Assembly: GCA_021815365.1 (NCBI GenBank)
Contig: JAKAGZ010000003.1
Coordinates: forward strand, 1-64,000
DNA: 64,000 nucleotides
Source: Bacteroidota bacterium
GTDB lineage: Bacteria; Bacteroidota; Ignavibacteria; Ignavibacteriales; Ignavibacteriaceae
Direction of reading: 5' to 3'
Under the pieces are notes generated by a model that was not told the DNA's origin, made no database searches, and saw nothing but the letters and a program-made list of their open reading frames with translations. Positions within the stretch are counted from its first letter, which is position 1; each line of letters starts with the position of its first letter. This document shows, in pieces, positions 1-64,000 of the stretch. A program made the position numbers and the translations under genes.

Positions 1-361
1 TTACTTTTTCTACAATGCGTGCGGCAAGCTCAGCAGCATTTGGTGTGAAATGAATATCTGCAATTAATGGAACTGTATATCCTCTCAGTCTCAATTCTCT
101 TTTAATATTTTCAAGGTTCTGTGCTTCTAGCTTGCTCGGTGCTGTAATTCTCACGTAGTCACATCCTGCTTCAACCATCCTTATAGTTTGTTCAACTGTT
201 GCCGTGGTGTCCATTGTATTAGTGGTGGTCATAGATTGGATCCTTATCGGGTAATCACCGCCGCATGGGATATCACCAACGTGCACAACTCTGGTTTTAT
301 ACCTTGAATACTCAGTTAAACTATTACAATATTTTTTAGCATTTCTTATGGTTTGATACAT
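1..361 (-). CDS. ispG: 4-hydroxy-3-methylbut-2-enyl diphosphate synthase, N-terminal part (IspG/GcpE)
   Basis: The first 120 codons of a minus-strand gene are visible; the rest lies beyond the left edge. The translation contains GGDYPIRIQSMTTTNTMDT, AGCDYVRITAPS and LIADIHFTPNAAELAARIVE, which are hallmarks of the IspG TIM-barrel N-terminus. IspG is the Fe-S enzyme that converts methylerythritol cyclodiphosphate to HMBPP in the non-mevalonate isoprenoid pathway. The start at 361 (ATG, MYQTIRNAKKYCNSLTEYSR) matches the N-terminus of the long IspG form known from Bacteroidota and Chlorobiota as I recall it. The C-terminal Fe-S domain cannot be seen. The gene is divergent from dnaG. The family is certain; whether it is the long form is inferred from the N-terminus only. 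Confidence 0.93.
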   Translation of the reverse strand, partial: MYQTIRNAKKYCNSLTEYSRYKTRVVHVGDIPCGGDYPIRIQSMTTTNTMDTTATVEQTIRMVEAGCDYVRITAPSKLEAQNLENIKRELRLRGYTVPLIADIHFTPNAAELAARIVEKV

Positions 362-548
362 TATCGGATCTTTAATAAAATTCAGAGTCTTATTTAGGCT
401 ATATTAGTAACAGGCTCTATAAATTTTTCATACTGAACGTTAAATATAATAAATTGTTCAATGCCTGTAAAAAATTTATAAGGTGAAAAAGCAGTCACCT
501 TCGATAAATTTATTTATCTTGATTTTTCCATTAAATTGCTTTCAGAAA

Positions 549-2420
549 ATGAGAATACCGGAATCTAAAATAGAAGAAATCAGGTCATCAGCCAGCATTG
601 TTGATATAATTTCCGAATTCGTTCAACTGAGAAAACGAGGAAAGAACTTTATTGGCTTATGCCCGTTCCATTCAGAAAAGACACCGTCTTTTACAGTAAG
701 CGAAGAGAAACAGATATTCAACTGTTTTGGATGTCATACCGGCGGAAATGTTTTTAAATTTTTAATGGAATATGAAAAGATATCTTTTATCGAAGCCGTT
801 CAGGAGCTTGCTGAAAAGCTTGGCATAACACTGCAGTACGATGAAGAAACCGGAACCGAAAAGCAAACAGAGCAGGAATTTCTTTATGAGATAAACACAA
901 CCGTTGGAAAATACTATTCAGATAACCTGCTGTACAGCGATAAAGGAGAAACAGCCAGAAAATATTTCGAGAAAAGAAAAATAAAAGTTCAAACGATGAG
1001 ATCATTCGGGCTGGGTTATGCTTTCCCCGGGAGAGATGATCTTGTTAATTTTCTTACAGAGAAAAAAATCGATATAACACGCGCACTTAAGCTGGGTCTG
1101 ATCAGCAGCTATGAGGATGGAAGACTCTATGATAAATTTTCAGACAGAATAATTTTTCCGATCTTTTCACCCAACGGAAGAGTGGTAGCTTTCGCAGGAA
1201 GAGTCCTAGAGGCTGAGCAGAAGGCTGCCAAGTATTTAAACTCACCCGAATCATCGATCTACATAAAAGGAAGAGTACTTTACGGCCTTTCTCATGCCAA
1301 AGATGAAATCAGGAAACAGAATAAAGCTATCATCGTTGAAGGATACATGGATCTTATTTCGCTGCACCAAAACGGAATTAAGAATGTTGTCGCTGTTTCA
1401 GGTACGGCTCTTACTGAAGAACAGGTTATTCTTCTTTCAAGATATACAAAAAATGTTGTCCTACTTTTTGATGCTGATGCTGCCGGGATAAAAGCTTCCA
1501 TGCGCAGTATCGAAATTCTTCTAAAAAAGGACATGGAAATAAAAATAGCCTCCGTTCCTGCAGGAGAAGACCCGGATTCCTTCATTAATAAATTCGGAAA
1601 AGAAAAATTTGAAGATACAATCCGGCGCGCACAGAATTTTCTTGAATACCAGTCTGCACAATATGAATCACAAGGGATGTTTGATGATCCCGCTAAAATG
1701 ACAGAAGCAATACGCGAACTCGTAAAGCCACTGGCATTGATTAATGATGAGCTTAAAAGAACATTACTATTAAAAAACATTTCGAAAAAGTTTAACCTGC
1801 GTGAGAGACTCCTTGAAGAAGAACTTACAAAGTCTCTGAAGGAACAAAACAGAAACAGCATCAGGGAATCAGAACGTAAAGCACAAGCTCAGAAGCTTAA
1901 AGAAAATATTAACGTTTTATCTGAAAACAAAACCTCCCTGATGAATGAAAGTAATATTATTAATGAAAGAGAGCTGATAGAGCTGCTTTACATCGGCGGT
2001 GCTGAGATAATAGATAATATTTTTAAAAACATAAGGATTGAAGATTTTGAAATTGAGATACATAGAAACCTGGCAATTATAGTTTTTGAAGCTTACAGCA
2101 GCGGGAAAGAATTATACGCCGGTTCACTGCTCGATAAAGTTAATAATGATAATGAACAAAATTATTTGATTGAAATAATTACAGACAAACATTCTATAAG
2201 CAGCAGATGGGAAGAGGTATCTGACTCTACTAAAGATAATAAGCTTTCCACAAAATATGTTACTGACGTAATACGGAAGAAAAGAATAGATATTTTAAAT
2301 AAAATGATTGACGAAAATTTCAAGAAATTAAAGTCAGTGCAGGATGAAACAGAAAAGCTTAAACTAATGAGAAACGAGATGGAATTAAAAAATGAAAGGA
2401 GTTCATTGCTCAGGGGTTAA
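549..2420 (+). CDS. dnaG: DNA primase DnaG
   Basis: DnaG synthesises RNA primers for chromosome replication. From the ATG at 549 the protein has 623 residues. A CHC2 zinc-binding domain comes first, with C38, H41, C59 and C62 in CPFH and NCFGC. It is followed by the catalytic core with the TOPRIM motifs EGYMD (about residue 262) and FDADAAG (about 307), and a helical C-terminal DnaB-interaction region rich in Lys and Glu. The frame stays open upstream to a GTG at 483, but those 22 codons are hydrophobic and do not resemble a primase N-terminus. MRIPESKIEEIR does, so 549 is preferred although no clear Shine-Dalgarno precedes it. A hairpin follows the stop. Confidence 0.96.
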   Translation: MRIPESKIEEIRSSASIVDIISEFVQLRKRGKNFIGLCPFHSEKTPSFTVSEEKQIFNCFGCHTGGNVFKFLMEYEKISFIEAVQELAEKLGITLQYDEETGTEKQTEQEFLYEINTTVGKYYSDNLLYSDKGETARKYFEKRKIKVQTMRSFGLGYAFPGRDDLVNFLTEKKIDITRALKLGLISSYEDGRLYDKFSDRIIFPIFSPNGRVVAFAGRVLEAEQKAAKYLNSPESSIYIKGRVLYGLSHAKDEIRKQNKAIIVEGYMDLISLHQNGIKNVVAVSGTALTEEQVILLSRYTKNVVLLFDADAAGIKASMRSIEILLKKDMEIKIASVPAGEDPDSFINKFGKEKFEDTIRRAQNFLEYQSAQYESQGMFDDPAKMTEAIRELVKPLALINDELKRTLLLKNISKKFNLRERLLEEELTKSLKEQNRNSIRESERKAQAQKLKENINVLSENKTSLMNESNIINERELIELLYIGGAEIIDNIFKNIRIEDFEIEIHRNLAIIVFEAYSSGKELYAGSLLDKVNNDNEQNYLIEIITDKHSISSRWEEVSDSTKDNKLSTKYVTDVIRKKRIDILNKMIDENFKKLKSVQDETEKLKLMRNEMELKNERSSLLRG

Positions 2421-2430
2421 AGATAAAATA

Positions 2431-2460
2431 AAAAGCCCGGCGAATTTACCGGGCATTTAA
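2431..2460. terminator. Hairpin terminator between convergent dnaG and the YrdC-like gene
   Basis: GCCCGG (2435-2440) pairs with CCGGGC (2449-2454) around an 8-nt loop. A-runs lie on the left and ATTTAA on the right. It sits just after the dnaG stop and just before the end of the convergent gene, so it could serve both strands. Confidence 0.7.
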
Positions 2461-2475
2461 AAGAATATTTACTGA

Positions 2476-3087
2476 TCAAACAAACAATGCAACGTCACCG
2501 GCTCCCTGACGAATTATTTCCGGCTCATCATCGCTTAAATCAATAACACTCGAAGGATCGCCGATAATATTACCACAAGCCAGCATCAGGTCAACCTGGT
2601 TGCTAAAAATATTTTTTATCTCAAAAGTATCATACAGCAAATTTCCTCTTCTGCTTGTAGCGCTTGTACTGACAAGAGGATTACCTAATTCCTCAACTAA
2701 TTTTAATGCTATCTGATTATTCGGCATTCTGATACCAACAGTTTTCCTTTTACTCCATAATTCTTTCGGAACAAGCCGGGTGGTAGGTAAAATAAATGTA
2801 TAAGGACCTGGCAGTAAATGCCTCATCCGTCTGTAAGCATAATCAGATATTTTTGCATACTTTGAAATTTCCTTAAATCCGGAACATACAAAGCTGAACA
2901 ACTTATCATCAGAATCATTCTTAATTGAAAAAAGTCTGCCAAGAGCTTTCTTATTATAAATATCACAGCCAATTCCATAGACAGTATCGGTTGGATAAAT
3001 AATCACACCCCCATTTTTCAACACATTAACAGCCTTGCTGATATATCTCATTTGCGGGTCTTCGGGATGAACTTCATAGTATTCCAT
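2476..3087 (-). CDS. YrdC/Sua5/YciO-family protein (threonylcarbamoyl-AMP synthase-like)
   Basis: A 203-residue single-domain YrdC-fold protein. Visible motifs are IIYPTDTVYGIGCD near residue 30, SKRKTVGIRMPNNQ, and NPLVSTSATSRRGN. These form the ATP, bicarbonate and threonine pocket in TsaC/Sua5, which makes threonylcarbamoyl-AMP for the t6A37 modification of tRNA. The protein lacks the Sua5 C-terminal domain. Its overall wording (for example LPGPYTFILPTT) is closer to the YciO branch, whose physiological role is less certain. Function is therefore given as a family assignment only. It stands alone, convergent with dnaG. Confidence 0.85.
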   Translation of the reverse strand: MEYYEVHPEDPQMRYISKAVNVLKNGGVIIYPTDTVYGIGCDIYNKKALGRLFSIKNDSDDKLFSFVCSGFKEISKYAKISDYAYRRMRHLLPGPYTFILPTTRLVPKELWSKRKTVGIRMPNNQIALKLVEELGNPLVSTSATSRRGNLLYDTFEIKNIFSNQVDLMLACGNIIGDPSSVIDLSDDEPEIIRQGAGDVALFV

Positions 3088-3345
3088 ACAAGCTCCTATT
3101 TATGATAGTGTGTGAAAGGTTAAATTTAGAATTTTTCCCCGGGCTATAAAGATTAAAAATTTGTTAATGACAAGATAAAAATCGGCTGATTATTGTCAAT
3201 TCAAAATTGAATTACCATTCAGGAGAGCTTAAAAAAGAAATCATAACCAGTTTTTCTGATTTAATTAATTTTATATTTTCAGCTAAATTTTAGTATATTT
3301 CACCTTCAAATTTTAAAACATAGCGAAAGTTTTAAGGAGATTTTA

Positions 3346-3585
3346 ATGTCCAGAAGATGTCAAATAACAGGCATTGGTCCGGTTGCAGGAAACAGCGTAT
3401 CTCACGCACACAACAGAAGCAAAAGAAGATTTTTACCTAACTTACAGAAAAAAAGGGTCTGGGTACAGGAACTGAATAGATTTGTAACTCTGAAGCTTTC
3501 AGCAAAAGCGATCAAAAGTATTGCAAAAAACGGAACTGCTGATGTTGCAAAACTCATCAGGGATAAAAAAATAAAAGTTCATTAA
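3346..3585 (+). CDS. rpmB: 50S ribosomal protein L28
   Basis: A 79-residue basic protein beginning [16 protein letters not shown], the canonical L28 N-terminus, followed by [18 protein letters not shown] and [11 protein letters not shown]. It is a structural protein of the large ribosomal subunit. The ATG is preceded by AAGGAG at 3334-3339 with 6 nt spacing, one of the clearer Shine-Dalgarno sequences in the window. The gene is monocistronic here and is followed by a long perfect inverted repeat. Length is normal for the family. Confidence 0.97.
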
Positions 3586-3589
3586 AAGA

Positions 3590-3638
3590 CCTCAGGGGTT
3601 TTTTGTGCAGCCGCCGCTTCGTGGGAGAACCCCTGAGG
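3590..3638 (+). terminator. Perfect 11-bp inverted repeat after rpmB
   Basis: CCTCAGGGGTT (3590-3600) pairs perfectly with AACCCCTGAGG (3628-3638). The 27-nt loop starts with TTTT and is GC-rich. It lies 5 nt after the rpmB stop and probably acts as a terminator or 3'-end hairpin. There is no T-run after the right arm, so intrinsic termination is not certain. Confidence 0.55.
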
Positions 3639-3659
3639 ACTTACCTCCTAACTTCAATT

Positions 3660-4214
3660 TCAAAAATAATATTCACCCTGCACATTAAATGAAAAATACT
3701 TGGCAAAAGTATTAGCAAAAGAAAAAGCAAACTCTATTCCCCCGCCTAATCTCCAGCCGGTGTTTAAATTATCTCTGAGATCAAACCCTGCCAGTAATGA
3801 AGTAACCGCACCGAAGTTCCATTCATTCACATCACTGAAGGTACGGTCGTTCAGCGCGATAAACCCGATGCCTTCTTCTGCAAAATATTTTTCGGAAATA
3901 TTCTGCGAAGCAATTCCTTTGAGCGAAAAGCCCTTAAGGAAAGGATAATATTTATTTGTTGTGCCGGGCAGAAGCCTGTTAAAATCCTGTGCATAAAAAA
4001 AACTGAACCTTGGTATAATGTTATCGCTGAGCGGAGTTTTGAACTCAAAAAATACTGATGAAGTGAAAGCGCTCTGGTTCGGTGTGTTGCCGCTGATCAC
4101 GCCTCCGCCTATGTAGCCTCCTGCACCAAATTTAGCCTGTGCAAATGTATTTGAAAAAAATAAAAATATTATGACCAAAAAATTTATTTTTACGTAAGCA
4201 GCATTTTTCTTCAT
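3660..4214 (-). CDS. Secreted outer-membrane beta-barrel-like protein, unknown function
   Basis: 184 residues. A typical signal peptide (MKKNAAYVKINFLVIIFLFFSNTFAQA) has a hydrophobic core of about 14 residues and a likely cleavage after AQA. The mature part is built from alternating polar/aromatic stretches with many Gly, Phe and Tyr, and ends in SFNVQGEYYF. A C-terminal aromatic beta-strand is the recognition signal for the BAM complex. An eight-stranded outer-membrane barrel is the natural reading. No specific family motif is seen. It is convergent with rpmB. Confidence 0.7.
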   Translation of the reverse strand: MKKNAAYVKINFLVIIFLFFSNTFAQAKFGAGGYIGGGVISGNTPNQSAFTSSVFFEFKTPLSDNIIPRFSFFYAQDFNRLLPGTTNKYYPFLKGFSLKGIASQNISEKYFAEEGIGFIALNDRTFSDVNEWNFGAVTSLLAGFDLRDNLNTGWRLGGGIEFAFSFANTFAKYFSFNVQGEYYF

Positions 4215-4727
4215 ATTTCAATTCTGGTTATTGTACCGTTTAGTTGTTTCAATCAGTCCTCTCAAAAATAAGTTTAAAAGTAAGATTAAATTTGATAAAT
4301 AAATGTTTGGTACAGATCCTAAAATGAATCCAAAACAATCCTTATGCTTAAAATTCAATAAAGCGATGTCCATCCCTCAAAGCGGGAGTAGCTTATCTGT
4401 TATGAAATAATGTAATAAAGTTTTTGTTTCGGAAGTTTTTCTCTGTTACTAAGGTTGACAGACCTAATAAGGTTTTCTTTTACTCTTTCATTATTTTGGA
4501 TTACTTTAGAAATAAAAAATCCCTTTTGATACCTTATTATTTGTCCTGAACCTTAGTAGCACAAGTCTACCCTCAAATTAATTAACCTTATGACCTTATC
4601 CAATATAGAAACTTAACCACTTGCCTTATCCCTCAGGAAGAATATTTTGGACAGATGTTGTTTCAATAAATATTTGTAAATTATTTATCAAAATAAATTT
4701 ACTGCATCAAAAAATAAAGGTGGAAAA
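4215..4727. other. Non-coding stretch, no gene recognised
   Basis: 513 bases between two divergent genes without a convincing ORF in either strand. The one piece of structure seen is a 10-bp inverted repeat, TACTAAGGTT (4447-4456) and AACCTTAGTA (4549-4558), spanning about 110 bp. It could be a small repeat element. Promoters for both flanking genes should lie here, but I cannot place them confidently. Confidence 0.5.
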
Positions 4728-5084
4728 ATGCAAAAGGTGCTTTATCAGTACAAAGCTGTTGTAACTTCTGTTTACGACGGAGATACCTGCACTGTTGATA
4801 TTGATCTTGGGCTTCACACATGGGTGCGCGGAGAGAAAATCCGGCTGATGCGAATCAACGCACCTGAACTCAAAGGAAAAGAAAGGAAAAAAGGTTTGCT
4901 GTCTAAAAACTTTTTGAAAGACCTGATCGGGGGAAAAGAAATTATCATCGCCACCTTTAAAGATAAAAAGGAAAAGTACGGAAGGTACCTTGGTGAAATC
5001 TGGCTGAACAAGGACGGCAAAGATTATATAAATGTCAACGACCTCCTTGTGGAAAAAGGCTTTGCCGTTTATAAAGAATACTGA
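4728..5084 (+). CDS. Thermonuclease-like (SNase-fold) protein
   Basis: 118 residues covering one staphylococcal-nuclease domain. The family motifs are VYDGDTCTV (residues 15-23), IRLMRINAPELKG (38-50) and KYGRYLGEIW (83-92). By alignment with micrococcal nuclease, D19 matches D21, R39 matches R35, E47 matches E43 and R86 matches R87. The Ca-binding D40 is replaced by N44. SNase-fold enzymes hydrolyse DNA and RNA to nucleotides. There is no signal peptide, which is unusual for a thermonuclease homologue and suggests a cytoplasmic role or a modified activity. It is flanked by short gaps and gldC on the same strand. Confidence 0.82.
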   Translation: MQKVLYQYKAVVTSVYDGDTCTVDIDLGLHTWVRGEKIRLMRINAPELKGKERKKGLLSKNFLKDLIGGKEIIIATFKDKKEKYGRYLGEIWLNKDGKDYINVNDLLVEKGFAVYKEY

Positions 5085-5243
5085 CTTTTTATGTTACTTG
5101 GTATGACTTCGTGTTCGTTTTTTTCCATAAAGTAACTCAAAGGGGGCATAAAGTTCCTCAAAGAATGTTACAATTGCCGAACGGATTTTTCTGCAAATAA
5201 TATTTATTTTTGTTTACAACATTTAACAAAAGAGACTCCTCCT

Positions 5244-5594
5244 ATGCCTAAAACTTCAAAAATAAATTTTACTGTTGAGCTTGATGAAAAGAAAATGCCT
5301 CAAAAGATAGAGTGGGAGGCGACCGATGCAAATTTCGACGGCAAAAAAGAATGTAAGGCTATGATGCTTTCAATATGGGATAAAGAAGAAAACCTTACCC
5401 TTGCCATAGACCTGTGGACAAAAGAAATGCTCATCAGCGATATGAATATTTTCTTTCTCCAGATATTCAGGAAAATGTCTGAAACATACCTGCGCTCAAC
5501 TTCCAATAATGATATTTCAAAAATGATCCGTGAGTTCAGCGATCGGTTCGCCGAAAAGATCGAGGAGAGCGGGAAAAATGCCGGTCATTCGTAA
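5244..5594 (+). CDS. gldC: GldC-like gliding motility-associated protein
   Basis: 116 residues, soluble, no signal peptide. The pattern INFTVELDEKKMPQKIEWEA followed by AKAMMLSIWDKEENLTLAIDLWTKEM closely matches the GldC family described in Flavobacterium. In the known family GldC accompanies the lipoprotein GldB and supports, but is not essential for, gliding. No gldB or other gliding gene is next to it here, so a wider housekeeping role is possible. The C-terminal end (SGKNAGHS) runs into an AT-rich repeat. RBS-like GAGACTCCTCC precedes the ATG. The family call is confident; the function in this organism is unknown. Confidence 0.85.
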   Translation: MPKTSKINFTVELDEKKMPQKIEWEATDANFDGKKECKAMMLSIWDKEENLTLAIDLWTKEMLISDMNIFFLQIFRKMSETYLRSTSNNDISKMIREFSDRFAEKIEESGKNAGHS

Positions 5595-5666
5595 TTTGTA
5601 ATTAGTTATCAAATCACAAACAACAAATTACCAATGACTAATTACCAATTACTAATGACCAATGTC
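5588..5666. repeat. AT-rich imperfect tandem repeat
   Basis: Variants of ATTACCAATTACTAATG recur three to four times immediately after (and slightly overlapping) the gldC stop. There is no coding potential. It fills the gap before cydA. Confidence 0.5.
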
Positions 5667-5748
5667 CGCCGGATTTTCCTTCGATAAAATTTTCATTAAG
5701 TTAGCATAAGCAATTTTTATTTTATTGCTTTCGATAAGGTGATCTACA

Positions 5749-7125
5749 ATGACTACAGAATTTCTCGCCAGGCTGCAATTCGCATTCACGGTTGGCTTCC
5801 ATTACATTTATCCTCCGCTCAGCATCGGTCTTGGAGTGATACTGGTTTTAATGGAAGGAATGTATCTGAAGACGAAGGATCCTCTTTACGAACAAATGAC
5901 AAAATTCTGGGTGAAGGTTTTCGCTCTTACTTTTGCAATGGGTGTCGCAACCGGAATCGTAATGGAATTTGAATTCGGTACGAACTGGGCAACTTATTCA
6001 AGATTTGTCGGCGATGTTTTCGGAAGCGCACTTGCTGCGGAAGGAATTTTTGCTTTTTTTCTTGAATCAGGTTTTTTAGCTGTGCTTGTTTTCGGTTGGG
6101 ATAAAGTCAGACCGAAAACACATTTCCTTTCAACTATTATGGTTTCTCTCGGTTCGATGTTAAGCGCAGTGTGGATAGTGGTTGCAAATTCGTGGCAGCA
6201 GACTCCGGCAGGATTCCATATTGTTGGCAAAGGGCTGAATGCCCGCGCAGAAATAACAGATTTCTGGGCGATGGTTTTCAATCCATCAAGCGTTGAAAGA
6301 TTATCACACGTACTTTCAGGCGCATGGCTTGCAGGTTCTTTTTTAGTTATCAGTGTAAGTGCATTTTACATTTTAAAAAACAAGCACATCGAATTTGCAA
6401 AAGCATCTCTAAAGATCGCACTCGTGCTGGCTTTGTTCGCTTCACTGTTCCAGCTTTATACCGGTCATGCAAGCGCAGTTGGAGTAAGTAAAAATCAGCC
6501 TGCAAAGCTTGCGGCAATGGAAGCGCATTTTGATTCATCTTCTTCTGCGCCGCTTTATCTTTTCGGGTGGGTAAATTCAAAACAGCAGGAAGTTAAATTT
6601 GGTATTGCTGTCCCCGGAATGCTGAGCTATCTTGTTTCCGGAGATTTCAATCACAAAATAAAAGGACTCAATTCGTTCAAGCCCGAAGACCGCCCGCCGA
6701 TCAATATTGTTTTCCAGGCATATCATTTAATGGTTGCAATAGGTTTTGGCTTAATTGCATTGAGTATTCTCGGAGTATTTCTCTGGTGGAGAGGATCTTT
6801 ATTTAATCATAAATGGTTGCTGTGGATATTTGTTTTTTCAGTACTCGGTCCGCAGATAGCAAACCAGGTCGGATGGATAACTGCTGAAGTGGGCAGGCAG
6901 CCGTGGATAGTGTATGGTTTATTAAGAACTTCAGAAGCTCTGTCGAAAGCAGTGGAAGCAAACCAAATAGTTTTTTCACTGATATTATTTACGATTATTT
7001 ATATTCTTCTTTTTGTTCTCTTCATCTATCTGCTCGATCAGAAAATTAAACACGGACCTGAAGAACCGGATACGATCGAATCGGAATATGAACATCAGAA
7101 ACAGCTTTTTCAATCAGGAAGTTGA
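5749..7125 (+). CDS. cydA: Cytochrome bd quinol oxidase subunit I
   Basis: 458 residues, about nine membrane helices. CydA carries the haems of the bd-type terminal oxidase, which reduces oxygen to water with quinol as donor at the inner membrane. H18 in TVGFHYIYPPL corresponds to the haem ligand H19 of E. coli, and H187 in SHVLSGAWLAG to H186. The Met of YHLMVAIGFG corresponds to the third haem ligand. KNQPAKLAAMEAHF is the quinol-binding Q-loop, and GWITAEVGRQPW is the conserved signature. The total length points to the short-Q-loop class. The gene is transcribed with cydB 21 bp downstream. No cydDC or cydX is seen nearby. Confidence 0.95.
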   Translation: MTTEFLARLQFAFTVGFHYIYPPLSIGLGVILVLMEGMYLKTKDPLYEQMTKFWVKVFALTFAMGVATGIVMEFEFGTNWATYSRFVGDVFGSALAAEGIFAFFLESGFLAVLVFGWDKVRPKTHFLSTIMVSLGSMLSAVWIVVANSWQQTPAGFHIVGKGLNARAEITDFWAMVFNPSSVERLSHVLSGAWLAGSFLVISVSAFYILKNKHIEFAKASLKIALVLALFASLFQLYTGHASAVGVSKNQPAKLAAMEAHFDSSSSAPLYLFGWVNSKQQEVKFGIAVPGMLSYLVSGDFNHKIKGLNSFKPEDRPPINIVFQAYHLMVAIGFGLIALSILGVFLWWRGSLFNHKWLLWIFVFSVLGPQIANQVGWITAEVGRQPWIVYGLLRTSEALSKAVEANQIVFSLILFTIIYILLFVLFIYLLDQKIKHGPEEPDTIESEYEHQKQLFQSGS

Positions 7126-7146
7126 GAAGTTTACCGGAGTTAAAAA

Positions 7147-8175
7147 ATGAACATTGAAATTGATTTAAATATTGTTTGGTTTGTTTTGATAGGGGTGCTG
7201 CTCACAGGATATGCAATTCTCGATGGATTCGATCTCGGAGTAGGAGCGCTTCACCTGCTCGTAAAAAAAGATGAAGAGAGAAGATTATTGATTAACGCAA
7301 TAGGTCCGGTCTGGGATGGAAATGAAGTCTGGCTTGTGACTGGCGGAGGAGCTTTGTTTGCGGCATTCCCGGAAGTTTATGCTACAGTCTTTTCAGGATT
7401 TTACACTGCGTTTATGCTTTTACTTTTTGTGCTGATCTTCAGAGCAGTTGCAATTGAATTCCGAAGCAAGCAGGAAATGAAATGGTGGAGACAGATGTGG
7501 GACGCGGCGTTCAGCATCTCAAGCGTGCTGATCGCCTTTCTGATGGGGGTAGCTCTGGGAAATATTGTAAAAGGTATTCCGCTTGATGCTAACAAAGAAT
7601 TTACCGGTACCTTTTTAGGAATGATCACGCCGTACACTGTGCTTGTCGGAGTTACAACTGTTGCATTATTTATGATGCACGGCGCAATTTACGGAGTGAT
7701 GAAAACCGAAGGAGAGCTGCATAACAAAATGAGAGGCTGGGTAAACAACACGATAATATTTTTCGTTATCTGTTATGTTACTACTACGATGGCAACGCTG
7801 GTTTACTACCCGCATATGACAGAACATTTCAAAGAATATCCTTATCTCTTCATAGTAGCAATATTAAATATGCTTGCAGTTGCAAACATACCGAGAGAAA
7901 TTTTACACGGGAATGACTTTAAAGCATTCTTATCTTCGAGCGCTTCCATTGCAGCTTTGATGGCGCTTTTCGCGATCGGACTTTTCCCGAACATCGTAAT
8001 CTCGAATCCGGACCCTCAGAACAGTCTGACTATTTACAACGCAGCATCCTCACAGAAAACCCTGAACATAATGCTGATAATCGCTCTGATAGGAATTCCC
8101 TTTGTGCTTGCTTACACTATCAGCATTTACTGGATCTTCAGAGGCAAGGTAAAGCTGACGAAGATGAGCTACTGA
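7147..8175 (+). CDS. cydB: Cytochrome bd quinol oxidase subunit II
   Basis: 342 residues, about eight to nine membrane helices. Family signatures are GYAILDGFDLGVGALH near the N-terminus and GPVWDGNEVWLVTGGGALFAAFP after helix 1. CydB pairs with CydA to form the bd oxidase core. The ATG follows cydA by 21 bp with a weak GGAG-containing leader, so the two genes form an operon. In an anaerobe or facultative anaerobe, bd oxidase typically gives high-affinity oxygen respiration or oxygen scavenging. That role is inferred from the family. Confidence 0.95.
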   Translation: MNIEIDLNIVWFVLIGVLLTGYAILDGFDLGVGALHLLVKKDEERRLLINAIGPVWDGNEVWLVTGGGALFAAFPEVYATVFSGFYTAFMLLLFVLIFRAVAIEFRSKQEMKWWRQMWDAAFSISSVLIAFLMGVALGNIVKGIPLDANKEFTGTFLGMITPYTVLVGVTTVALFMMHGAIYGVMKTEGELHNKMRGWVNNTIIFFVICYVTTTMATLVYYPHMTEHFKEYPYLFIVAILNMLAVANIPREILHGNDFKAFLSSSASIAALMALFAIGLFPNIVISNPDPQNSLTIYNAASSQKTLNIMLIIALIGIPFVLAYTISIYWIFRGKVKLTKMSY

Positions 8176-8259
8176 GGGGGAGAATAAAGTTTAAGAGTAA
8201 AGTTTAAGAGGGGGGAATGTAAGCTTTTTTACGCCTTGTTTACAGCAAGCCGGGTTTTC

Positions 8260-8287
8260 TATTTGTAAGTTATACTTTACAAATAGT
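8260..8287. repeat. Short inverted repeat CTATTTGTAA/TTACAAATAG
   Basis: A 10-bp inverted repeat just downstream of cydB. The same word CTATTTG recurs as the flanking duplication of the element that follows. Confidence 0.5.
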
Positions 8288-8298
8288 ATTACTATTTG

Positions 8299-8483
8299 AG
8301 ACCTCTGAAAAATTAAAAATAGCACGCGGATGACACAGATTTAACGGATTAACACAGATCTGATCCGCGAAAATCAGCCAAATCCGTGCCTGCACGCCGT
8401 AGTGACGTTCCGGCACGCAGGCGTGTCATCTGTGTGCTATTAAAAATACTGTGGTTCTGTATAATGCTATTTTTCAGAGGTCT
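8299..8483. mobile_element. MITE-like element with 15-bp terminal inverted repeats and 7-bp target duplication
   Basis: The ends are AGACCTCTGAAAAAT (8299-8313) and its exact complement ATTTTTCAGAGGTCT (8469-8483). They are flanked by direct repeats CTATTTG at 8292-8298 and 8484-8490, the footprint of a transposition event. The 185-bp interior has no ORF. It has a second, imperfect subterminal inverted repeat (AATAGCACGCGGATGACAC against the complement of GTGTCATCTGTGTGCTATT) and further hairpins around TGATCCGCG. It looks like a non-autonomous derivative mobilised by a transposase encoded elsewhere. I cannot name the parental IS family. Confidence 0.8.
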
Positions 8484-8559
8484 CTATTTGTAAAACGGTG
8501 TTGATAATTTGTAACAATTAACTCCTTCCAACAGAACAGTAAACCAGGGCTAATCACTA

Positions 8560-8924
8560 AGTGACCGACTCGCCTCGCTGCGAAGCTGACGAAGCGGGTT
8601 CTGGTTAGCTGAAATTATTACCACGAAAATTGAAAATCATATTTTCGATTTTCCTGGTTAATTGTTAGCTTTGATTTATGGTAAATCGTATGCACGAAGC
8701 CGTTTCGGTATAGGCAGGCGATACTCCTATCGTAATTAGTCTTACGGTAACATTACGTTATACGTATCCGCTACACGATACGGGCTTCGCCACCGTAACC
8801 GCTTTACGAAAGAAATATCGGCGGAAAGGAAAGTAATTTACCTGACTTTTGGAGGTTGTGCTTTATACATAATATCCGGACATTTGCAGCGGTTAAGCTA
8901 GTGCCACCTTTTGAAAAAGGGGAA
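8560..8924. other. Structured, gene-free segment with nested inverted repeats
   Basis: No credible ORF is present. ACCACGAAAATTGAAAAT (about 8620-8637) folds against ATTTTCGATTTTCCTGGT (about 8641-8658) with two mismatches. CGAAGCC and GGGCTTCG bracket about 90 bp, and TAACCGC and GCGGTTA bracket another about 90 bp near the end of the helicase gene. Several TACGTTA/TACG-type words recur. The composition differs from the neighbouring genes. It could be a recombination or attachment-type region or a decayed element. I do not recognise a named family. Confidence 0.4.
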
Positions 8925-10898
8925 TTATATTTCTTCAAATCCAATTCCTGTTAAGTATTCAAATGTTGAATCGTAGAAAACAGGCAGGCGTGTATGATCT
9001 TCTCCATTTCCTTCGGGAACAACGATCACCATTCCTTGACGTGCTCTTGTAAGCAACACCCGATAAGCATTCTTGAGGTAATTTTGTCTTTCTGGTTTTT
9101 TAACCTTTTGCCAGCGATTTCCTCGAAATGACCAATGTTGCCAACAGTTTTTTGTATATCGAAAATCTGCATCCCACGTTACACACACCCAATCAAGTTC
9201 TAAACCTTGAATATGAAATTCTGTTGCGACGTCTTCAAGATAAAATGATGATCGAGTATCATCTTTTCCATTAAGGAACCAATGTATAGGATTCATTGGC
9301 GATTTAACAAATATGGATTGTGGTTTTAGTCTTTCTGCTTGTGAGGAAACAACAATTCCATATCTTTCAGTTCCACGAGCTCGTCTTTTCAACCATTGCT
9401 TTGCTTTTTTAATATCTCTAGTAATTACGATAGGATATTTTTCCTTTATTTCTTCATAAGTTTCTTTTGCTTCCTCAATGTTTATGTCAAGAATTTGTTT
9501 TACTAATAATGAGACATGTTCCGCTCGAAAAGAACGCAAAGAAACAGCAAGATGAAGTTCTTCTTTATATTTTACATTTTTACGCAATTTTAATTTTTCC
9601 AAAGTGTCTTCAGTATTATATTCACTATCGCTAAGTCTTGGAGAAATATAAATGTCCCAATCACTAAATTTTTTATCCAATGCATAAATCCATTCACTAA
9701 TTCCCGCTTCCCCTGTATTAATTTCTTGACCTCCACCTACTAAACAAACAATAACTGCCCAATCCTTATGACGGTCTAAACAAGAAATAAGAAATTCAGG
9801 TTCAGAAAAATTAAAATTGGCTATGTTCTTTTTACGTTTCATAAAATTTGAGGTTTGCTTTAAATTCCATGCTCGCTGTGCTTCATCAAATAGAGCAACA
9901 TGTTCTAACGGTGTTCCACTATCGCCGACATATTCATCTCTGAAGTTATGTACATTTTGGATAAACATCTTAACTTCACTAAACACTTTACCTTTTTTAA
10001 TTTTATTTCCCGCAAGTTTTTCCCTATTAACTTTGTCCTGTGTTAAAGCTTCTCTTAATATTGCAACTAGGGGACCATTTCCTGATAGAAAAACGCTATA
10101 GAGTTCATTGGTTTTATCAATGTGTTTTGTAGCTATGTTTAATCCAACTAATGTTTTACCAGCTCCAGGAACTCCTGTTACAAAGCATATTGATTTCCTT
10201 AAGTTAACTTTAGAATATCGAATAATTTCGGATATCGCATCTGATGTCAGATTAAGATTTATTGCTCCTGCATCCGTTCGAATAATATCTTTAACTGAAT
10301 GATTATTATATAATGCCAAAGCTGCTTCTATAATCGTAGGAGTAGGCTTATATCTTCCAGCTTCCCATTGATCAATTTCAATATTCTCACCATCCAAACT
10401 CTCAATTAATTTATGTAGTACTTCACCAAGCATTCTTGCATTAGTTTTTAATGTAGGTACAAGTTTATCATCGTGAGGTTTTATCTCAATAATTGATAGA
10501 GTGTCTTTTGCTTCAGTAGCTATTATAATTGGGACTATGAATTTATCATGACTTGTTTCGTGAAAATTTTTTAAATCTAGCGCATAATCAGTTGCTTGAT
10601 CTATTGCATAAGTTAAATATTTTTTTTCTCCGATTTTAAATTCTAAAACGAATATTACTGACTTGATAATAAGGAGAACATCTATCCGTTGTCCAATTCT
10701 TGGAATTGAATATTCAAAATAAATTTTACCTTCATAGTTCGGCAGGAAACTTTTAAGAATTTTAATTTCTTCTAACCAAGCTGCTTTTTGTAATTGTTCA
10801 TCAGAGAACTCACTACTTAAAGAGATTTTACCAATGATTTCTTCATTTGAAAGGCTAAGAAATTTAGTAATTGTATCAGAATAAAAAGCACGATTCAT
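8925..10898 (-). CDS. Nuclease-helicase fusion, DUF2075-type (candidate defence protein)
   Basis: 657 residues. The N-terminus has a PD-(D/E)xK-like nuclease core, RIDVLLII with VLEFKIG (D73, E86, K88). The centre and C-terminus form a superfamily-1-like helicase: Walker A GVPGAGKT (242-249), Walker [11 protein letters not shown] (DEAQ at 338-341), and a motif VI-like [12 protein letters not shown] near the end. This arrangement fits the DUF2075 (Schlafen-related) DNA/RNA helicase group, often encoded in restriction and defence islands. The substrate is unknown. The next gene upstream on the same strand is Mrr-like with only 35 bp between them, so they are probably co-transcribed. Its A+T-rich codon use is more extreme than in the housekeeping genes around it. 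Confidence 0.82.
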
Positions 10899-10933
10899 AG
10901 AGTTGTATCTTAAAAATTAAAGAAGGATGTAAT

Positions 10934-11839
10934 TTATTCTTCAACAAAATAATCTAAATCAATTTTTTTAAGCTCATAAACAAATGTATTGTTAACCCCT
11001 ACATTAAAATCAATCATATAATCTGCTAACTGTTCCCCATCAATCAGAATAATTTTAGAGTCAATTTTAGATGCAAAGTCGATTGCGTCTTTTGAAAAAT
11101 TTGAAGTAGTAATAAAAATTCCTTTCTTAGCCCTTTGCCCCTGTAGAGCACCGGCAAACTTTTGTATTTCGGGTCTACCAACTGTATTGCCCCATCTTTT
11201 TGCTTGAACATAAATAATATCTAAACCCAGACGATCCTCTTTTATTATACCATCAATTCCTTCATCACCTGATTTTCCTATAGCCTTCCCAGCATCTCTT
11301 AAACTGCCACCATATCCCATCTTTACTAAAACTTCTATAACAATTTTTTCAAATAAATTAGGGTCACATTTTTTTAAATGTTCAAGAACATCGTTAGCTA
11401 ATTCATTACGAAGGTTTTCGTATGCAATTTCAAAAGCTTCTTCCGGTGTTTTAGTCTGTTCTATTATATCTTCTGAGTTTTCTTCACGTTTTTTTCTTCT
11501 TGTTTTAAATTCTTTGAATTCTTCAAATTGTAAAAGATGTTTATTACTAATTTCCAAAGGGTTAGTTTGTAAAATCTTTTTGCCTCTTTCAGTAATCTTA
11601 AATACACCCCTTTTTGGCGTTTCCAACAAACCTGCGCTTTTTAGATATGTTCTTGCCCAACCAACACGATTAAAAAAGACTTCTTGATGACCACTTGGTA
11701 ACAATTCTTTTCTTTCTTCTCTTGTTAAATTAAATTGATCTGCAAGAAATTCTACTGTGTCATGAATGGTATGTTCTTTTTCATCAGAGGCAAATTTTAG
11801 AACAGGTAACATTAAAGTTTGATAATCAGGGATAGCCAT
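10934..11839 (-). CDS. Mrr-type restriction endonuclease (type IV-like)
   Basis: 301 residues from the ATG at 11839; a TTG two codons upstream is also in frame, but GAGGG is well spaced from the ATG. Residues about 1-95 are the winged-helix Mrr N-domain (TLMLPVLKFASDEKEHTIHD, ITERGKKIL). A linker rich in Lys and Glu follows. Residues about 160-280 are the Mrr catalytic domain, with FEKIVIEVLVKMGYGG, the acidic GDEGIDG (D196) and VQAKRW (Q212, K214), and GIFITTSNFSKDA. Mrr enzymes cut modified (methylated) DNA. No methyltransferase is nearby, in line with a type IV enzyme. It pairs with the nuclease-helicase downstream. Confidence 0.88.
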   Translation of the reverse strand: MAIPDYQTLMLPVLKFASDEKEHTIHDTVEFLADQFNLTREERKELLPSGHQEVFFNRVGWARTYLKSAGLLETPKRGVFKITERGKKILQTNPLEISNKHLLQFEEFKEFKTRRKKREENSEDIIEQTKTPEEAFEIAYENLRNELANDVLEHLKKCDPNLFEKIVIEVLVKMGYGGSLRDAGKAIGKSGDEGIDGIIKEDRLGLDIIYVQAKRWGNTVGRPEIQKFAGALQGQRAKKGIFITTSNFSKDAIDFASKIDSKIILIDGEQLADYMIDFNVGVNNTFVYELKKIDLDYFVEE

Positions 11840-11915
11840 ATTCAACCCTCTTAGGTTTTTTTATTTAAATTCTTAATGAAAGTTAACCACTTCAACTCAT
11901 TTATCAAATAAAAAC

Positions 11916-12149
11916 CTAATACCCTCTCCCCCTCTTCTTTTCTTCCATCAGCGCTTTCAGCAGTTTCCCTTTCGTTCCCAGAAACCCGATGTTTGCTTTA
12001 ATTTCTTCTGCCGTAACAAGGGGCAATATCTTTATTCCGTCTTTCTCCTCAATAAAGCACACCCGTGCGCCGGACTTCAGGTTGTACTTTTTCCTTAACT
12101 CCAAGGGAATGGTTATTCTTCCGCCGGAAGATAGTTTTAAGAATTTCAT
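11916..12149 (-). CDS. AbrB/SpoVT-type antitoxin or regulator
   Basis: 77 residues. The swapped-hairpin DNA-binding domain is at the N-terminus: LSSGGRITIPLELRKKYNLKSGARVCF, followed by a basic tail (EEKKRGRGY). Such proteins are usually the antitoxin of a VapBC pair, encoded just upstream of a PIN-domain toxin. Here the next gene downstream is the Mrr endonuclease 76 bp away, and no PIN domain is present. It may be an orphan, or it may regulate the Mrr/helicase cassette. The ATG has a fair RBS (AGGT, then A-rich spacing). Confidence 0.78.
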   Translation of the reverse strand: MKFLKLSSGGRITIPLELRKKYNLKSGARVCFIEEKDGIKILPLVTAEEIKANIGFLGTKGKLLKALMEEKKRGRGY

Positions 12150-12493
12150 TTTTTTTACCTGTTCAGTCAGGGAAAAATATTTTCCTGTAAATCATTAAAC
12201 CCCTGATGGAATATTTTTCCTTTGCCTTAATGTTATTGAACAATTCAAGCTGTCTTTCTTTCAGGAATATACGATGCTATCGTATAAAAAATCAAATAAT
12301 TATACGATGGGGTTTTATAATTATTTGGTCTTCAGCAAGTCCCCTCCCAGTTTACAGCAAGAAAATAAAAACGCAGACACTGATTACGGATTATCACTTA
12401 TGTTTAGCTGACCCCTGCTTCAAAAAATGTGTACACTTCAAAATAAAAATATGCTATCTTTGTACAAAGTATTTCGGGAAGATTAATGCAATA
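12150..12493. promoter_or_regulatory. Intergenic control region with two palindromes before the MNT/HEPN pair
   Basis: ATACGAT-GCT-ATCGTAT (12269-12285) is a perfect 7-bp palindrome with a third half-site ATACGAT at 12302-12308. CAAATAATTATA (12293-12304) pairs perfectly with TATAATTATTTG (12316-12327), 12 bp, with the ATACGAT half-site running into the loop. The arrangement suggests an operator, plausibly for autoregulation of the toxin-antitoxin pair. An ORF frame runs through here but has no coding character. Confidence 0.45.
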
Positions 12494-12817
12494 ATGACTG
12501 CAAGAGAAAAATATATTATCAACCGCATAAGAGAAAGGGTAAGAGAGAAAGATTATTCAGCCGAAGTTATTCTTTATGGCTCACACGCAGCCGGCAAGGC
12601 AAGAGAAGATTCTGACTGGGATATATTAATTCTCCTCGACAAAGAAGAGGTGGACTTAAAAGTAGAACAGGATTACAGGCATTATTTACTCGACCTCGAG
12701 CTTGAAATTGGTGAACCAATTTCTGTTACAGTTCATTCTAAAAAAAACTGGGAAACCAGGTATTCCGTAACTCCACTTTACCATAGCATCAGCAATGAGG
12801 GAATTATTTTAACTTGA
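12494..12817 (+). CDS. MNT-type minimal nucleotidyltransferase (antitoxin)
   Basis: 107 residues from the ATG at 12494. The frame extends upstream to 12206, but that part has no family similarity. The active-site motif GSHAAGKAREDSDWD gives G29-S30 and D41-x-D43 of the polymerase-beta-like nucleotidyltransferase fold, and LEIGEPISVTVH supplies the later strand. MNT proteins neutralise their HEPN partner, in studied cases by adding AMP to the toxin. The 3' end overlaps the HEPN gene by 4 nt (TTGA), so the two are translationally coupled. Confidence 0.87.
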   Translation: MTAREKYIINRIRERVREKDYSAEVILYGSHAAGKAREDSDWDILILLDKEEVDLKVEQDYRHYLLDLELEIGEPISVTVHSKKNWETRYSVTPLYHSISNEGIILT

Positions 12818-13200
12818 GCGGCAATGTCAATGATTATATAACCTATCGTCTGGAAAAGGCTAAGCAGACTTATTCCGATGCAAAGATTCTGGCTGAAAAT
12901 AAAAGCTGGAATTCCTGTGTTAACAGGTTATACTATGCTTGTTTTTACTCAGTAAGTGCTTTACTAATTAAAAACGGGACTGTAGCTAAATCACATAACG
13001 GAGTAAGAACTGTATTCTTCCGTGAATTCATCAAAACTGAAAAAGTACATAAAGATTTCGGTAAGCTTTATTCCGATTTATTTGATTGGCGAAATAAAGG
13101 AGACTACGCTGATTTTATTGACTTTAAGGAACAGGATGTGTTACCTCTGCTTGAAAAAACAGATCAGTTTATAGAGGTACTTGAGAAGCTGATTAAATAG
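12814..13200 (+). CDS. HEPN-domain protein (toxin partner of MNT)
   Basis: 128 residues, all helical. The HEPN pattern is clear: NRLYYACFYSVSALLIKNG (37-55), then a charged helix and FDWRNKGDYADF (90-101). R93 followed by D97-Y98 replaces the textbook R-x4-6-H RNase motif, so RNase activity is uncertain. The start is a TTG overlapping the MNT stop; ATGs just downstream are out of frame. A pair of MNT and HEPN genes is a recognised type VII-like toxin-antitoxin arrangement. It lies in the accessory stretch next to the restriction genes. Confidence 0.85.
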   Translation: MSGNVNDYITYRLEKAKQTYSDAKILAENKSWNSCVNRLYYACFYSVSALLIKNGTVAKSHNGVRTVFFREFIKTEKVHKDFGKLYSDLFDWRNKGDYADFIDFKEQDVLPLLEKTDQFIEVLEKLIK

Positions 13201-13280
13201 ATTTTAAATCATATTTAGCTTTTCCCTCCCTCTTTTCCCAGAGCTGTAGCTTGATTTCTTCCCTTCCATTTGTCTGCAGC

Positions 13281-13400
13281 TCACTTCTCCATCAGCCACT
13301 TCCAGACGGGCTTTACAAATATTTTTCTTTTATCAGGATCAAGTTTATCGGTCTGGTTAAGAGTAAGTATTATTCCGGTTTTTAATTTAGTATAATCCAT
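13281..13400 (-). CDS. Small hypothetical ORF, possibly a gene remnant
   Basis: 39 codons from ATG at 13400 (MDYTKLKTGIILTLNQTD and onward), ending in KWLMEK. It reads like protein sequence (polar/hydrophobic alternation, Trp pair near the end), and the frame continues beyond the stop with further charged codons. It could therefore be the start of a decayed gene. No family is recognised and expression is doubtful. Confidence 0.25.
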   Translation of the reverse strand: MDYTKLKTGIILTLNQTDKLDPDKRKIFVKPVWKWLMEK

Positions 13401-13569
13401 TTAATATAACCCGCCTTCTGACAGGAGAATGTCCAATAGCCAGAATTTAACGGATGATAATCAACCATTCAGTGGATGATTATCATCCACGTAATGGACG
13501 ATTTGCATTGACAGGTAAAATTTAGAACCGCCTTTCACACAGTTACCGGCTTTTGGAAGAAATATTTTT
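13401..13569. repeat. 12-bp palindrome in gene-free stretch
   Basis: GGATGATAATCA (13452-13463) pairs exactly with TGATTATCATCC (13477-13488) around a 13-nt loop. A further imperfect TGGA/TGGACG repeat flanks it. It could be the terminator of HEPN or a repeat element. Nothing else is seen in the 369-bp gap apart from the small ORF. Confidence 0.45.
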
Positions 13570-14694
13570 TTACTGTGAATATGTTATCCTGTAGATCACT
13601 CCGCCGTAATCATCGGAGACGAGCATTGAGCCATCGGGCATTACCTGCAGGTCAACCGGTCTTCCTGAAACAGAATCGCCTTTAAGCCAGCCTTCTGCAA
13701 AAGGTTTGTAGCTGACCGGTTTGTTGTTCACTAATTTTACGAGTGTGACCCTGTAACCAATCTTCTGACTCCTGTTCCAGCTTCCGTGTTCGGCGATAAA
13801 AATCTGGTTTCTATATTCTGAAGGAAACATATTGCCGGTGTAAAATCTCATACCGAGTGCTGCAACGTGAGGACCAAGCTCCTGTGCAGGCGGAGTATAT
13901 TGCGAAGGGTCTTTCCCTTTTCCGAAATCAGGGTCAGGCTGATTGCTGCCGTAAAAATACGGGAAGCCGAAATTCATTCCCTGCACCGGCGCATAATTCA
14001 ATTCATCGGGAGGAATATTATCACCGAGAAGATCTCTTCCGTTATCGGTAAACCAGAGTTCATTGGTTTGAGGATTCCAGTCAAATCCTACCGTGTTCCT
14101 GATACCGCGCGCAAAAATTTCAAGTCCGCTTCCGTCGGCATTCATTCTCATGATCGAAGCATAGGGGTCAGGTCTTTCGCAGACATTGCACGGTGCGCCG
14201 ACAGGAACGTAAAGCTTTCCATCGGGACCGAAACGGATAAATTTCCACCCGTGATGAGTGTCTGAAGGGAAATTGCTATTAACAACAACAGGCTGCGGCG
14301 GATTTTTTAATTTAGCTTCGATATTGTCATACCTTAAAACACGGTTTACTTCTGCAACGTACAGAGAGCCGTTTCTGAATGCTACTCCGTTCGGCATTTT
14401 TAAACCTGAAGCGATCGTAATTACTTCATCAGCTTTATAATCTTTATTTGTGTCGAGTATTGCATAAACTTTTCCCGTGCCTCTCGTACCGACAAATAAA
14501 ATTCCGTTCGGTGACAATGCCATTGAACGCGCACCGTCTACGTTATTAGCAAAAACATTTATGTGAAATCCGGGCGGGAGTGTAATTCCGGAATTATCTG
14601 AGCCGCTCGTCTGTTGACTATTTGGATTGCAGGAAAGAGTAAAAACAAAAAGTGATATCGAAAGATAAACCAGCAGACTGTTTTTTGTATTCAT
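13570..14694 (-). CDS. PQQ-dependent sugar/sorbosone dehydrogenase-like lipoprotein
   Basis: 374 residues from the ATG at 14694, chosen because GGAGG lies just upstream and the protein then begins with a lipoprotein signal (hydrophobic stretch ending FTLSC, lipidated Cys at about 22). The rest is a six-bladed propeller of the soluble glucose dehydrogenase/sorbosone dehydrogenase family: LPPGFHINVFANNVDGARSM, GTRGTGKVYAI, THHGWKFIRFGPDGKLYVP, IRNTVGFDWNP and ELWFTDNGRD. The family oxidises sugars with PQQ in the periplasm. Substrate and PQQ supply cannot be judged here. An alternative start 27 codons upstream would spoil the signal peptide. Confidence 0.88.
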   Translation of the reverse strand: MNTKNSLLVYLSISLFVFTLSCNPNSQQTSGSDNSGITLPPGFHINVFANNVDGARSMALSPNGILFVGTRGTGKVYAILDTNKDYKADEVITIASGLKMPNGVAFRNGSLYVAEVNRVLRYDNIEAKLKNPPQPVVVNSNFPSDTHHGWKFIRFGPDGKLYVPVGAPCNVCERPDPYASIMRMNADGSGLEIFARGIRNTVGFDWNPQTNELWFTDNGRDLLGDNIPPDELNYAPVQGMNFGFPYFYGSNQPDPDFGKGKDPSQYTPPAQELGPHVAALGMRFYTGNMFPSEYRNQIFIAEHGSWNRSQKIGYRVTLVKLVNNKPVSYKPFAEGWLKGDSVSGRPVDLQVMPDGSMLVSDDYGGVIYRITYSQ

Positions 14695-14848
14695 AGTTCC
14701 TCCACAGATTATTACGTCACTTTGTTCACTGCTAAATTTTGCCGGCGTTATGACCTTATGAAAAATGAATTTCACGCAAAGACACTAAGAGTAAGCTCTG
14801 ATAAAATTTCTTTCTATGTAAGTCACTAATTCATATCTGCAAAACCAT

Positions 14849-15034
14849 CTACTGGTCAGCAGGCGGCATAACGATCATTAAAATAATGTAAACAAGAATA
14901 CCGGGAAAAGCAGCGCTGAAGACTGAAACAAGAACGTATAAAATCCTGACAACAGTCGGGTCCCAGCCCTGCCATTCGGCGATTCCGCCGCAAACGCCCG
15001 CTATCATTTTATTGCGTGATTTTTTTAGCTGCAT
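14849..15034 (-). CDS. PspC-domain small membrane protein
   Basis: 61 residues made of one PspC domain: KSRNKMIAGVCGGIAEWQGWDPTVVRILYV, then a membrane helix VLVSVFSAAFPGILVYIILMIVMPP. PspC family proteins sense envelope stress in some bacteria; short stand-alone forms like this are common in Bacteroidota and are uncharacterised. It is followed on the same strand by the sugar dehydrogenase gene and preceded by the LytTR gene, with wide gaps, so it is probably independently transcribed. Confidence 0.88.
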   Translation of the reverse strand: MQLKKSRNKMIAGVCGGIAEWQGWDPTVVRILYVLVSVFSAAFPGILVYIILMIVMPPADQ

Positions 15035-15263
15035 AAATACTCCCTCATTATAAATTGCTGAAAATAAATTTGTATTTAAGATATTGAATTATCTTTAAAT
15101 AAGACAGCGGAAATAGGATAGAAGGGATATGGAATATGTTATATGGAGTATGGAATATGTAAAAGGGAGATGATGTTTTTTAAGCGATAGTGGCTGCGAC
15201 CATATGCTGACTGCGATTTTAAATCTGATGTGCTGAAAATAACGAACCAGTAAGATTAAAAAT

Positions 15264-15872
15264 TTATCTGAATCTTTCTTTCAGCTTTGAAGCATATCTT
15301 CTGCTCATCTGGAAAGGCTCTTCCCATCCGTGCAGGTAAACGTGATATGCATAGTTGAACCACTTTTCTACTTTCTCTACATACTCTAAATTAACTATTG
15401 TAGACCTGTGTATCCTTGCAAAATATTTACCCGGGAGTCTTTCCTCCCATTCGATCATCGGGCGGAGAACTAATAATTTTTTATCATCTGCTGTGCAGAT
15501 ATATGTATAATCTTTTTCTGCTGTTATACATTGAATGCTGCTTACCTTTATAAATCTTGATGTGGAATTTACAGTGATGAACAGCCTGTCATCTAACTCT
15601 AACTTACTGCCGTATGAACCGGCGGATCTTGTTCTTTTCTCTGTCTGTTCTGCTGGTCTGCCGGTATGTTCTTTTAAAGGGATGATCCTGGAATTGCCCT
15701 GCCTTGCTGCGCTGTCATTTGTTCCATTACCGTTATAACTATGTTTGCTGTTTGCTTTCATTATTTTTCCATTCCCTGTATGACCGTTAGTGCCTGTTGA
15801 TTTAATTTGTACCTCAATAGATTCACCCTCTTGAGTAGTTGTTTCATCTGTCTTCATATTGTTTTGCTGCAT
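15264..15872 (-). CDS. LytTR DNA-binding transcriptional regulator without receiver domain
   Basis: 202 residues. The first 90 or so are low-complexity and polar (Thr, Gly, Asn, Lys rich) and probably disordered. Residues about 95-200 form a LytTR domain: ITVNSTSRFIKVSSIQCITA, DYTYICTADDKKLLVLRPM, LPGKYFARIHRSTIVNLEYV and FQMSRRYASKLKERF. LytTR domains bind DNA and usually follow a response-regulator receiver. Here the receiver is replaced by the disordered arm, so the activating signal is unknown. No sensor kinase is adjacent. The region upstream has only short AT-rich words. Confidence 0.88.
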   Translation of the reverse strand: MQQNNMKTDETTTQEGESIEVQIKSTGTNGHTGNGKIMKANSKHSYNGNGTNDSAARQGNSRIIPLKEHTGRPAEQTEKRTRSAGSYGSKLELDDRLFITVNSTSRFIKVSSIQCITAEKDYTYICTADDKKLLVLRPMIEWEERLPGKYFARIHRSTIVNLEYVEKVEKWFNYAYHVYLHGWEEPFQMSRRYASKLKERFR

Positions 15873-16105
15873 AATCTTGTAAATGAATTTTTTATTTTAA
15901 TTAAGATTATTCAAGTTCTATACCAACTACTAATTATAAGACGAAAGGTTATTTGGACAGATAAAATTGCTTTTTCAAGCAGATTTCATAATAATTTTTT
16001 GACGGAAGTCTAACGACAAAAGGAAACATAAAAGGACGAGTGGTTAGTTTTAAGATTGAAAATTTATTTTGTTTTAATGTGAGACAGGAATTTGCGGGAT
16101 AGAAT

Positions 16106-16399
16106 TCATTTAATCCACTTCTCTAATATGCTTTGAAACATAACGGGATCAAATTCAAAAAATGAATATTCCGCTGCATTATTTTTAACATAAGGATCAT
16201 CTTCAAAAAAAATTTTTATTTCATCTAACGATCCAGCCCTCGCCGCTACGATCCCGCCTGTACGCGGATTCATTGGACCGGAAAAAAGCAGAAGACCTTT
16301 ATCATAACCACTCTGCAGGAATTTTCTGTGAGCCGGCAGTATCTCATCTATCCGTGCCAGCGGTGCTGTATATTTAACATGGATTATAAAGTGCTTCAT
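16106..16399 (-). CDS. YciI-like protein
   Basis: 97 residues, one YciI-like (dimeric ferredoxin-like) domain: HFIIHVKYTAPLARIDEILPAHRKFL, LLFSGPMNPRTGGIVAARAG and FFEDDPYVKNNAAEYSFFEFDP. The His and Asp positions typical of the family are present. The biochemical role of YciI proteins is unsettled. Its start lies 6 bp after the end of the upstream NagZ-type gene, so they are probably in one transcript. Confidence 0.85.
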   Translation of the reverse strand: MKHFIIHVKYTAPLARIDEILPAHRKFLQSGYDKGLLLFSGPMNPRTGGIVAARAGSLDEIKIFFEDDPYVKNNAAEYSFFEFDPVMFQSILEKWIK

Positions 16400-16405
16400 A
16401 GTTCT

Positions 16406-18262
16406 TCAATTGATTTTTCTTATTACTGCTGCTTTTAATTTTTTAAGACTAATGCCAAACCCGATCTTATATTTTGTTTTCGGAAGCGAAACCGGCAGCC
16501 TGCCGGTAATATTAATTTCTCCCAGCAAAGCTTTCATCATCGCTTTCTGTGAAACAGGTACATCGCTGAAAGCAGAAAGATAAGTTTTTGAATAAGGATA
16601 ACGCGAAAGCAAATAAGGATCGCCAAAGCTGAGCATCACTGCCGGCGCTCTTGCGAGAAGTAATTTATTGATGACCATTTTATATTTTTTAAATAAATTT
16701 TCAGAAAGCTCATCCGAAGGCGGTCTCATAAAATATGGTATCAGTATCAGGTCAGCGCTTCTTGCTGCTCTCAGAACTCTGTTGAAATCCTTCCTGCTGC
16801 TTTTATCGTTTAAAATAAAAGTCGAAGCGTCTTTAAATTTTTCTTCGACCAGAGCCTGAAAAACGAGCGATGAATCCTTTTTAAACCAAAACGAAAAAAC
16901 AACAGACATTACTTTGTGATATTTCCCGGCTTTCAAAGGGATCACTCTTCTTAAATTCCTGACAAGGGTGATTGAGCTGTCAGCGATTTCTTCAGCTAAC
17001 TTTAAATCCGATTGCGTTGCAATATTGTCTTTAATTTTATCCACGTTAGTAAACCTGTTATCCTGCAGCTTCAGCCATCTTTTTGCTGCAAGGATCTTTC
17101 TTACGCTCTCATTAATTCTTTGAATATCAATCTCGCCGGACTGTACTGCCGAGACAAGAGCATTGATCACGATTTCTTCATCGGGCGGCATAAGTATAAT
17201 ATCGTTGCCTGCTTTGACCGCAAGCACAGCCGCTTCAGCAACCGAATAATATTTTGTGATCGCCTGCATGTTCATTCCGTCTGTAATGATAAGACCATCA
17301 AACCCCAGCTTATTTTTCAGAAGATCGGTAACTATTGTTTTTGATAATGTTGCCGGAACCCCTTTCTGTTTTTCCAGTCCCGGTACAAAAAGATGCCCGA
17401 TCATAATTGCCTGAACGCCTTCTTTGATCGCACGGATGAAAGGGTAGATTTCATTTTTCATCAGGTACGCGCTGTCGCCTGAAACCACAGGCAGATCGAG
17501 ATGCGAATCAACAACTGTATTTCCGTGACCTGGGAAATGTTTTGCAGTAGCGATCATCCTTCCCCTCTTCAATCCCCTTATAAATTCATTTCCAAACTCA
17601 GAAACAATTTTCTTGTTTTCAGAATAAGAACGGATACCGATAACAGGGTTATCCGGATTATTATTAATATCAAGGTCAGGCGCATAATTCTGATGAACGC
17701 CGATCGCAATACTCTCTTTTGAAACCGCTACGCCCATTTTAAAAGCAAAGTCAGGATTGCGGGTTGCAGCTAATCCCATATTATAAGGAAATTCTGTGCC
17801 ATCAGATAAACGCATACCAAGCCCGGATTCAAAATCAGCAGAAATTAAAAGCGGTATGTCTGATATCGCCTGCATCTTGTTAATGTCAATCGCTTCATTG
17901 AGTGCATCACCGTTTGAAAAAATAAGTCCGCCTACTTTCAGGTCTTTCACAAGATGCACCATCCTTGCGAAGCCGGCAGAATCATCTGAATAATTTTTCC
18001 CCAGCACCCATGGAACAACCATTTGTGCACATTTTTCTTCTGTCGTCATTCTTGCAAGATTACTTTCTATCCACTGCTTATCTTCCTGTGTAAGCTCAAA
18101 AACTGACGGGTACTTAATTTTGGTTTTTAATTCCTGGTTCTTCATTAAATAATTATTTTTTCCCTGCGCCTGGTATAAATTTACCTGTGAAGGATAAAAC
18201 GCAAAAACAAAAAGGATAAAAAAACTTAAAAGGAAATTACTAATAGAAAATTTAATTCTCAT
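16406..18262 (-). CDS. Glycoside hydrolase family 3, beta-N-acetylhexosaminidase (NagZ-like)
   Basis: 618 residues from ATG at 18262, which gives the clean signal peptide MRIKFSISNFLLSFFILFVF; another ATG ten codons upstream is possible. The catalytic region contains KHFPGHGNTVVDSHLDLP, the GH3 hexosaminidase signature, and GLIITDGMNM with the likely nucleophile Asp. The C-terminal domain (about residues 420-618) has ITLVRNLRRVIPLK and VMLSFGDPYLL. NagZ removes GlcNAc from muropeptides. This one is exported, as in several Bacteroidota. The neighbouring AmpG-like permease, serine hydrolase and amino-sugar kinase support a peptidoglycan-recycling role. Confidence 0.9.
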   Translation of the reverse strand: MRIKFSISNFLLSFFILFVFAFYPSQVNLYQAQGKNNYLMKNQELKTKIKYPSVFELTQEDKQWIESNLARMTTEEKCAQMVVPWVLGKNYSDDSAGFARMVHLVKDLKVGGLIFSNGDALNEAIDINKMQAISDIPLLISADFESGLGMRLSDGTEFPYNMGLAATRNPDFAFKMGVAVSKESIAIGVHQNYAPDLDINNNPDNPVIGIRSYSENKKIVSEFGNEFIRGLKRGRMIATAKHFPGHGNTVVDSHLDLPVVSGDSAYLMKNEIYPFIRAIKEGVQAIMIGHLFVPGLEKQKGVPATLSKTIVTDLLKNKLGFDGLIITDGMNMQAITKYYSVAEAAVLAVKAGNDIILMPPDEEIVINALVSAVQSGEIDIQRINESVRKILAAKRWLKLQDNRFTNVDKIKDNIATQSDLKLAEEIADSSITLVRNLRRVIPLKAGKYHKVMSVVFSFWFKKDSSLVFQALVEEKFKDASTFILNDKSSRKDFNRVLRAARSADLILIPYFMRPPSDELSENLFKKYKMVINKLLLARAPAVMLSFGDPYLLSRYPYSKTYLSAFSDVPVSQKAMMKALLGEINITGRLPVSLPKTKYKIGFGISLKKLKAAVIRKIN

Positions 18263-18308
18263 CAAAACTTTGAATTTAATACCGTAATTCATATTTGTCC
18301 AAAATAAA

Positions 18309-18456
18309 TTGACCTCACTCTAATCTCTCTCCTAAGAGGAGAGAGACTTATTATCAGTAAAACGATATATGATTATGTCCTGACAGAATATTAACATCAA
18401 GTCATAATTTTTAATAAGCACTTCTCTTATCAAGAGAAGGGTGGGGATGAGTTCAA
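18309..18456. repeat. Inverted pair of palindromic repeats
   Basis: Left unit: CTCTCTCCT (18325-18333), AAG loop, AGGAGAGAG (18337-18345). Right unit: CTTCTCTT (18421-18428), ATC loop, AAGAGAAG (18432-18439). The flanks (TTGACCTCACTC on the left, the complement of GGGGATGAGTTCAA on the right) show that the two units face each other. It resembles REP pairs of other genomes and fills the gap between the hydrolase and NagZ-type genes. Confidence 0.6.
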
Positions 18457-18556
18457 TTATTGTGTCAAAACATTAGAATATTTTTATTATTCAGAATAAT
18501 TTGTTTTTCAAAATTATTTTGAACACTACGGGCATAATTAACTTACGTCAAGATTT

Positions 18557-19753
18557 TTACCTTTTCGCAATGGCATTGATTACAGCATCGTGCAGAGCCG
18601 GGCGTACTTTAAGTAATTTATTATTTTCTCTTGTCGGGTAAACCCTGTTAGTTAAAAATACAACAAATAAATTTCTTGTCGGGTCAGTCCAGACTGAAGT
18701 TCCTGTAAAGCCCGTGTGACCGTAAGATTTATCACTGAACAAATTTCCCGCTGAAGAACCAACGGGTGATTTTGTATCCCAGCCAAGCGCTCTCGAACTT
18801 TCTTCGCCGCCTCCGGCAGATTGTTTTGTTATAAACAGCCGAATTGTTCCGGCTTTAACAATTTGTTTCCCTTTAAATTTTCCTTTTTGTAAAAGCATCT
18901 GCAGAACTTTTGCAATATCTTCAGCGGTAGAAAATAATCCCGCGTGCCCGGCAACTCCGCCAAGCATAGCGGCTGTTTCATCGTGAACCTCTCCCTGGAT
19001 CAGCTTGTGTCTCCAGTAGTTGTCAATTTCTGTTGGCGCACATTTTTTCTTCAGAGAATCCGGCGGGTTGTACATTGTGTTTTTCATTCCAAGTGGAATG
19101 AAAATTTCCTTCTTTGCAAATTGATCGAGCGTCATGCCGGTTACTTTTTCAATTATCTTTCCCATCAGTATCATTCCGAGGTCCGAGTAAACTGTTTGTG
19201 AACCGGTTGGATATTCAAGTTTGGTCGAGTAAATATCTTTTAAAACATCATCCGCATTTTTACAGAACTTGTAAAATCTTTTGTATGCGGGAAGCCCGCT
19301 GTTGTGAAGCAGTAAATTCCTGATAGTGATATCCCCTTTGCCGTTCTGAGCAAATTCAGGAATGAATTTTGAAACTTTGTCATCGAGCTTAAATAATTTT
19401 CTGTCAAAGCAGACCATCGCAGCAGTTGTTGTTGCAATCACTTTTGAAACCGAAGCAAGATCAAAAAGGGTGCTGGTTCTTACAGGCGGGGAATTTTTAT
19501 CATAAGTAAAATGACCGAATGCTTTTTCGAAAATAATTTTCCCGTTTTTCTCAACGAGCACAACTGCACCCGGGAAAGCCGAATCTTTTATAGCATCATT
19601 AACAATTTTTTCTACGCCTGAAAAATCATATTTATTCTTTCCATTTTTATCAGAATTGACCACTTCGTGGTTTGCGCCAGCCGGCTGCTTTTCTCCGCAA
19701 GCAATAAATGTTAACAGGAAAAAGATCAGGAATATTTTGTTAAATTTTTTCAT
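18557..19753 (-). CDS. Serine hydrolase, class C beta-lactamase/DD-peptidase family lipoprotein
   Basis: 398 residues with a lipoprotein signal (MKKFNKIFLIFFLLTFIACGEK, lipid on Cys19). The penicillin-recognising fold is marked by SVSK in FDLASVSKVIATT (the SxxK nucleophile motif), YSD in TVYSDLGMILMG, and HTG in YGHTGFTGTS. Such proteins are D,D-peptidases, esterases or beta-lactamases. Co-location with an AmpG-like permease and a NagZ-type enzyme suggests a wall-peptide role, and the activity cannot be assigned further. It ends 265 bp before the NagZ-type gene and starts 9 bp after the permease gene. Confidence 0.88.
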   Translation of the reverse strand: MKKFNKIFLIFFLLTFIACGEKQPAGANHEVVNSDKNGKNKYDFSGVEKIVNDAIKDSAFPGAVVLVEKNGKIIFEKAFGHFTYDKNSPPVRTSTLFDLASVSKVIATTTAAMVCFDRKLFKLDDKVSKFIPEFAQNGKGDITIRNLLLHNSGLPAYKRFYKFCKNADDVLKDIYSTKLEYPTGSQTVYSDLGMILMGKIIEKVTGMTLDQFAKKEIFIPLGMKNTMYNPPDSLKKKCAPTEIDNYWRHKLIQGEVHDETAAMLGGVAGHAGLFSTAEDIAKVLQMLLQKGKFKGKQIVKAGTIRLFITKQSAGGGEESSRALGWDTKSPVGSSAGNLFSDKSYGHTGFTGTSVWTDPTRNLFVVFLTNRVYPTRENNKLLKVRPALHDAVINAIAKR

Positions 19754-19762
19754 TCATTCAGC

Positions 19763-21043
19763 TTAAAGTTTTTTGCCAAATTCAGGGTCGAGCGGAATAA
19801 ATTTTGTTAATATAAATCCCGGTATCGTTGACAAGCAAACCCAGATAAAAAAATGTTTGTAGCCGATCGTTTGCTGTATCCACCCGCTGAACATTCCGGG
19901 CATCATCATGCCCAAAGCCATTACGCCGGTCGCAATTGCATAATGAGAGGTTTTATGATCGCCTTCGGAAATAAAAATTAAAAATAAAAGAAATGCTGTA
20001 AAGCCAAAACCATATCCGAACTGCTCAAGCGCAACACATAAATTTATCAGGAAAAAATTTGAGGTCTGAGTGTACGAAAGAAAAACATAAACAAGATCCG
20101 GAACGTTGATAGCGGCAACCATCCACCATATCCAGTATTTCAATCCGTTCCTCGCTGATAAAAAGCCGCCTAAAATACCGCCAAGCACAAGGGCAATAAC
20201 ACCAACAGTACCGTAGGCAAATCCGACCTGTTCCGTAGTCAATGCAAGCCCGCCGGCTTCTTTCGCATCGAGCAAAAACGGGGCTGAAAGCTTTACAAGC
20301 TGTGCTTCGCCAAGCCTGTAAAGTAAAATAAAAGAGAGAACGATAATTATTTTTTCTTTTTTAAAAAACAGCACAAATGTTCTGAAGTAATCTCTTAAAA
20401 AATCCCTGCTCTTTCCGCTTCCGGCTGGTTTATCACTTCCAGGGAACGGAAGTATAAATGAATGATAAATAAAAAAGAACAGGAACAGACCTGCAAGAAT
20501 TAAAAAACAGATGAGCCAGGCGTGTGTGATGCTGCCAAAATAATTTTCAAGATACCCTGCTAAAATAACAAGCAAGCCATTACCGGCAAGAGTTGCTGCG
20601 CGGTAAAAAGTTGAACGTATTCCGACAAAGAAAGACTGGTCGTGTTCTGATAACGCAAGCATATAAAATCCATCGGCAGCTATATCGTGCGTTGCTGAAC
20701 TGAATGCCATCAGCCAGAAGAATGCAAGAGTGTACTGAAAGAAATTTGAAACAGGAATTGTAAAAGCTACGCCTGCAAAAGAAATTCCTATCACCGCCTG
20801 CATCAAAATTACCCAGAGTCGTTTGGTTTTTAATATATCAACTACCGGGCTCCAGAAAGGTTTGATGACCCACGGCAGATAAAGCCAGCTTGTATAAAGA
20901 GCGATGTCGGTATTCGAGATTCCAAAACGCTTATACATTATAACTGAAACTGACATCACAACAATGTACGGCAGTCCTTCTGCAAAATATAAAGTTGAAA
21001 CCCATGCCCATGGATTTCTCGCTGCAACCCGTTTATTACTCAT
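19763..21043 (-). CDS. AmpG-like MFS permease (muropeptide uptake)
   Basis: 426 residues with about twelve hydrophobic helices. The N-terminus WAWVSTLYFAEGLPYIVVMS and the following LPWVIKPFWSPVVD are characteristic of the AmpG branch of the major facilitator superfamily. SSATHDIAADGFYMLAL is another family segment. AmpG imports GlcNAc-anhydroMurNAc peptides released during wall turnover. The kinase gene lies 44 bp upstream and the serine hydrolase gene 9 bp downstream on the same strand, so this looks like one operon. Confidence 0.86.
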   Translation of the reverse strand: MSNKRVAARNPWAWVSTLYFAEGLPYIVVMSVSVIMYKRFGISNTDIALYTSWLYLPWVIKPFWSPVVDILKTKRLWVILMQAVIGISFAGVAFTIPVSNFFQYTLAFFWLMAFSSATHDIAADGFYMLALSEHDQSFFVGIRSTFYRAATLAGNGLLVILAGYLENYFGSITHAWLICFLILAGLFLFFFIYHSFILPFPGSDKPAGSGKSRDFLRDYFRTFVLFFKKEKIIIVLSFILLYRLGEAQLVKLSAPFLLDAKEAGGLALTTEQVGFAYGTVGVIALVLGGILGGFLSARNGLKYWIWWMVAAINVPDLVYVFLSYTQTSNFFLINLCVALEQFGYGFGFTAFLLFLIFISEGDHKTSHYAIATGVMALGMMMPGMFSGWIQQTIGYKHFFIWVCLSTIPGFILTKFIPLDPEFGKKL

Positions 21044-21087
21044 TAACTGCCCTGTGCTCTCTGTGCATTCTCTGCGACCTCTGTAGT

Positions 21088-22002
21088 TTAAATTTTCTTC
21101 GCTAATAAAACAGCGCCGGCTTCGGGCGGATTTTCCGGTTCAACAATTTCAACATTTTTAACTTCTGATTTAACTTTCGAATTCAGCAGATCTGAATAAA
21201 AATTTTTATTAGAAATTAAAGTACCGATGAAAGAAATTCTCATTACGTTTTCATTCATCAGTTCAAACATTTTTTTTATATTATTTATCAGTTCGTCCGT
21301 TTCTTCATCAAGAATTCTGACCGCGGTTTGATCACCCTGTGCTGCTGCTTCAATTACCAGCGGTGCCGCAGAAGCAATATCAAAATTATTTGTATAGATT
21401 TCGTTAATTAATTTTTCGCGGGAATCTATCCCATATTTCTCTTTTACCAGTTTTGTAATTAAAGTTTTTTCACCGCGCCCGTCAAAATCCTTAGAGACTG
21501 CATTGAGTCCCTTCCGCGCAATTGAGTAAGCTCCGCCTTCATCCCCGATCTTATTTCCGTATCCTCCTAAACGGAAAATTTCACCATCCTGATTTTTTCC
21601 AAAAATTATTGAGCCTGTACCAGCGATCAGTATACTTCCGGGCTTCCCGGGAAATGAGCCTTCCAGGGCGATGAGTGCATCACTTACTACTTTAATTTTG
21701 CTGATCTGAATATTTTTTTCCCTGAGTAATACGGCTAATTTCTTTTCAAGCATCAGTGCATTTTCTTTTGCACCGGCTCCTGCGGTACCAATTACAACTG
21801 AGACAATATCGCTGAAATTAATTTTGAGATGATCTTTGCATTTTTCAATCAGTCTGAAAATAGCCAGTGTTACTTCATCAATATTGAATCTTAAAAAATT
21901 AGTCGGGCCTCCTTTGCATGTAAAAAGAATTTTGCCGGTAATATCAGCGATAGCGCAAGTTGATGCTGTTCCTCCGCCGTCAATACCGATTATATATTCC
22001 AT
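21088..22002 (-). CDS. BadF/BadG-family amino-sugar kinase (GlcNAc/MurNAc kinase-like)
   Basis: 304 residues of the ASKHA kinase fold. IGIDGGGTASTCAIAD is phosphate motif 1, SILIAGTGSIIFG phosphate motif 2, and GGYGNKIGDEGGAYSIARKGL the adenosine/sugar region of eukaryote-like GlcNAc kinases of the BadF/BadG/BcrA/BcrD family. Some bacterial members phosphorylate both GlcNAc and MurNAc. First gene of the peptidoglycan-recycling operon on this strand. Between it and the permease is a short stretch with the words CTCTCTGTGCATTCTCTGCGA. Confidence 0.85.
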   Translation of the reverse strand: MEYIIGIDGGGTASTCAIADITGKILFTCKGGPTNFLRFNIDEVTLAIFRLIEKCKDHLKINFSDIVSVVIGTAGAGAKENALMLEKKLAVLLREKNIQISKIKVVSDALIALEGSFPGKPGSILIAGTGSIIFGKNQDGEIFRLGGYGNKIGDEGGAYSIARKGLNAVSKDFDGRGEKTLITKLVKEKYGIDSREKLINEIYTNNFDIASAAPLVIEAAAQGDQTAVRILDEETDELINNIKKMFELMNENVMRISFIGTLISNKNFYSDLLNSKVKSEVKNVEIVEPENPPEAGAVLLAKKI

Positions 22003-22169
22003 AGCCGCCAGGAATGTTAAGAGATAGTTTTGTTTAGTTAAAAATAGAAAAAAATGAATGAATTTGAAATAAAAGGTTTTGATTTACCGCCCGTAATACA
22101 AAATAAATCTTAAAGCAAAAATTAGATTCGAATAAAATTTCCAATTATTCTGATTGTTCTGGCATGAAA

Positions 22170-22356
22170 TTCTATTTCGTCCCTAACGGGACTCTGTATT
22201 TGAGGGCTTCGGGATTTTCTATAAATATTTAATCCCTAAAGGGATTATTACATCATTAGATCAGCAAGCAAAAACTTTTTTGTCCCGATAGGGACATAAT
22301 ATTTATAGAACAAAATAATAACTATCAAAATCTGAAGTCCCGTAGGGACGAAATTA
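22170..22356. repeat. Four GTCCC-GGGAC hairpins in mirrored order (REP-like array)
   Basis: Hairpins at 22179-22192 (GTCCCTAACGGGAC), 22231-22246 (AATCCCTAAAGGGATT), 22281-22296 (TGTCCCGATAGGGACA) and 22337-22349 (GTCCCGTAGGGAC), spaced about 50 bp. The flanks show that unit 4 is an inverted copy of unit 1 (TTTCGTCCC and GGGACGAAA) and unit 3 of unit 2 (TCTATAAATATT and AATATTTATAGA). The whole is one large interrupted palindrome, as in REP pairs moved by RAYT-type transposases. No transposase is present in the window. The rest of the 460-bp gap is AT-rich without genes. Confidence 0.8.
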
Positions 22357-22462
22357 AAAAATATTTTAGACAGATTTGTTACTACCCCGTAAAATCTTCC
22401 TGTATAACTTATGCCGGAATTATTATATTTGATCATCAAATAAACAATTAAGCTTAAGCAGC

Positions 22463-23932
22463 GTGGAAAACACTGAAAAATATTTTGAACAATTCAGAAA
22501 AAATATAATCGGTATAGATAGTGAGTTCATCTCACCTTACGGCACGAAGAAAATAATTTATGCTGACTGGATTGCAAGCGGCAGATTATATAAACCGATC
22601 GAAGAAAAAATGGCGAAGGTTTTTGGTCCGCTTGTCGGCAACACTCATTCCGAATCGAGTGAGACCGGGACACAGATGACTCTTTCATATCACGAGGCAC
22701 ATAAAATTATCAAAGATCATGTCAATACAGGGAAAGATGACGCAATAATCACCGCAGGGTCCGGTATGACTGGGATGATCAACAAATGGCAGAGGATACT
22801 TGGTCTTAAAGTACCCGAGCAGCTCAGGCATTTCATTAAACTTGAAGGAGATCTTCGCCCGGTCGTTTTTGTTACTCACATGGAACATCATTCAAACCAT
22901 ACTTCCTGGCTTGAAACTATTGCCGAAGTAATTGTGATAAAACCTGATGACCAGGGCTTGGTTGATTTGAACGATCTTGAGAAAAAATTAAAAAAGTACG
23001 AAAGCAGAAAATTAAAGATAGGCGCATTCACCGCATGCTCAAACGTAACAGGAATTGAAACGCCATACCACAAAATGGCAAAGATGATGCACGAACACGG
23101 CGGTTTTTGTTTTATAGACTTTGCCTGCTCTGCACCATACGTAAAAATTGATATGCACCCCGCTGACCCGCTGGAAAAGCTCGATGCAATATTTTTCTCA
23201 CCCCATAAATTTTTAGGCGGACCCGGAACGCCCGGTGTTTTGATCTTCGACTCAAAGCTTTATCACAACCTCGTGCCAGATAATCCCGGCGGCGGAACTG
23301 TTGACTGGACAAACCCGTGGGGTCAGCACAAATTTGTAAACAATATAGAAGCCCGAGAAGACGGCGGCACACCAGCATTCCTCCAGACCATCAAAGCTGC
23401 TCTCGCTGTAAAGCTGAAAGAGCAAATGGGCGTTGAGAATATCAGGAAGAGAGAAGAAGAGCTTGTTGCTATGGCATTTGCTGAACTGAAAAAAATAAAA
23501 GGTTTGCATATTCTCGCAGGCAATATTGAGCACAGGCTTGGCGCTATTTCTTTCTATGTTGACAACATCCACTACAATTTAATCGTGAAATTGCTGAACG
23601 ACAGGTTTGGAATACAGGTGCGCGGCGGATGCTCGTGCGCCGGCACTTACGGGCATTACCTGCTGCATGTTACACCATCACAATCAAAACACATCACAGA
23701 AAAAATTGATCAGGGAGATTTTTCCGAAAAACCCGGCTGGGTAAGAATGTCCCTTCACCCCACAATGAAAAATGACGAGCTTTATTTTATCTGCGATGCA
23801 ATTAAAAAGATAACCGAAAATATCTCTGAGTGGGAGAAGGATTACCAGTATCTTTCAAACAAAAATGAATTTGTAAATCTTCATACGAACGGCGTGATTT
23901 CAGAAAGGATAAAAGAATATTTCAGTGTGTGA
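22463..23932 (+). CDS. Class V aminotransferase / cysteine desulfurase-like PLP enzyme
   Basis: 489 residues from a GTG start. The fold-type I PLP motifs are THMEHHSNHTSWLE, CFIDFACSAPYVKIDM (PLP-ring Asp) and FFSPHKFLGGPGTPGV, with the Schiff-base Lys in SPHK. RGGCSCAGTYGHYLL near residue 390 carries a Cys at the place of the desulfurase catalytic loop. The family contains cysteine desulfurases, selenocysteine lyases and kynureninase-like enzymes; this longer subfamily (about 490 residues instead of 400) is uncharacterised as far as I know. It is convergent with the aldehyde dehydrogenase, 1 bp between the genes. Confidence 0.85.
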   Translation: MENTEKYFEQFRKNIIGIDSEFISPYGTKKIIYADWIASGRLYKPIEEKMAKVFGPLVGNTHSESSETGTQMTLSYHEAHKIIKDHVNTGKDDAIITAGSGMTGMINKWQRILGLKVPEQLRHFIKLEGDLRPVVFVTHMEHHSNHTSWLETIAEVIVIKPDDQGLVDLNDLEKKLKKYESRKLKIGAFTACSNVTGIETPYHKMAKMMHEHGGFCFIDFACSAPYVKIDMHPADPLEKLDAIFFSPHKFLGGPGTPGVLIFDSKLYHNLVPDNPGGGTVDWTNPWGQHKFVNNIEAREDGGTPAFLQTIKAALAVKLKEQMGVENIRKREEELVAMAFAELKKIKGLHILAGNIEHRLGAISFYVDNIHYNLIVKLLNDRFGIQVRGGCSCAGTYGHYLLHVTPSQSKHITEKIDQGDFSEKPGWVRMSLHPTMKNDELYFICDAIKKITENISEWEKDYQYLSNKNEFVNLHTNGVISERIKEYFSV

Positions 23933-23933
23933 T

Positions 23934-25577
23934 CTATGTAAATTTAAATTCTTTCATTATTTTCTGCACTTCCTGTTCAGTGATTCCTGTTCCAAGAGTT
24001 CCCGCAGCCTTAGCTGTACTGGTTTTAGCTGAAGTTGTTATTTTTTCTGCCGGTTTAAAATCCGGACCTTTCACCGGCTGATAAGAATCGCGCAGAGGGA
24101 AATTCCCCGCACGTGCTTTCAGTCTTTCTTCAATATCCTTCATAAAATCACTCCGGCTTTCCTGTGCAGATGATGATGCGTGTGCAGCTTTTTCAAGTGT
24201 AAATGATGTGACGCTGTTCCCTTTATTTACGGCGTTTGTTTCGAATGCAAGACTTTTAATATTCATCAGATGTTTTGCTGTAACATTTTCAGAAATAATT
24301 GAACCGCCCATTGTGCCGGGTCCGAGCGTCATTGAAGGATTCAATGCAGTTGTGTAACCAACAGCTCCGATTGAAGCGACAGTGTTTACTAAAATTCTGA
24401 ACGCCGGTTTTTCCAATGCGAATTTCATTATTATCCCCTGGTCGTTGGAGTGAATAACCATTGTGTGACCAATGCCGCCAAATCTTAAAAGGTCAATACA
24501 TTTATGGCATCCTTCGAGCCAGCCGTCAACAGTATAAAATGCAAGTATTGGCGAAAGCTTTTCCATCGAGAGTGGTTCGCTTTTTCCTACCTCTGTGCAT
24601 TCAGCAATCAGCACAGTTGTATTTTCAGGAACAGAAAATCCTGCATACTTTGCAATGAAAGACGCAGGCTGACCAACTATCTCCGGATTAATTCTGAAAT
24701 CAGTTTGAATGGCTTTAGCTAATTTTTTCTTTTCATCTTCGTTTACAAAATAACATCCTCTCGCTTTAGCTTCTTCGATTACTTTTTCGCGGAGCTCTCT
24801 GTCAACTATCATTGCCTGTTCTGAAGAACAGAGCGTGCCGTTATCGAAAGTTGTGCCGTAAATAATATCTGCAACTGCTTTCTTATAGTCGGCAGTTTTT
24901 TCAATGAAAGCCGGAACGTTGCCTGATCCAACTCCATAAGCAGGTTTGCCTGCACTGTAAGCAGCTTTGACCATCGGGTTGCTTCCGGTTGCAAGTATTA
25001 CTGCAATATTTTTATCCTTCATCAGAGCTTCTGTTCCCTCAATTGTCGGATTGCTGAGACACTGAATCAATCCCTGAGGCGCTCCGGCTTTCACAGCAGC
25101 TTCATTTAACACTCTCAGTGCTTCTGCAGTACATTTCGCAGTCCGCGGGTGCGGGCTGACAACAATCCCGTTCCTTGTTTTAAGTGAGATCAGAGCTTTG
25201 AACATTGCAGTTGAAGTCGGGTTGGTTGAAGGTACAAGAGCGCAGACAACACCCATCGGTACGGCAATTTTTACGATCTTTCCGTTCTCTTCTATTCCTA
25301 TTACACCGACCGTTCTTAAATTTTTGATAGACTCATAGACATTCTTTGTGCCGAACTGATTTTTAATCACTTTATCCTGCCACTTGCCGAAGCCGCTTTC
25401 TTCACAAGCCATCTTGGCGAGGCGTTCGGATTCAGCGTAGCCGGCTTCTGCCATCGCTTTGACAACAGCATCAACCTGCTGCTGGTTAAAATGCTGGAAT
25501 TCCTGCTGTGCCTCTTTTGCGGCAGCCGCAAGGTCGCGGGCTTCCTGGATTGATTGAAGGTCTTTGTCAAGTTTCAT
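23934..25577 (-). CDS. CoA-acylating aldehyde dehydrogenase with C-terminal encapsulation-peptide-like tail
   Basis: 547 residues. The Rossmann and catalytic domains fit the EutE/PduP/AdhE-N group: PMGVVCALVPSTNPTSTAMFKAL, GSGNVPAFI, and FDNGTLCSSEQ with the catalytic Cys at about residue 250. These enzymes oxidise aldehydes to acyl-CoA. After the fold come a Pro/Ser/Thr/Ala-rich linker (about 505-530) and a terminal amphipathic helix, ITEQEVQKIMKEFKFT (532-547). Its hydrophobic residues are spaced 3-4 apart, the hallmark of peptides that target enzymes into bacterial microcompartments. No shell protein is in the window. The core family is sure; the targeting peptide is inferred from pattern. 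Confidence 0.88.
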   Translation of the reverse strand: MKLDKDLQSIQEARDLAAAAKEAQQEFQHFNQQQVDAVVKAMAEAGYAESERLAKMACEESGFGKWQDKVIKNQFGTKNVYESIKNLRTVGVIGIEENGKIVKIAVPMGVVCALVPSTNPTSTAMFKALISLKTRNGIVVSPHPRTAKCTAEALRVLNEAAVKAGAPQGLIQCLSNPTIEGTEALMKDKNIAVILATGSNPMVKAAYSAGKPAYGVGSGNVPAFIEKTADYKKAVADIIYGTTFDNGTLCSSEQAMIVDRELREKVIEEAKARGCYFVNEDEKKKLAKAIQTDFRINPEIVGQPASFIAKYAGFSVPENTTVLIAECTEVGKSEPLSMEKLSPILAFYTVDGWLEGCHKCIDLLRFGGIGHTMVIHSNDQGIIMKFALEKPAFRILVNTVASIGAVGYTTALNPSMTLGPGTMGGSIISENVTAKHLMNIKSLAFETNAVNKGNSVTSFTLEKAAHASSSAQESRSDFMKDIEERLKARAGNFPLRDSYQPVKGPDFKPAEKITTSAKTSTAKAAGTLGTGITEQEVQKIMKEFKFT

Positions 25578-25693
25578 AAAATTTTCCTATTCTAAAAAAT
25601 ATTTCCGATGAAACGATAGTTAATTTAAGATTTCCTCAAACTAAAAGCATTAACAATTTTATTTTACCAGAACCACGGGACGGTGTACGTTGC

Positions 25694-25718
25694 AGGGGAG
25701 GGTCTCAGACCCTCCCCT
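25694..25718. repeat. 25-bp palindrome, copy 1
   Basis: AGGGGAGGGTCT (25694-25705), one centre base, AGACCCTCCCCT (25707-25718). The same 12-bp arms recur at 28561-28585. It is upstream of both flanking genes, so a terminator role is unlikely here. Confidence 0.75.
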
Positions 25719-25855
25719 ACGTTCAGCTATTTTTCTTTTATGGTTATTAATGTTAATTTGAATTAAATGAGATAAAACTTTTGCAGGGAAAATTTGTAGT
25801 GATCATAGCTTAATAATTCTCCTTTGCAGCTAACTATGGACGAGGTACAATTACA

Positions 25856-26208
25856 ATGGCATTTGAAGATAAATATTTAGATGTTCTTCAAATAGTGAAT
25901 TCTCAATTCAGGTGGTTTATAAACAACATCCTGGTCTTACCGACTATGATGCAGTTTCCGCTGTTGAATCATTAATTGAATTCTATACCGCAATTGAAGT
26001 TTATAATGAGATAAAAGAAATGTGCGATTTCCGCCTTGGCAAAAATCAACCTGAAAATATTGAACCTGAAGAAACACCTGTACCAATTTCAGAATATGAA
26101 ATTCTGCAGTGCTTAAAAACAATTAAAAGTTCAATTAATAAATGGACTAAGTGGAACGGCAGGCAGGGATATCTGAACTTTGTGAAAGGATATATGCCTT
26201 ACATTTAG
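25856..26208 (+). pseudogene. Small conserved-type protein broken by a one-base deletion
   Basis: From ATG 25856 the frame reads MAFEDKYLDVLQ and then runs into IVNSQFRW and a stop. A different frame is open from about 25895 to 26208. Adding one A in the CAAAT run at 25889-25893 joins them into a 117-residue protein: YLDVLQNSEFSIQVVYKQHP, then LTDYDAVSAVESLIEFY and an acidic linker, ending WNGRQGYLNFVKGYMPYI. The restored start resembles a family of short conserved proteins beginning YLDVLQNIEFAIV, known to me only as hypothetical. It is either a recent frameshift or a sequencing error in the A-run. It lies 16 bp before the U32 gene, probably co-transcribed. Confidence 0.7.
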
Positions 26209-26224
26209 CATCGAATTTAATACA

Positions 26225-27463
26225 ATGAAGAAACCTGAATTAATGGCGCCTGCGGGCGACTGGACAATGCTGCGGTCTGCAGTTAAAAACGGTGCTGATG
26301 CAGTTTATTTCGGAACTGACCAGCTTAACATGCGCGCAAAAGCAAAAAATTTTCAGATCGAAAATCTTCCTGAGATTGTCAGATTCTGCAGGGATAACAA
26401 TGTTAAAACATATCTTACTGTTAACACGATTATCTACGAGCACGAGCTTGCACAGGTAACAGAATTGATCACAAAGGCAAAGTTGGCGGGAATTGATATG
26501 ATAATTTGCTGGGACCTTTCAGTAATCGAAATTTGCAGCAGGCTTAAAATGCCTTTTGCTGTTTCAACCCAGGCTTCGATCTCTAATTCTTCTGCTGCGA
26601 TGATGTATAAAAAGCTCGGCGCAAAAAGAATTGTACTGGCAAGAGAGTGTTCGCTTGAAGATATAAAAAAAATAAAATCAAAAGTTGATATTGAAATAGA
26701 AACTTTTATACACGGCGCAATGTGCATCTCTGTCAGCGGAAGATGTTTTATGAGTCATTACCTGTTTGGTAAAAGCGCGAACAGGGGTGAGTGCATTCAA
26801 CCCTGCAGAAGAGAATATGAAGTGCTGGATAAGAGCACTGATAAAACAATGATACTTGGTGAAGATTATGTTTTATCTCCGGAGGATCTGTGTTCGATAG
26901 AATTTATTGATCAGCTTATTGAAGCAGGGATTGATTCTTTTAAAATAGAAGGAAGAAAAAGAAGTCCCGAATACGCTTCCAAAGTAGTTTCAGTTTACCG
27001 CAAAGCAATCGATCTTTATTTTTCCGGCAGGGATGGACTTACTGAAAATAAACTGACGGCGGAGGTTAAAAAAGAAATGCTGGAGGAACTCAGGGCGGTT
27101 TACAACCGTGGACTTTCATCCGGTTTTTATTTTAATGTGCCAGGTGAAAGCGAGTATGCCGGAATCTATGGCAGCAAGGCAACGACAAGAAAAGAATATA
27201 TCGGCAAAGTCGTAAATTATTATAAAAAACCAAGGGCGGCTGAAATAGTTCTTGAGACTGGCGTAATTAAAAATAAAGATAATGTCCTTATCATCGGTCA
27301 AACCACCGGAGTTGTAGAATTCAACGTTGAAAAAATTCTGCTTAATGATCTCAAAGTTGAAGAGGCAGTGAAAGGAAACAGAATAACAATACCCTGTAAT
27401 GAATTAGTCCGTCCGCAGGATTCTGTTTATATTATAAAACAAATTTCTTTGGAAGAAGGATAG
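26225..27463 (+). CDS. U32-family protein, TrhP/YegQ-like tRNA hydroxylation enzyme
   Basis: 412 residues. The U32 signature is at the N-terminus (KPELMAPAGDW, NGADAVYFG), followed by a TIM-barrel-like part and the Cys cluster MCISVSGRCFMSHYL with RGECIQPCRREY, four Cys that fit an Fe-S site. The C-terminal beta domain ends PQDSVYIIKQ. U32 proteins were named peptidases, but the characterised members TrhP and RlhA carry out prephenate-dependent hydroxylation of tRNA U34 and of 23S rRNA. Length fits TrhP better than RlhA. The specific substrate is inferred. Confidence 0.88.
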   Translation: MKKPELMAPAGDWTMLRSAVKNGADAVYFGTDQLNMRAKAKNFQIENLPEIVRFCRDNNVKTYLTVNTIIYEHELAQVTELITKAKLAGIDMIICWDLSVIEICSRLKMPFAVSTQASISNSSAAMMYKKLGAKRIVLARECSLEDIKKIKSKVDIEIETFIHGAMCISVSGRCFMSHYLFGKSANRGECIQPCRREYEVLDKSTDKTMILGEDYVLSPEDLCSIEFIDQLIEAGIDSFKIEGRKRSPEYASKVVSVYRKAIDLYFSGRDGLTENKLTAEVKKEMLEELRAVYNRGLSSGFYFNVPGESEYAGIYGSKATTRKEYIGKVVNYYKKPRAAEIVLETGVIKNKDNVLIIGQTTGVVEFNVEKILLNDLKVEEAVKGNRITIPCNELVRPQDSVYIIKQISLEEG

Positions 27464-27469
27464 GCTGCA

Positions 27470-28144
27470 TTACTTCTTCTTGCGCACCAGGAAAACTATC
27501 ACAATAAGTAAAACCACACTCATCAAAACATAAATCCAGTAGGGAGTTTCCTTCAACTTAAATGGTTTGAATGTAACAGAAATGGTTTTACCGCTCCCAA
27601 TTTCTGAAAGAGAGTAGCTCCAAATTAATGTCCTGCCGTCTGTGGCTGTAGCATTATGGGTTATGACATCACCTGCAAAAGTATATTTATAAGTAACCTT
27701 AAAATTACTTCCATCCAGACCAAAGCCTGTAGCGATTGGAGGAATAAACTGGGTAAAAACTTTCTGACCGGAAGCACCATCCTGCAAAGAAAAATTTGAA
27801 CTAGCAAACGCCTTTGTGTTATTGAGCGAGTCTATGCTCTGAAAAGACAACTCCACAATAGCATGTGTAGTGCTGTCTGTAGTATCAGAATAAACTTTTA
27901 TGCTCTCTATTGAATTATACTTTGATGCAAATTCATTCCTTATGGAATCGGGATTGAACAACCCTATTTTGTCTAAAACCTTAAAGTCTTCACTATCCGG
28001 CATTTTCATCCAATATGTAATTCTCATTTTACCGGAACCATCTGCATACAGGTTGACATCCTGAATGTAATTTAAACATCCTGCAGTTAAAAATATTAAC
28101 GAAAAAATAATTATGGTTTTAAGGAAGGAATAACCTGCTTTCAT
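27470..28144 (-). CDS. Lipoprotein with C-terminal membrane anchor, unknown function
   Basis: 224 residues. A lipoprotein signal (IIIFSLIFLTAGC, lipidated Cys near 23) is followed by a beta-rich domain starting LNYIQDVNLYADGSGKMRIT. A C-terminal hydrophobic helix (YWIYVLMSVVLLIVIVFLV) ends in RKKK. The YADGSGKMRI pattern resembles the LppM/DUF3153-type domain of actinobacterial and cyanobacterial lipoproteins, but the match is by eye only. Both ends would anchor it in the inner membrane. It is convergent with the U32 gene. Confidence 0.65.
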   Translation of the reverse strand: MKAGYSFLKTIIIFSLIFLTAGCLNYIQDVNLYADGSGKMRITYWMKMPDSEDFKVLDKIGLFNPDSIRNEFASKYNSIESIKVYSDTTDSTTHAIVELSFQSIDSLNNTKAFASSNFSLQDGASGQKVFTQFIPPIATGFGLDGSNFKVTYKYTFAGDVITHNATATDGRTLIWSYSLSEIGSGKTISVTFKPFKLKETPYWIYVLMSVVLLIVIVFLVRKKK

Positions 28145-28257
28145 TTAATTAATCTTTTCAGACAAGTTCATTTATTCGTAAAATTGATATGATTTAATTT
28201 ATAGAAAAAAACATAATTATTCATTAAGTTTCGACCCATTATTAAAGGAGTTAAAAA

Positions 28258-28533
28258 ATGCCTACTTATGATTATAAATGCCAGGAATGCAATTATACAT
28301 TTGAACTGTTCCAGCCAATGACGGCGGAACCGGTTAAACATTGCCCAAAATGCAACGGAACAGTTAAAAGACTGATAGGTACAGGTGCTGGTCCTATCTT
28401 TAAGGGAAGCGGATTCTATCAAACCGATTATAAAAATAATACTGCAAAGAAAGAAAAAACCGATAAGGCTGCTGCTGTTACTGATAAACAAAAGACTTCT
28501 GTTGAAACAGGGAAAAAGGAAAATAAAAGCTAA
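28258..28533 (+). CDS. FmdB-family zinc-ribbon protein
   Basis: 91 residues. The N-terminal FmdB zinc ribbon has MPTYDYKCQECNYTFELFQPM and HCPKCNGTVKRLIG, four Cys in two CxxC pairs (residues 9, 12, 31, 34 region). GTGAGPIFKGSGFYQTDY, the conserved FmdB continuation, follows, and then a Lys/Thr-rich disordered tail. FmdB proteins are putative regulators with no settled function. A good ribosome-binding AGGAG precedes the ATG. A palindrome 27 bp after the stop may terminate it. Confidence 0.92.
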   Translation: MPTYDYKCQECNYTFELFQPMTAEPVKHCPKCNGTVKRLIGTGAGPIFKGSGFYQTDYKNNTAKKEKTDKAAAVTDKQKTSVETGKKENKS

Positions 28534-28560
28534 TCAATTAATAAACGAAAAGTTAACTAT

Positions 28561-28585
28561 AGGGGAGGGTCTGAGACCCTCCCCT
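28561..28585. repeat. 25-bp palindrome, copy 2
   Basis: AGGGGAGGGTCT (28561-28572), one centre base, AGACCCTCCCCT (28574-28585). The arms are identical to the copy at 25694-25718; only the centre base differs (G instead of C). It sits between convergent genes and could terminate both. Confidence 0.75.
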
Positions 28586-28663
28586 ATAATGTATAATTAA
28601 AATTCCAGACCTATCTGTTCATTTGTCATTGCTGACAAGTATATTGTATAGACCACATTCTTA

Positions 28664-31600
28664 TCAGAAATCAATACCTACAGAAATATAATGTGTCGGA
28701 GCTGTAAAACTATCAAGGTTGTAGCCCCAGGCAAGGTCATACCTTAGAAGGAAAGAGAAGAAGATCACCCTGGCTCCTATTCCTGTTCCCATTAAAAGGT
28801 CTCTTGTAACAACGCCGCTCCTTGGAGTTTTTTCAAACAATCTTAACTGGCTGTTCTGGTTCCATGCAGCTCCGGCATCGTAAAATATCACGCCCTGAAT
28901 ATTGCTGAAGAACAACGGCAGCGCACCGGTAATAAAATATCTTATTAAAGGAAATCTTAATTCCAAATTCAGCAGAGTATATTTTGTTCCTATTCTTTGA
29001 GCATAATCATAACCACGCAGCGGAACGGCAGTTGTTAAGAATGCAAAATCAGAAATTGATTCAATCGGTACATTCTGTGTTGCAAATTTTCTGTTGATCC
29101 AATTATTAACGCCGCCGAGAAAAAATCTCTGCGGGTTACCGCCAACAGAATAACCACCAGATAAACGCAGAGCAAAAGAATATTCAGCACTGAATTTGAA
29201 ATAAGTTCTATAATCTGCAAGTAAAGAAGCAAAGCTCAATCTTTTGTCTGTAATACCAGGATTACCCAGCACATCAAATCTATACCTTGTTCCATCAAGC
29301 GGGGAAATATATCCCCATAGAATATTATCGTGGATCAGGCTTAAGCTTGGTACTATAAAAGTTGCTTTTTTAGCCGGCTCATTATTGTTGTCGAGATTTT
29401 CCTGCGATAAATTCATATAACTTAAGCCGGCGTCTACCCTATAAAATCTGTTCATCGGGTAGCTTAAAGTAACTGCTGCACCATAATTTCTGAATCTGAA
29501 AAGATTAGAGCCAAATCCTCTTGTCAGGTACACAAAACGCGCAGTATGAAACCCTGACACGCTGTAGTTCAATCTGCTTCCAAGATATGCATAGGTTAAT
29601 CCGTAATCACTGTTTTTTAAATCTATCTGAAGACTTGTAACACCAATTAACCTGTGGTTACCCAAAACATCGCTAAAGGAAAGAACTGTTGTACCTATCA
29701 GACCGTATAGAGTGTTGTAACCAGCGTTAGCATAAATTATATCCGGTGAAAAAGAAATTTTATACGGATTTACTTTATAATTACCATTTTCATCCAGGTT
29801 ATCTGTTAAGTTAAATTTCTTTTGTTCTGTGATGTTTGTTGTATCTTTTCTTGCATAAGGGTTTGCACCAAAAACGTAATTTGAATAATCGGGAGAAGTA
29901 GAATCATTTGCAGCGTGTGTTGTATCAATAACCTGTCCAGTATAAATCTGTGAAAAAATATCCCTCGTTCCTGTTGTGTCTTTCGCCTGTTCTTTCTCTT
30001 CGCCGGCAGCTTCCACAAGTTCTTTTTCCCTGCTATTTTTTTCTTTATTTATCAGGCTTTCCTTATATACCGTTAAAGGAAGTTTAGCAGAATCAATCTG
30101 TGTTATGAAAGGATTGTTCATTAAAAAAATATTATATGAAGCATTATACAGTGAAGTAAAAACCAGTTTCTTCCCGTCTTTTGAAACCGATAACTGGTCA
30201 ATTCCATCCAGTGAGTTCGTCACAGGCACAGCAGGCAGATCAGAAACATCCTTTACTGTATCGTTTGCTGAAATCGTCAGGCTCTTTTTATAAATGTTTA
30301 CTATCCCATTCATATCAGATGTAAACAGCATTTCTTTTCCATCCGCGCTTACAAGCGGATTCGTCTCGTTGCTGTTTGGAAGATGTGTTAACCTTTCAAT
30401 TTTTTTAGAATTAATGTTTATCGAATAAATATCTGTTTGTGAATAATCAAACTCCGAAATTTTGAATGTATCAGGAACAGCTTCGTGTGATAAATAATTT
30501 CTTCTGTCTGATGAAAAGAAAATTTTCTTACTGTCAGGTGACCACGTTGGATCGTTATCGGTAAAAATATCATCCGTAAGATTTGTTACCTGTCTGCTTT
30601 GCAGGTTGAAAACATAAATATCAGATTGAACTGCATTATGACCAACAAATGCGATATACTTTCCATCCGGCGACCAGCTTAAACTTTTTATACCGTCCAA
30701 CCTGATCGGAAGACTTTCCTTACTCTCGTCGCTTACATCAATAATATAGACAACATCGTAACCATTGCTTTTTGCACTCAGGGCAATTTTTTTACCATCC
30801 GGTGACCAGCACAAACCGGGAGTAACAACATTGAGTTGTTCAAAATCTGCCGATGTATTTCCCTGCACAAGCTTTTTAATAATTTTTCCGTCTATCGCAT
30901 CCATAATAAAAACATCGAAATAAAAATCTCTGTTGGAAATAAAAGCTATTTTATCTCCCTGCGGTGAAAGTGCAGGGCTTGTATTATAAAACCCATCATC
31001 TTTTTTAGGATCTGTTAATCTTTTGGCAAACTCATCGGGGGCTTTCATTATAGCTATATCGGGCCAGTACATTTTTTTAAAATATTTTTTCCATCTTTCA
31101 TTCAACTCCTCAAGATTAAGTCCGATCGCACTTTTGATCCCGGCTTCAACACTTCCGGTGCCTTTAACTTTATTGATCAGCTCCCCGATTTTTTGCTTGC
31201 CGTATTTTTGCGCGATATAATAAAAAACAGATTGTCCGCCGCGGTAAGCAAAATACCCGTTAAGCTGGTCTATATCAGGGAGGTACTCGCTGATTGCAGC
31301 TTCACGCAGGAACATATCAGTGTTTATATCCCAGCCGAGAGATTGATATTCTGCCATACCTTCATTAAACCAAAGCGGAAGGTTCGTTGTTATATGATTT
31401 GTAATAATATTCTGCAGCGATCCGCCATAGAACATATCATTAATTACTGCGTGAGTTAACTCGTGGTGAATGAGGTGTCTGAAATCTTTGTATGAACCCA
31501 TGAACTGAACTACTACCCTGTTCTTAAAAATTTCAGTAAATCCTTCTATGCCTTCCGATAAATATTGGTCGGTTATATTTGTTTCCTGGAAATCATTCGT

Positions 31601-31864
31601 AGAATTATAAATTATTATCGCTATCCTGTTATTGATCTGATAATTAAAACTCTTCTCGATTGATTGAAGAGCATCCTCAGCAGCTTTAGAAGCAAACTCC
31701 GCCAGGTGTGAGCCGTTTTGTGAAAAATAAATATCGAAATGAGCGGTCTGTATGTAATACCATGTAAAATCTTTATACTGAACTTTATTCTGCCCAAATT
31801 GCCCAAACACAAATGGCTGAAGAAAGAATATCAGCATTACAAATTTTAGCAAATGTTTATTCAT
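28664..31864 (-). CDS. Metallopeptidase-like / TolB propeller / Omp85 barrel fusion protein
   Basis: 1066 residues with signal peptide (MNKHLLKFVMLIFFLQPFVFG). Residues about 25-260 form a gluzincin-like domain with HHELTHAVI (H134, E135, H138) and WFNEGMAEY (E168), a complete HExxH...E zinc site. Residues about 270-600 hold TolB/PD40 propeller repeats such as LSPQGDKIAFISNRD, WSPDGKKIALSAK and WSPDGKYIAFVGH. After a Lys/Glu linker, residues about 700-1066 are a surface-antigen (Omp85/BamA-type) barrel ending in ISVGIDF. It would place a protease-propeller on an outer-membrane channel. Function is not known. It is the last gene of the minus-strand block, 15 bp after rnr. Confidence 0.83.
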   Translation of the reverse strand: MNKHLLKFVMLIFFLQPFVFGQFGQNKVQYKDFTWYYIQTAHFDIYFSQNGSHLAEFASKAAEDALQSIEKSFNYQINNRIAIIIYNSTNDFQETNITDQYLSEGIEGFTEIFKNRVVVQFMGSYKDFRHLIHHELTHAVINDMFYGGSLQNIITNHITTNLPLWFNEGMAEYQSLGWDINTDMFLREAAISEYLPDIDQLNGYFAYRGGQSVFYYIAQKYGKQKIGELINKVKGTGSVEAGIKSAIGLNLEELNERWKKYFKKMYWPDIAIMKAPDEFAKRLTDPKKDDGFYNTSPALSPQGDKIAFISNRDFYFDVFIMDAIDGKIIKKLVQGNTSADFEQLNVVTPGLCWSPDGKKIALSAKSNGYDVVYIIDVSDESKESLPIRLDGIKSLSWSPDGKYIAFVGHNAVQSDIYVFNLQSRQVTNLTDDIFTDNDPTWSPDSKKIFFSSDRRNYLSHEAVPDTFKISEFDYSQTDIYSININSKKIERLTHLPNSNETNPLVSADGKEMLFTSDMNGIVNIYKKSLTISANDTVKDVSDLPAVPVTNSLDGIDQLSVSKDGKKLVFTSLYNASYNIFLMNNPFITQIDSAKLPLTVYKESLINKEKNSREKELVEAAGEEKEQAKDTTGTRDIFSQIYTGQVIDTTHAANDSTSPDYSNYVFGANPYARKDTTNITEQKKFNLTDNLDENGNYKVNPYKISFSPDIIYANAGYNTLYGLIGTTVLSFSDVLGNHRLIGVTSLQIDLKNSDYGLTYAYLGSRLNYSVSGFHTARFVYLTRGFGSNLFRFRNYGAAVTLSYPMNRFYRVDAGLSYMNLSQENLDNNNEPAKKATFIVPSLSLIHDNILWGYISPLDGTRYRFDVLGNPGITDKRLSFASLLADYRTYFKFSAEYSFALRLSGGYSVGGNPQRFFLGGVNNWINRKFATQNVPIESISDFAFLTTAVPLRGYDYAQRIGTKYTLLNLELRFPLIRYFITGALPLFFSNIQGVIFYDAGAAWNQNSQLRLFEKTPRSGVVTRDLLMGTGIGARVIFFSFLLRYDLAWGYNLDSFTAPTHYISVGIDF

Positions 31865-31879
31865 AAACGCCTTTTATGG

Positions 31880-33976
31880 TTATTCTATTATTATAAAATC
31901 CAATTCTGTTTTGTCAGAATCAACCCTGACTAATTTAACCTGCACTTTATCGCCAAGCCTGAATTGCCTTTTTTTAGATTTTCCAATTAAAGCATATTTT
32001 TTCTCATCGTAAACATAAAAATCATCCTCCAGATCTTTTAATCTTATTAGCCCTTCAGCCAGGATATCTGAAATTTTAACAAAAATACCGAAATGTGTAA
32101 TCCCGGAAATAATGGCGTGAAATTCTTCACCAAGATGATCTTTTAAATATTCTGTTTGTTTTAACTTGACTGATAATCTTTCTGCCTCTACTGAATTTCT
32201 CTCACACACCGAAATATGTTCCGATATATCATCAAGCATTTTTAGGTTGTATTTACTGACTCCATTTTTCGTGTTGTAATGAAAAATAAGGCGATGCACC
32301 ATCAGGTCGGCATATCTTCTTATCGGTGATGTAAAGTGAGTATAGTACTTAAAACCCAAACCGTAGTGACCAATATTATTAACAGAATAAACTGCCTTAG
32401 CCATTGAACGGATAGCAAGCTCGTTTATTAAAGCTTCCTCTTCCTTACCTTTCGCTGATTCTATCAAATGCTGAAACTGGTTTGAGCGCGCAGTCTGATT
32501 AGGATCAAAAGAATAGCCGAGCGTTTTTACAAATTTTGAAAATTCAAGTAATTTATCTTTGTCAGGCAGATCGTGCACACGGTAAATAAAAGGTCTGTGA
32601 TCTTCACTCACTGGAAAATTTATATGCCTGGCAACAAGCTGATTTGCAAGAAGCATAAATTCTTCAACCAGCATATTGCTTTCTTTTAATTCTTTTACGA
32701 AAATCTTTAAAGGCTTTCCGTTTTCACCGAGAGTAAATTTAACTTCGGGAGTATGAAATTCAATACTGCCTTCGCGCATTCTTTTTTTTCTTAAAACCTG
32801 TGCAAGCTTATTAAGCTCAAGCATCTCTTCGCTAAAATCACCTTCGCCGGATTCGATGATTTGCTGCGCTTCATCATAAGTAAATCTTCTCTTGCTGTTA
32901 ATTACAGTCTTTGAAATTTTATAGTCTATAACCTTGCCTCTTGAAGAAAGCTCAACAATAACAGAATACGTAAGCCTGTCTTCGCCGGGTACAAGTGAAC
33001 AAATATTATTTGAAAGTTTCTCGGGAAGCATCGGGATAACTTTTCCGACAAAATAAACGCTGTTGCCTCTCAAAGCAGCCTGCTTGTCAATATTTGACTT
33101 TGGCAGAACATAATTGGAAACATCTGCAATGTGAATGCCGACAGAAAAATTTCCATTCTCAAGTTTTTCAATTGATAATGCATCGTCAAAATCTTTCGCA
33201 TCATCAGGATCAATAGTAAAAACAGTTTTAGCTCTGTAGTCAATTCTGCCTTCAATATCTGAGCCGGAAATTTTTGAGGGAATTGAATCTGCTTCATCTA
33301 AAACAGCGGAAGGAAATTTATAAGGAAGATTAAACTCGTGCGCCATAGAGATGATCTCAGCATCCTGTGAGCCTGCGGCGCCAATTCTTTCGATCACTTC
33401 GCCTTCGGGGTTCAGCATAGAAGAATCCCAGCAAAGCTTGCCAACAATTACCTTATCACCAACCTGTGCACCATTTAACTTCGCTCTGTCAATATATATA
33501 TCGCGGTGTATTGCCGGGTCGTCCGGTTTCAGGAAATAAAATGACTTTGATTTTTTTATTTCACCAACAAATTCTTCCCGTTTTCTCTTTACGACTTTTA
33601 TCACCTGACCTTCAATGTTCTTTCTTTTCTGCCTGGCAAAAAGGGAAATTTCCACAGTGTCCCCGTCAAAAGCGGTACCGAGATTTCTCTCAGCGATAAA
33701 AATATCCCCTTCCGATTTATCTTTTAAAACAACGAAACCATATCCGCCTTCTTTTACTTCAAGTTCACCTGTAACTGTATTGGATTTAAGAATTGAATTG
33801 TACTGGTATCTTTTACCCGACTTGTTCAGAAAACCTTCTTTATAAAGCGAACTCAGAACTGATTTTAGTGCGCTGTAATCATGTTCATATTTGATGTTCA
33901 ATCGCTTTGCGATCTCTTTACTTTTAAATTGCCTTCCGGCATTCTTCTTAAAAAAGGCAACAACTTTGTTTTTCAT
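31880..33976 (-). CDS. rnr: Ribonuclease R
   Basis: 698 residues. Order of domains: winged-helix N-terminus (KEIAKRLNIKYEHDYSALKSVLSSL), cold-shock OB folds (GYGFVVLKDKSEGDIFIAER), RNB catalytic domain with TIDPDDAKDFDDALSIEKL (the four-Asp Mg site), and SPIRRYADLMVHRLI. A C-terminal S1 domain (GITHFGIFVKISDILAEGL) and a short basic end follow. RNase R degrades structured RNA from the 3' end. The start codon region is 2 bp from the end of tamB, so the genes are co-transcribed. Confidence 0.96.
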   Translation of the reverse strand: MKNKVVAFFKKNAGRQFKSKEIAKRLNIKYEHDYSALKSVLSSLYKEGFLNKSGKRYQYNSILKSNTVTGELEVKEGGYGFVVLKDKSEGDIFIAERNLGTAFDGDTVEISLFARQKRKNIEGQVIKVVKRKREEFVGEIKKSKSFYFLKPDDPAIHRDIYIDRAKLNGAQVGDKVIVGKLCWDSSMLNPEGEVIERIGAAGSQDAEIISMAHEFNLPYKFPSAVLDEADSIPSKISGSDIEGRIDYRAKTVFTIDPDDAKDFDDALSIEKLENGNFSVGIHIADVSNYVLPKSNIDKQAALRGNSVYFVGKVIPMLPEKLSNNICSLVPGEDRLTYSVIVELSSRGKVIDYKISKTVINSKRRFTYDEAQQIIESGEGDFSEEMLELNKLAQVLRKKRMREGSIEFHTPEVKFTLGENGKPLKIFVKELKESNMLVEEFMLLANQLVARHINFPVSEDHRPFIYRVHDLPDKDKLLEFSKFVKTLGYSFDPNQTARSNQFQHLIESAKGKEEEALINELAIRSMAKAVYSVNNIGHYGLGFKYYTHFTSPIRRYADLMVHRLIFHYNTKNGVSKYNLKMLDDISEHISVCERNSVEAERLSVKLKQTEYLKDHLGEEFHAIISGITHFGIFVKISDILAEGLIRLKDLEDDFYVYDEKKYALIGKSKKRQFRLGDKVQVKLVRVDSDKTELDFIIIE

Positions 33977-33978
33977 TA

Positions 33979-36900
33979 TTAAAATTCAAACTTATATTTT
34001 AAGCCAAGTTCATTTACCATCTGGCTTGTGTTATTTGTCTGTGTTATAGCTTCCTTCCTTTCCAGGCGTAAGAGCAGCTTCTGGAAAAAAGGATACTCAA
34101 TTTTTACATTAGCCCGGCTCAGGTCTGAAAACACATCGGTAGTGCCTCCGAAGCTGTACCTGAAATTATTCACCCTGCCCGAGAGGTTGAATCTTGTATA
34201 AGAGCCAACGCTTCTGAGTTCCACACTTCGGACATAATCTCCGGCATAAGAGTTTAAAAATCCTCCCAGCAAAGACCCGGCTATAGAGGAGGCTGTGCCG
34301 GTAAATGCATTATTTTGTGAGGAGCCGGAGACAAAGCCTCCCTGTTTACCAAGAAACTGACCAGTAACAATAAATGTAACTGCGTCCGAAGCATCTTTTG
34401 TTTTATCAGGAATATCATTTTCAATATTATCCGAACCATAGTAAACAGCAAGATTATTTTCATTCTTTATAAAATTTTTCCCGAGATCTTTTAATGGTCC
34501 CTTTAATTTTAATTTAACAGCAACTTCAACTTCATTAGATGATTTGCTTGAATCTGCTGACGGAGGATAATAATAATTTTTATATGTCGCAACGATATCC
34601 AGATAAGGATTAGTCAGTTCATTTTCAAAACGTAATGATCCTTCTGCCTGAAATGTTTTTGTAAGAAATTCCAGCGTAGAACCTTCAACAAGTTTAAGCT
34701 CACCAACAGCATAAGGATGATCGTTAATACGCTGAAATTTAAAATCACCTTTTAATGCGGTAGTTAATATCTGGTTAAATTCCTGGTCAAGTACAAATGT
34801 GATCTTCGCTTCTTTCTCAATAGAAATACTGATCGAATAATCAAATTTACTTTTCCCGGAGGGCTTTACTCTTACACTTGAGCTTCTCTGCTGTGACAGC
34901 GCAATCAGATTTTCGAACCCTATTTCCCTCTTTCTGGCTGTAGTAGTGTCCGTCGTATATTTGTAAATAAAATTAGCTGCACTGTTCCTGTAACCTCTCT
35001 GTGCCTGTGGTATTGTAAGATCTGCGCTGACTACTGTTATTGGTGCTTTTAAATAGGCACCCGTAGAATCTATTGTAAATTCTGTTTTACCATTTGTAGC
35101 TACAACAAGATCACCATATAAACCCGGGCTTGCAGCCTTAGAGGCTTCACTTAAAATCTTTAACTGTCCATTCAAATAAAACTGAGAAGAAGTCAATTCA
35201 AAATTTTTCAGTGTTGCTCTTCCGCTTCCTGTCATCGAACCGCCGTTTGGCGTTCCCGCTGCATTCTGAACTAATAAACTATCAAGAACAACAGATTGAC
35301 CCGCAAGATTTATCTTTACACCTGCATTATATTCAAGATTATTTGTTTCGGAAATAAAATTTAATCCGTTAATTCTGATAAAGCCATAAGGGTCAGGCTC
35401 TGAAAAGCTGCCCTTAATGTTAAGTCCGGCAAATAGAAATCCGCTCACTTTTTTAAACTGGGGCAGCATATCGCCCAAAATGCTCAGGTTAAATTCTTCA
35501 GCTTTAATTTTCAAATCCATGCTCTTTTCACTCAGCAGCCTTTCCCCGGCGCCGGTAAAAGCAAAATCCATAGGAATATTTCCTGATATTCTTAAAGGAG
35601 TCCTGACTTTAGAGTTAAGTGAATCAAGGAAAAGAATATTCAAGCCCAGGTTTTTATCACGATACTGCCAACTGCTTGTCAAACGTCCCAGCATTTTATT
35701 TTTAAATGAAATGCTGTCAACGTCAAGCTGCATATTTATTTCCGGCTCAGTATAATTTCCATTTATTAATGCTGATAAATTAATATCTGCACCGGGACTA
35801 TTTGCTGCACTCAGCTCTGCGAAATTTGATGCGAGGTCTTTGCCTTTAAAATTGTTAAGAGTAACAAGCAAATTCTGGCTGCCGTTCCTCAATAAATTAC
35901 CTTTAATATTCAAACTCCCCTCGTTTCTGACCATTTGAAAATTTGTAAAATTTATTTCATCATTTGAAACTGAAAATACCAAATTGCCTTTGTTGTGTAT
36001 GTTAAAATCATTGTATATAATTCCAAGCGTATCAAGCACAAAATCTGCTTTGTTTTGTGAAAGATCAATCTGCCCCTGCAGCTTTGCCAGCAGATAATTT
36101 TCTAACCCTCCTGAAAATTTTATGTTGGCTTTGCTCCTGTTAAGCGAGAGGCTGAGCAAAAAATTATGTATATCGCTGCCTGTGAAAACCCTGTTGGTAG
36201 CTAAATTAATTTTAGCAGAAATGTCATCAATGTTTTCGGCATAAAAACTGTTTGAGAGATCAAGACCAAGTTTCATCTTCGAAAGAAAGAAAATATCTTT
36301 CGGTCCCCAGAATTTCAGGTATTCCAGGTTAGTATTTACTGCAATGTGAACGCTGTCGTTTGAGTTATAAATTTTACCGTTGATCTGCCCGTCAATTTCG
36401 AGTTCATTCCTCAGAAAAATAGAGATCAGGTTGAAATCTTTTAATTTAATATTAAATGTAAATCCATTGTCCTGATCCACACTGCTGAATCTTGTAATTG
36501 CCTTTTTGTTTTTCAGCAACTGTGATTTTTTAATGACCGGGCTTGTCGCAAAGCCCCTCAGGTCTCGGCGATCCGTCAGACCTCGGCGGTCTGCCGAGGT
36601 CGACGGACGATCAATCCTGAAAGAAACCGTATCTCTGCCGAGAAGCTGCTGAATTTTATTATCAGAAACACTCGTCAATAAGCCGGCTTCATCTGTAAGC
36701 AAAGAAATTGTTTTGGGAAGCGAGAATTTTCCATTGACAGAAATATCTGCTAAGTCTGATGTGATGTTCAGTGATTTTTGCTCGTTATCCAGGCTCATAA
36801 TATTGAATGTCATTTTACTGCTGTCGATCTTAACATTGTTCATTACCGAATTTGTAACTACCAGGCTGAGGTAGAGATTCATCTTATCCGGGTCGAGGTT

Positions 36901-38592
36901 TTGTCCTGTACCATTCAAATAAAAATTTAAGATGCCGCTGTTGTGCGGGTCATTAAACATCTTAGAATAATCCAGGTTTCTCACTGTGCCTTCAATATCG
37001 TAACCGGGATTTTTTTCATCTGTAAAATCAAAAATGCCGGAGAGACTTGCTGTTGAAGTATCTGAACTGGCTTTTAAATTATATAAAATATTCTTTTTGT
37101 CGGCATTTACTGTCAACCTAAGGCTGTCCATTTTAATCCCGCTGATAACTGAACCATCTGCAGAAATGGAAAGATCTGCTGTGAGATTTTTAGGAGAGGT
37201 GCCGGTTCCTTTTATCTTACCGTAGGTAGTAAGTTTTGTTGATAAACCAAGAATCGGGAGGGCATCGAAATTGAATGTTGAAAAATCAAAGTTATAACTT
37301 GCCAGTGGTTTTTTAAAATTCGCACTGCCTTTTGTATATATATCTCCTGCGCCGGTTTTCAGATAAATTTTTGTTTCAAAATCTAACGGGCTGCCGTCAA
37401 AATTAAGAGTATCTATCTTTATTTGTCCAAGTTTTTCATAATCAGGAACATTTAAGTCCGGCAGCAGCTTAACAATATCCGGCCCATTAATATATGAATT
37501 TAAGAAACTCAGTTTCAGGTTCAGATTTTTTGGTTCATCTAAATTATGGACCCAGCCTTTAGTCTGCAGATGAGTATCAAGATATGTTAGCTCCAGCCCG
37601 CTGATTAAAATATCATTCATCTTTCCTGAAAGATTTGTGGAAACCTCTGCTCTACCTGCCGAATTCCTGAACACTGAAACGAAAGCCCCTAAGTCCTGCA
37701 GATCTATTTCTCCGTCAACATCAGCGGAGACAAAAGATTTTTTTAACTCCGCCGTGCCTGTAGTATCAAAAACATTATAGTTTTTTAACTGTGCAGTAAG
37801 TTTAATTTCAGAACCGCCGGTTTGAATTTTTAAATCCTCTGCAGCAAGCCCTTTTTCATTTACCTTTAGTTTTCCTGAAATATTTTTAATATCAAAATTG
37901 TTCAGGTTAGGGGTAAATGATAATTTATTCAGCTCCGCCTCAAATTCATTATCAGTAATATTTACAGAAGCGCTCAGATCAAGATTTATATTTCTGATTC
38001 TCAAATCGTCCAGGTTCAATGAATCATAATACTCTGTGCTGTTTGATTTTTTATAACTCTGAAGAGTAAAGTTCACATTTTTCAGCGCAAAGTCAGGAGC
38101 TACAATTGTAAAAGGAAATCTGGAATGGGCTGTATCTTCAGGCGCCGGTTTAATTAGCTTGGATAAATTTAGTCTTCCTGTACTGTCTTCAATAAATTTT
38201 ATATCAGCATTGGCAATCTCTGCTTTCCTGATATAAATTTTCTTTAAAAAAATCTCGAGCGGGCTGGTTTTTACTTCTATCTTTTCTGCGTTCAAAAGGG
38301 TATCGCTTTGCATTGTAATAACGGTGTTCCTCAAAGTAAGTGTGGTAAATATTGTCCCCCTCAGTTCGCCGATGGAAAGTTTACCGTTGATTGAATTATT
38401 TACATTATCCACAATGAAGTCTTTAAGGTAATTTCTGAAATATGCAGTCTGGCTGGTCGCAAAAAAAACCATGAACAAAGCAAGCAGCACTATGCCGGAA
38501 TACAGGAATACATTTACTATCCGCTGAAGAAGAGTTCTTTGTTTTCTTCCACGGGTATTATCACCGGGTAATATTTTTTTTCTGCCAAGCAC
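33979..38592 (-). CDS. tamB: TamB-family translocation/assembly protein with an in-frame palindromic insertion
   Basis: 1537 residues: a single N-terminal membrane helix (FLYSGIVLLALFMVFFA), a very long beta-helical repeat region, and the conserved TamB (DUF490) C-terminal domain, about 1170-1537. TamB bridges inner and outer membranes and helps outer-membrane protein insertion or lipid transport. Around residues 659-682 the sequence RPSTSADRRGLTDRRDLRG looks foreign. It is encoded by a GC-rich palindrome (see the separate entry). The protein ends NELGLKYKFEF, with a terminal aromatic as is usual. The hldE genes lie just upstream in the same transcript. Confidence 0.92.
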   Translation of the reverse strand: MLGRKKILPGDNTRGRKQRTLLQRIVNVFLYSGIVLLALFMVFFATSQTAYFRNYLKDFIVDNVNNSINGKLSIGELRGTIFTTLTLRNTVITMQSDTLLNAEKIEVKTSPLEIFLKKIYIRKAEIANADIKFIEDSTGRLNLSKLIKPAPEDTAHSRFPFTIVAPDFALKNVNFTLQSYKKSNSTEYYDSLNLDDLRIRNINLDLSASVNITDNEFEAELNKLSFTPNLNNFDIKNISGKLKVNEKGLAAEDLKIQTGGSEIKLTAQLKNYNVFDTTGTAELKKSFVSADVDGEIDLQDLGAFVSVFRNSAGRAEVSTNLSGKMNDILISGLELTYLDTHLQTKGWVHNLDEPKNLNLKLSFLNSYINGPDIVKLLPDLNVPDYEKLGQIKIDTLNFDGSPLDFETKIYLKTGAGDIYTKGSANFKKPLASYNFDFSTFNFDALPILGLSTKLTTYGKIKGTGTSPKNLTADLSISADGSVISGIKMDSLRLTVNADKKNILYNLKASSDTSTASLSGIFDFTDEKNPGYDIEGTVRNLDYSKMFNDPHNSGILNFYLNGTGQNLDPDKMNLYLSLVVTNSVMNNVKIDSSKMTFNIMSLDNEQKSLNITSDLADISVNGKFSLPKTISLLTDEAGLLTSVSDNKIQQLLGRDTVSFRIDRPSTSADRRGLTDRRDLRGFATSPVIKKSQLLKNKKAITRFSSVDQDNGFTFNIKLKDFNLISIFLRNELEIDGQINGKIYNSNDSVHIAVNTNLEYLKFWGPKDIFFLSKMKLGLDLSNSFYAENIDDISAKINLATNRVFTGSDIHNFLLSLSLNRSKANIKFSGGLENYLLAKLQGQIDLSQNKADFVLDTLGIIYNDFNIHNKGNLVFSVSNDEINFTNFQMVRNEGSLNIKGNLLRNGSQNLLVTLNNFKGKDLASNFAELSAANSPGADINLSALINGNYTEPEINMQLDVDSISFKNKMLGRLTSSWQYRDKNLGLNILFLDSLNSKVRTPLRISGNIPMDFAFTGAGERLLSEKSMDLKIKAEEFNLSILGDMLPQFKKVSGFLFAGLNIKGSFSEPDPYGFIRINGLNFISETNNLEYNAGVKINLAGQSVVLDSLLVQNAAGTPNGGSMTGSGRATLKNFELTSSQFYLNGQLKILSEASKAASPGLYGDLVVATNGKTEFTIDSTGAYLKAPITVVSADLTIPQAQRGYRNSAANFIYKYTTDTTTARKREIGFENLIALSQQRSSSVRVKPSGKSKFDYSISISIEKEAKITFVLDQEFNQILTTALKGDFKFQRINDHPYAVGELKLVEGSTLEFLTKTFQAEGSLRFENELTNPYLDIVATYKNYYYPPSADSSKSSNEVEVAVKLKLKGPLKDLGKNFIKNENNLAVYYGSDNIENDIPDKTKDASDAVTFIVTGQFLGKQGGFVSGSSQNNAFTGTASSIAGSLLGGFLNSYAGDYVRSVELRSVGSYTRFNLSGRVNNFRYSFGGTTDVFSDLSRANVKIEYPFFQKLLLRLERKEAITQTNNTSQMVNELGLKYKFEF
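36560..36612. repeat. GC-rich palindromic element inside tamB
   Basis: GACCTCGGC (36579-36587), loop GGTCT, GCCGAGGTC (36593-36601). The stem extends by TCCGTC (36572-36577) with GACGGA (36602-36607), interrupted by one bulged A. A related GGTCTCGGCGATCC lies immediately to the left. The composition contrasts sharply with the AT-rich gene. It keeps the tamB frame open and encodes an Arg/Asp-rich stretch. Confidence 0.75.
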
Positions 38593-38608
38593 CTGCAGCC
38601 ATTACTAT

Positions 38609-39091
38609 TTATTTTTCTCTGTACCTGCTGAGAATAGTCTGAATAATTTTTGAAGTTGACTGATCATTAACAAATTTTATCGTTTTTACTTCTCCGCCGT
38701 TCTTAATAACAGTTTCCCTGCCGACAATTTTTTCAATATCCCAATCCTCGCCTTTAACAAGAACATCAGGAATTATTTCGTCAATAAGGCTCGCAGGGGT
38801 TTCTTCATCAAAAAAGACAACATAATCAACCGGCTTCAGACTTGAAATTATGACCGCCCTGTTCTTTTCATCTACTATCGGTCTTTTATCGCCTTTAATT
38901 TTATTAACAGACTTATCACTGTTCAGCCCAACGATTAAAACATCTCCCAGTTCTTTTGACTTAGTCAAATAATCAACGTGTCCGGAATGTAAAATATCAA
39001 AACAGCCGTTAGTAAAAACAACTTTTTTATTTTCTGACCGAAGCCTCTTTCTTATTTTTACGATCTCTTCCCTGGTTTTTAATTCTTTCAT
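38609..39091 (-). CDS. hldE: D-glycero-beta-D-manno-heptose 1-phosphate adenylyltransferase (HldE C-domain as separate gene)
   Basis: 160 residues of the nucleotidyltransferase alpha/beta phosphodiesterase fold: KVVFTNGCFDILHSGHVDYL (HxGH type motif), KIKGDKRPIVDEKNRAVIIS, and VDYVVFFDEETP. It matches the RfaE domain II that makes ADP-heptose precursor from heptose 1-phosphate for LPS core synthesis. In E. coli it is fused to the kinase; here the kinase is the separate gene 2 bp upstream. Cytoplasmic. Gene symbol by homology to the C-terminal domain only. Confidence 0.9.
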   Translation of the reverse strand: MKELKTREEIVKIRKRLRSENKKVVFTNGCFDILHSGHVDYLTKSKELGDVLIVGLNSDKSVNKIKGDKRPIVDEKNRAVIISSLKPVDYVVFFDEETPASLIDEIIPDVLVKGEDWDIEKIVGRETVIKNGGEVKTIKFVNDQSTSKIIQTILSRYREK

Positions 39092-39093
39092 TT

Positions 39094-40086
39094 TTATAAT
39101 TCTTCTATTATTGTGCTGAACAGCCTGTCAATTTCAATCGGAACAATTCCAACTTCTTCACAAACTATACCGCCGGCATAATTAGCCAGGTAAGATGCTT
39201 CAAGAATATCCGCGCCTGCAGCGAGCGCCATTGTTAAAGTAGAAATTACAGTATCGCCTGCACCGGAAACGTCTGCAACTTTCCTGGCTTTTGTAGGCAT
39301 CTTTTTAAGGTCTTTCCCTTTTTCGAAAACAGCAATCCCATCTTCGCCGAGAGTTAACAATACATTTTCTGCATTTAGTTTTTCCAGTATTTTTTTACCT
39401 GCAGCCGATACATCTTCATCTGTCCTGATCTTCATTCCCAGAACATCTTCAGCCTCTTTCCTGTTCGGCTTGAACACTGTTACATTTTTATAATTAAAAA
39501 AATTATTGAACTTAGGATCCACTGTGATCAGAATTTTATTCTGGTTTGCAAGCCGGATGACAGTTTCAATCAATGCCGGGGTTAAAACTCCTTTGTTATA
39601 ATCCTGGAGGATTATCCCGTCAAAATTTTTAATGTTCTTTTCTATATAATCAAAAATTTTTGCCTGGCTTTTTCCGTTCAGATATTCTTTACTTTCTTTG
39701 TCAATTCTTACAACGTGCTGGTTATCAGCGATAACTCTTGTTTTTGCTGTTGTTGGTCTTTCTTCGTCAACGATTATACCGTCATCGGGAATTTTTGATT
39801 CATTTACAAGCGAGGTAAAAATCGTTCCGTAATTATCATAACCAATTACACCTACCGGATAGGGAATCCCTCCTAATTTTAAAATATTGAGCGCAACATT
39901 AGCAGCGCCGCCGAACCTGTAAAATTCGTTTCCTACTTCGACAATCGGGACGGGGGCTTCGGGGGAAATTCTTTTGACGTCGCCCCAGAAATAACAGTCG
40001 AGCATCATGTCGCCGACAACGGCGATTTTTCGGTCTTTAAATTTATTTTTAAGGTCGTTAAGTCTTTCTAATGAAATATCTACCAT
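39094..40086 (-). CDS. hldE: D-glycero-beta-D-manno-heptose-7-phosphate kinase (HldE N-domain as separate gene)
   Basis: 330 residues of the PfkB sugar kinase fold: IAVVGDMMLDCYFWGDVKRISPEAPVP at the start, the PfkB signature DVSGAGDTVISTL near residue 265, and FDGIILQDYNKGVLTP. It phosphorylates sedoheptulose-derived D-glycero-manno-heptose 7-phosphate to the 1,7-bisphosphate in LPS inner-core heptose synthesis. The adenylyltransferase follows after 2 bp. Just upstream is the toxin-antitoxin pair, whose insertion separates this gene from the lipid A cluster. Confidence 0.92.
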   Translation of the reverse strand: MVDISLERLNDLKNKFKDRKIAVVGDMMLDCYFWGDVKRISPEAPVPIVEVGNEFYRFGGAANVALNILKLGGIPYPVGVIGYDNYGTIFTSLVNESKIPDDGIIVDEERPTTAKTRVIADNQHVVRIDKESKEYLNGKSQAKIFDYIEKNIKNFDGIILQDYNKGVLTPALIETVIRLANQNKILITVDPKFNNFFNYKNVTVFKPNRKEAEDVLGMKIRTDEDVSAAGKKILEKLNAENVLLTLGEDGIAVFEKGKDLKKMPTKARKVADVSGAGDTVISTLTMALAAGADILEASYLANYAGGIVCEEVGIVPIEIDRLFSTIIEEL

Positions 40087-40147
40087 ATTAATGCCGGAAA
40101 TAAAATTATTGTGAACTAGGGTAATAAGAAATTCTATATGATGTCCG

Positions 40148-40438
40148 CTAATGAGAGCTAGGTCGTTTTCCCGGATCCTGTCTGTTATCGTACACAGAAT
40201 GTATTATAATTTCTTTGCCTTCAATGGAGTAGAATATAGAAAATGGAAATCTCCTCGTAAGACACCTACGGAATTTAGAATAACAAATATTGTACATTTC
40301 AGGAAATATACGTATGTCTTTTACAGTTACTTCAACGCAATCTAAGAATTCATAACCAAGTCCGCGTCTTTGTTTTTCATACCATTCAAAAGCAATTTCT
40401 AAATCATTCCTGGCTCTATCTGTATAGTAAAGCTTCAC
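40148..40438 (-). CDS. ParE/RelE-type toxin
   Basis: 96 residues with the RelE/ParE pattern: YYTDRARNDLEIAFEWYEKQRRGLGYEFLDCVE near the start, RCLTRRFPFSIFYSIEGKEIIIHSVYDNRQDP at the end. Plasmid-stabilisation-type proteins with this wording inhibit gyrase or cleave mRNA; which it does cannot be read here. The start overlaps the antitoxin stop by 4 nt (ATGA). The pair sits between heptose and propeller genes. Confidence 0.88.
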   Translation of the reverse strand: MKLYYTDRARNDLEIAFEWYEKQRRGLGYEFLDCVEVTVKDIRIFPEMYNICYSKFRRCLTRRFPFSIFYSIEGKEIIIHSVYDNRQDPGKRPSSH

Positions 40439-40662
40439 TTATGTTTTTCTCTGAGTTCATTATGCACTTTTTTCCATTCGTGCAAACCCGTCTTTCCTTC
40501 TTTAAACTCTTCATATCTTTTATCCAGCTCAATTTTCTGCCATTCAGGTAATGGTAATTCTGAATTACTCCGGGCAATTGAATCCCAGATATCTTCAACA
40601 AGTATTAGCTTTTCAGACAAATCAAGTTTTTCTATATTTTTCAGGACCTCGACTTTGCTCAT
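40435..40662 (-). CDS. Addiction-module antitoxin (Unstab_antitox family)
   Basis: 75 residues: EKLDLSEKLILVEDIWDSIARSN then LPLPEWQKIELDKRYEEFKEG, the typical short alpha-helical addiction-module protein partnered with ParE-like toxins. The charged C-terminus wraps the toxin in studied relatives. The ATG is preceded by GAGGTGAATA, a fair RBS. It is first in the two-gene operon. Confidence 0.88.
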   Translation of the reverse strand: MSKVEVLKNIEKLDLSEKLILVEDIWDSIARSNSELPLPEWQKIELDKRYEEFKEGKTGLHEWKKVHNELREKHK

Positions 40663-40833
40663 TATTCACCTCTAAACAAATGAATCAAATTTTTACAGAT
40701 CAAGATAATGATAAAATAAATATCGGGAAAGGAAGAATAGTTGAAGTTTTTAACCTGAAAAATTGAATGATAGTTAATTTAATAACTGCTGCTAGCATTA
40801 ATATGAAAAAGGTTTTACCAGCTTAGCTGGTAA

Positions 40834-41952
40834 TTAATTCTTCCCTTTTTTACTTTTTATTAACCTTGCATCTTTTTTAAGCGCCCAGTGTGCAAGCGGG
40901 TTATCAATTTTTACCCTGTACAGCCCGTTATCCGTGCCTATCCACATTGATGTTCCATCAAAATATAAACTAAGCACCTGCCGGGAATTTAAGTCAACTG
41001 AATTAAAATCCAGCGGCGTTACTTTTTCAGTAAGCCTGTCAATTAAAGCCAAACCGCGCCCAAAATCTTTTTTATCTTCACTGCTGAATGTGTAAACCCC
41101 CGCCCATATTTTATTCCCTGTTCTTGCGAGACAGTAAATGCCGTTGCCAGCAAGCCCGTTTCTTTTTGAAATTCTGTCCCACTCTAATTTCATGTCAAAC
41201 CTGTACACGCCGCCGATATTAAAATGCGGGTGGTCTTTGGTAATAAATTCATCTGTTGCAAACCAGATAAAATTTTTGTCAAACAAAATATCCGGAACAG
41301 AAACAGCATCACCTTCTCCGTTAAAATTATTTCCTTTGTTATTCAGATATCTCCAGGCTGACTGATTCTCAAAATTTTTTGACTTATCATAAATATGAAC
41401 GCCGGATTCAGTGCCGAACCAGACTAGACTGTCTCCATCCAGCTTTATGGTTTTAATATTATTTGTTTTGCTGTCATTGTTCTGAGTAAGATCAATGTCT
41501 TTATACTGATTTCTTTTTACGTCGAGCCTTGTCAGATTTTTAAATCTTCCTATCCACAAAACATCCTGCGAAGGGTCAAAGCACAATGCACGTATCCAGT
41601 TGCCAAGCTCCCCGCCTTGCGCAAATTTTCGTTTTCTCCACTGGTTCCTGTTTATATCATAAATAAATAATCCTTCAACAGTACCTGCCCACAAATAATT
41701 TTTATTTACTGCTATCGCATAAAAAAAATCCGAGTCTGAATTTTGATTTTTTGTAGAAAAGTTGAACCACTTATGATCTTTGATTGAATAACGGTAAATC
41801 CCCTGCCCGTAAGTAGCAAACCAGATATAATTTCCCTCGCTCTGAATCGCCGTAATCATTGCGCCATCAAGGTGGGATTCGGTCTCAATTTGTGAATAGG
41901 CTGCTGAAAAAAGGGAAAGAAACAATACAGTGGTAATGAGAATTTTCTTCAT
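40834..41952 (-). CDS. Secreted beta-propeller protein (two-component regulator propeller-like)
   Basis: 372 residues from the ATG at 41952. It starts with the signal peptide MKKILITTVLFLSLFSAAYSQ; the frame continues 11 codons upstream but without signal character. Propeller repeats of the kind found in hybrid two-component sensor proteins recur: ITAIQSEGNYIWFATYGQGIYRY, NYLWAGTVEGLFIYD, SLVWFGTESGVHIYDKS and SMWIGTDNGLYRVK. Repeats of W-F/I-G/A-T-x-G-x-Y are typical. No kinase domain follows. Probably a periplasmic or surface binding protein. It lies after panB, 36 bp downstream. Confidence 0.78.
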   Translation of the reverse strand: MKKILITTVLFLSLFSAAYSQIETESHLDGAMITAIQSEGNYIWFATYGQGIYRYSIKDHKWFNFSTKNQNSDSDFFYAIAVNKNYLWAGTVEGLFIYDINRNQWRKRKFAQGGELGNWIRALCFDPSQDVLWIGRFKNLTRLDVKRNQYKDIDLTQNNDSKTNNIKTIKLDGDSLVWFGTESGVHIYDKSKNFENQSAWRYLNNKGNNFNGEGDAVSVPDILFDKNFIWFATDEFITKDHPHFNIGGVYRFDMKLEWDRISKRNGLAGNGIYCLARTGNKIWAGVYTFSSEDKKDFGRGLALIDRLTEKVTPLDFNSVDLNSRQVLSLYFDGTSMWIGTDNGLYRVKIDNPLAHWALKKDARLIKSKKGKN

Positions 41953-41988
41953 CTTAAAATTAATTACAGTAAAGAATAAGATCACACT

Positions 41989-42804
41989 TCAATAACTTTC
42001 TTCGTTTGAAGGAAATCTTACAGCTTTAATATCCTCGATATATGATTTAACAGCTTTTGTGATTTCATCAGCTAAATTTGCATACAGTCTCACAAATCTC
42101 GGATGAAAATCCACATTCAGTCCGAGCATATCCGGCGTAACGAGAATTTGCCCGTCACAATAAATACCAGCACCGATGCCGATGGTCGGGATGTTAATTG
42201 ATTCAGTAATCTCTTTAGCTAGTGCAGCGGGAATTTTTTCAAGCACAATTGAAAAAGCTCCGGCATCCGCAACAGCTTTTGCATCTTTCAGTATTTCGCT
42301 GCCCTCTTCTTTGGTTCTGCCTCTTTCCCTGTAGCTGCCGAACTGATGTATGCTCTGCGGAGTAAGTCCAATGTGCCCCATTACAGGTATCCCGGCTTCG
42401 GTAATTTTACTTATTGTTTCTGCGATTCTTTCGCCGCCCTCCAGCTTAACTCCGCCTGCTGAAGTTTCCTTCATAATTCTTCCCGCATTACGAAAGCCCT
42501 CATCCACACTAAGCTGGTAAGACATAAAAGGCATATCAACTACAACCATTGCACGGTTCACGCCTTTTGTAACTGCTTTTGTGTGATAGATCATTTCATC
42601 CATTGTAACGGGCAAAGTCGTTTCGTTTCCCTGGAAGACATTGCCCAACGAATCACCGACAAGCACAAGATCAATTCCTGCTTCATCAAGAATTTTTGCC
42701 GTAATAAAATCGTATGCTGTTAGTGCAGTGATCTTTATTCCTTTTTTCTTAAGGAGCTGAAAAGTCTTGGTCGTTACACGTTTGATCTCTTTTTCAGTAC
42801 TCAT
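41989..42804 (-). CDS. panB: 3-methyl-2-oxobutanoate hydroxymethyltransferase
   Basis: 271 residues. PanB motifs are [62 protein letters not shown] and [17 protein letters not shown]. The enzyme transfers a hydroxymethyl group from methylene-THF to alpha-ketoisovalerate, the first step of pantothenate and CoA synthesis. Cytoplasmic. It follows the lipoate ligase gene by 18 bp in the same direction. No panC or panD is nearby. Confidence 0.96.
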
Positions 42805-42822
42805 TTGATTCTCTTTAAATTG

Positions 42823-43581
42823 TTAAAGTACAGTTTCTGGTTCCGGGTTTAAAAATCTTTCAAACTTAACGTTATAATTTTTTTCAAAGCCATTAACGAT
42901 AGCACAGCATAATTCTGGATAATCAATCTCTTCATTCAGCACAGTCTGAAGGTCGGTTGTCGTACTGATCATCTCTGCTTTTATTGATTCAGAATCATTC
43001 GTATCTGAATTTAAATAATCCACTATCTTCAGGTGATATGAGCCGCAGAGGATTGACCCGTGCTGAAGAATAGTATTCCCGATTTTTCTTTGAGCGCTTC
43101 CAACTAATTTTTTTCCGTCATATTTCAACTCGCTCTTTGCCGAAACAGCAAAACAGATTTTACTCTTTTCCTCTTTATAAAATTGGGGGAAGTCAGGCTG
43201 CCGGTCTTCCATCTCAACTTTGTTTAATAGCGGATTATAAATTTTCAAGCCTTCGAGCAAGGCAAGATTTATTTCCCTGTAAATATTTCTTGCAGATACA
43301 TTGAAGGAAACAGGAAGAACAACCGAATATGTTATTTCTTCTGAATGAAGAATTGCTCTGCCGCCTGTTGGTCTTTTCACAATATCAATATTATCTGCAG
43401 CGGCTCTTTCAAGATTCACAGAGTCAAAACTCTGGTTAGCTCCCAGCGAAATGCAGTAAGGTTTCCATCTGTATAGGCGCAGTACTGCCTCATCGCTCCC
43501 GATACTCCTTGCAAGCTCAAGATCATAATCCATATTGAACCTGCCTGAATTAAAACCTGTATTTATAAATCGCCATTTCAT
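42823..43581 (-). CDS. Lipoate-protein ligase / octanoyltransferase family protein
   Basis: 252 residues of the biotin/lipoate A/B ligase fold: FNMDYDLELARSIGSDEAVLRLYRWKPYCISLGANQ, then KRPTGGRAILHSEEITYSVVLP (the RRxTGGxxxxH motif) and KLVGSAQRKIGNTILQHGSIL with the conserved Lys. These enzymes attach lipoate or octanoate to 2-oxoacid dehydrogenases and the glycine cleavage H protein. LplA and LipM/LipL cannot be told apart without comparison. The start overlaps the lpxA stop by 4 nt. Confidence 0.9.
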   Translation of the reverse strand: MKWRFINTGFNSGRFNMDYDLELARSIGSDEAVLRLYRWKPYCISLGANQSFDSVNLERAAADNIDIVKRPTGGRAILHSEEITYSVVLPVSFNVSARNIYREINLALLEGLKIYNPLLNKVEMEDRQPDFPQFYKEEKSKICFAVSAKSELKYDGKKLVGSAQRKIGNTILQHGSILCGSYHLKIVDYLNSDTNDSESIKAEMISTTTDLQTVLNEEIDYPELCCAIVNGFEKNYNVKFERFLNPEPETVL

Positions 43582-44351
43582 TTTCCTGCTAAACCCCGCG
43601 TGCTTTTTCCAAGAAAATCAAGGACAGCATCTGCATATTTATTTTGAATTTCAGATCTGATTTTTTCTTTTGCCTGGCTGATGTTAAGTGAATTATCATA
43701 AATAAAGCTGTAAGCTTTTTTAAGCAGCAGAATATCTTCGTTTGAAAAGCCTCTTCTTCTTAAACCGATCACATTCAGCCCTGAAAATTTTAACGGCTCG
43801 CCAGCCATCAGGACGAAAGGCGGAACATCCTGCGTTACTCTGAATCCTCCTCCAACCATAGAATGCTGACCTACCTTGCAGAACTGATGAACAGGAGTAA
43901 GTCCCCCGATGATCACAAAATCTTCAAGCATAACATGACCGGCAAGCTGAACACCGTTTGCGAGAATGCAATTATCCCCAACTATTGTATCGTGTGCAAC
44001 GTGGGCATACGCCATCAGCAGGCATTTTTTACCGATACGTGAGAACCCGGTTTCTTTCGTACCGCGGTGCAAAGTTACATATTCGTGGATAACACATTCA
44101 TCACCGACATAAAAATAAGATTCTTCGTCAGCGAATTTTAAATCCTGGGGTGTATGAGCAATTGAAGCAGCCTGGTGAATAGTAACTTTATTTCCAATCC
44201 TTGCGCCGTTATAAATTACAGCGTGCGGACCGATTCTGCAATCGCTGCCAATCTCAACATCATCTTCGATGATTGCGTAAGGACCAACGGTAATATTATT
44301 GCCTATTTTTGCTTTGCTGCTAACTATCGCTGTGGGATGTATAACAGTCAT
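43578..44351 (-). CDS. lpxA: UDP-N-acetylglucosamine acyltransferase
   Basis: 257 residues of a left-handed beta helix: IHPTAIVSSKAKIGNNITVGPYAIIEDDVEIGSDC and so on, with hexapeptide turns through about residue 185, then a helical C-terminal part (RRRGFSNEDILLLKKAYSFI). The catalytic His lies in AYAHVAHDTIVGD. LpxA puts the first 3-hydroxyacyl chain on UDP-GlcNAc in lipid A synthesis. It follows lpxC-fabZ by 7 bp and is coupled to the lipoate ligase gene. Confidence 0.96.
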   Translation of the reverse strand: MTVIHPTAIVSSKAKIGNNITVGPYAIIEDDVEIGSDCRIGPHAVIYNGARIGNKVTIHQAASIAHTPQDLKFADEESYFYVGDECVIHEYVTLHRGTKETGFSRIGKKCLLMAYAHVAHDTIVGDNCILANGVQLAGHVMLEDFVIIGGLTPVHQFCKVGQHSMVGGGFRVTQDVPPFVLMAGEPLKFSGLNVIGLRRRGFSNEDILLLKKAYSFIYDNSLNISQAKEKIRSEIQNKYADAVLDFLGKSTRGLAGK

Positions 44352-44358
44352 TTAAAAA

Positions 44359-45771
44359 TCAATCTTCCTTTTTACTTTCTCTGTCAACAATTCCAGCCAT
44401 AAAGTCGGCTTCAGCTACAAGCACATCATTAACAAATGCTTTCCCGCTCATTGTAACGATTTTACTTTTCTTATTTGTTAATTCGATCTCAAGATAAAGC
44501 TGGTCTCCAGGGTTGACAGGTTTTCTGAATTTAGCATTATTTATCTGCATAAAGTAAACAAGTTTTTCTTCAGGGTTGGGAAATGAATTAAGAAGCAAGA
44601 CGCCGCCGGTCTGTGCCATTGATTCGATAATCAAAACTCCCGGCATTATCGGCTGCCCGGGGAAATGTCCCTGGAAAAACGGTTCATTGATCGTTACCGA
44701 TTTTACACCAATCACTTTTTTGTCAAGTTCAAGATGAATAATTTTATCAACAAGCAGGAAAGGATAACGGTGCGGGAGTATTCTCTGGATTGCATTTATG
44801 TCAAAAACCACACCTTCCTTTTTGACAAACTGAAATTTCTTTACAAGTTTTTTCTGCTGATAAAGCTTCCTGACCTGTCTTGCAAATTCAACATTAGCTT
44901 TGTGTCCGGGGCGCGCTGCAAGTATCTGTGCTTTTATCGGCGCACCGATCAGCGCAAGATCACCAAGAAGGTCCAGCAGTTTATGGCGAACAGGCTCGTT
45001 CTTAAAACGAAGTTCTTTGTTATTTAAAATTCCGTTCCCGCCAATTACAACTTTTTCCTTGACGCCGATTTTTTTCCTCAGAACTTCAAGCTCATTCTGA
45101 CTCAGGTTATGGTCAACGATCACAACCGCATTATCAATGTCGCCGCCTTTTATTAATCCAACATTGGCAAGATTTTCTACTTCACTTAAAAAGCAGAAAG
45201 TTCTTGCAGGCGCAAACTCCTCCGCAAATTCTTTTTCAAGGTCGAACAACCCGGTGTGCTGGCTGCCCAGGGCGGGGTTCTGATAATCCACCATCACTGT
45301 TATTCTGTAACCATCGAGCGGGAGGGCGACAATATCAACCTGCTTTTCTTCATTGTGGTACATTACCGTTTCATCAATGATGAGATAATCTTTCGGCGCC
45401 TCCTGCTGAACAAATTTTGCATCTCTTAAAACTTTTACATAAGGCAGCGAACTGCCATCACCCACAGGCGGCTCGATCCCCTCTAATTCGATTATGAGGT
45501 TATCAATCTGCAGCCCGACTACTGCCGCAAGAACGTGTTCGACTGTGTGAACTTTTGCATCACCGACTGCTAAAGTAGTTCCTCTTGAAACATCAACAAC
45601 AAAATCAGCATTAGCAGGGATTTCGGGTTTATCCGGCAGATCGATTCTTATGAATTTAATTCCGTAATTTTCAGGCGCAGGCTTGAAAGTCATTCTGCAC
45701 GATGTGCCTGTATGCAAACCAACTCCTGAGATTGAAACTTCGTGAGCAATTGTTCTTTGCGATTCTATCAT
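44359..45771 (-). CDS. lpxC/fabZ: Bifunctional LpxC deacetylase / FabZ dehydratase
   Basis: 470 residues in one frame. The N-terminal about 300 are LpxC: SGVGLHTG, HTVEHVLAAVVGLQIDNL (zinc His), and HKLLDLLGDLALIG (zinc His and Asp). The C-terminal about 150 are FabZ: LPHRYPFLLVDKII and GHFPGQPIMPGVLIIESMAQTGG, with the hot-dog His and Glu. LpxC performs the committed deacetylation of lipid A synthesis; FabZ dehydrates 3-hydroxyacyl-ACP and competes for the same pool. The fusion is a known trait of Bacteroidota and Chlorobiota and a main clue to the origin. Confidence 0.96.
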   Translation of the reverse strand: MIESQRTIAHEVSISGVGLHTGTSCRMTFKPAPENYGIKFIRIDLPDKPEIPANADFVVDVSRGTTLAVGDAKVHTVEHVLAAVVGLQIDNLIIELEGIEPPVGDGSSLPYVKVLRDAKFVQQEAPKDYLIIDETVMYHNEEKQVDIVALPLDGYRITVMVDYQNPALGSQHTGLFDLEKEFAEEFAPARTFCFLSEVENLANVGLIKGGDIDNAVVIVDHNLSQNELEVLRKKIGVKEKVVIGGNGILNNKELRFKNEPVRHKLLDLLGDLALIGAPIKAQILAARPGHKANVEFARQVRKLYQQKKLVKKFQFVKKEGVVFDINAIQRILPHRYPFLLVDKIIHLELDKKVIGVKSVTINEPFFQGHFPGQPIMPGVLIIESMAQTGGVLLLNSFPNPEEKLVYFMQINNAKFRKPVNPGDQLYLEIELTNKKSKIVTMSGKAFVNDVLVAEADFMAGIVDRESKKED

Positions 45772-45970
45772 TCAAAAACCTGGAACTTGTTACAAAAAAA
45801 TAGCTGCTTAAAATTTGCGCTGACCTTCAACAAGCCTGCGCTTCTTGCTAATATTCCTACGAAGGAGAATAAAAAATATTTACGAAATTGATTTTCAAAA
45901 TAGCAAGATGAGCCTTGAAATACAATAAACTCTGCATTGCAGACGGGTAAATGAGATGCTGTAAGAGTTT

Positions 45971-47020
45971 TTATTTGTTAAACTTTTTCAATTCTTCCTT
46001 GAGAAATTTTACCTGCTCTTCAAGCTCTTTTATTTTTTCTGCATAAGCAGGGAGATTCCTCAGGTGTGCCTCTAATCTTAATGCAGTATTTATTTCTTTA
46101 GCAGGGGATCCAAAATATTTACCGGGCTTTTTAACGGACTTCGAAATTCCCGACTGAGCCATCAAAATAGAATTATCTGCAATTTCAATGTGACCTACAA
46201 TTCCAACCTGTCCGGCAAGAATACAATTCTTCCCGACTTTTGTGCTTCCCGAAATTCCTGACTGAGAAGAAATAACTGTATCTTCACCAACGATTACATT
46301 ATGAGCTATCTGAACGAGATTATCTATTTTTACACCGCGCTTAATAACAGTTGAACCGAGAGAAGCCCGGTCAACAGAAACATTCGAACCAAGCTCAACA
46401 TCATCTTCGATGATCACATTTCCAATCTGAGGAATTTTCTGGTAAACACCTTTCTCATCAGGGTTAAATCCAAATCCATCTGAACCTATCACAGTGCCGG
46501 GATGAATTATAACTCTTCTTCCTACTTTACAATTTTCCCTTATACTTACATTCTGAAAAATTAACGTGTCGTCACCGATCTCTACATTCTCAAGCAGAAC
46601 AGTATTATGAAAAATTTTTACATTACTGCCGATTTTGCAGCCTGCAGATATAACCACATTTTTCCCAAGTGCAGCATTTTTGCCAAGCTCAGCAGCCGGA
46701 TGAACAAAAGCAGTTTTATCTATACCCTCAAGCGGAAACTGAGGAGAGAAAAAATTTCTGAGCAGAGTAAAAAAAGCTTTTTCAGGTGAATTAACTTCAA
46801 CATACGTTAAATCATTTCTCGTTTTATTGAACCCGGTTTTTACAAGAATAGCAGAAGCTTTTGTTGTCTGAAAATATTTTTCATAGGCAGGATGATAAAG
46901 AAAAGTAAGTTCGCCTGTTTTAGCTTCGTCAATTTTGGCAAGGCTGCTGATATTTAAATTGCCTTCACCTGTAATTTTCCCTTCAACAAGGTCGGCAATT
47001 TGCTGCAGTTTAATATTCAT
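45971..47020 (-). CDS. lpxD: UDP-3-O-acylglucosamine N-acyltransferase
   Basis: 349 residues. The N-terminal uridine-binding domain (LQQIADLVEGKITGEGNLNI) is followed by a left-handed beta helix with hexapeptide repeats (IGSNVKIFHNTVLLENVEIGDDTLI), DRASLGSTVIKRGVKIDNLVQIAHN with the catalytic His, and GISGSTKVGKNCILAGQVGIVGH. A coiled C-terminal helix closes it. LpxD adds the second acyl chain in lipid A synthesis. It lies 12 bp after the second skp gene and 200 bp before lpxC-fabZ, with no gene between. Confidence 0.95.
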   Translation of the reverse strand: MNIKLQQIADLVEGKITGEGNLNISSLAKIDEAKTGELTFLYHPAYEKYFQTTKASAILVKTGFNKTRNDLTYVEVNSPEKAFFTLLRNFFSPQFPLEGIDKTAFVHPAAELGKNAALGKNVVISAGCKIGSNVKIFHNTVLLENVEIGDDTLIFQNVSIRENCKVGRRVIIHPGTVIGSDGFGFNPDEKGVYQKIPQIGNVIIEDDVELGSNVSVDRASLGSTVIKRGVKIDNLVQIAHNVIVGEDTVISSQSGISGSTKVGKNCILAGQVGIVGHIEIADNSILMAQSGISKSVKKPGKYFGSPAKEINTALRLEAHLRNLPAYAEKIKELEEQVKFLKEELKKFNK

Positions 47021-47032
47021 TTGAATTTTATT

Positions 47033-47551
47033 TTAATTCAATTTTAATTTGTCAAGAACCAACTGGGTAATATCATATTTATCTTTAGCATAAAGCAGGG
47101 TTACATCGCTGCTTCTGTCGAAGACAAAGTCAAGGTCTTCCTGCTGTGCAACTTCTTTGATGACGCTGAAAACTTTATTCTGTATCGGTTTCATTAACTC
47201 GTCCTGTTTCTGGAACAACTCACCTCTGGCACCAAATTTCTTGTCGCGGTAATCGTCAATATCTTTCTGGAGCTTTGCAATGTCCGATTCCATATCTTTC
47301 CTGGTCTGTTCTGTCATAATAAGCTTTCTTCTTTCATAATCGTCCTTCTTAGCTGACAGGTCGCTTTGCATTTTGGATAATTCGGTTTTCCATTCGCGTA
47401 TGTAAGCATCTATCTTTTGTTTTGCATCCTGAGCGTCGGGAAGTTTATCAAATATTGTGTTAGAATCCACATAGCCTATTTTTAACTGCGCAACAGAAAC
47501 ACCGGAAAATAAAAAAAAGATAAATGTGAGGGATAAAATTATTTTTTTCAT
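47033..47551 (-). CDS. OmpH/Skp-type periplasmic chaperone, copy A
   Basis: 172 residues with a signal peptide (MKKIILSLTFIFFLFSGVSVAQ) and the Skp/OmpH motif LKIGYVDSNTIFDKLPDAQDAKQKIDAY. A long charged coiled-coil runs from about residue 45 to 110. Skp holds unfolded outer-membrane proteins in the periplasm. It is clearly paralogous to the next gene upstream (same KIGYVDS start, same coiled-coil, same FVFDRS/FVFDKT ending). It lies 227 bp after the other copy, immediately before lpxD. Confidence 0.93.
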   Translation of the reverse strand: MKKIILSLTFIFFLFSGVSVAQLKIGYVDSNTIFDKLPDAQDAKQKIDAYIREWKTELSKMQSDLSAKKDDYERRKLIMTEQTRKDMESDIAKLQKDIDDYRDKKFGARGELFQKQDELMKPIQNKVFSVIKEVAQQEDLDFVFDRSSDVTLLYAKDKYDITQLVLDKLKLN

Positions 47552-47661
47552 CAGAACTCCCTTACTGTTAAAAAGATCCGGTTCAAATTATTAAATCTTT
47601 AGGAAAACAGCGAGTCAGTTTAAAATATATTACTGAAGTCACAGAGGTGCTGGCAGGTGTA

Positions 47662-47762
47662 AGATATAAAGGTATAATGGTATAGGGTATAAGGGAAACA
47701 GGGTATAAATAACCATAATACCCTATTCCTTTACACCCTTATTCTTTTATACCCTTATATCT
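47662..47762. repeat. Long imperfect inverted repeat between the two skp genes
   Basis: AGATATAA at 47662 pairs with TTATATCT at 47755. Between them GGGTATAA, GGTATAGGG and their complements (TTATACCC, CCCTATTCC) alternate, so arms of roughly 45 bp pair imperfectly. Low-complexity TATA-rich sequence. It could form a hairpin in the skp transcript. Confidence 0.5.
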
Positions 47763-47777
47763 CTATTCCTTTACTTC

Positions 47778-48314
47778 CTACTTTGTTGTTCCGCGTTTCA
47801 GCTTATCTAAAACTTTATAAGTTATATCATAAGCCGGGTCTCCGTAAAGCAGCACTGCATCGCCTGTTTTGTCAAACACAAACTGCATTTTCTCTTCTGC
47901 CGCAACTTCTTTAATCGCCTTGTAAACTTTGTCTTTAACGGGACCGAATATCTTTTCGTTCTCTTTATAGATTTCGCCGTTCGGCTGCCCGAATTTATCT
48001 TTTTTATAATTGTCAATTGCCTGCTGCTGCTGAAGCAGTTTCTGCTGAGCCGCAAGCTGTTTATCTTCAGGCATAGTTTTAGATTGTTTCTGATATTCGG
48101 CATAAGCTTTCTGCAACTCTGCTGTAAGGCTGTCAATATGCGCTCCCCATTTGCCGGTTAAAGCATCAAGATCACCCTGGGCTTTTATTGCTTCGGGAAA
48201 CTGTGTCAGTATTGTTTGTGAATCAACATAGCCGATTTTAATAGAAGCTGTTTGAGCAAAAATAAAATTACAGCCTAAGATCACTGCTGCAAAAATTGAA
48301 AGATATTTTTTCAC
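47778..48314 (-). CDS. OmpH/Skp-type periplasmic chaperone, copy B
   Basis: 178 residues: signal peptide (MKKYLSIFAAVILGCNFIFAQ), then ASIKIGYVDSQTILTQFPEAI and a coiled-coil rich in Gln and Lys (QKAYAEYQKQSKTMPEDKQLAAQQKLL). It ends FVFDKTGDAVLLYGDPAYDI and so on. It is paralogous to the following gene, and two Skp copies between bamA and lpxD are common in this group. It lies 35 bp after bamA and is therefore in the outer-membrane biogenesis operon. Confidence 0.92.
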   Translation of the reverse strand: MKKYLSIFAAVILGCNFIFAQTASIKIGYVDSQTILTQFPEAIKAQGDLDALTGKWGAHIDSLTAELQKAYAEYQKQSKTMPEDKQLAAQQKLLQQQQAIDNYKKDKFGQPNGEIYKENEKIFGPVKDKVYKAIKEVAAEEKMQFVFDKTGDAVLLYGDPAYDITYKVLDKLKRGTTK

Positions 48315-48349
48315 TGTTTGTACCTTTATGAAATTAGTTAAATAATTAA

Positions 48350-50851
48350 TTAAAAGCCTTTACCAAATTGAAAATGGAAAGTCCATTTTGGCTGAGTGCC
48401 GTCTACAATAGGTCTGTCAAACCCATAACCAAGATCGAATCCGATAAGACCGACGGGGTTAATTAAAATACGCGCTCCGAAACCTGCAGACCTTCTCAAA
48501 TCGAACGGGTCTGTTTTTTCAAGATTCTGAAATACGTTGCCTGCTTCAGCAAATGCCAGCAAATAAAACGGAATTGGTTCGAGTGTAACAGCAACTCTCA
48601 GCTCTGCTGTATACCTTGTCATTACTCTGCCGCCGAGCACCTGGTTATTATTATCTCTGGGACCTATTGACCTGTCTTCATAACCTCTTAAAGGTTCTGT
48701 GGCAATAATAAGTCCATTGCCTCCCATAAAGAAATAATCGAAAGGATTTATTTTAGTACCCGGTACCAGCTCTTTTAAATAACCAAGATTGGCAACAGTA
48801 TAAAGTGTAAACCTGTTTGTGCCAAACAATCTTCTGTACCACTCTGATTTGAAACCAATTTTATAATAATCAACATTACCAGGCAGGAAAGGACCGCCGG
48901 AAATTTGTGCATCCAAAGTAACATTAGAACCAATTGAAGGGAAAATAGGATTATCAATATTTTTCCTGATAATTGTGCCGCCTAAGGTGAACTCATTCGT
49001 CAGACCTGTCCGATAAAAACCACCACCGTTCAGAACGTCATTTCTTTGATATCTGAAGAAACCCTGAACGCTGAAGAAATCATCGGGCCATTTTAATCTT
49101 CGACCTAACTTTACAGTCCCTCCGAACTGGCGCAAATCATAAATGTACTGCTGCCTGGTATCAAAAACTTCGAAGCCGACAAGAGTAGGTGTATTGAATA
49201 ACCATGGTTCGGTAAAGCCCACGGTAAAAGTTCTGTAAAGACTTCCAACACCGAATTGCCAGTTAAAGCTTAAAATTTGTCCGCCGCCAAGTTTAAAAGG
49301 ATCGGATAGAGAAAAATTAGTCAGAGTAACTCCAATCGCCCCGCTAAAACCAAAGCTGCCGCTGTAGCCAACAGAAGCATTAAGAAAATCGCTTGATTTT
49401 TCTTCAACGTGGAATGTAACATTAACGGTGCTGTCGTTAGCGAGCGAGGTGGATATTCCGTCCGGTCCATATAATTTTTCCACGTTAAAATATTGCAGGT
49501 TAGCAAGCTGCTGAACACTTCTGAGCAAAAGCCCCCTGTTAAAATAATCTCCGGGGATCGTATAAAGTTCGCGCCTTATAACTTTATCCATTGTTTTATC
49601 GTTACCGGTTATTCCAACTTTCCCGATTTTAAATTGATTTTTTTCCTGTACGCGAATATTAATATCTATCGAATCGCTGCCTACTTTTGTTTCGTTAGGA
49701 ACAATATTAAAAGTAAGATAACCGTTATCGAGGTAGAGCGATGAAACATCTGTCTGCTGCTGATTGCCGCGAAGATTTTTTTCTAACTTATCGTAGTCAT
49801 AAACATCCCCCTTTGCAAAATCCAGCCTCTGGTTAAGAATATAATCGGGAAACACAGTGTTGCCTTCCCAGGTAATATTTCTTATAAAATACTGAGGACC
49901 CTCATGTAAGTGAATAAGAACGGTTACATCTTCTTTGTTGTTTGAATAAATCAAAGAGTCACCGAGAACTTCTGCATCGCGGTAGCCTTTAGATTTATAA
50001 AAATCTACTATTTTCTTTTCGTCTTTTTTTAATTTTACCGGGTCGAACTTTGAGCCTTGCCAGAACTTCCACCATTTAGCTTCGTGAATGTCATCCATCT
50101 CGCCTCTCAGATCGCCGTTATCAAATTTTTTGTTCCCTGTAAATCTGATATGTCTTACAGTAGTCTGGCTGTTCTCTGTAATATTTATTTTCAGCAGGAT
50201 CCTGTCTTTGATCTTTGCGATCAGGTTTGTGTAAGCTTCATCAGCTTTGCTGTAATTGAGCTTATACTCATCAGCAAGATTTTTTTCATTATGCCAGGTA
50301 ACAATTATTTCATCCTGTGTAGTATCGGCGGTAAAATAAGTAAAGTATTCAGGGTCAACAACGGCGTTCAAATAGCCGTCGTCTTCATAGAGTTTCAGGA
50401 TACTCTGTTTCAGCCTGGATACTTCCTGGGGCTTTAAGATCTGTCCTCTTATAAAAGAAATTTTATCATCAATTTTACTGGTGCTGATTTCATCATTGCC
50501 GGTAACAACAACTTTTTCGAACCGCGGATATTCTTTAACCTTTATTAAGAGAAAGACACCGTCACCGACCTGTTTATCAATCCAGATTTGTATATCAGAA
50601 AAAATATTAAGCCGCCATAATTGCTTTTCGGCGTTCAGAGTTTTATCGCCTGGGATCTGTATCTCATCACCTACCTTAAGACCGCTGTTGGCAATGATAG
50701 TGTTGGCATCAGCAGATTTATTCCCTTCTACGGAAATGCCTAAAATTTTATAGCTCGTTTTGGCTGTCTGAGAATAAGAAATTGCCGAGATAAACAAAAT
50801 AGAAAAGAGAACAAAATATTTAAACAATTTCTTTGGAGAGGGTTGAGACAT
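48350..50851 (-). CDS. bamA: Outer-membrane protein assembly factor BamA
   Basis: 833 residues: signal peptide (FKYFVLFSILFISAISYSQ), a run of POTRA domains over about residues 30-450 (YKILGISVEGNKSADANTIIA, FEKVVVTGNDEISTSKIDDK and others), then the Omp85 barrel. The barrel has GGNGLIIATEPLRGYEDRSIG (the conserved L6 loop region with the RGY/F motif) and ends TFHFQFGKGF. BamA folds and inserts outer-membrane beta-barrels. The annotated start overlaps the 3' end of uppS by 32 bp. A shorter start would truncate the signal peptide, so the overlap appears real. Confidence 0.95.
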   Translation of the reverse strand: MSQPSPKKLFKYFVLFSILFISAISYSQTAKTSYKILGISVEGNKSADANTIIANSGLKVGDEIQIPGDKTLNAEKQLWRLNIFSDIQIWIDKQVGDGVFLLIKVKEYPRFEKVVVTGNDEISTSKIDDKISFIRGQILKPQEVSRLKQSILKLYEDDGYLNAVVDPEYFTYFTADTTQDEIIVTWHNEKNLADEYKLNYSKADEAYTNLIAKIKDRILLKINITENSQTTVRHIRFTGNKKFDNGDLRGEMDDIHEAKWWKFWQGSKFDPVKLKKDEKKIVDFYKSKGYRDAEVLGDSLIYSNNKEDVTVLIHLHEGPQYFIRNITWEGNTVFPDYILNQRLDFAKGDVYDYDKLEKNLRGNQQQTDVSSLYLDNGYLTFNIVPNETKVGSDSIDINIRVQEKNQFKIGKVGITGNDKTMDKVIRRELYTIPGDYFNRGLLLRSVQQLANLQYFNVEKLYGPDGISTSLANDSTVNVTFHVEEKSSDFLNASVGYSGSFGFSGAIGVTLTNFSLSDPFKLGGGQILSFNWQFGVGSLYRTFTVGFTEPWLFNTPTLVGFEVFDTRQQYIYDLRQFGGTVKLGRRLKWPDDFFSVQGFFRYQRNDVLNGGGFYRTGLTNEFTLGGTIIRKNIDNPIFPSIGSNVTLDAQISGGPFLPGNVDYYKIGFKSEWYRRLFGTNRFTLYTVANLGYLKELVPGTKINPFDYFFMGGNGLIIATEPLRGYEDRSIGPRDNNNQVLGGRVMTRYTAELRVAVTLEPIPFYLLAFAEAGNVFQNLEKTDPFDLRRSAGFGARILINPVGLIGFDLGYGFDRPIVDGTQPKWTFHFQFGKGF

Positions 50852-51641
50852 TCTTTAAGCCTTTTACATTCTTATTAAGTTGATCGCTTAGTTTCCCGAA
50901 TCTTCTTTCTCTTTGCTGAAAACTTTTAACTGCTTCGTAGAGATCTTTTCTTCCAAAATCCGGCCACAAGACATTTGATATATAAAATTCAGAATATGCT
51001 ATCTGCCATAAGAGAAAATTACTGACCCTGAATTCCCCGCTTGTTCTTATAAGAAGATCGGGATCGGGAATATTTTTTGTTGTTAAGTTCTCAGAGATAC
51101 ACTTTTCATTTATTTCATCAATTGCCAGGTCGCCTTTAGAAACAAGCGTTGAAATTTTCCTGACTGCTTCAAGCAGTTCCCATCTGCCGCTGTAACTGAG
51201 GGCAAGGTTCAGGGTCATTCTTTTATTGTTTTTCGTTTTTTCAATCGCATCAAACAATTCATTTTGAACCTCGCGCGGCAGAGAGCTAACATCACCGATT
51301 GTAGTCAGCTTAATATTATTTTCATTAAGCTCGCCTACCCTGTCGCGCAGACTTTTCAGCAGGAGTCTCATAAGTGTAGAAACTTCCTCTTTCGGTCTGT
51401 TCCAATTTTCAGTAGAAAAAGTGTAGAGCGTTAGATACTTAACGCCTAATTCAGCGCACGCTTCAGTGATTTCTTTTACAGTATCAACACCGCGTTTGTG
51501 CCCTGCAACACGTGGAAGACCTCTTTTTTTTGCCCACCTTCCATTCCCGTCCATTATTATTGCTATATGAGTGGGAATTTCGCCTGATTTTTTTATCGCT
51601 TCCTGAAGTTTTTCATCGGATTGCGATTGAGATTTACCCAA
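50820..51641 (-). CDS. uppS: Isoprenyl transferase (undecaprenyl diphosphate synthase)
   Basis: 273 residues. Cis-prenyltransferase motifs are THIAIIMDGNGRWAKKRGLP (catalytic D31), VAGHKRGVDTVKEITEACAELGVKYLTLYTFSTENW, and PDLLIRTSGEFRVSNFLLWQIAYSEFY. It elongates farnesyl diphosphate to the C55 lipid carrier used in peptidoglycan and LPS synthesis. The 3' end overlaps bamA, so both are in one transcript. It stands upstream of the lipid A genes; carrier, lipid A and barrel assembly are thus produced together. Confidence 0.96.
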   Translation of the reverse strand: MGKSQSQSDEKLQEAIKKSGEIPTHIAIIMDGNGRWAKKRGLPRVAGHKRGVDTVKEITEACAELGVKYLTLYTFSTENWNRPKEEVSTLMRLLLKSLRDRVGELNENNIKLTTIGDVSSLPREVQNELFDAIEKTKNNKRMTLNLALSYSGRWELLEAVRKISTLVSKGDLAIDEINEKCISENLTTKNIPDPDLLIRTSGEFRVSNFLLWQIAYSEFYISNVLWPDFGRKDLYEAVKSFQQRERRFGKLSDQLNKNVKGLKNVSTLSKEIV

Positions 51642-51825
51642 TTTCTTTCCTAAAAATTGATAAAGCGTGTAAAATTAACCCTATGCTGGTTTAATGTCAA
51701 GATAACTCAGCGCCGGATTATCTGCTTGCTGCCTGAATTCCCGGCTCGAATTATATAGGAAAATCTATAATGATAATTGCAAGGATAAAAGGTAAAAATT
51801 TGGAGAGAGCTAAATTTTTTACAAC

Positions 51826-52566
51826 CTATAAAATCCTGCTAAACGTATTAAGCTCTTCCCGGCTGAAAAATTCGGGAAATTTTTTCATTACAGCATCACA
51901 AATCAGGTCGGCTGTTTTAGCATACGTCATCTCACTTGTGTTGATAATAAAGTGATATAACTGAGGGTCTTCTATATTTTTATGGAAGTAAGCCTGAATA
52001 TATTCTTTCCTGTTCTCATCTTCTTTTTTAATATAATCAACAGCGTCTTTCCTGCTGAAGTTATAAATCTCCATAACGTGCTTAATCTTGTCTTCCTCAG
52101 AAGCGATAAGGCGTACGTGTAGACAATTATCCATCTGTGCAGTAACAATATTGCCACCGCGCTCTACAATAATACAGAAACCAATATGTGCAAGCTGAAG
52201 AATTGTTTCGGTAGTTTTGTGGAAGAGCGTCCACAAGCCTGGCTGCCCACCGATCATTTCATTCATAATTGAACGGACGGCGGAATATTTTCTTTCTTCC
52301 ATTATTTTACTTAAGCGCATCGGAAGATTATGATCCTGCAAAACTTTTTCAATAAGATTGCTGTCAAAAATTGTCCACGATTTTTCCATGCTGAGTTCTG
52401 AAAATGTATCAACAATAAGCTGGCTGACAACTTCAGCGCCTGCTCCTGCCTCCCGGGAAATTGTAATACAGGGACCGCTAATATTTTTGTTACCCTCTTC
52501 TTTAGCCTTGCCGGAATGAGACTCTATATAGCTTTTTGCTTTTTCAAATGCACCTTTAACGATCAT
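51826..52566 (-). CDS. Cytidylate kinase-like family protein
   Basis: 246 residues. The N-terminal glycine-rich loop CITISREAGAGAEVVSQLI is the variant P-loop of the cytidylate-kinase-like family (AAA_26 type). LAHIGFCIIVERGGNIVTAQM and HVRLIASEEDKIKHVMEIYNFSRKDAVDYIKKED are the usual following segments. The RKDA-x5-KKxD part resembles the nucleotide-kinase lid. The substrate is not known for this branch and it is unlikely to replace Cmk. It is first in the long minus-strand run, 184 bp before uppS. Confidence 0.82.
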   Translation of the reverse strand: MIVKGAFEKAKSYIESHSGKAKEEGNKNISGPCITISREAGAGAEVVSQLIVDTFSELSMEKSWTIFDSNLIEKVLQDHNLPMRLSKIMEERKYSAVRSIMNEMIGGQPGLWTLFHKTTETILQLAHIGFCIIVERGGNIVTAQMDNCLHVRLIASEEDKIKHVMEIYNFSRKDAVDYIKKEDENRKEYIQAYFHKNIEDPQLYHFIINTSEMTYAKTADLICDAVMKKFPEFFSREELNTFSRIL

Positions 52567-52800
52567 TTTTTTTCCTTTCCCAAAGGGATCAATTCTGAAA
52601 GACTTTAATCAAATAAACCTGTATGTATTATTTAAAGTTCCTGCATTAAAAGAAAGTACATTTTTTTGGTATATGTTCCAGAAACAGAGAAGCATAAGCA
52701 CAAAAAATTCACAGGAAATTATTGTAAATTACAGGTGCTAAACTTTACTGATTTTTTACTTTTGAATAAAAATTTTTGTGCTAACCCAGGGAGAAAAATT

Positions 52801-54192
52801 ATGGAATACAGAACAGAAACAGACAGTATGGGCGAGATTAAGGTGCCAAAAGATAAATACTACGGCGCACAAACTGCCCGTTCATTAATGAACTTTAAAA
52901 TTGGCGGAGAGAGATTTCCAAGAGAATTAATAAGAGCATTGGGAATTCTAAAAAAAGCTGCGGCGTTAACTAATAAAGAATTGGGAATTTTGTCTGCAGA
53001 AAAAGCAGAACTGATAGTAAAAGCTGCTGACGAAGTTATCGAAGGAAAACTGGATGAACATTTTCCATTAGTTGTCTGGCAGACCGGCAGCGGAACGCAG
53101 ACAAATATGAACGCTAACGAAGTGATCTCTAACCGTGCAATCGAACTTGCAGGCGGCGAGATGGGAAGTAAAAAACCTATCCACCCAAACGATGATGTAA
53201 ACAAAGCCCAATCGTCCAATGATACATTTCCAACTGCAATGCACATTGCCGCAGTTGAAGAAATCCACAGAAGATTAATTCCTATGGTAACAAAACTCCG
53301 CGACGTACTCGGGTTAAAAGCTGAGGAATTTAAAGACATAATTAAAATCGGAAGAACACATCTGATGGACGCAACTCCCTTAACACTCGGACAGGAGTTT
53401 TCCGGATATGTCCAGCAACTCACAAACGGCCTCGAAAGAATTAATGCCGCTCTTCCTCGTATGTATGAATTGGCATTAGGCGGAACAGCAGTTGGAACAG
53501 GTTTAAATACTCATCCTGAATTTGCAGTAAAGGCAGCGGCACAAATTTCAAAAATTACAGGCAAGCCCTTTGTTTCTGCAAGAAATAAATTTGAAGCACT
53601 CGCTGCTCATGATGCTCTTGTTGAATTCAGCGGGGTCTTAAAAACTCTTGCTGCTTCACTGATGAAAATTGCAAATGATATCCGCTGGCTCGGCTCAGGT
53701 CCCCGATGCGGAATCGGAGAATTACTGCTTCCCGAAAATGAACCTGGCAGCTCAATTATGCCGGGCAAAGTAAATCCAACTCAATCAGAGGCTATGACAA
53801 TGGTTTGCGCACAGGTTTTCGGAAACGATACTACCGTAAGTTTCGCAGGTGCAAGCGGAAATTTTGAACTGAATGTTTTTAAACCCGTAATAATTTTCAA
53901 TGTTCTTCAGTCAATCAGATTAATAGCAGACGCGTGCGAAAGTTTTACCGACAATTGTGTCGCCGGAATTAAAGCTAACGAAAAGAATATCAAAAAAAAT
54001 CTTGATAATTCCCTGATGCTTGTCACTGCCCTGAACCCATACATAGGTTATGACAATGCCGCAAAGGTTGCAAAGAAAGCTCATAAAGAGCACACTACCT
54101 TAAAAGAAGCGGCTGTTGCCCTGGGATTGTTAACAGCCGAAAAATTTGATGAGGTTGTACGTCCTGAAAATATGATTGCACCGAAGAAGTAA
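52801..54192 (+). CDS. fumC: Fumarate hydratase class II
   Basis: 463 residues from ATG 52801, where [28 protein letters not shown] begins as in the family; the frame is open 45 codons further upstream without similarity. Active-site regions: [34 protein letters not shown], and [20 protein letters not shown] (the fumarate lyase signature with the catalytic Ser loop). FumC interconverts fumarate and malate in the TCA cycle and does not need an Fe-S cluster. It is monocistronic and divergent from the kinase-like gene. Confidence 0.97.
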
Positions 54193-54297
54193 GAAAATCT
54201 TAAATGTGATCTTTAATCTTACTGATTAGAACACGGAGTTAGTTGGGGAAAGTTTAAGTTGAAGAGTAAGACAAAAGCCTGTTTAAATTTTTTAAGT

Positions 54298-54627
54298 ATG
54301 AATGAAACAATTTTAAATATCTACTTAATAATCAATAACAACTACGTTGAGGAATTCCGTGCCGTGGGTTACGAAAAAGAAGGCGGGGATGACAATAAAA
54401 TCCACTTTCTGAAAAACAGAGTAAATGAAGATTTTAAAACTGCATATAAGTTTGATGCACCTAAAAATAAAAAAGGCGAGTTTATGAAATATCATAAATT
54501 TGCCAAACTGGAAAAACAGGGAATGCAGTTTCAGCTTTTCGAAGAAATTTTTTCACACTTTTCTGTTCCCGAAAACCCGCTTATCTGTGTAACCCCTGTT
54601 GTTGATGGAAAAATTTTGAGTTCGTGA
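54298..54627 (+). CDS. Hypothetical protein
   Basis: 109 residues from the ATG at 54298; a TTG 13 codons upstream is also in frame. Soluble, mixed charge. Segments are ILNIYLIINNNYVEEFRAVG, DDNKIHFLKNRVNEDF, and a C-terminal QLFEEIFSHFSVPENPLICV. No signal peptide and no recognised family. It follows fumC by about 105 bp and is convergent with the histidine kinase. The polar/hydrophobic alternation looks like a true protein, but there is no functional hint. Confidence 0.55.
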   Translation: MNETILNIYLIINNNYVEEFRAVGYEKEGGDDNKIHFLKNRVNEDFKTAYKFDAPKNKKGEFMKYHKFAKLEKQGMQFQLFEEIFSHFSVPENPLICVTPVVDGKILSS

Positions 54628-54674
54628 AAGAAGTAACCTCGGACTCTTTTGCGATTCAGAAGTGCTTTGCTGAA

Positions 54675-57600
54675 TTATTTCAGACTCATTCCCTGCTTTA
54701 AAGATTTCTCAACTGCTTTTTTGAAATCGCTGAGCGTAACAGGCTTCTGAAAAACGTACTCGATTCCAAGTTCGTTATAATCATAAATAGTATTCCTGTC
54801 CAGCTCGCTGCCAAGGATAATGACAGGCGGTTTACCTTTCAGATCTGATTTCTGAATATTCTCAACAAGCTGATAGCCATTCATAACCGGCATCAAGTGG
54901 TCTGTAATTACGAGTGCAGGCGGGGAAGCTAATATTTTATCGAGAGCTTCTTTCCCGTCAGATGCAATATCAATATTATAATCGGGCGCAATGTGTTTGA
55001 TTATTTTTGAATATAAAAGTTTGTCGGTTTTACTGTCGTCCACAAGCAAAATATTTGCAGATGCTATTGGCAGAGTAAATTTGAAATCGCTTCCTTTGCC
55101 ATATTCGCTTTCAACCCTGATAGTGCCGCCGTGTTTTTCGATAATTTCCTTCACAAGAGAAAGCCCGAGTCCGCTTCCCTTTTCGCCTGCGGTGCCTTCG
55201 GAAGTAAATTTTGTATCAACATTAAAAAGCTTATCGAGATTTTCCTTTTTGATTCCAGTGCCATTGTCTTTAACAGAAAACTCCAGGAAGCGTGAAGTAC
55301 CTGCTGCCGAAACAGAAATAGTAATGTTGCCATCCTTGTTAGTAAACTTAATTGCATTGGAAACCAGGTTGTTGAATACCTGCAGTACCAGGTTTTCATC
55401 AACAAAAATAAAAAGGTCTTTTGACACAGTAGAAATTAATTTGATCCCTTTCTGATAAGCAGCTCCTGATAAAGCATTCAAAGATTTTTCAATAATTTTA
55501 TCAGCTTCAATTCTTTCAGGCTCAAAACGAATTCTTCCTGTTTGCAGTCTTGTCCAGTCGAGCAAAGAATTTACAAGAGAAAGCATCGAGCTGGAAGACT
55601 CACGGATAAATCTTACATATTGTTTTTTCTCTTCTTCACTCAAGCCTTCGTCATTCAGCAAAAGATCTGTAAAGCCTAAAATCGAACTGAAAGGTGTTCT
55701 TAAATCATGAGAAATGATAGAAATAAAACGATCCTTAGTTTCATTGAGCTTGATAAGATTTTCTGTCGATTTTGTTAATTCATCCTGCGCTTTTTTTCTC
55801 AGTGATATATCACTGACGAGACCGTACAATTTTTGAATTACGCCTTCCTTATCTCTCAAAACATTTAATTTAGCTCTTACCCAAACAATGTTGCCATGCT
55901 TATTAATTATCCTGAATTCAAATTCGGATGAAAGCTGAATTTTGCTTCTCATCAGGTTCATTATTCTTTCTTTCAGAATACCAAGATCATCTGGATAAAT
56001 AATCTTCATAAATAATTTTGAATCAGTAAGAAGATCAGCTTGGGAATAACCGGTAATTTTTTCAACCGACGCTGTGTAGAAAACGGGACGCAGAGTTTTG
56101 CTCACTCTTTCGAATGTAAAAAGAAAGTCATCAATATTTTCGGTAATGTTTCTGTATTTTTCCTCAGATTCTTTAATTGCCTGCTGCGAGCGTTTTCTTT
56201 CCGTAACGTCCCTGGCGATCAAAACTTTATATAATTCCCTGTTGAAAGTAAAAGGCGCAACAGTCAGTTCGGCAAAGAAAGCAGACCCGTCCGGTTTTTT
56301 ACCAAGAAATTCAAAACGCTTTTGAGCGCGCTTGCCCGTTTCAATCAGATGGAAATACTCGTTTACCTTAGCAGCGTCGCTATCTGCAACCAGTTCGATG
56401 AATTCTTTTTTTAACAACTCGTATCCGCTTGGATAGCCAAAGATGTCTGCAAATTCATCATTTACCAACGTTAGTTTTTTGTCTTTTTCTAATGCTATAC
56501 CATCGTTAGATGCTTCAAACAAGGCTTTAAATAAAAGAAGGTTGTTTTCTTCAAGCCGCCTCTCTGTGATATCTGTAAAAAAGCAATTGTATTGTTTTAT
56601 TTTACCTGCTTCATTCAATACCGGAATAAATCTCGAAGTAAAAAGAAGAGGATTTCCATATTTAGATTTAAAAGAAAACTCATATTTCTTAATTGATAAT
56701 TTTTCAAATGCCTGGAGATTTAATCCTGCTGCGTCGTATTTATTTTTCTCTATCAGGTCGCTTATGTTCTTTTTGAGCAGTTCATTTTCTGAAAATTTCA
56801 GCGACTTTACAAATGCCGTGTTTACAAAAATTATATTCCCGTTTGGCTCGATAGTACAGAACATTTCCTCGGCTTGAGATATAAAACCCTTATACCTTTC
56901 TTCAGATAATTTTAAATATTGTTCATTCAGCACCCTGCCCGTAATATTTGAACAGAGGATAATGATTTCATTCTTTGCAAAACTTGTATACGTAAATTTT
57001 GCTTCAATGATTTCTTTCTCCTTATTCTTTTTAAATACAGTGATTTCTTTTATCCATATACCCGAAGCATCGAGTTCCCTTTTAATTTCTCCGAAGAAAT
57101 CCTGATCAAACAATCCAAGCACTCTGCCAAAAAACTTTCCGTAAACCTCGCTCTTTGAATACCCGAACAATCCCTCCGCGGCTTTATTCCAGAAAAGAAC
57201 CTTGCCATCAAGGTCAACAAGGAAGAGAGCATCTGTTAAAGCCTCGCTGATTGACTGGAGCTTCAGCAGTTCATCACGCTCTTTACGCAGGTTTATGTTT
57301 TCTGTAATTCTGTCTGATATATCCTCAAGAATAAAAAATAAAAACTGTACCTGTTTTCTCTTATTAAGGTTTGGTTCGATACGGCAATTGAAGTGTATTA
57401 TTCTGTTATCTGCATTTATTTCTAAATTCAGGTCTGTGTGTAATTTTGTTTCTTTAACCTTATCTATAGCAAGATAAATTCTCTTTTGTTCGGATACAGA
57501 GAAAAAATTATCAATTGGATAATCGAGCGGTAAGGAGCTGGGTTTCCCAAGGTTAGTCAGTTCTTTCCCGAAAGCATATTTTATTTTCCCCTGAAGGTCA

Positions 57601-58061
57601 GTTACAAAAACATAATTATTAATTTTTGAAAAAACTTCATTTAATAACTTACCACGCTCTTCCTTGTCTTTTTGTATTTCAGAGAGAACTTCAATATCTT
57701 CAAGAATTAAAATGCCGCCGGAAAATTTATTACCTTCATAGAAAGGCGCACCTTTTAAGATCAGAGATATAGAACCCTTTTTAACAGTCTGAAGATTTTT
57801 AATTTCTCTCTCAAAAGGCAATCCTTCTTTCATTAAATTTAAATCTTCTTTGAGTTCTGTATCAGGAATTATCTGCTCCTTAAAAACATTAGTGCCTTTC
57901 AAAGCAGAAAAATTGATCCTGTAAAGATTACCAAACTTAAGCAGGTTATCGTTGAAGTAATCAACCGTCCCATCAGCAGAGAACACAATAATCCCTACAG
58001 GTGCCTTATTAAATATTTTTAATAAGGAATCTTCTTCTTTTACCACGCGAACACACTCCAT
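54675..58061 (-). CDS. Six-PAS hybrid histidine kinase with C-terminal receiver
   Basis: 1128 residues, no evident membrane helix. Six PAS-like domains lie at about residues 12-125, 138-255, 268-380, 388-500, 508-620 and 634-755 (for example EALTDALFLVDLDGKVLFWNK, EASNDGIALEKDKKLTLVND). They are followed by a HisKA domain with FISIISHDLRTPFSSILGF (phospho-His at about 785), an HATPase with NLVSNAIKFTN and GSGLGLSLVKEII, and a receiver (about 1003-1120) with ILLVDDSKTDK and VITDHLMPVMNGY (phospho-Asp near 1052). It is a cytoplasmic multi-signal sensor; its partner regulator is not adjacent. Confidence 0.94.
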   Translation of the reverse strand: MECVRVVKEEDSLLKIFNKAPVGIIVFSADGTVDYFNDNLLKFGNLYRINFSALKGTNVFKEQIIPDTELKEDLNLMKEGLPFEREIKNLQTVKKGSISLILKGAPFYEGNKFSGGILILEDIEVLSEIQKDKEERGKLLNEVFSKINNYVFVTDLQGKIKYAFGKELTNLGKPSSLPLDYPIDNFFSVSEQKRIYLAIDKVKETKLHTDLNLEINADNRIIHFNCRIEPNLNKRKQVQFLFFILEDISDRITENINLRKERDELLKLQSISEALTDALFLVDLDGKVLFWNKAAEGLFGYSKSEVYGKFFGRVLGLFDQDFFGEIKRELDASGIWIKEITVFKKNKEKEIIEAKFTYTSFAKNEIIILCSNITGRVLNEQYLKLSEERYKGFISQAEEMFCTIEPNGNIIFVNTAFVKSLKFSENELLKKNISDLIEKNKYDAAGLNLQAFEKLSIKKYEFSFKSKYGNPLLFTSRFIPVLNEAGKIKQYNCFFTDITERRLEENNLLLFKALFEASNDGIALEKDKKLTLVNDEFADIFGYPSGYELLKKEFIELVADSDAAKVNEYFHLIETGKRAQKRFEFLGKKPDGSAFFAELTVAPFTFNRELYKVLIARDVTERKRSQQAIKESEEKYRNITENIDDFLFTFERVSKTLRPVFYTASVEKITGYSQADLLTDSKLFMKIIYPDDLGILKERIMNLMRSKIQLSSEFEFRIINKHGNIVWVRAKLNVLRDKEGVIQKLYGLVSDISLRKKAQDELTKSTENLIKLNETKDRFISIISHDLRTPFSSILGFTDLLLNDEGLSEEEKKQYVRFIRESSSSMLSLVNSLLDWTRLQTGRIRFEPERIEADKIIEKSLNALSGAAYQKGIKLISTVSKDLFIFVDENLVLQVFNNLVSNAIKFTNKDGNITISVSAAGTSRFLEFSVKDNGTGIKKENLDKLFNVDTKFTSEGTAGEKGSGLGLSLVKEIIEKHGGTIRVESEYGKGSDFKFTLPIASANILLVDDSKTDKLLYSKIIKHIAPDYNIDIASDGKEALDKILASPPALVITDHLMPVMNGYQLVENIQKSDLKGKPPVIILGSELDRNTIYDYNELGIEYVFQKPVTLSDFKKAVEKSLKQGMSLK

Positions 58062-58177
58062 AAATCAACAAAATATAACATGTTACAACCCGGGATATAT
58101 CAATAATGATGCTAAAATTTATTGATCATAATGATTAAGATTAAAAATAATTTCAAGCAGCGGAAAATTAACAGAGG

Positions 58178-58210
58178 TTACTAACTTGTTATTATATTAT
58201 AAGTTAGTAA
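58178..58210. repeat. 10-bp inverted repeat between pckG and the histidine kinase
   Basis: TTACTAACTT (58178-58187) and AAGTTAGTAA (58201-58210) with a 13-nt AT loop. It may be the pckG 3' hairpin. There is nothing else in the 290-bp gap. Confidence 0.4.
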
Positions 58211-58350
58211 AGCAATATAAATTTTATTATTAAAATTACCTTAAAGCCCGATTTTGTTTACAATCCAATTATTTATTATTGTGACATTTTCGTGTATCAT
58301 TTTGAAAACTATAGTGATTTTAAATCATTCTGATTTTCAATAGCAAGCAG

Positions 58351-60141
58351 CTATGTCTGATATAATAACAGTCTCTCTTTCAGAGAATTTAATTCTTCCA
58401 GCAGTCCGGCAGGAAGTGAGTTATTAAAAATCTTATAATAATTTTCGATCTCTTCAGTCTCCCTGAGCCACTCTTCTTTATTAACAGAGAGGAGTAATTT
58501 CAAATCATCATCTTTAATTTCGATCCCTGTTAAATCTATTGCATTGGTTTTTGGCAGGTAACCGATTGGGGTTTTAACTGCTTCACCACTGCCTGAAACT
58601 CTTTCAATTATCCATTTTAAAACCCGAATATTATCCCCGTAGCCTGGCCAGATAAATTTTCCTTCCTTGTTTTTTCTAAACCAGTTAACATAAAAAATTT
58701 TAGGGAGCTTATTTTGATCGGACACTTTTCCGATCTCTAACCAATGAGCAAAATAATCACCCATATTATACCCGCAGAAAGGAAGCATAGCAAACGGGTC
58801 GTGTCTTAATTCGCCAACCTTGCCAGTAGCAGCAGCAGTTTTTTCGGAAGAAACTATTGATCCCATAAATGTGCCGTGCTGCCAGTTCAATGCTTCGTAA
58901 ACAAGAGGAACTGTTTCTGCTCTTCTGCCGCCGAAAAGAATTGCCGAGATCGGCACACCTTTCGGATCCTCCCAGTTAGGATCAATAACCGGGCATTGAC
59001 CTGCAGGAACTGTGTATCTTGAATTTGGATGAGCCGCTTTTTCATTACTGCCGGGAGTCCATTCGTGTCCGAGCCAGTTTGTAAGTTTCTTAGGTTCTTC
59101 TTTTGTTAAGCCTTCCCACCAAATATCACCATCGTCAGTTTTTGCAACGTTTGTAAAAATAGAATTTGCCTGCATCGTCAGCATCGCATTACGATTTGTC
59201 TCCATCGAGGTTCCCGGTGCAACACCAAAAAATCCGGCTTCAGGGTTTATTGCATAAAGTCTTCCGTCGCTTCCGAATTTCATCCACGCAATATCATCTC
59301 CGACTGTTTCAACCTTCCATCCCGGCAGCGTTGATGTTAACATTGCAAGATTTGTTTTTCCGCATGCACTCGGAAAAGCTGCGGCAATATATTTTTTTTC
59401 TCCGTCCGGAGGTGTAACACCAAGGATAAGCATATGTTCAGCAAGCCAGCCTTCTTCCTTAGCCATATAAGATGCTATTCGCAAAGCAAAACATTTTTTA
59501 CCTAACAAAGCATTTCCGCCGTACCCGCTTCCGAAAGACCAAATAGTTTTTTCTTCAGGAAACTGAACTATATATTTAATATGATTGCAAGGCCATCTGA
59601 CATCTTTTCTGCCATTAACAAGCGGATAACCAACTGAATGCAGGCATCGCACAAATTCATTATTGCCTAAAACGCCCAGGACTTTTTCTCCCATTCTTGT
59701 CATTATCTTCATACTGCAAACAACGTACTCTGAGTCTGTTAACTGCACTCCGATATAAGAAATTTTTGACCCAAGCGGTCCCATACTGAAAGGAATAACA
59801 TACATTGTTCTTCCTTTCATTGATCCGTCAAACAATTTTGTGAGAGTATTTTTCATACTAACCGGATCTTCCCAGTTGTTTGTTGGTCCGGCATCTTCTT
59901 TTTTCTTTGTACAAGTAAAAGTTCTGTCCTCCACCCTTGCAACATCAGAAGGATCTGACTCAGCCAGATAACTGTTAGGTCTTATTTTTTCATTTAATTT
60001 TTGAAAGGTTCCCTTTTTAACTAATATTCCGGCAAGCCTGTTATATTCTTCTTCAGAGCCGTTGCACCAATGAACATTATCGGGCTTGCAGAGTTTTGTC
60101 ATCTCATTAACCCAGGCAAGCAAATTTTTATTTGAAGTCAT
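58351..60141 (-). CDS. pckG: Phosphoenolpyruvate carboxykinase (GTP)
   Basis: 596 residues. [20 protein letters not shown] is the P-loop with the catalytic Cys region typical of GTP-type enzymes. Also seen are [51 protein letters not shown], and [18 protein letters not shown] (guanine/oxaloacetate region). PckG interconverts oxaloacetate and PEP, in gluconeogenesis or, in fermentative bacteria, in PEP carboxylation towards succinate. The length is normal. It lies between two hairpin-bearing gaps and is monocistronic. Confidence 0.96.
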
Positions 60142-60326
60142 TATATTTCCCTGTTTTTTGCAAAAAGAAAAATTATTCTGCAGCTATCAGTAAAGTTGAT
60201 TTAAGAATTTGCAGTTGAATAGTTTATAAAAATAGTTAATAAACCCAAAGCATACAATTTTAAAAATCACAATTTTATAAAACAAATTTCCAAGAGTATA
60301 TTTTGCAAAGGCTTAATTAAAGTAAG

Positions 60327-60467
60327 TGAAGTTACGCAAACAATAACGAAGCAAGAGATGACATCTTTTATAAAAGAATAGATATTTATTTTTTCGGAGG
60401 TAATGTTGTTTTTATCGGTATATTTTTTAGAAGCAAAAGATGTCATCTCTCTATCTGCGTAAGTTCA
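60327..60467. mobile_element. MITE-like palindromic element upstream of mlaE
   Basis: Terminal repeats TGAAGTTACGCA (60327-60338) and TGCGTAAGTTCA (60456-60467) pair with one mismatch. Inside, AGAGATGACATCTTTT (60354-60369) pairs perfectly with AAAAGATGTCATCTCT (60435-60450). AAAGTAA flanks both sides (60319-60325 and 60470-60476) and could be a target duplication. A 60-bp AT-rich centre has no gene. The inner hairpin word recurs at 62643-62687. Confidence 0.6.
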
Positions 60468-60519
60468 GTAAAGTAATATAATTTTTTGTAAATTTATTCC
60501 AGACAAAAGGAACCGTATT

Positions 60520-61293
60520 TTGCTTGCTAACTTTTTACAGGCTCTTGGCAGTAAGACTTTAAATTTTCTCGAAGAGATAGGAGAGATTTTTAATCTGCTT
60601 TTCGGGATCATTAAAAGTTTCCCATCCATCCACAAAAGCAAAAAAATAGTTTTTTACCAGATGGAACATATAGGTGTTAACTCACTTCCTTTAGTTCTGA
60701 TAATAGCAGTTTTTACGGGTGCAGTTGCTGCCTGGCAGGCGGCATATCAGCTAAAAGGAATTGCACCTTTATCTTTTTTGGGTGCGGCAACAAGCAGGGC
60801 AATAATCACCGAGCTAGGACCTGTGCTAACCGGAATAGTGATTGCCGGCAGGGTAGGTGCATCAATTGCGGCAGAGCTTGGGACTATGAAAGTAACAGAA
60901 CAAATAGATGCACTTGAAACAATGGCTATAAATCCTGTAAGATACCTTGCTATGCCGAGATTTCTTGCAGCAATTTTAATGATGCCGGTTCTTGTAATTT
61001 TTGCTAATGTTATTGCAGTGCTGGGTGCATATATAGTGTCAAATTATTTTCTCAATGTTTCGTTTGATATTTTTTTTCAATCAGTAAAAAGATTTTTTCT
61101 TTTTTCTGATCTGATCGCCGGTCTTGTTAAGGCTGTTTTTTTTGGTGCTGTTACTTCGCTGCTCGGCTGTCACATCGGTTTTAAAACTGAAGGCGGCGCA
61201 GAAGGCGTCGGGCTTTCTACTATCCGCTCATTCGTGTTGTCTTCAGCTATGATTTTAATACTCGATTACGTCCTCTGGATGCTGATTTTTTAA
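60520..61293 (+). CDS. mlaE: MlaE/YrbE-type ABC transporter permease
   Basis: 257 residues, about five membrane helices. Family motifs: LVLIIAVFTGAVAAWQAAYQL, TELGPVLTGIVIAGRVGASIAAELGTMKVTEQIDALE (the conserved MlaE core), and LLGCHIGFKTEGGAEGVG. MlaE is the permease of ABC systems that move phospholipids between the two membranes with the MlaF ATPase and MlaD. Here no MlaF or MlaD gene follows, and the next gene is ilvE. The start is TTG at 60520 after AAAGGAACC. It may work with subunits encoded elsewhere. Confidence 0.9.
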   Translation: MLANFLQALGSKTLNFLEEIGEIFNLLFGIIKSFPSIHKSKKIVFYQMEHIGVNSLPLVLIIAVFTGAVAAWQAAYQLKGIAPLSFLGAATSRAIITELGPVLTGIVIAGRVGASIAAELGTMKVTEQIDALETMAINPVRYLAMPRFLAAILMMPVLVIFANVIAVLGAYIVSNYFLNVSFDIFFQSVKRFFLFSDLIAGLVKAVFFGAVTSLLGCHIGFKTEGGAEGVGLSTIRSFVLSSAMILILDYVLWMLIF

Positions 61294-61369
61294 TCACCTT
61301 TCTTCTTAAATATTTTCTTGTCTAAAAAATCCAGTGGGTATTCCAAAACCTTTACCGATAAAAAAATCA

Positions 61370-61398
61370 TTGACAATAATTTTCATTAGTGTTAAGTT
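61370..61398 (+). promoter_or_regulatory. Candidate sigma-70-like promoter before ilvE
   Basis: TTGACA (61370-61375), 17 bp, then TAAGTT (61393-61398). The match is good for -35 and weak for -10. The transcript would start at about 61405. Confidence 0.4.
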
Positions 61399-61446
61399 CA
61401 AAATGCGAGATTCATTAAGTTTACCCCCCTTAATGGATCTTCCAAA

Positions 61447-61480
61447 TGCCCGGTAGCCCTCCACCGGGCAGTTTTATTTT
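61447..61480 (+). terminator. Intrinsic terminator in the ilvE leader region
   Basis: TGCCCGGT (61447-61454), loop AGCCCTCC, ACCGGGCA (61463-61470), then GTTTTATTTT. This is a classical hairpin and T-run 68 bp before the ilvE start. It either ends the mlaE transcript or attenuates ilvE. Confidence 0.75.
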
Positions 61481-61547
61481 AAATTGTGGTTTAAATTGTT
61501 TAAATAGCAGATGTGATTATTATATTTATTTAAAACCAGGCGGCTTT

Positions 61548-62633
61548 ATGGAAAAAATAAAATATCTTATCAAAGAAAGAGCTCAAGGAGTCAAAATCCC
61601 TGAAAATTTAGGCTTCGGGTTAATTTACACAGACCATGTTTTTGAAATGGATTACGATCCGGCTAAAGGCTGGCATAATCCAACTATTAAACCATTGGAA
61701 AATTTATCAATCCATCCTGCAACAATGTTCATTCATTATGCTCAGTCAATTTTTGAAGGGCTTAAAGCATTTAAAACACGCAGCGGTGAAGCCGTGATCT
61801 TCAGAGCAGACAGGCATATCGACAGGCTCAACAGATCAGCAAAAAGAATTTGCATTCCCGAAGTTGATCCTGATTTTTTGATGTACGCTTTGACAGAATT
61901 AATTGCAATTGAAAAGGACTGGATACCAACAAGAGATGGTGAAGCGCTTTATATCAGACCGGTTGTTTATGGGAGCGATTTATTCCTCGGTGTTCGTCCA
62001 TCAACAAGATATAAATTAGTAATTATGCTCTCGCCGGTTGGTGCTTATTATCCGGAAGGATTTGTACCGGTTAAAATTCTCGCTCAGGATGATTACGTAA
62101 GAGCTGTAAGAAAAGGAATGGGCGAATGCAAAACTCCTGCTAATTATGCTGCAAGTCTTCTCGCAGGGCAAAAAGCTAAAGAGCAGGGCTTTACACAGGT
62201 GCTCTGGCTTGACGGAATTGAACAAAAATATTTAGAGGAAGTTGGTACTATGAATATTTTTGTGCAGTTCAAAGGCGAAGTTGCAACCCCTAAATTAACC
62301 GGGACAGTATTGCCGGGCGTTACTCGTGAGTCTGTTATCCAGATACTTCACGACAAAGGATATAACGTCACCGAAAGACTAATCAGCATAAATGAGATCG
62401 TAACTGAATATAAAAAAGGAAATGTCCTCAGCATATTCGGAACGGGAACTGCCGCTGTGATCTCACCCGTTGGGCTATTATCGTATAAGGGTTTTGAAAT
62501 GAAGTTCGATTACACCGATTCGAATGTTTTAGCTGCTGAATTGTTCAAAGAAATTTCAGCAATCCAGAGAGCTGAAATAGTTGATCGTTACAACTGGCTG
62601 ACCTATGCCGATAAAAAAAGCGTAGAGGTGTAA
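61548..62633 (+). CDS. ilvE: Branched-chain amino-acid aminotransferase
   Basis: 361 residues from ATG 61548 (MEKIKYLIKERAQGVKIPEN); the frame is open 34 codons upstream through a terminator hairpin, so that part is not coding. PLP enzyme of fold type IV: HYAQSIFEGLKAFKT, PANYAASLLAGQKAKEQGF with the Schiff-base Lys, DGIEQKYLEEVGTMNIF, and PVGLLSYKG. It transfers the amino group of valine, leucine and isoleucine to 2-oxoglutarate. It can serve both synthesis and breakdown. No other branched-chain genes are nearby. Confidence 0.95.
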   Translation: MEKIKYLIKERAQGVKIPENLGFGLIYTDHVFEMDYDPAKGWHNPTIKPLENLSIHPATMFIHYAQSIFEGLKAFKTRSGEAVIFRADRHIDRLNRSAKRICIPEVDPDFLMYALTELIAIEKDWIPTRDGEALYIRPVVYGSDLFLGVRPSTRYKLVIMLSPVGAYYPEGFVPVKILAQDDYVRAVRKGMGECKTPANYAASLLAGQKAKEQGFTQVLWLDGIEQKYLEEVGTMNIFVQFKGEVATPKLTGTVLPGVTRESVIQILHDKGYNVTERLISINEIVTEYKKGNVLSIFGTGTAAVISPVGLLSYKGFEMKFDYTDSNVLAAELFKEISAIQRAEIVDRYNWLTYADKKSVEV

Positions 62634-62642
62634 ACTTTCTGA

Positions 62643-62687
62643 AGAAAGATGACATCTTTTAAAATCAAAAAAAGATGTCATCTTTCT
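62643..62687. terminator. Perfect 18-bp hairpin after ilvE
   Basis: AGAAAGATGACATCTTTT (62643-62660) pairs exactly with AAAAGATGTCATCTTTCT (62670-62687). It shares the GATGACATCTTTT core with the element at 60354-60450. It sits 9 bp after the ilvE stop, so it probably also ends the ilvE transcript. Confidence 0.7.
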
Positions 62688-62802
62688 ATTCCTTAGGTTG
62701 ATTGATTTTTAAGAACCAGAAAATAAAATTACCAATTTTCCCTACCATTTTATCACTTTTTCAACACTAATCGCACTTTTTAAAAAAATTTTGCCCGACC
62801 CC

Positions 62803-62847
62803 TTGACATAGTATACATTTGTTCACTATATTTACAGTAAACAAATG
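62803..62847 (+). promoter_or_regulatory. lexA promoter with overlapping inverted-repeat operator
   Basis: TTGACA (62803-62808), 18 bp, TATATT (62827-62832). Around the -10, CATTTGTTCAC (62816-62826) pairs with GTAAACAAATG (62837-62847), with one mismatch and a 10-bp spacer. The symmetric element placed over the promoter is what an autoregulated lexA would have. It is a candidate LexA box of this lineage. Confidence 0.6.
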
Positions 62848-62857
62848 AGCACTAAAA

Positions 62858-63508
62858 ATGAAAGAACAATTAACAGAAAGACAAGAAGAAATCTTACGCT
62901 TCATTGAACAGTTCAGAGAAGCAAACGGTTACCCGCCAACCCTTAGAGAGATTGGAAAAAAATTTTTAATCTCCTCAACCTTCGGAGTAAAAAGACATCT
63001 TGACGCACTGGTAAAAAAAGGCTACCTGAATATCGAAAGCAATGCAAGCAGAGGAATTTCTCTCTTAAAGATTGACAATGAAAACATAAAGAATAATTCA
63101 TTGCCTGAAAAGAATGATGTCTTTGCAAAAATTCCTATCGTAGGACGTGTCGCAGCAGGCTCGCCTATCACAGCAATTGAAAATATTGAGGGCAGCGTTG
63201 TTGTTGACCCGACCTTTATGAAAAAAACTGAAGATAGTTTCGCTCTTCGTGTCAAAGGCGACAGCATGATCAATTCAGGAATTTTTGAAGACGACCTTGT
63301 CATTGTAACGCCGGCTAAAGATGCATTGAACGGCGAGATTATTGTCGCAATGCTTGATGATGAAGTAACTGTAAAAACTTTTGAAAATAAAAACAACAAA
63401 ATCCGTCTGATACCATCTAATGATAATTACCAGCCAATTGAGGTAACAACCGAGAGGGAGTTTTCGATTGTTGGTAAGGTAGTCGGTGTTTTCAGATGGT
63501 TAAACTAA
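62858..63508 (+). CDS. lexA: LexA repressor
   Basis: 216 residues. The N-terminal winged-helix LexA DNA-binding domain (LTERQEEILRFIEQFREANGYPPTLREIGKKF, residues 4-36, and so on) is followed by the S24 self-cleaving domain. RVAAGSPI holds the cleavage site A100-G101, GDSMINSG the nucleophile S136, and VTVKTF the general base K173. LexA represses SOS genes until RecA-DNA filaments trigger cleavage. The start is ATG 62858, 11 bp after the candidate operator. Two small genes follow in the same direction within 15 bp of each other and may belong to the SOS operon. Confidence 0.96.
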   Translation: MKEQLTERQEEILRFIEQFREANGYPPTLREIGKKFLISSTFGVKRHLDALVKKGYLNIESNASRGISLLKIDNENIKNNSLPEKNDVFAKIPIVGRVAAGSPITAIENIEGSVVVDPTFMKKTEDSFALRVKGDSMINSGIFEDDLVIVTPAKDALNGEIIVAMLDDEVTVKTFENKNNKIRLIPSNDNYQPIEVTTEREFSIVGKVVGVFRWLN

Positions 63509-63521
63509 AAACGGAGCAACT

Positions 63522-63770
63522 ATGAAATCAGAAATTTTTTCGCGGGCAATCAGCAACAGGAACGAAGTAAAATTTCTTTATTTAATGGATGAGATTGTTC
63601 TGCATCCTTATTATATAAGCAAAGAAAAGAACGGCAAAAAAGTAATTTACGGGAGGATGCCTGATTCATCTGCAATTAAAAAATTTGAACTTGGAAGAAT
63701 TGCAAATCTGAAAATTCTAAAGAAGATAAAATTTTGTCCAATTATCCCTTTGATGTCAAAGGCTAGTTAA
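63522..63770 (+). CDS. Small WYL-like domain protein
   Basis: 82 residues: AISNRNEVKFLYLMDEIVLHPYYISKEKNGKKVIYG, then FELGRIANLKIL. The order of an AI-x-N start, a Y-L core, HPYYI and a terminal F-E-L-x-RI is the pattern of WYL domains, which bind ligands or nucleic acid in regulators and defence systems. It is much smaller than usual WYL proteins and has no HTH. A short RBS (ACGGAG) precedes the ATG. It lies 13 bp after lexA, so it may be an SOS-linked gene. The domain call is by eye. Confidence 0.5.
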   Translation: MKSEIFSRAISNRNEVKFLYLMDEIVLHPYYISKEKNGKKVIYGRMPDSSAIKKFELGRIANLKILKKIKFCPIIPLMSKAS

Positions 63771-63771
63771 T

Positions 63772-64000
63772 ATGATCGAGGTTAATATGATTGAGCCCGA
63801 TAAACGAAGAAGCATTGATCTGCTTGTTGAACAATTCTGGAAACAGGGTTACTTAACAGTCAGCCGCAGGTATGGAACTTATTTACCCGAACCCTCGAAA
63901 GTCGGTAAATTTGAAATTGATATCCTTGCCCGTTACAAAAAAAATTATGCAATCGGAATTACATTAACTGAAGATGATTTAAAAGATCCAAAAATACTCG
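63772..64000 (+). CDS. Partial gene, nuclease-like N-terminus
   Basis: The first 76 codons are visible and run off the right edge. After MIEVNMIEPDKRRSID come LLVEQFWKQGYLTVSRRYGTYL and GKFEIDILARYKKNYAIGITL. The EID plus a hydrophobic strand resembles a PD-(D/E)xK nuclease core, but the usual Glu-x-Lys of the second strand reads GIT here. It starts one base after the stop of the WYL-like gene; a second in-frame ATG lies at 63787. The tight lexA-WYL-nuclease order suggests co-regulation. Family not certain. Confidence 0.45.
   Translation, partial: MIEVNMIEPDKRRSIDLLVEQFWKQGYLTVSRRYGTYLPEPSKVGKFEIDILARYKKNYAIGITLTEDDLKDPKIL

Follow-up and report, generated by a model that had tools for sequence, protein, structure and literature searches.

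How does a GC-rich palindrome come to lie within the reading frame of a tamB-like gene, and does the protein make use of the residues that it encodes? The locus belongs to a 64-kb window (the whole stretch of DNA that was analysed), and its features are collected in Table 1 together with the other copies and contexts discussed below. In our judgement, this segment of tamB very probably belongs to a family of dispersed mosaic palindromic repeats that are non-coding (miniature elements of the REP/RPE kind), one copy of which was inserted here in a linker that varies in length. The relatives searched, all of them from other genera, do not have the insert; the repeat is dispersed, the frame is kept, and five other intact genes carry copies in frame.

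Table 1. Features of the tamB locus (window positions), genes with in-frame copies, and contigs or loci of related palindromes.
Feature	Location	Strand	Sequence or remark
tamB-like gene, 1537 aa, intact ORF	33979-38592	-	NF047952 TamB, E 7e-21, below curated cut-off
Whole palindromic repeat element, 73 bp	36548-36620	+	Head GCAAAGCCC, tail GATCAATCCTGA
Possible small head hairpin	36539-36556	+	GGGCTT-gtcgca-AAGCCC; suggested by the fold and by heads of other copies
"Outer" unit, left arm GCAAAGCCCCTCAGGTCTCGGCGA	36548-36571	+	95% identity to 91-bp consensus over 59 bp
Hairpin with 15-bp stem	36572-36607		TCCGTC(A)GACCTCGGC-ggtct-GCCGAGGTCGACGGA; 6+9 bp, one bulged A, 5-nt loop
Stem, 5' arm	36572-36587	+	TCCGTC A GACCTCGGC; bulge is A36578
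Loop, 5 nt	36588-36592		GGTCT
Stem, 3' arm	36593-36607	+	GCCGAGGTC GACGGA
Tail	36602-36620	+	GACGGACGATCAATYCTGA; end common to most copies
In-frame internal copy, TPR/transmembrane/AraC regulator, 618 aa			Linker following membrane helix
In-frame internal copy, methyltransferase, 254 aa			~15 aa extra relative to relatives
In-frame internal copy, BamA-like Omp85 protein			First strand after signal peptide; 26 aa extra relative to relatives
In-frame internal copy, mnmA, 365 aa			12 aa extra relative to relatives of <=75% identity
In-frame internal copy, lptD			Just past signal peptide; carries nested second palindrome
The 19 loci of the repeat, by contig	C3, C6, C19, C44, C56, C64, C73, C75, C76, C78 (two), C83, C94, C96, C97, C98, C103, C107 (two)
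Long palindrome of G051 with 31-bp hairpin in loop	L142, L144, L146, L150, L151, L153		Ends like CTTACGCAA.../...TTGCGTAAG

An earlier note on this DNA had described a 15-bp stem, lying in frame in tamB, of composition opposite to that of the gene and coding for an Arg/Asp-rich peptide, and all four observations hold. The stem, with its bulged A and 5-nt loop, and the intact minus-strand ORF are given in Table 1; the GC content is 0.65 at 36548-36618 versus 0.376 across the tamB-like gene; and TamB residues ~658-682, RIDRPSTSADRRGLTDRRDLRGFA, are encoded by the element (minus strand). No 53-bp stretch of the window is richer in GC than the one that begins at 36553. The extent proposed in the note, 36560-36612, encloses the hairpin but not the full element, whose left end may even be at 36539, because other copies have similar T-rich/GCAWAGCCC heads. 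A 23-nt core pattern, sought in the window with at most three mismatches, has no second match there.

The tamB-like protein finds matches in all 40 relatives searched. When the relatives' tamB sequences are aligned, as the note had recommended, ~25 residues are extra here and have no counterpart in any of the 29 relatives of the alignment, although this count is approximate because the linker at the insertion site varies in length anyway. The element probably has no function in TamB. In-frame insertion is seen in tamB and at least five further genes, with ~12 to 30 amino acids added in each, and for each of the four genes compared (tamB, mnmA, the BamA-like gene and the methyltransferase gene) the relatives are without the insert. 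The MnmA segment is absent also from solved MnmA structures. In a structural model of MnmA (pLDDT 85.6), the insert forms a turn that connects strands 129-134 and 149-154 and has pLDDT <50 at 143-146, while the rest of the fold is confident. This decorated mnmA is the sole mnmA in the genome.

A search for the same hairpin elsewhere in the genome, also recommended in the note, recovered other copies both in genes and in gaps. With this result and the tamB alignment, the note's insertion reading withstood the two refutations that the note had named. A 101-bp query gave 21 matches, the 91-bp consensus gave 27, and a covariance model gave 33 overlapping matches, which were merged by hand into ~19 loci. 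Six of these are in frame inside intact genes, two are at gene ends, and the remainder are intergenic, including copies just before a pgk-like gene (C75) and just before a yicC-like gene (C76), and nine others. At one of the two gene ends (C97; L104 1495-1575), the element bridges two genes: the upstream ORF takes its TGA stop from the tail, and the body, which follows an in-frame ATG at the beginning of a miaA-like gene, would encode ~24 N-terminal residues of the miaA-like protein. At the other (C6), the element terminates a sodium-symporter ORF. For miaA, the symporter, pgk and yicC the names are presumptive, assigned by recognition of the sequences. The intergenic copies at L110, L096, L023, L111 and L039 are linked to a further palindrome that recurs, AATAACTTGCTAAGTTATT.

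Comparison of the copies reveals a nested architecture. The shortest complete unit is ~55 bp long and consists of a head (GCAWAGCCCGTC), a hairpin (GGTCTCGGC-agacc-GCCGAGGTC) and a tail (TGACGGAYSRTCAATTCTGA). In a second form (C96, C98) the bulge is on the opposite side, and the 91-bp long form is a second-form unit with an inverted first-form unit in its loop. Relative to the L021 and L022 sequences, the tamB copy is the 91-bp form minus 18 bp between two CTGCCGAG direct repeats, and it is the absence of these 18 bp that leaves a 15-bp hairpin. In four other copies the loop holds another nested palindrome instead, TCGTCGAGTCCGCTCGTTCCGGCAGAACGGAGTTCTGACGAAGCAGACTCTACGGAGTCTGACGA, which is full in C94 and C6 and present as variants in C83 and C76. 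The repeat is thereby a mosaic of palindromes, nested and with interchangeable loops. A 31-bp part of the second palindrome also occurs at eight places in G051, from another genus, with 94-100% identity, and in the copies read it is mostly situated in the loop of a different, unrelated long palindrome (Table 1); the assignment to G051 is uncertain because the estimated contamination is 8%. Tentatively, and we consider this rather unlikely, there may be a new "Russian-doll" class of repeats, whose units would insert into the loops of other hairpins, swap loops across unrelated repeat families and genomes, and be moved by a putative, possibly hairpin-targeting enzyme, repeatedly adding segments to housekeeping and envelope proteins. 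The nested, loop-swapping build is a lead on the growth and movement of such palindromes, among them the CGTC-type repeats, for which no transposase is known.

BLAST found the 91-bp form in none of 40 relatives, and the covariance model, which is more sensitive, found a homologous family (CCCGTCGGTCTCGACAGACCGACGAGGTCTGTCGGAT, five copies, none of them inside a long ORF) only in G053, from another family of the order. Weak covariance-model matches in other relatives (E >0.1) were on inspection mostly not the repeat. A scan of 84,980 species genomes with one exact pattern gave three high-GC actinobacterial matches, which we take as chance, and none in Rickettsia.

Several other explanations of the element were weighed. 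The probability that the hairpin is due to chance, or is an artefact of the assembly (a draft of 110 contigs), is negligible: on both strands it folds ~5 SD better than dinucleotide shuffles (z ~ -4.6), none of 200 shuffles folds equally well, and the ~19 copies are in distinct unique contexts, with ORFs reading through six of them. So stable a fold, and the location of several copies directly before or after genes, would suit a structured RNA or regulatory hairpin whose RNA fold is the conserved feature, e.g., one that acts in mRNA stability or transcription. This is very unlikely, however, since the stem has no compensatory changes (no pair is altered on both sides), the loops and nesting are strongly variable, copies lie inside unrelated genes in either orientation, and ten copy-bearing loci scanned yielded no Rfam family for the repeat. 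It is just as improbable that selection favours in-frame insertion of the repeat as a source of a peptide, or that the peptide is functional in TamB, even though the six internal copies are in frame in intact genes and usable frames without stops exist. The note had proposed selection for frame-neutral insertion, but the 91-bp element has three of six frames open, compared with a mean of 2.8 in shuffles of the same composition (P 0.60). The register also differs between genes: tamB, the TPR/AraC gene and lptD read the exact core CCGAGGTCTGACGG in phase 2, the methyltransferase and BamA-like genes read it in phase 0, and mnmA reads the opposite strand. The sites are variable linkers, loops, or regions adjoining signal peptides, and the copies are mostly intergenic; bacterial genomes are mostly coding. 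With three registers, no excess of open frames and no compensatory stem changes, there is no support for selection on either frame neutrality or a peptide. The use of several registers supports the view that the segments are not selected peptides but tolerated by-products of spread at the DNA level, and the gene copies fit surviving insertions, that is, insertion at the DNA level followed by loss of the disruptive ones.

A further alternative concerns the mobiliser. The genome contains one RAYT-like gene (G000:C6:18576-19142; NF047646, E 1.9e-17), and the repeat might be the cognate REP of this REP-associated tyrosine transposase, moved in trans as in a REPtron system. One copy does lie ~120 bp downstream of the gene, and the repeat's core GACCTCGGCGGTC resembles the RAYT-flanking AACCTCGAAGGTC at 10 of 13 bases. 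Nevertheless we regard this as quite unlikely. The copy is on one side only, beyond the AACCTCGAAGGTC palindromes, and with 19 copies in the genome one near the RAYT may be chance; the NF047646 score is under the curated cut-off; and there are relatives that have RAYTs but not the repeat. Moreover, the direct flanks of the RAYT on both sides (L082, G000:C6, 1387-2143) are a different palindrome, AACCTCGAAGGTC...GACCTTCGAGGTT, and in relatives the RAYTs that resemble it most carry comparable palindromes, of AACCTCCGAGGTT type, at their flanks. Because flanks of the same style occur here and in relatives, these palindromes are the likely partners, and on this comparison of flanking sequences the cognate REP of the C6 RAYT is probably the AACCTCGAAGGTC palindrome. 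The ends of IS200-type tnpA genes, of which the genome has two that are intact, were rejected as a source of the repeat, with flanks that share only chance matches of 9-10 nt with it.

If the tamB insert is a copy of a dispersed palindromic repeat, as we prefer, a simple scheme can be proposed. Copies would spread as DNA; a putative transposase would probably move them in trans, in the form of single-stranded hairpins, and the element would land in gaps and genes alike. The gene insertions that survive would be only those that are a multiple of three in length, free of stops, and in a loop or linker. The GC-rich element provides three or four usable frames and encodes a short hydrophilic segment rich in Arg, Asp, Ser and Pro.

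In-frame palindromic inserts are classical in Rickettsia (PMC10969869), whose RPEs are short palindromic repeats found in gaps and, at tolerated places, in frame in unrelated genes (PMC10969869, PMC3733652). The earlier note considered such inserts rare elsewhere, which is too strong, as many bacterial species are described as having GTAG and CGTC REPs inside genes (PMC3733652). The CGTC REPs are without a known dedicated transposase and include RPE-4 and RPE-6 (Di Nocera et al. 2013, PMC3733652); they are reported from Chlorobi and Bacteroidetes among others (PMC3733652). Like the RPEs, the present repeat consists of dispersed short palindromes with in-frame inserts in unrelated genes (six intact ORFs here), but it comes from another lineage, with no sign of shared sequence in the one-pattern scan of species genomes, its inserts are mostly shorter (12-30 aa) and in at least three registers, and it has a nested mosaic build with exchangeable loops. 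Like the CGTC REPs, it has a ~9-bp stem and a 5-nt loop beside CGTC, and intragenic copies. The CGTC of those REPs is an unpaired tetranucleotide at one end, however, whereas here it is base-paired to GACG, both in the fold and in the structure of the consensus. The published stem of 8-9 bp and loop of 4-5 nt are matched by the 9-bp inner stem and 5-nt loop, but the first pairs are G-C (G-U in other copies) rather than A/T, the tail is GACGGAYSRTCAATTCTGA rather than a short unpaired CCA-like sequence, and nested palindromes make the loops larger.

GTAG REPs and REPINs with their RAYT are similar in being multicopy palindromes with paired or nested inverted units and a copy near a RAYT, but the GTAG (or GYRG) tag is absent from the consensus head and tail here, the RAYT is flanked by other palindromes, and the copy number is low (~19). 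Bacterial MITEs (e.g., ERIC, Correia/NEMIS) are likewise short, non-autonomous and sometimes fused into ORFs, but the present ends differ and in most copies match as terminal inverted repeats only over CCGTC/GACGG. The flanks of the two IS200-type tnpA genes gave no related insertion sequence, and no target duplication was seen in the copies of this genome. The repeat works like RPEs and CGTC-type intragenic REPs, yet fails the published CGTC and GTAG signatures. Literature searches found nothing relevant on nested palindromes or on repeats of this palindromic kind in Ignavibacteria. The phenomenon is known, while this repeat family and lineage appear new, and together they constitute an independent case outside Rickettsiales of palindromic DNA becoming protein segments in conserved genes (mnmA, lptD, tamB, BamA-like).

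The window contains other palindromes. Perfect 18-bp arms, AGAAAGATGACATCTTTT/AAAAGATGTCATCTTTCT, lie in an intergenic gap at 62643-62687, and a very similar motif flanks RAYT genes of the relative G001 (L132, L133). Two more GC-rich palindromes are found outside genes, at 28558-28588 and 3586-3642 (TATAGGGGAGGGTCT... and AAGACCTCAGGGGTT...AACCCCTGAGGACTT, respectively).
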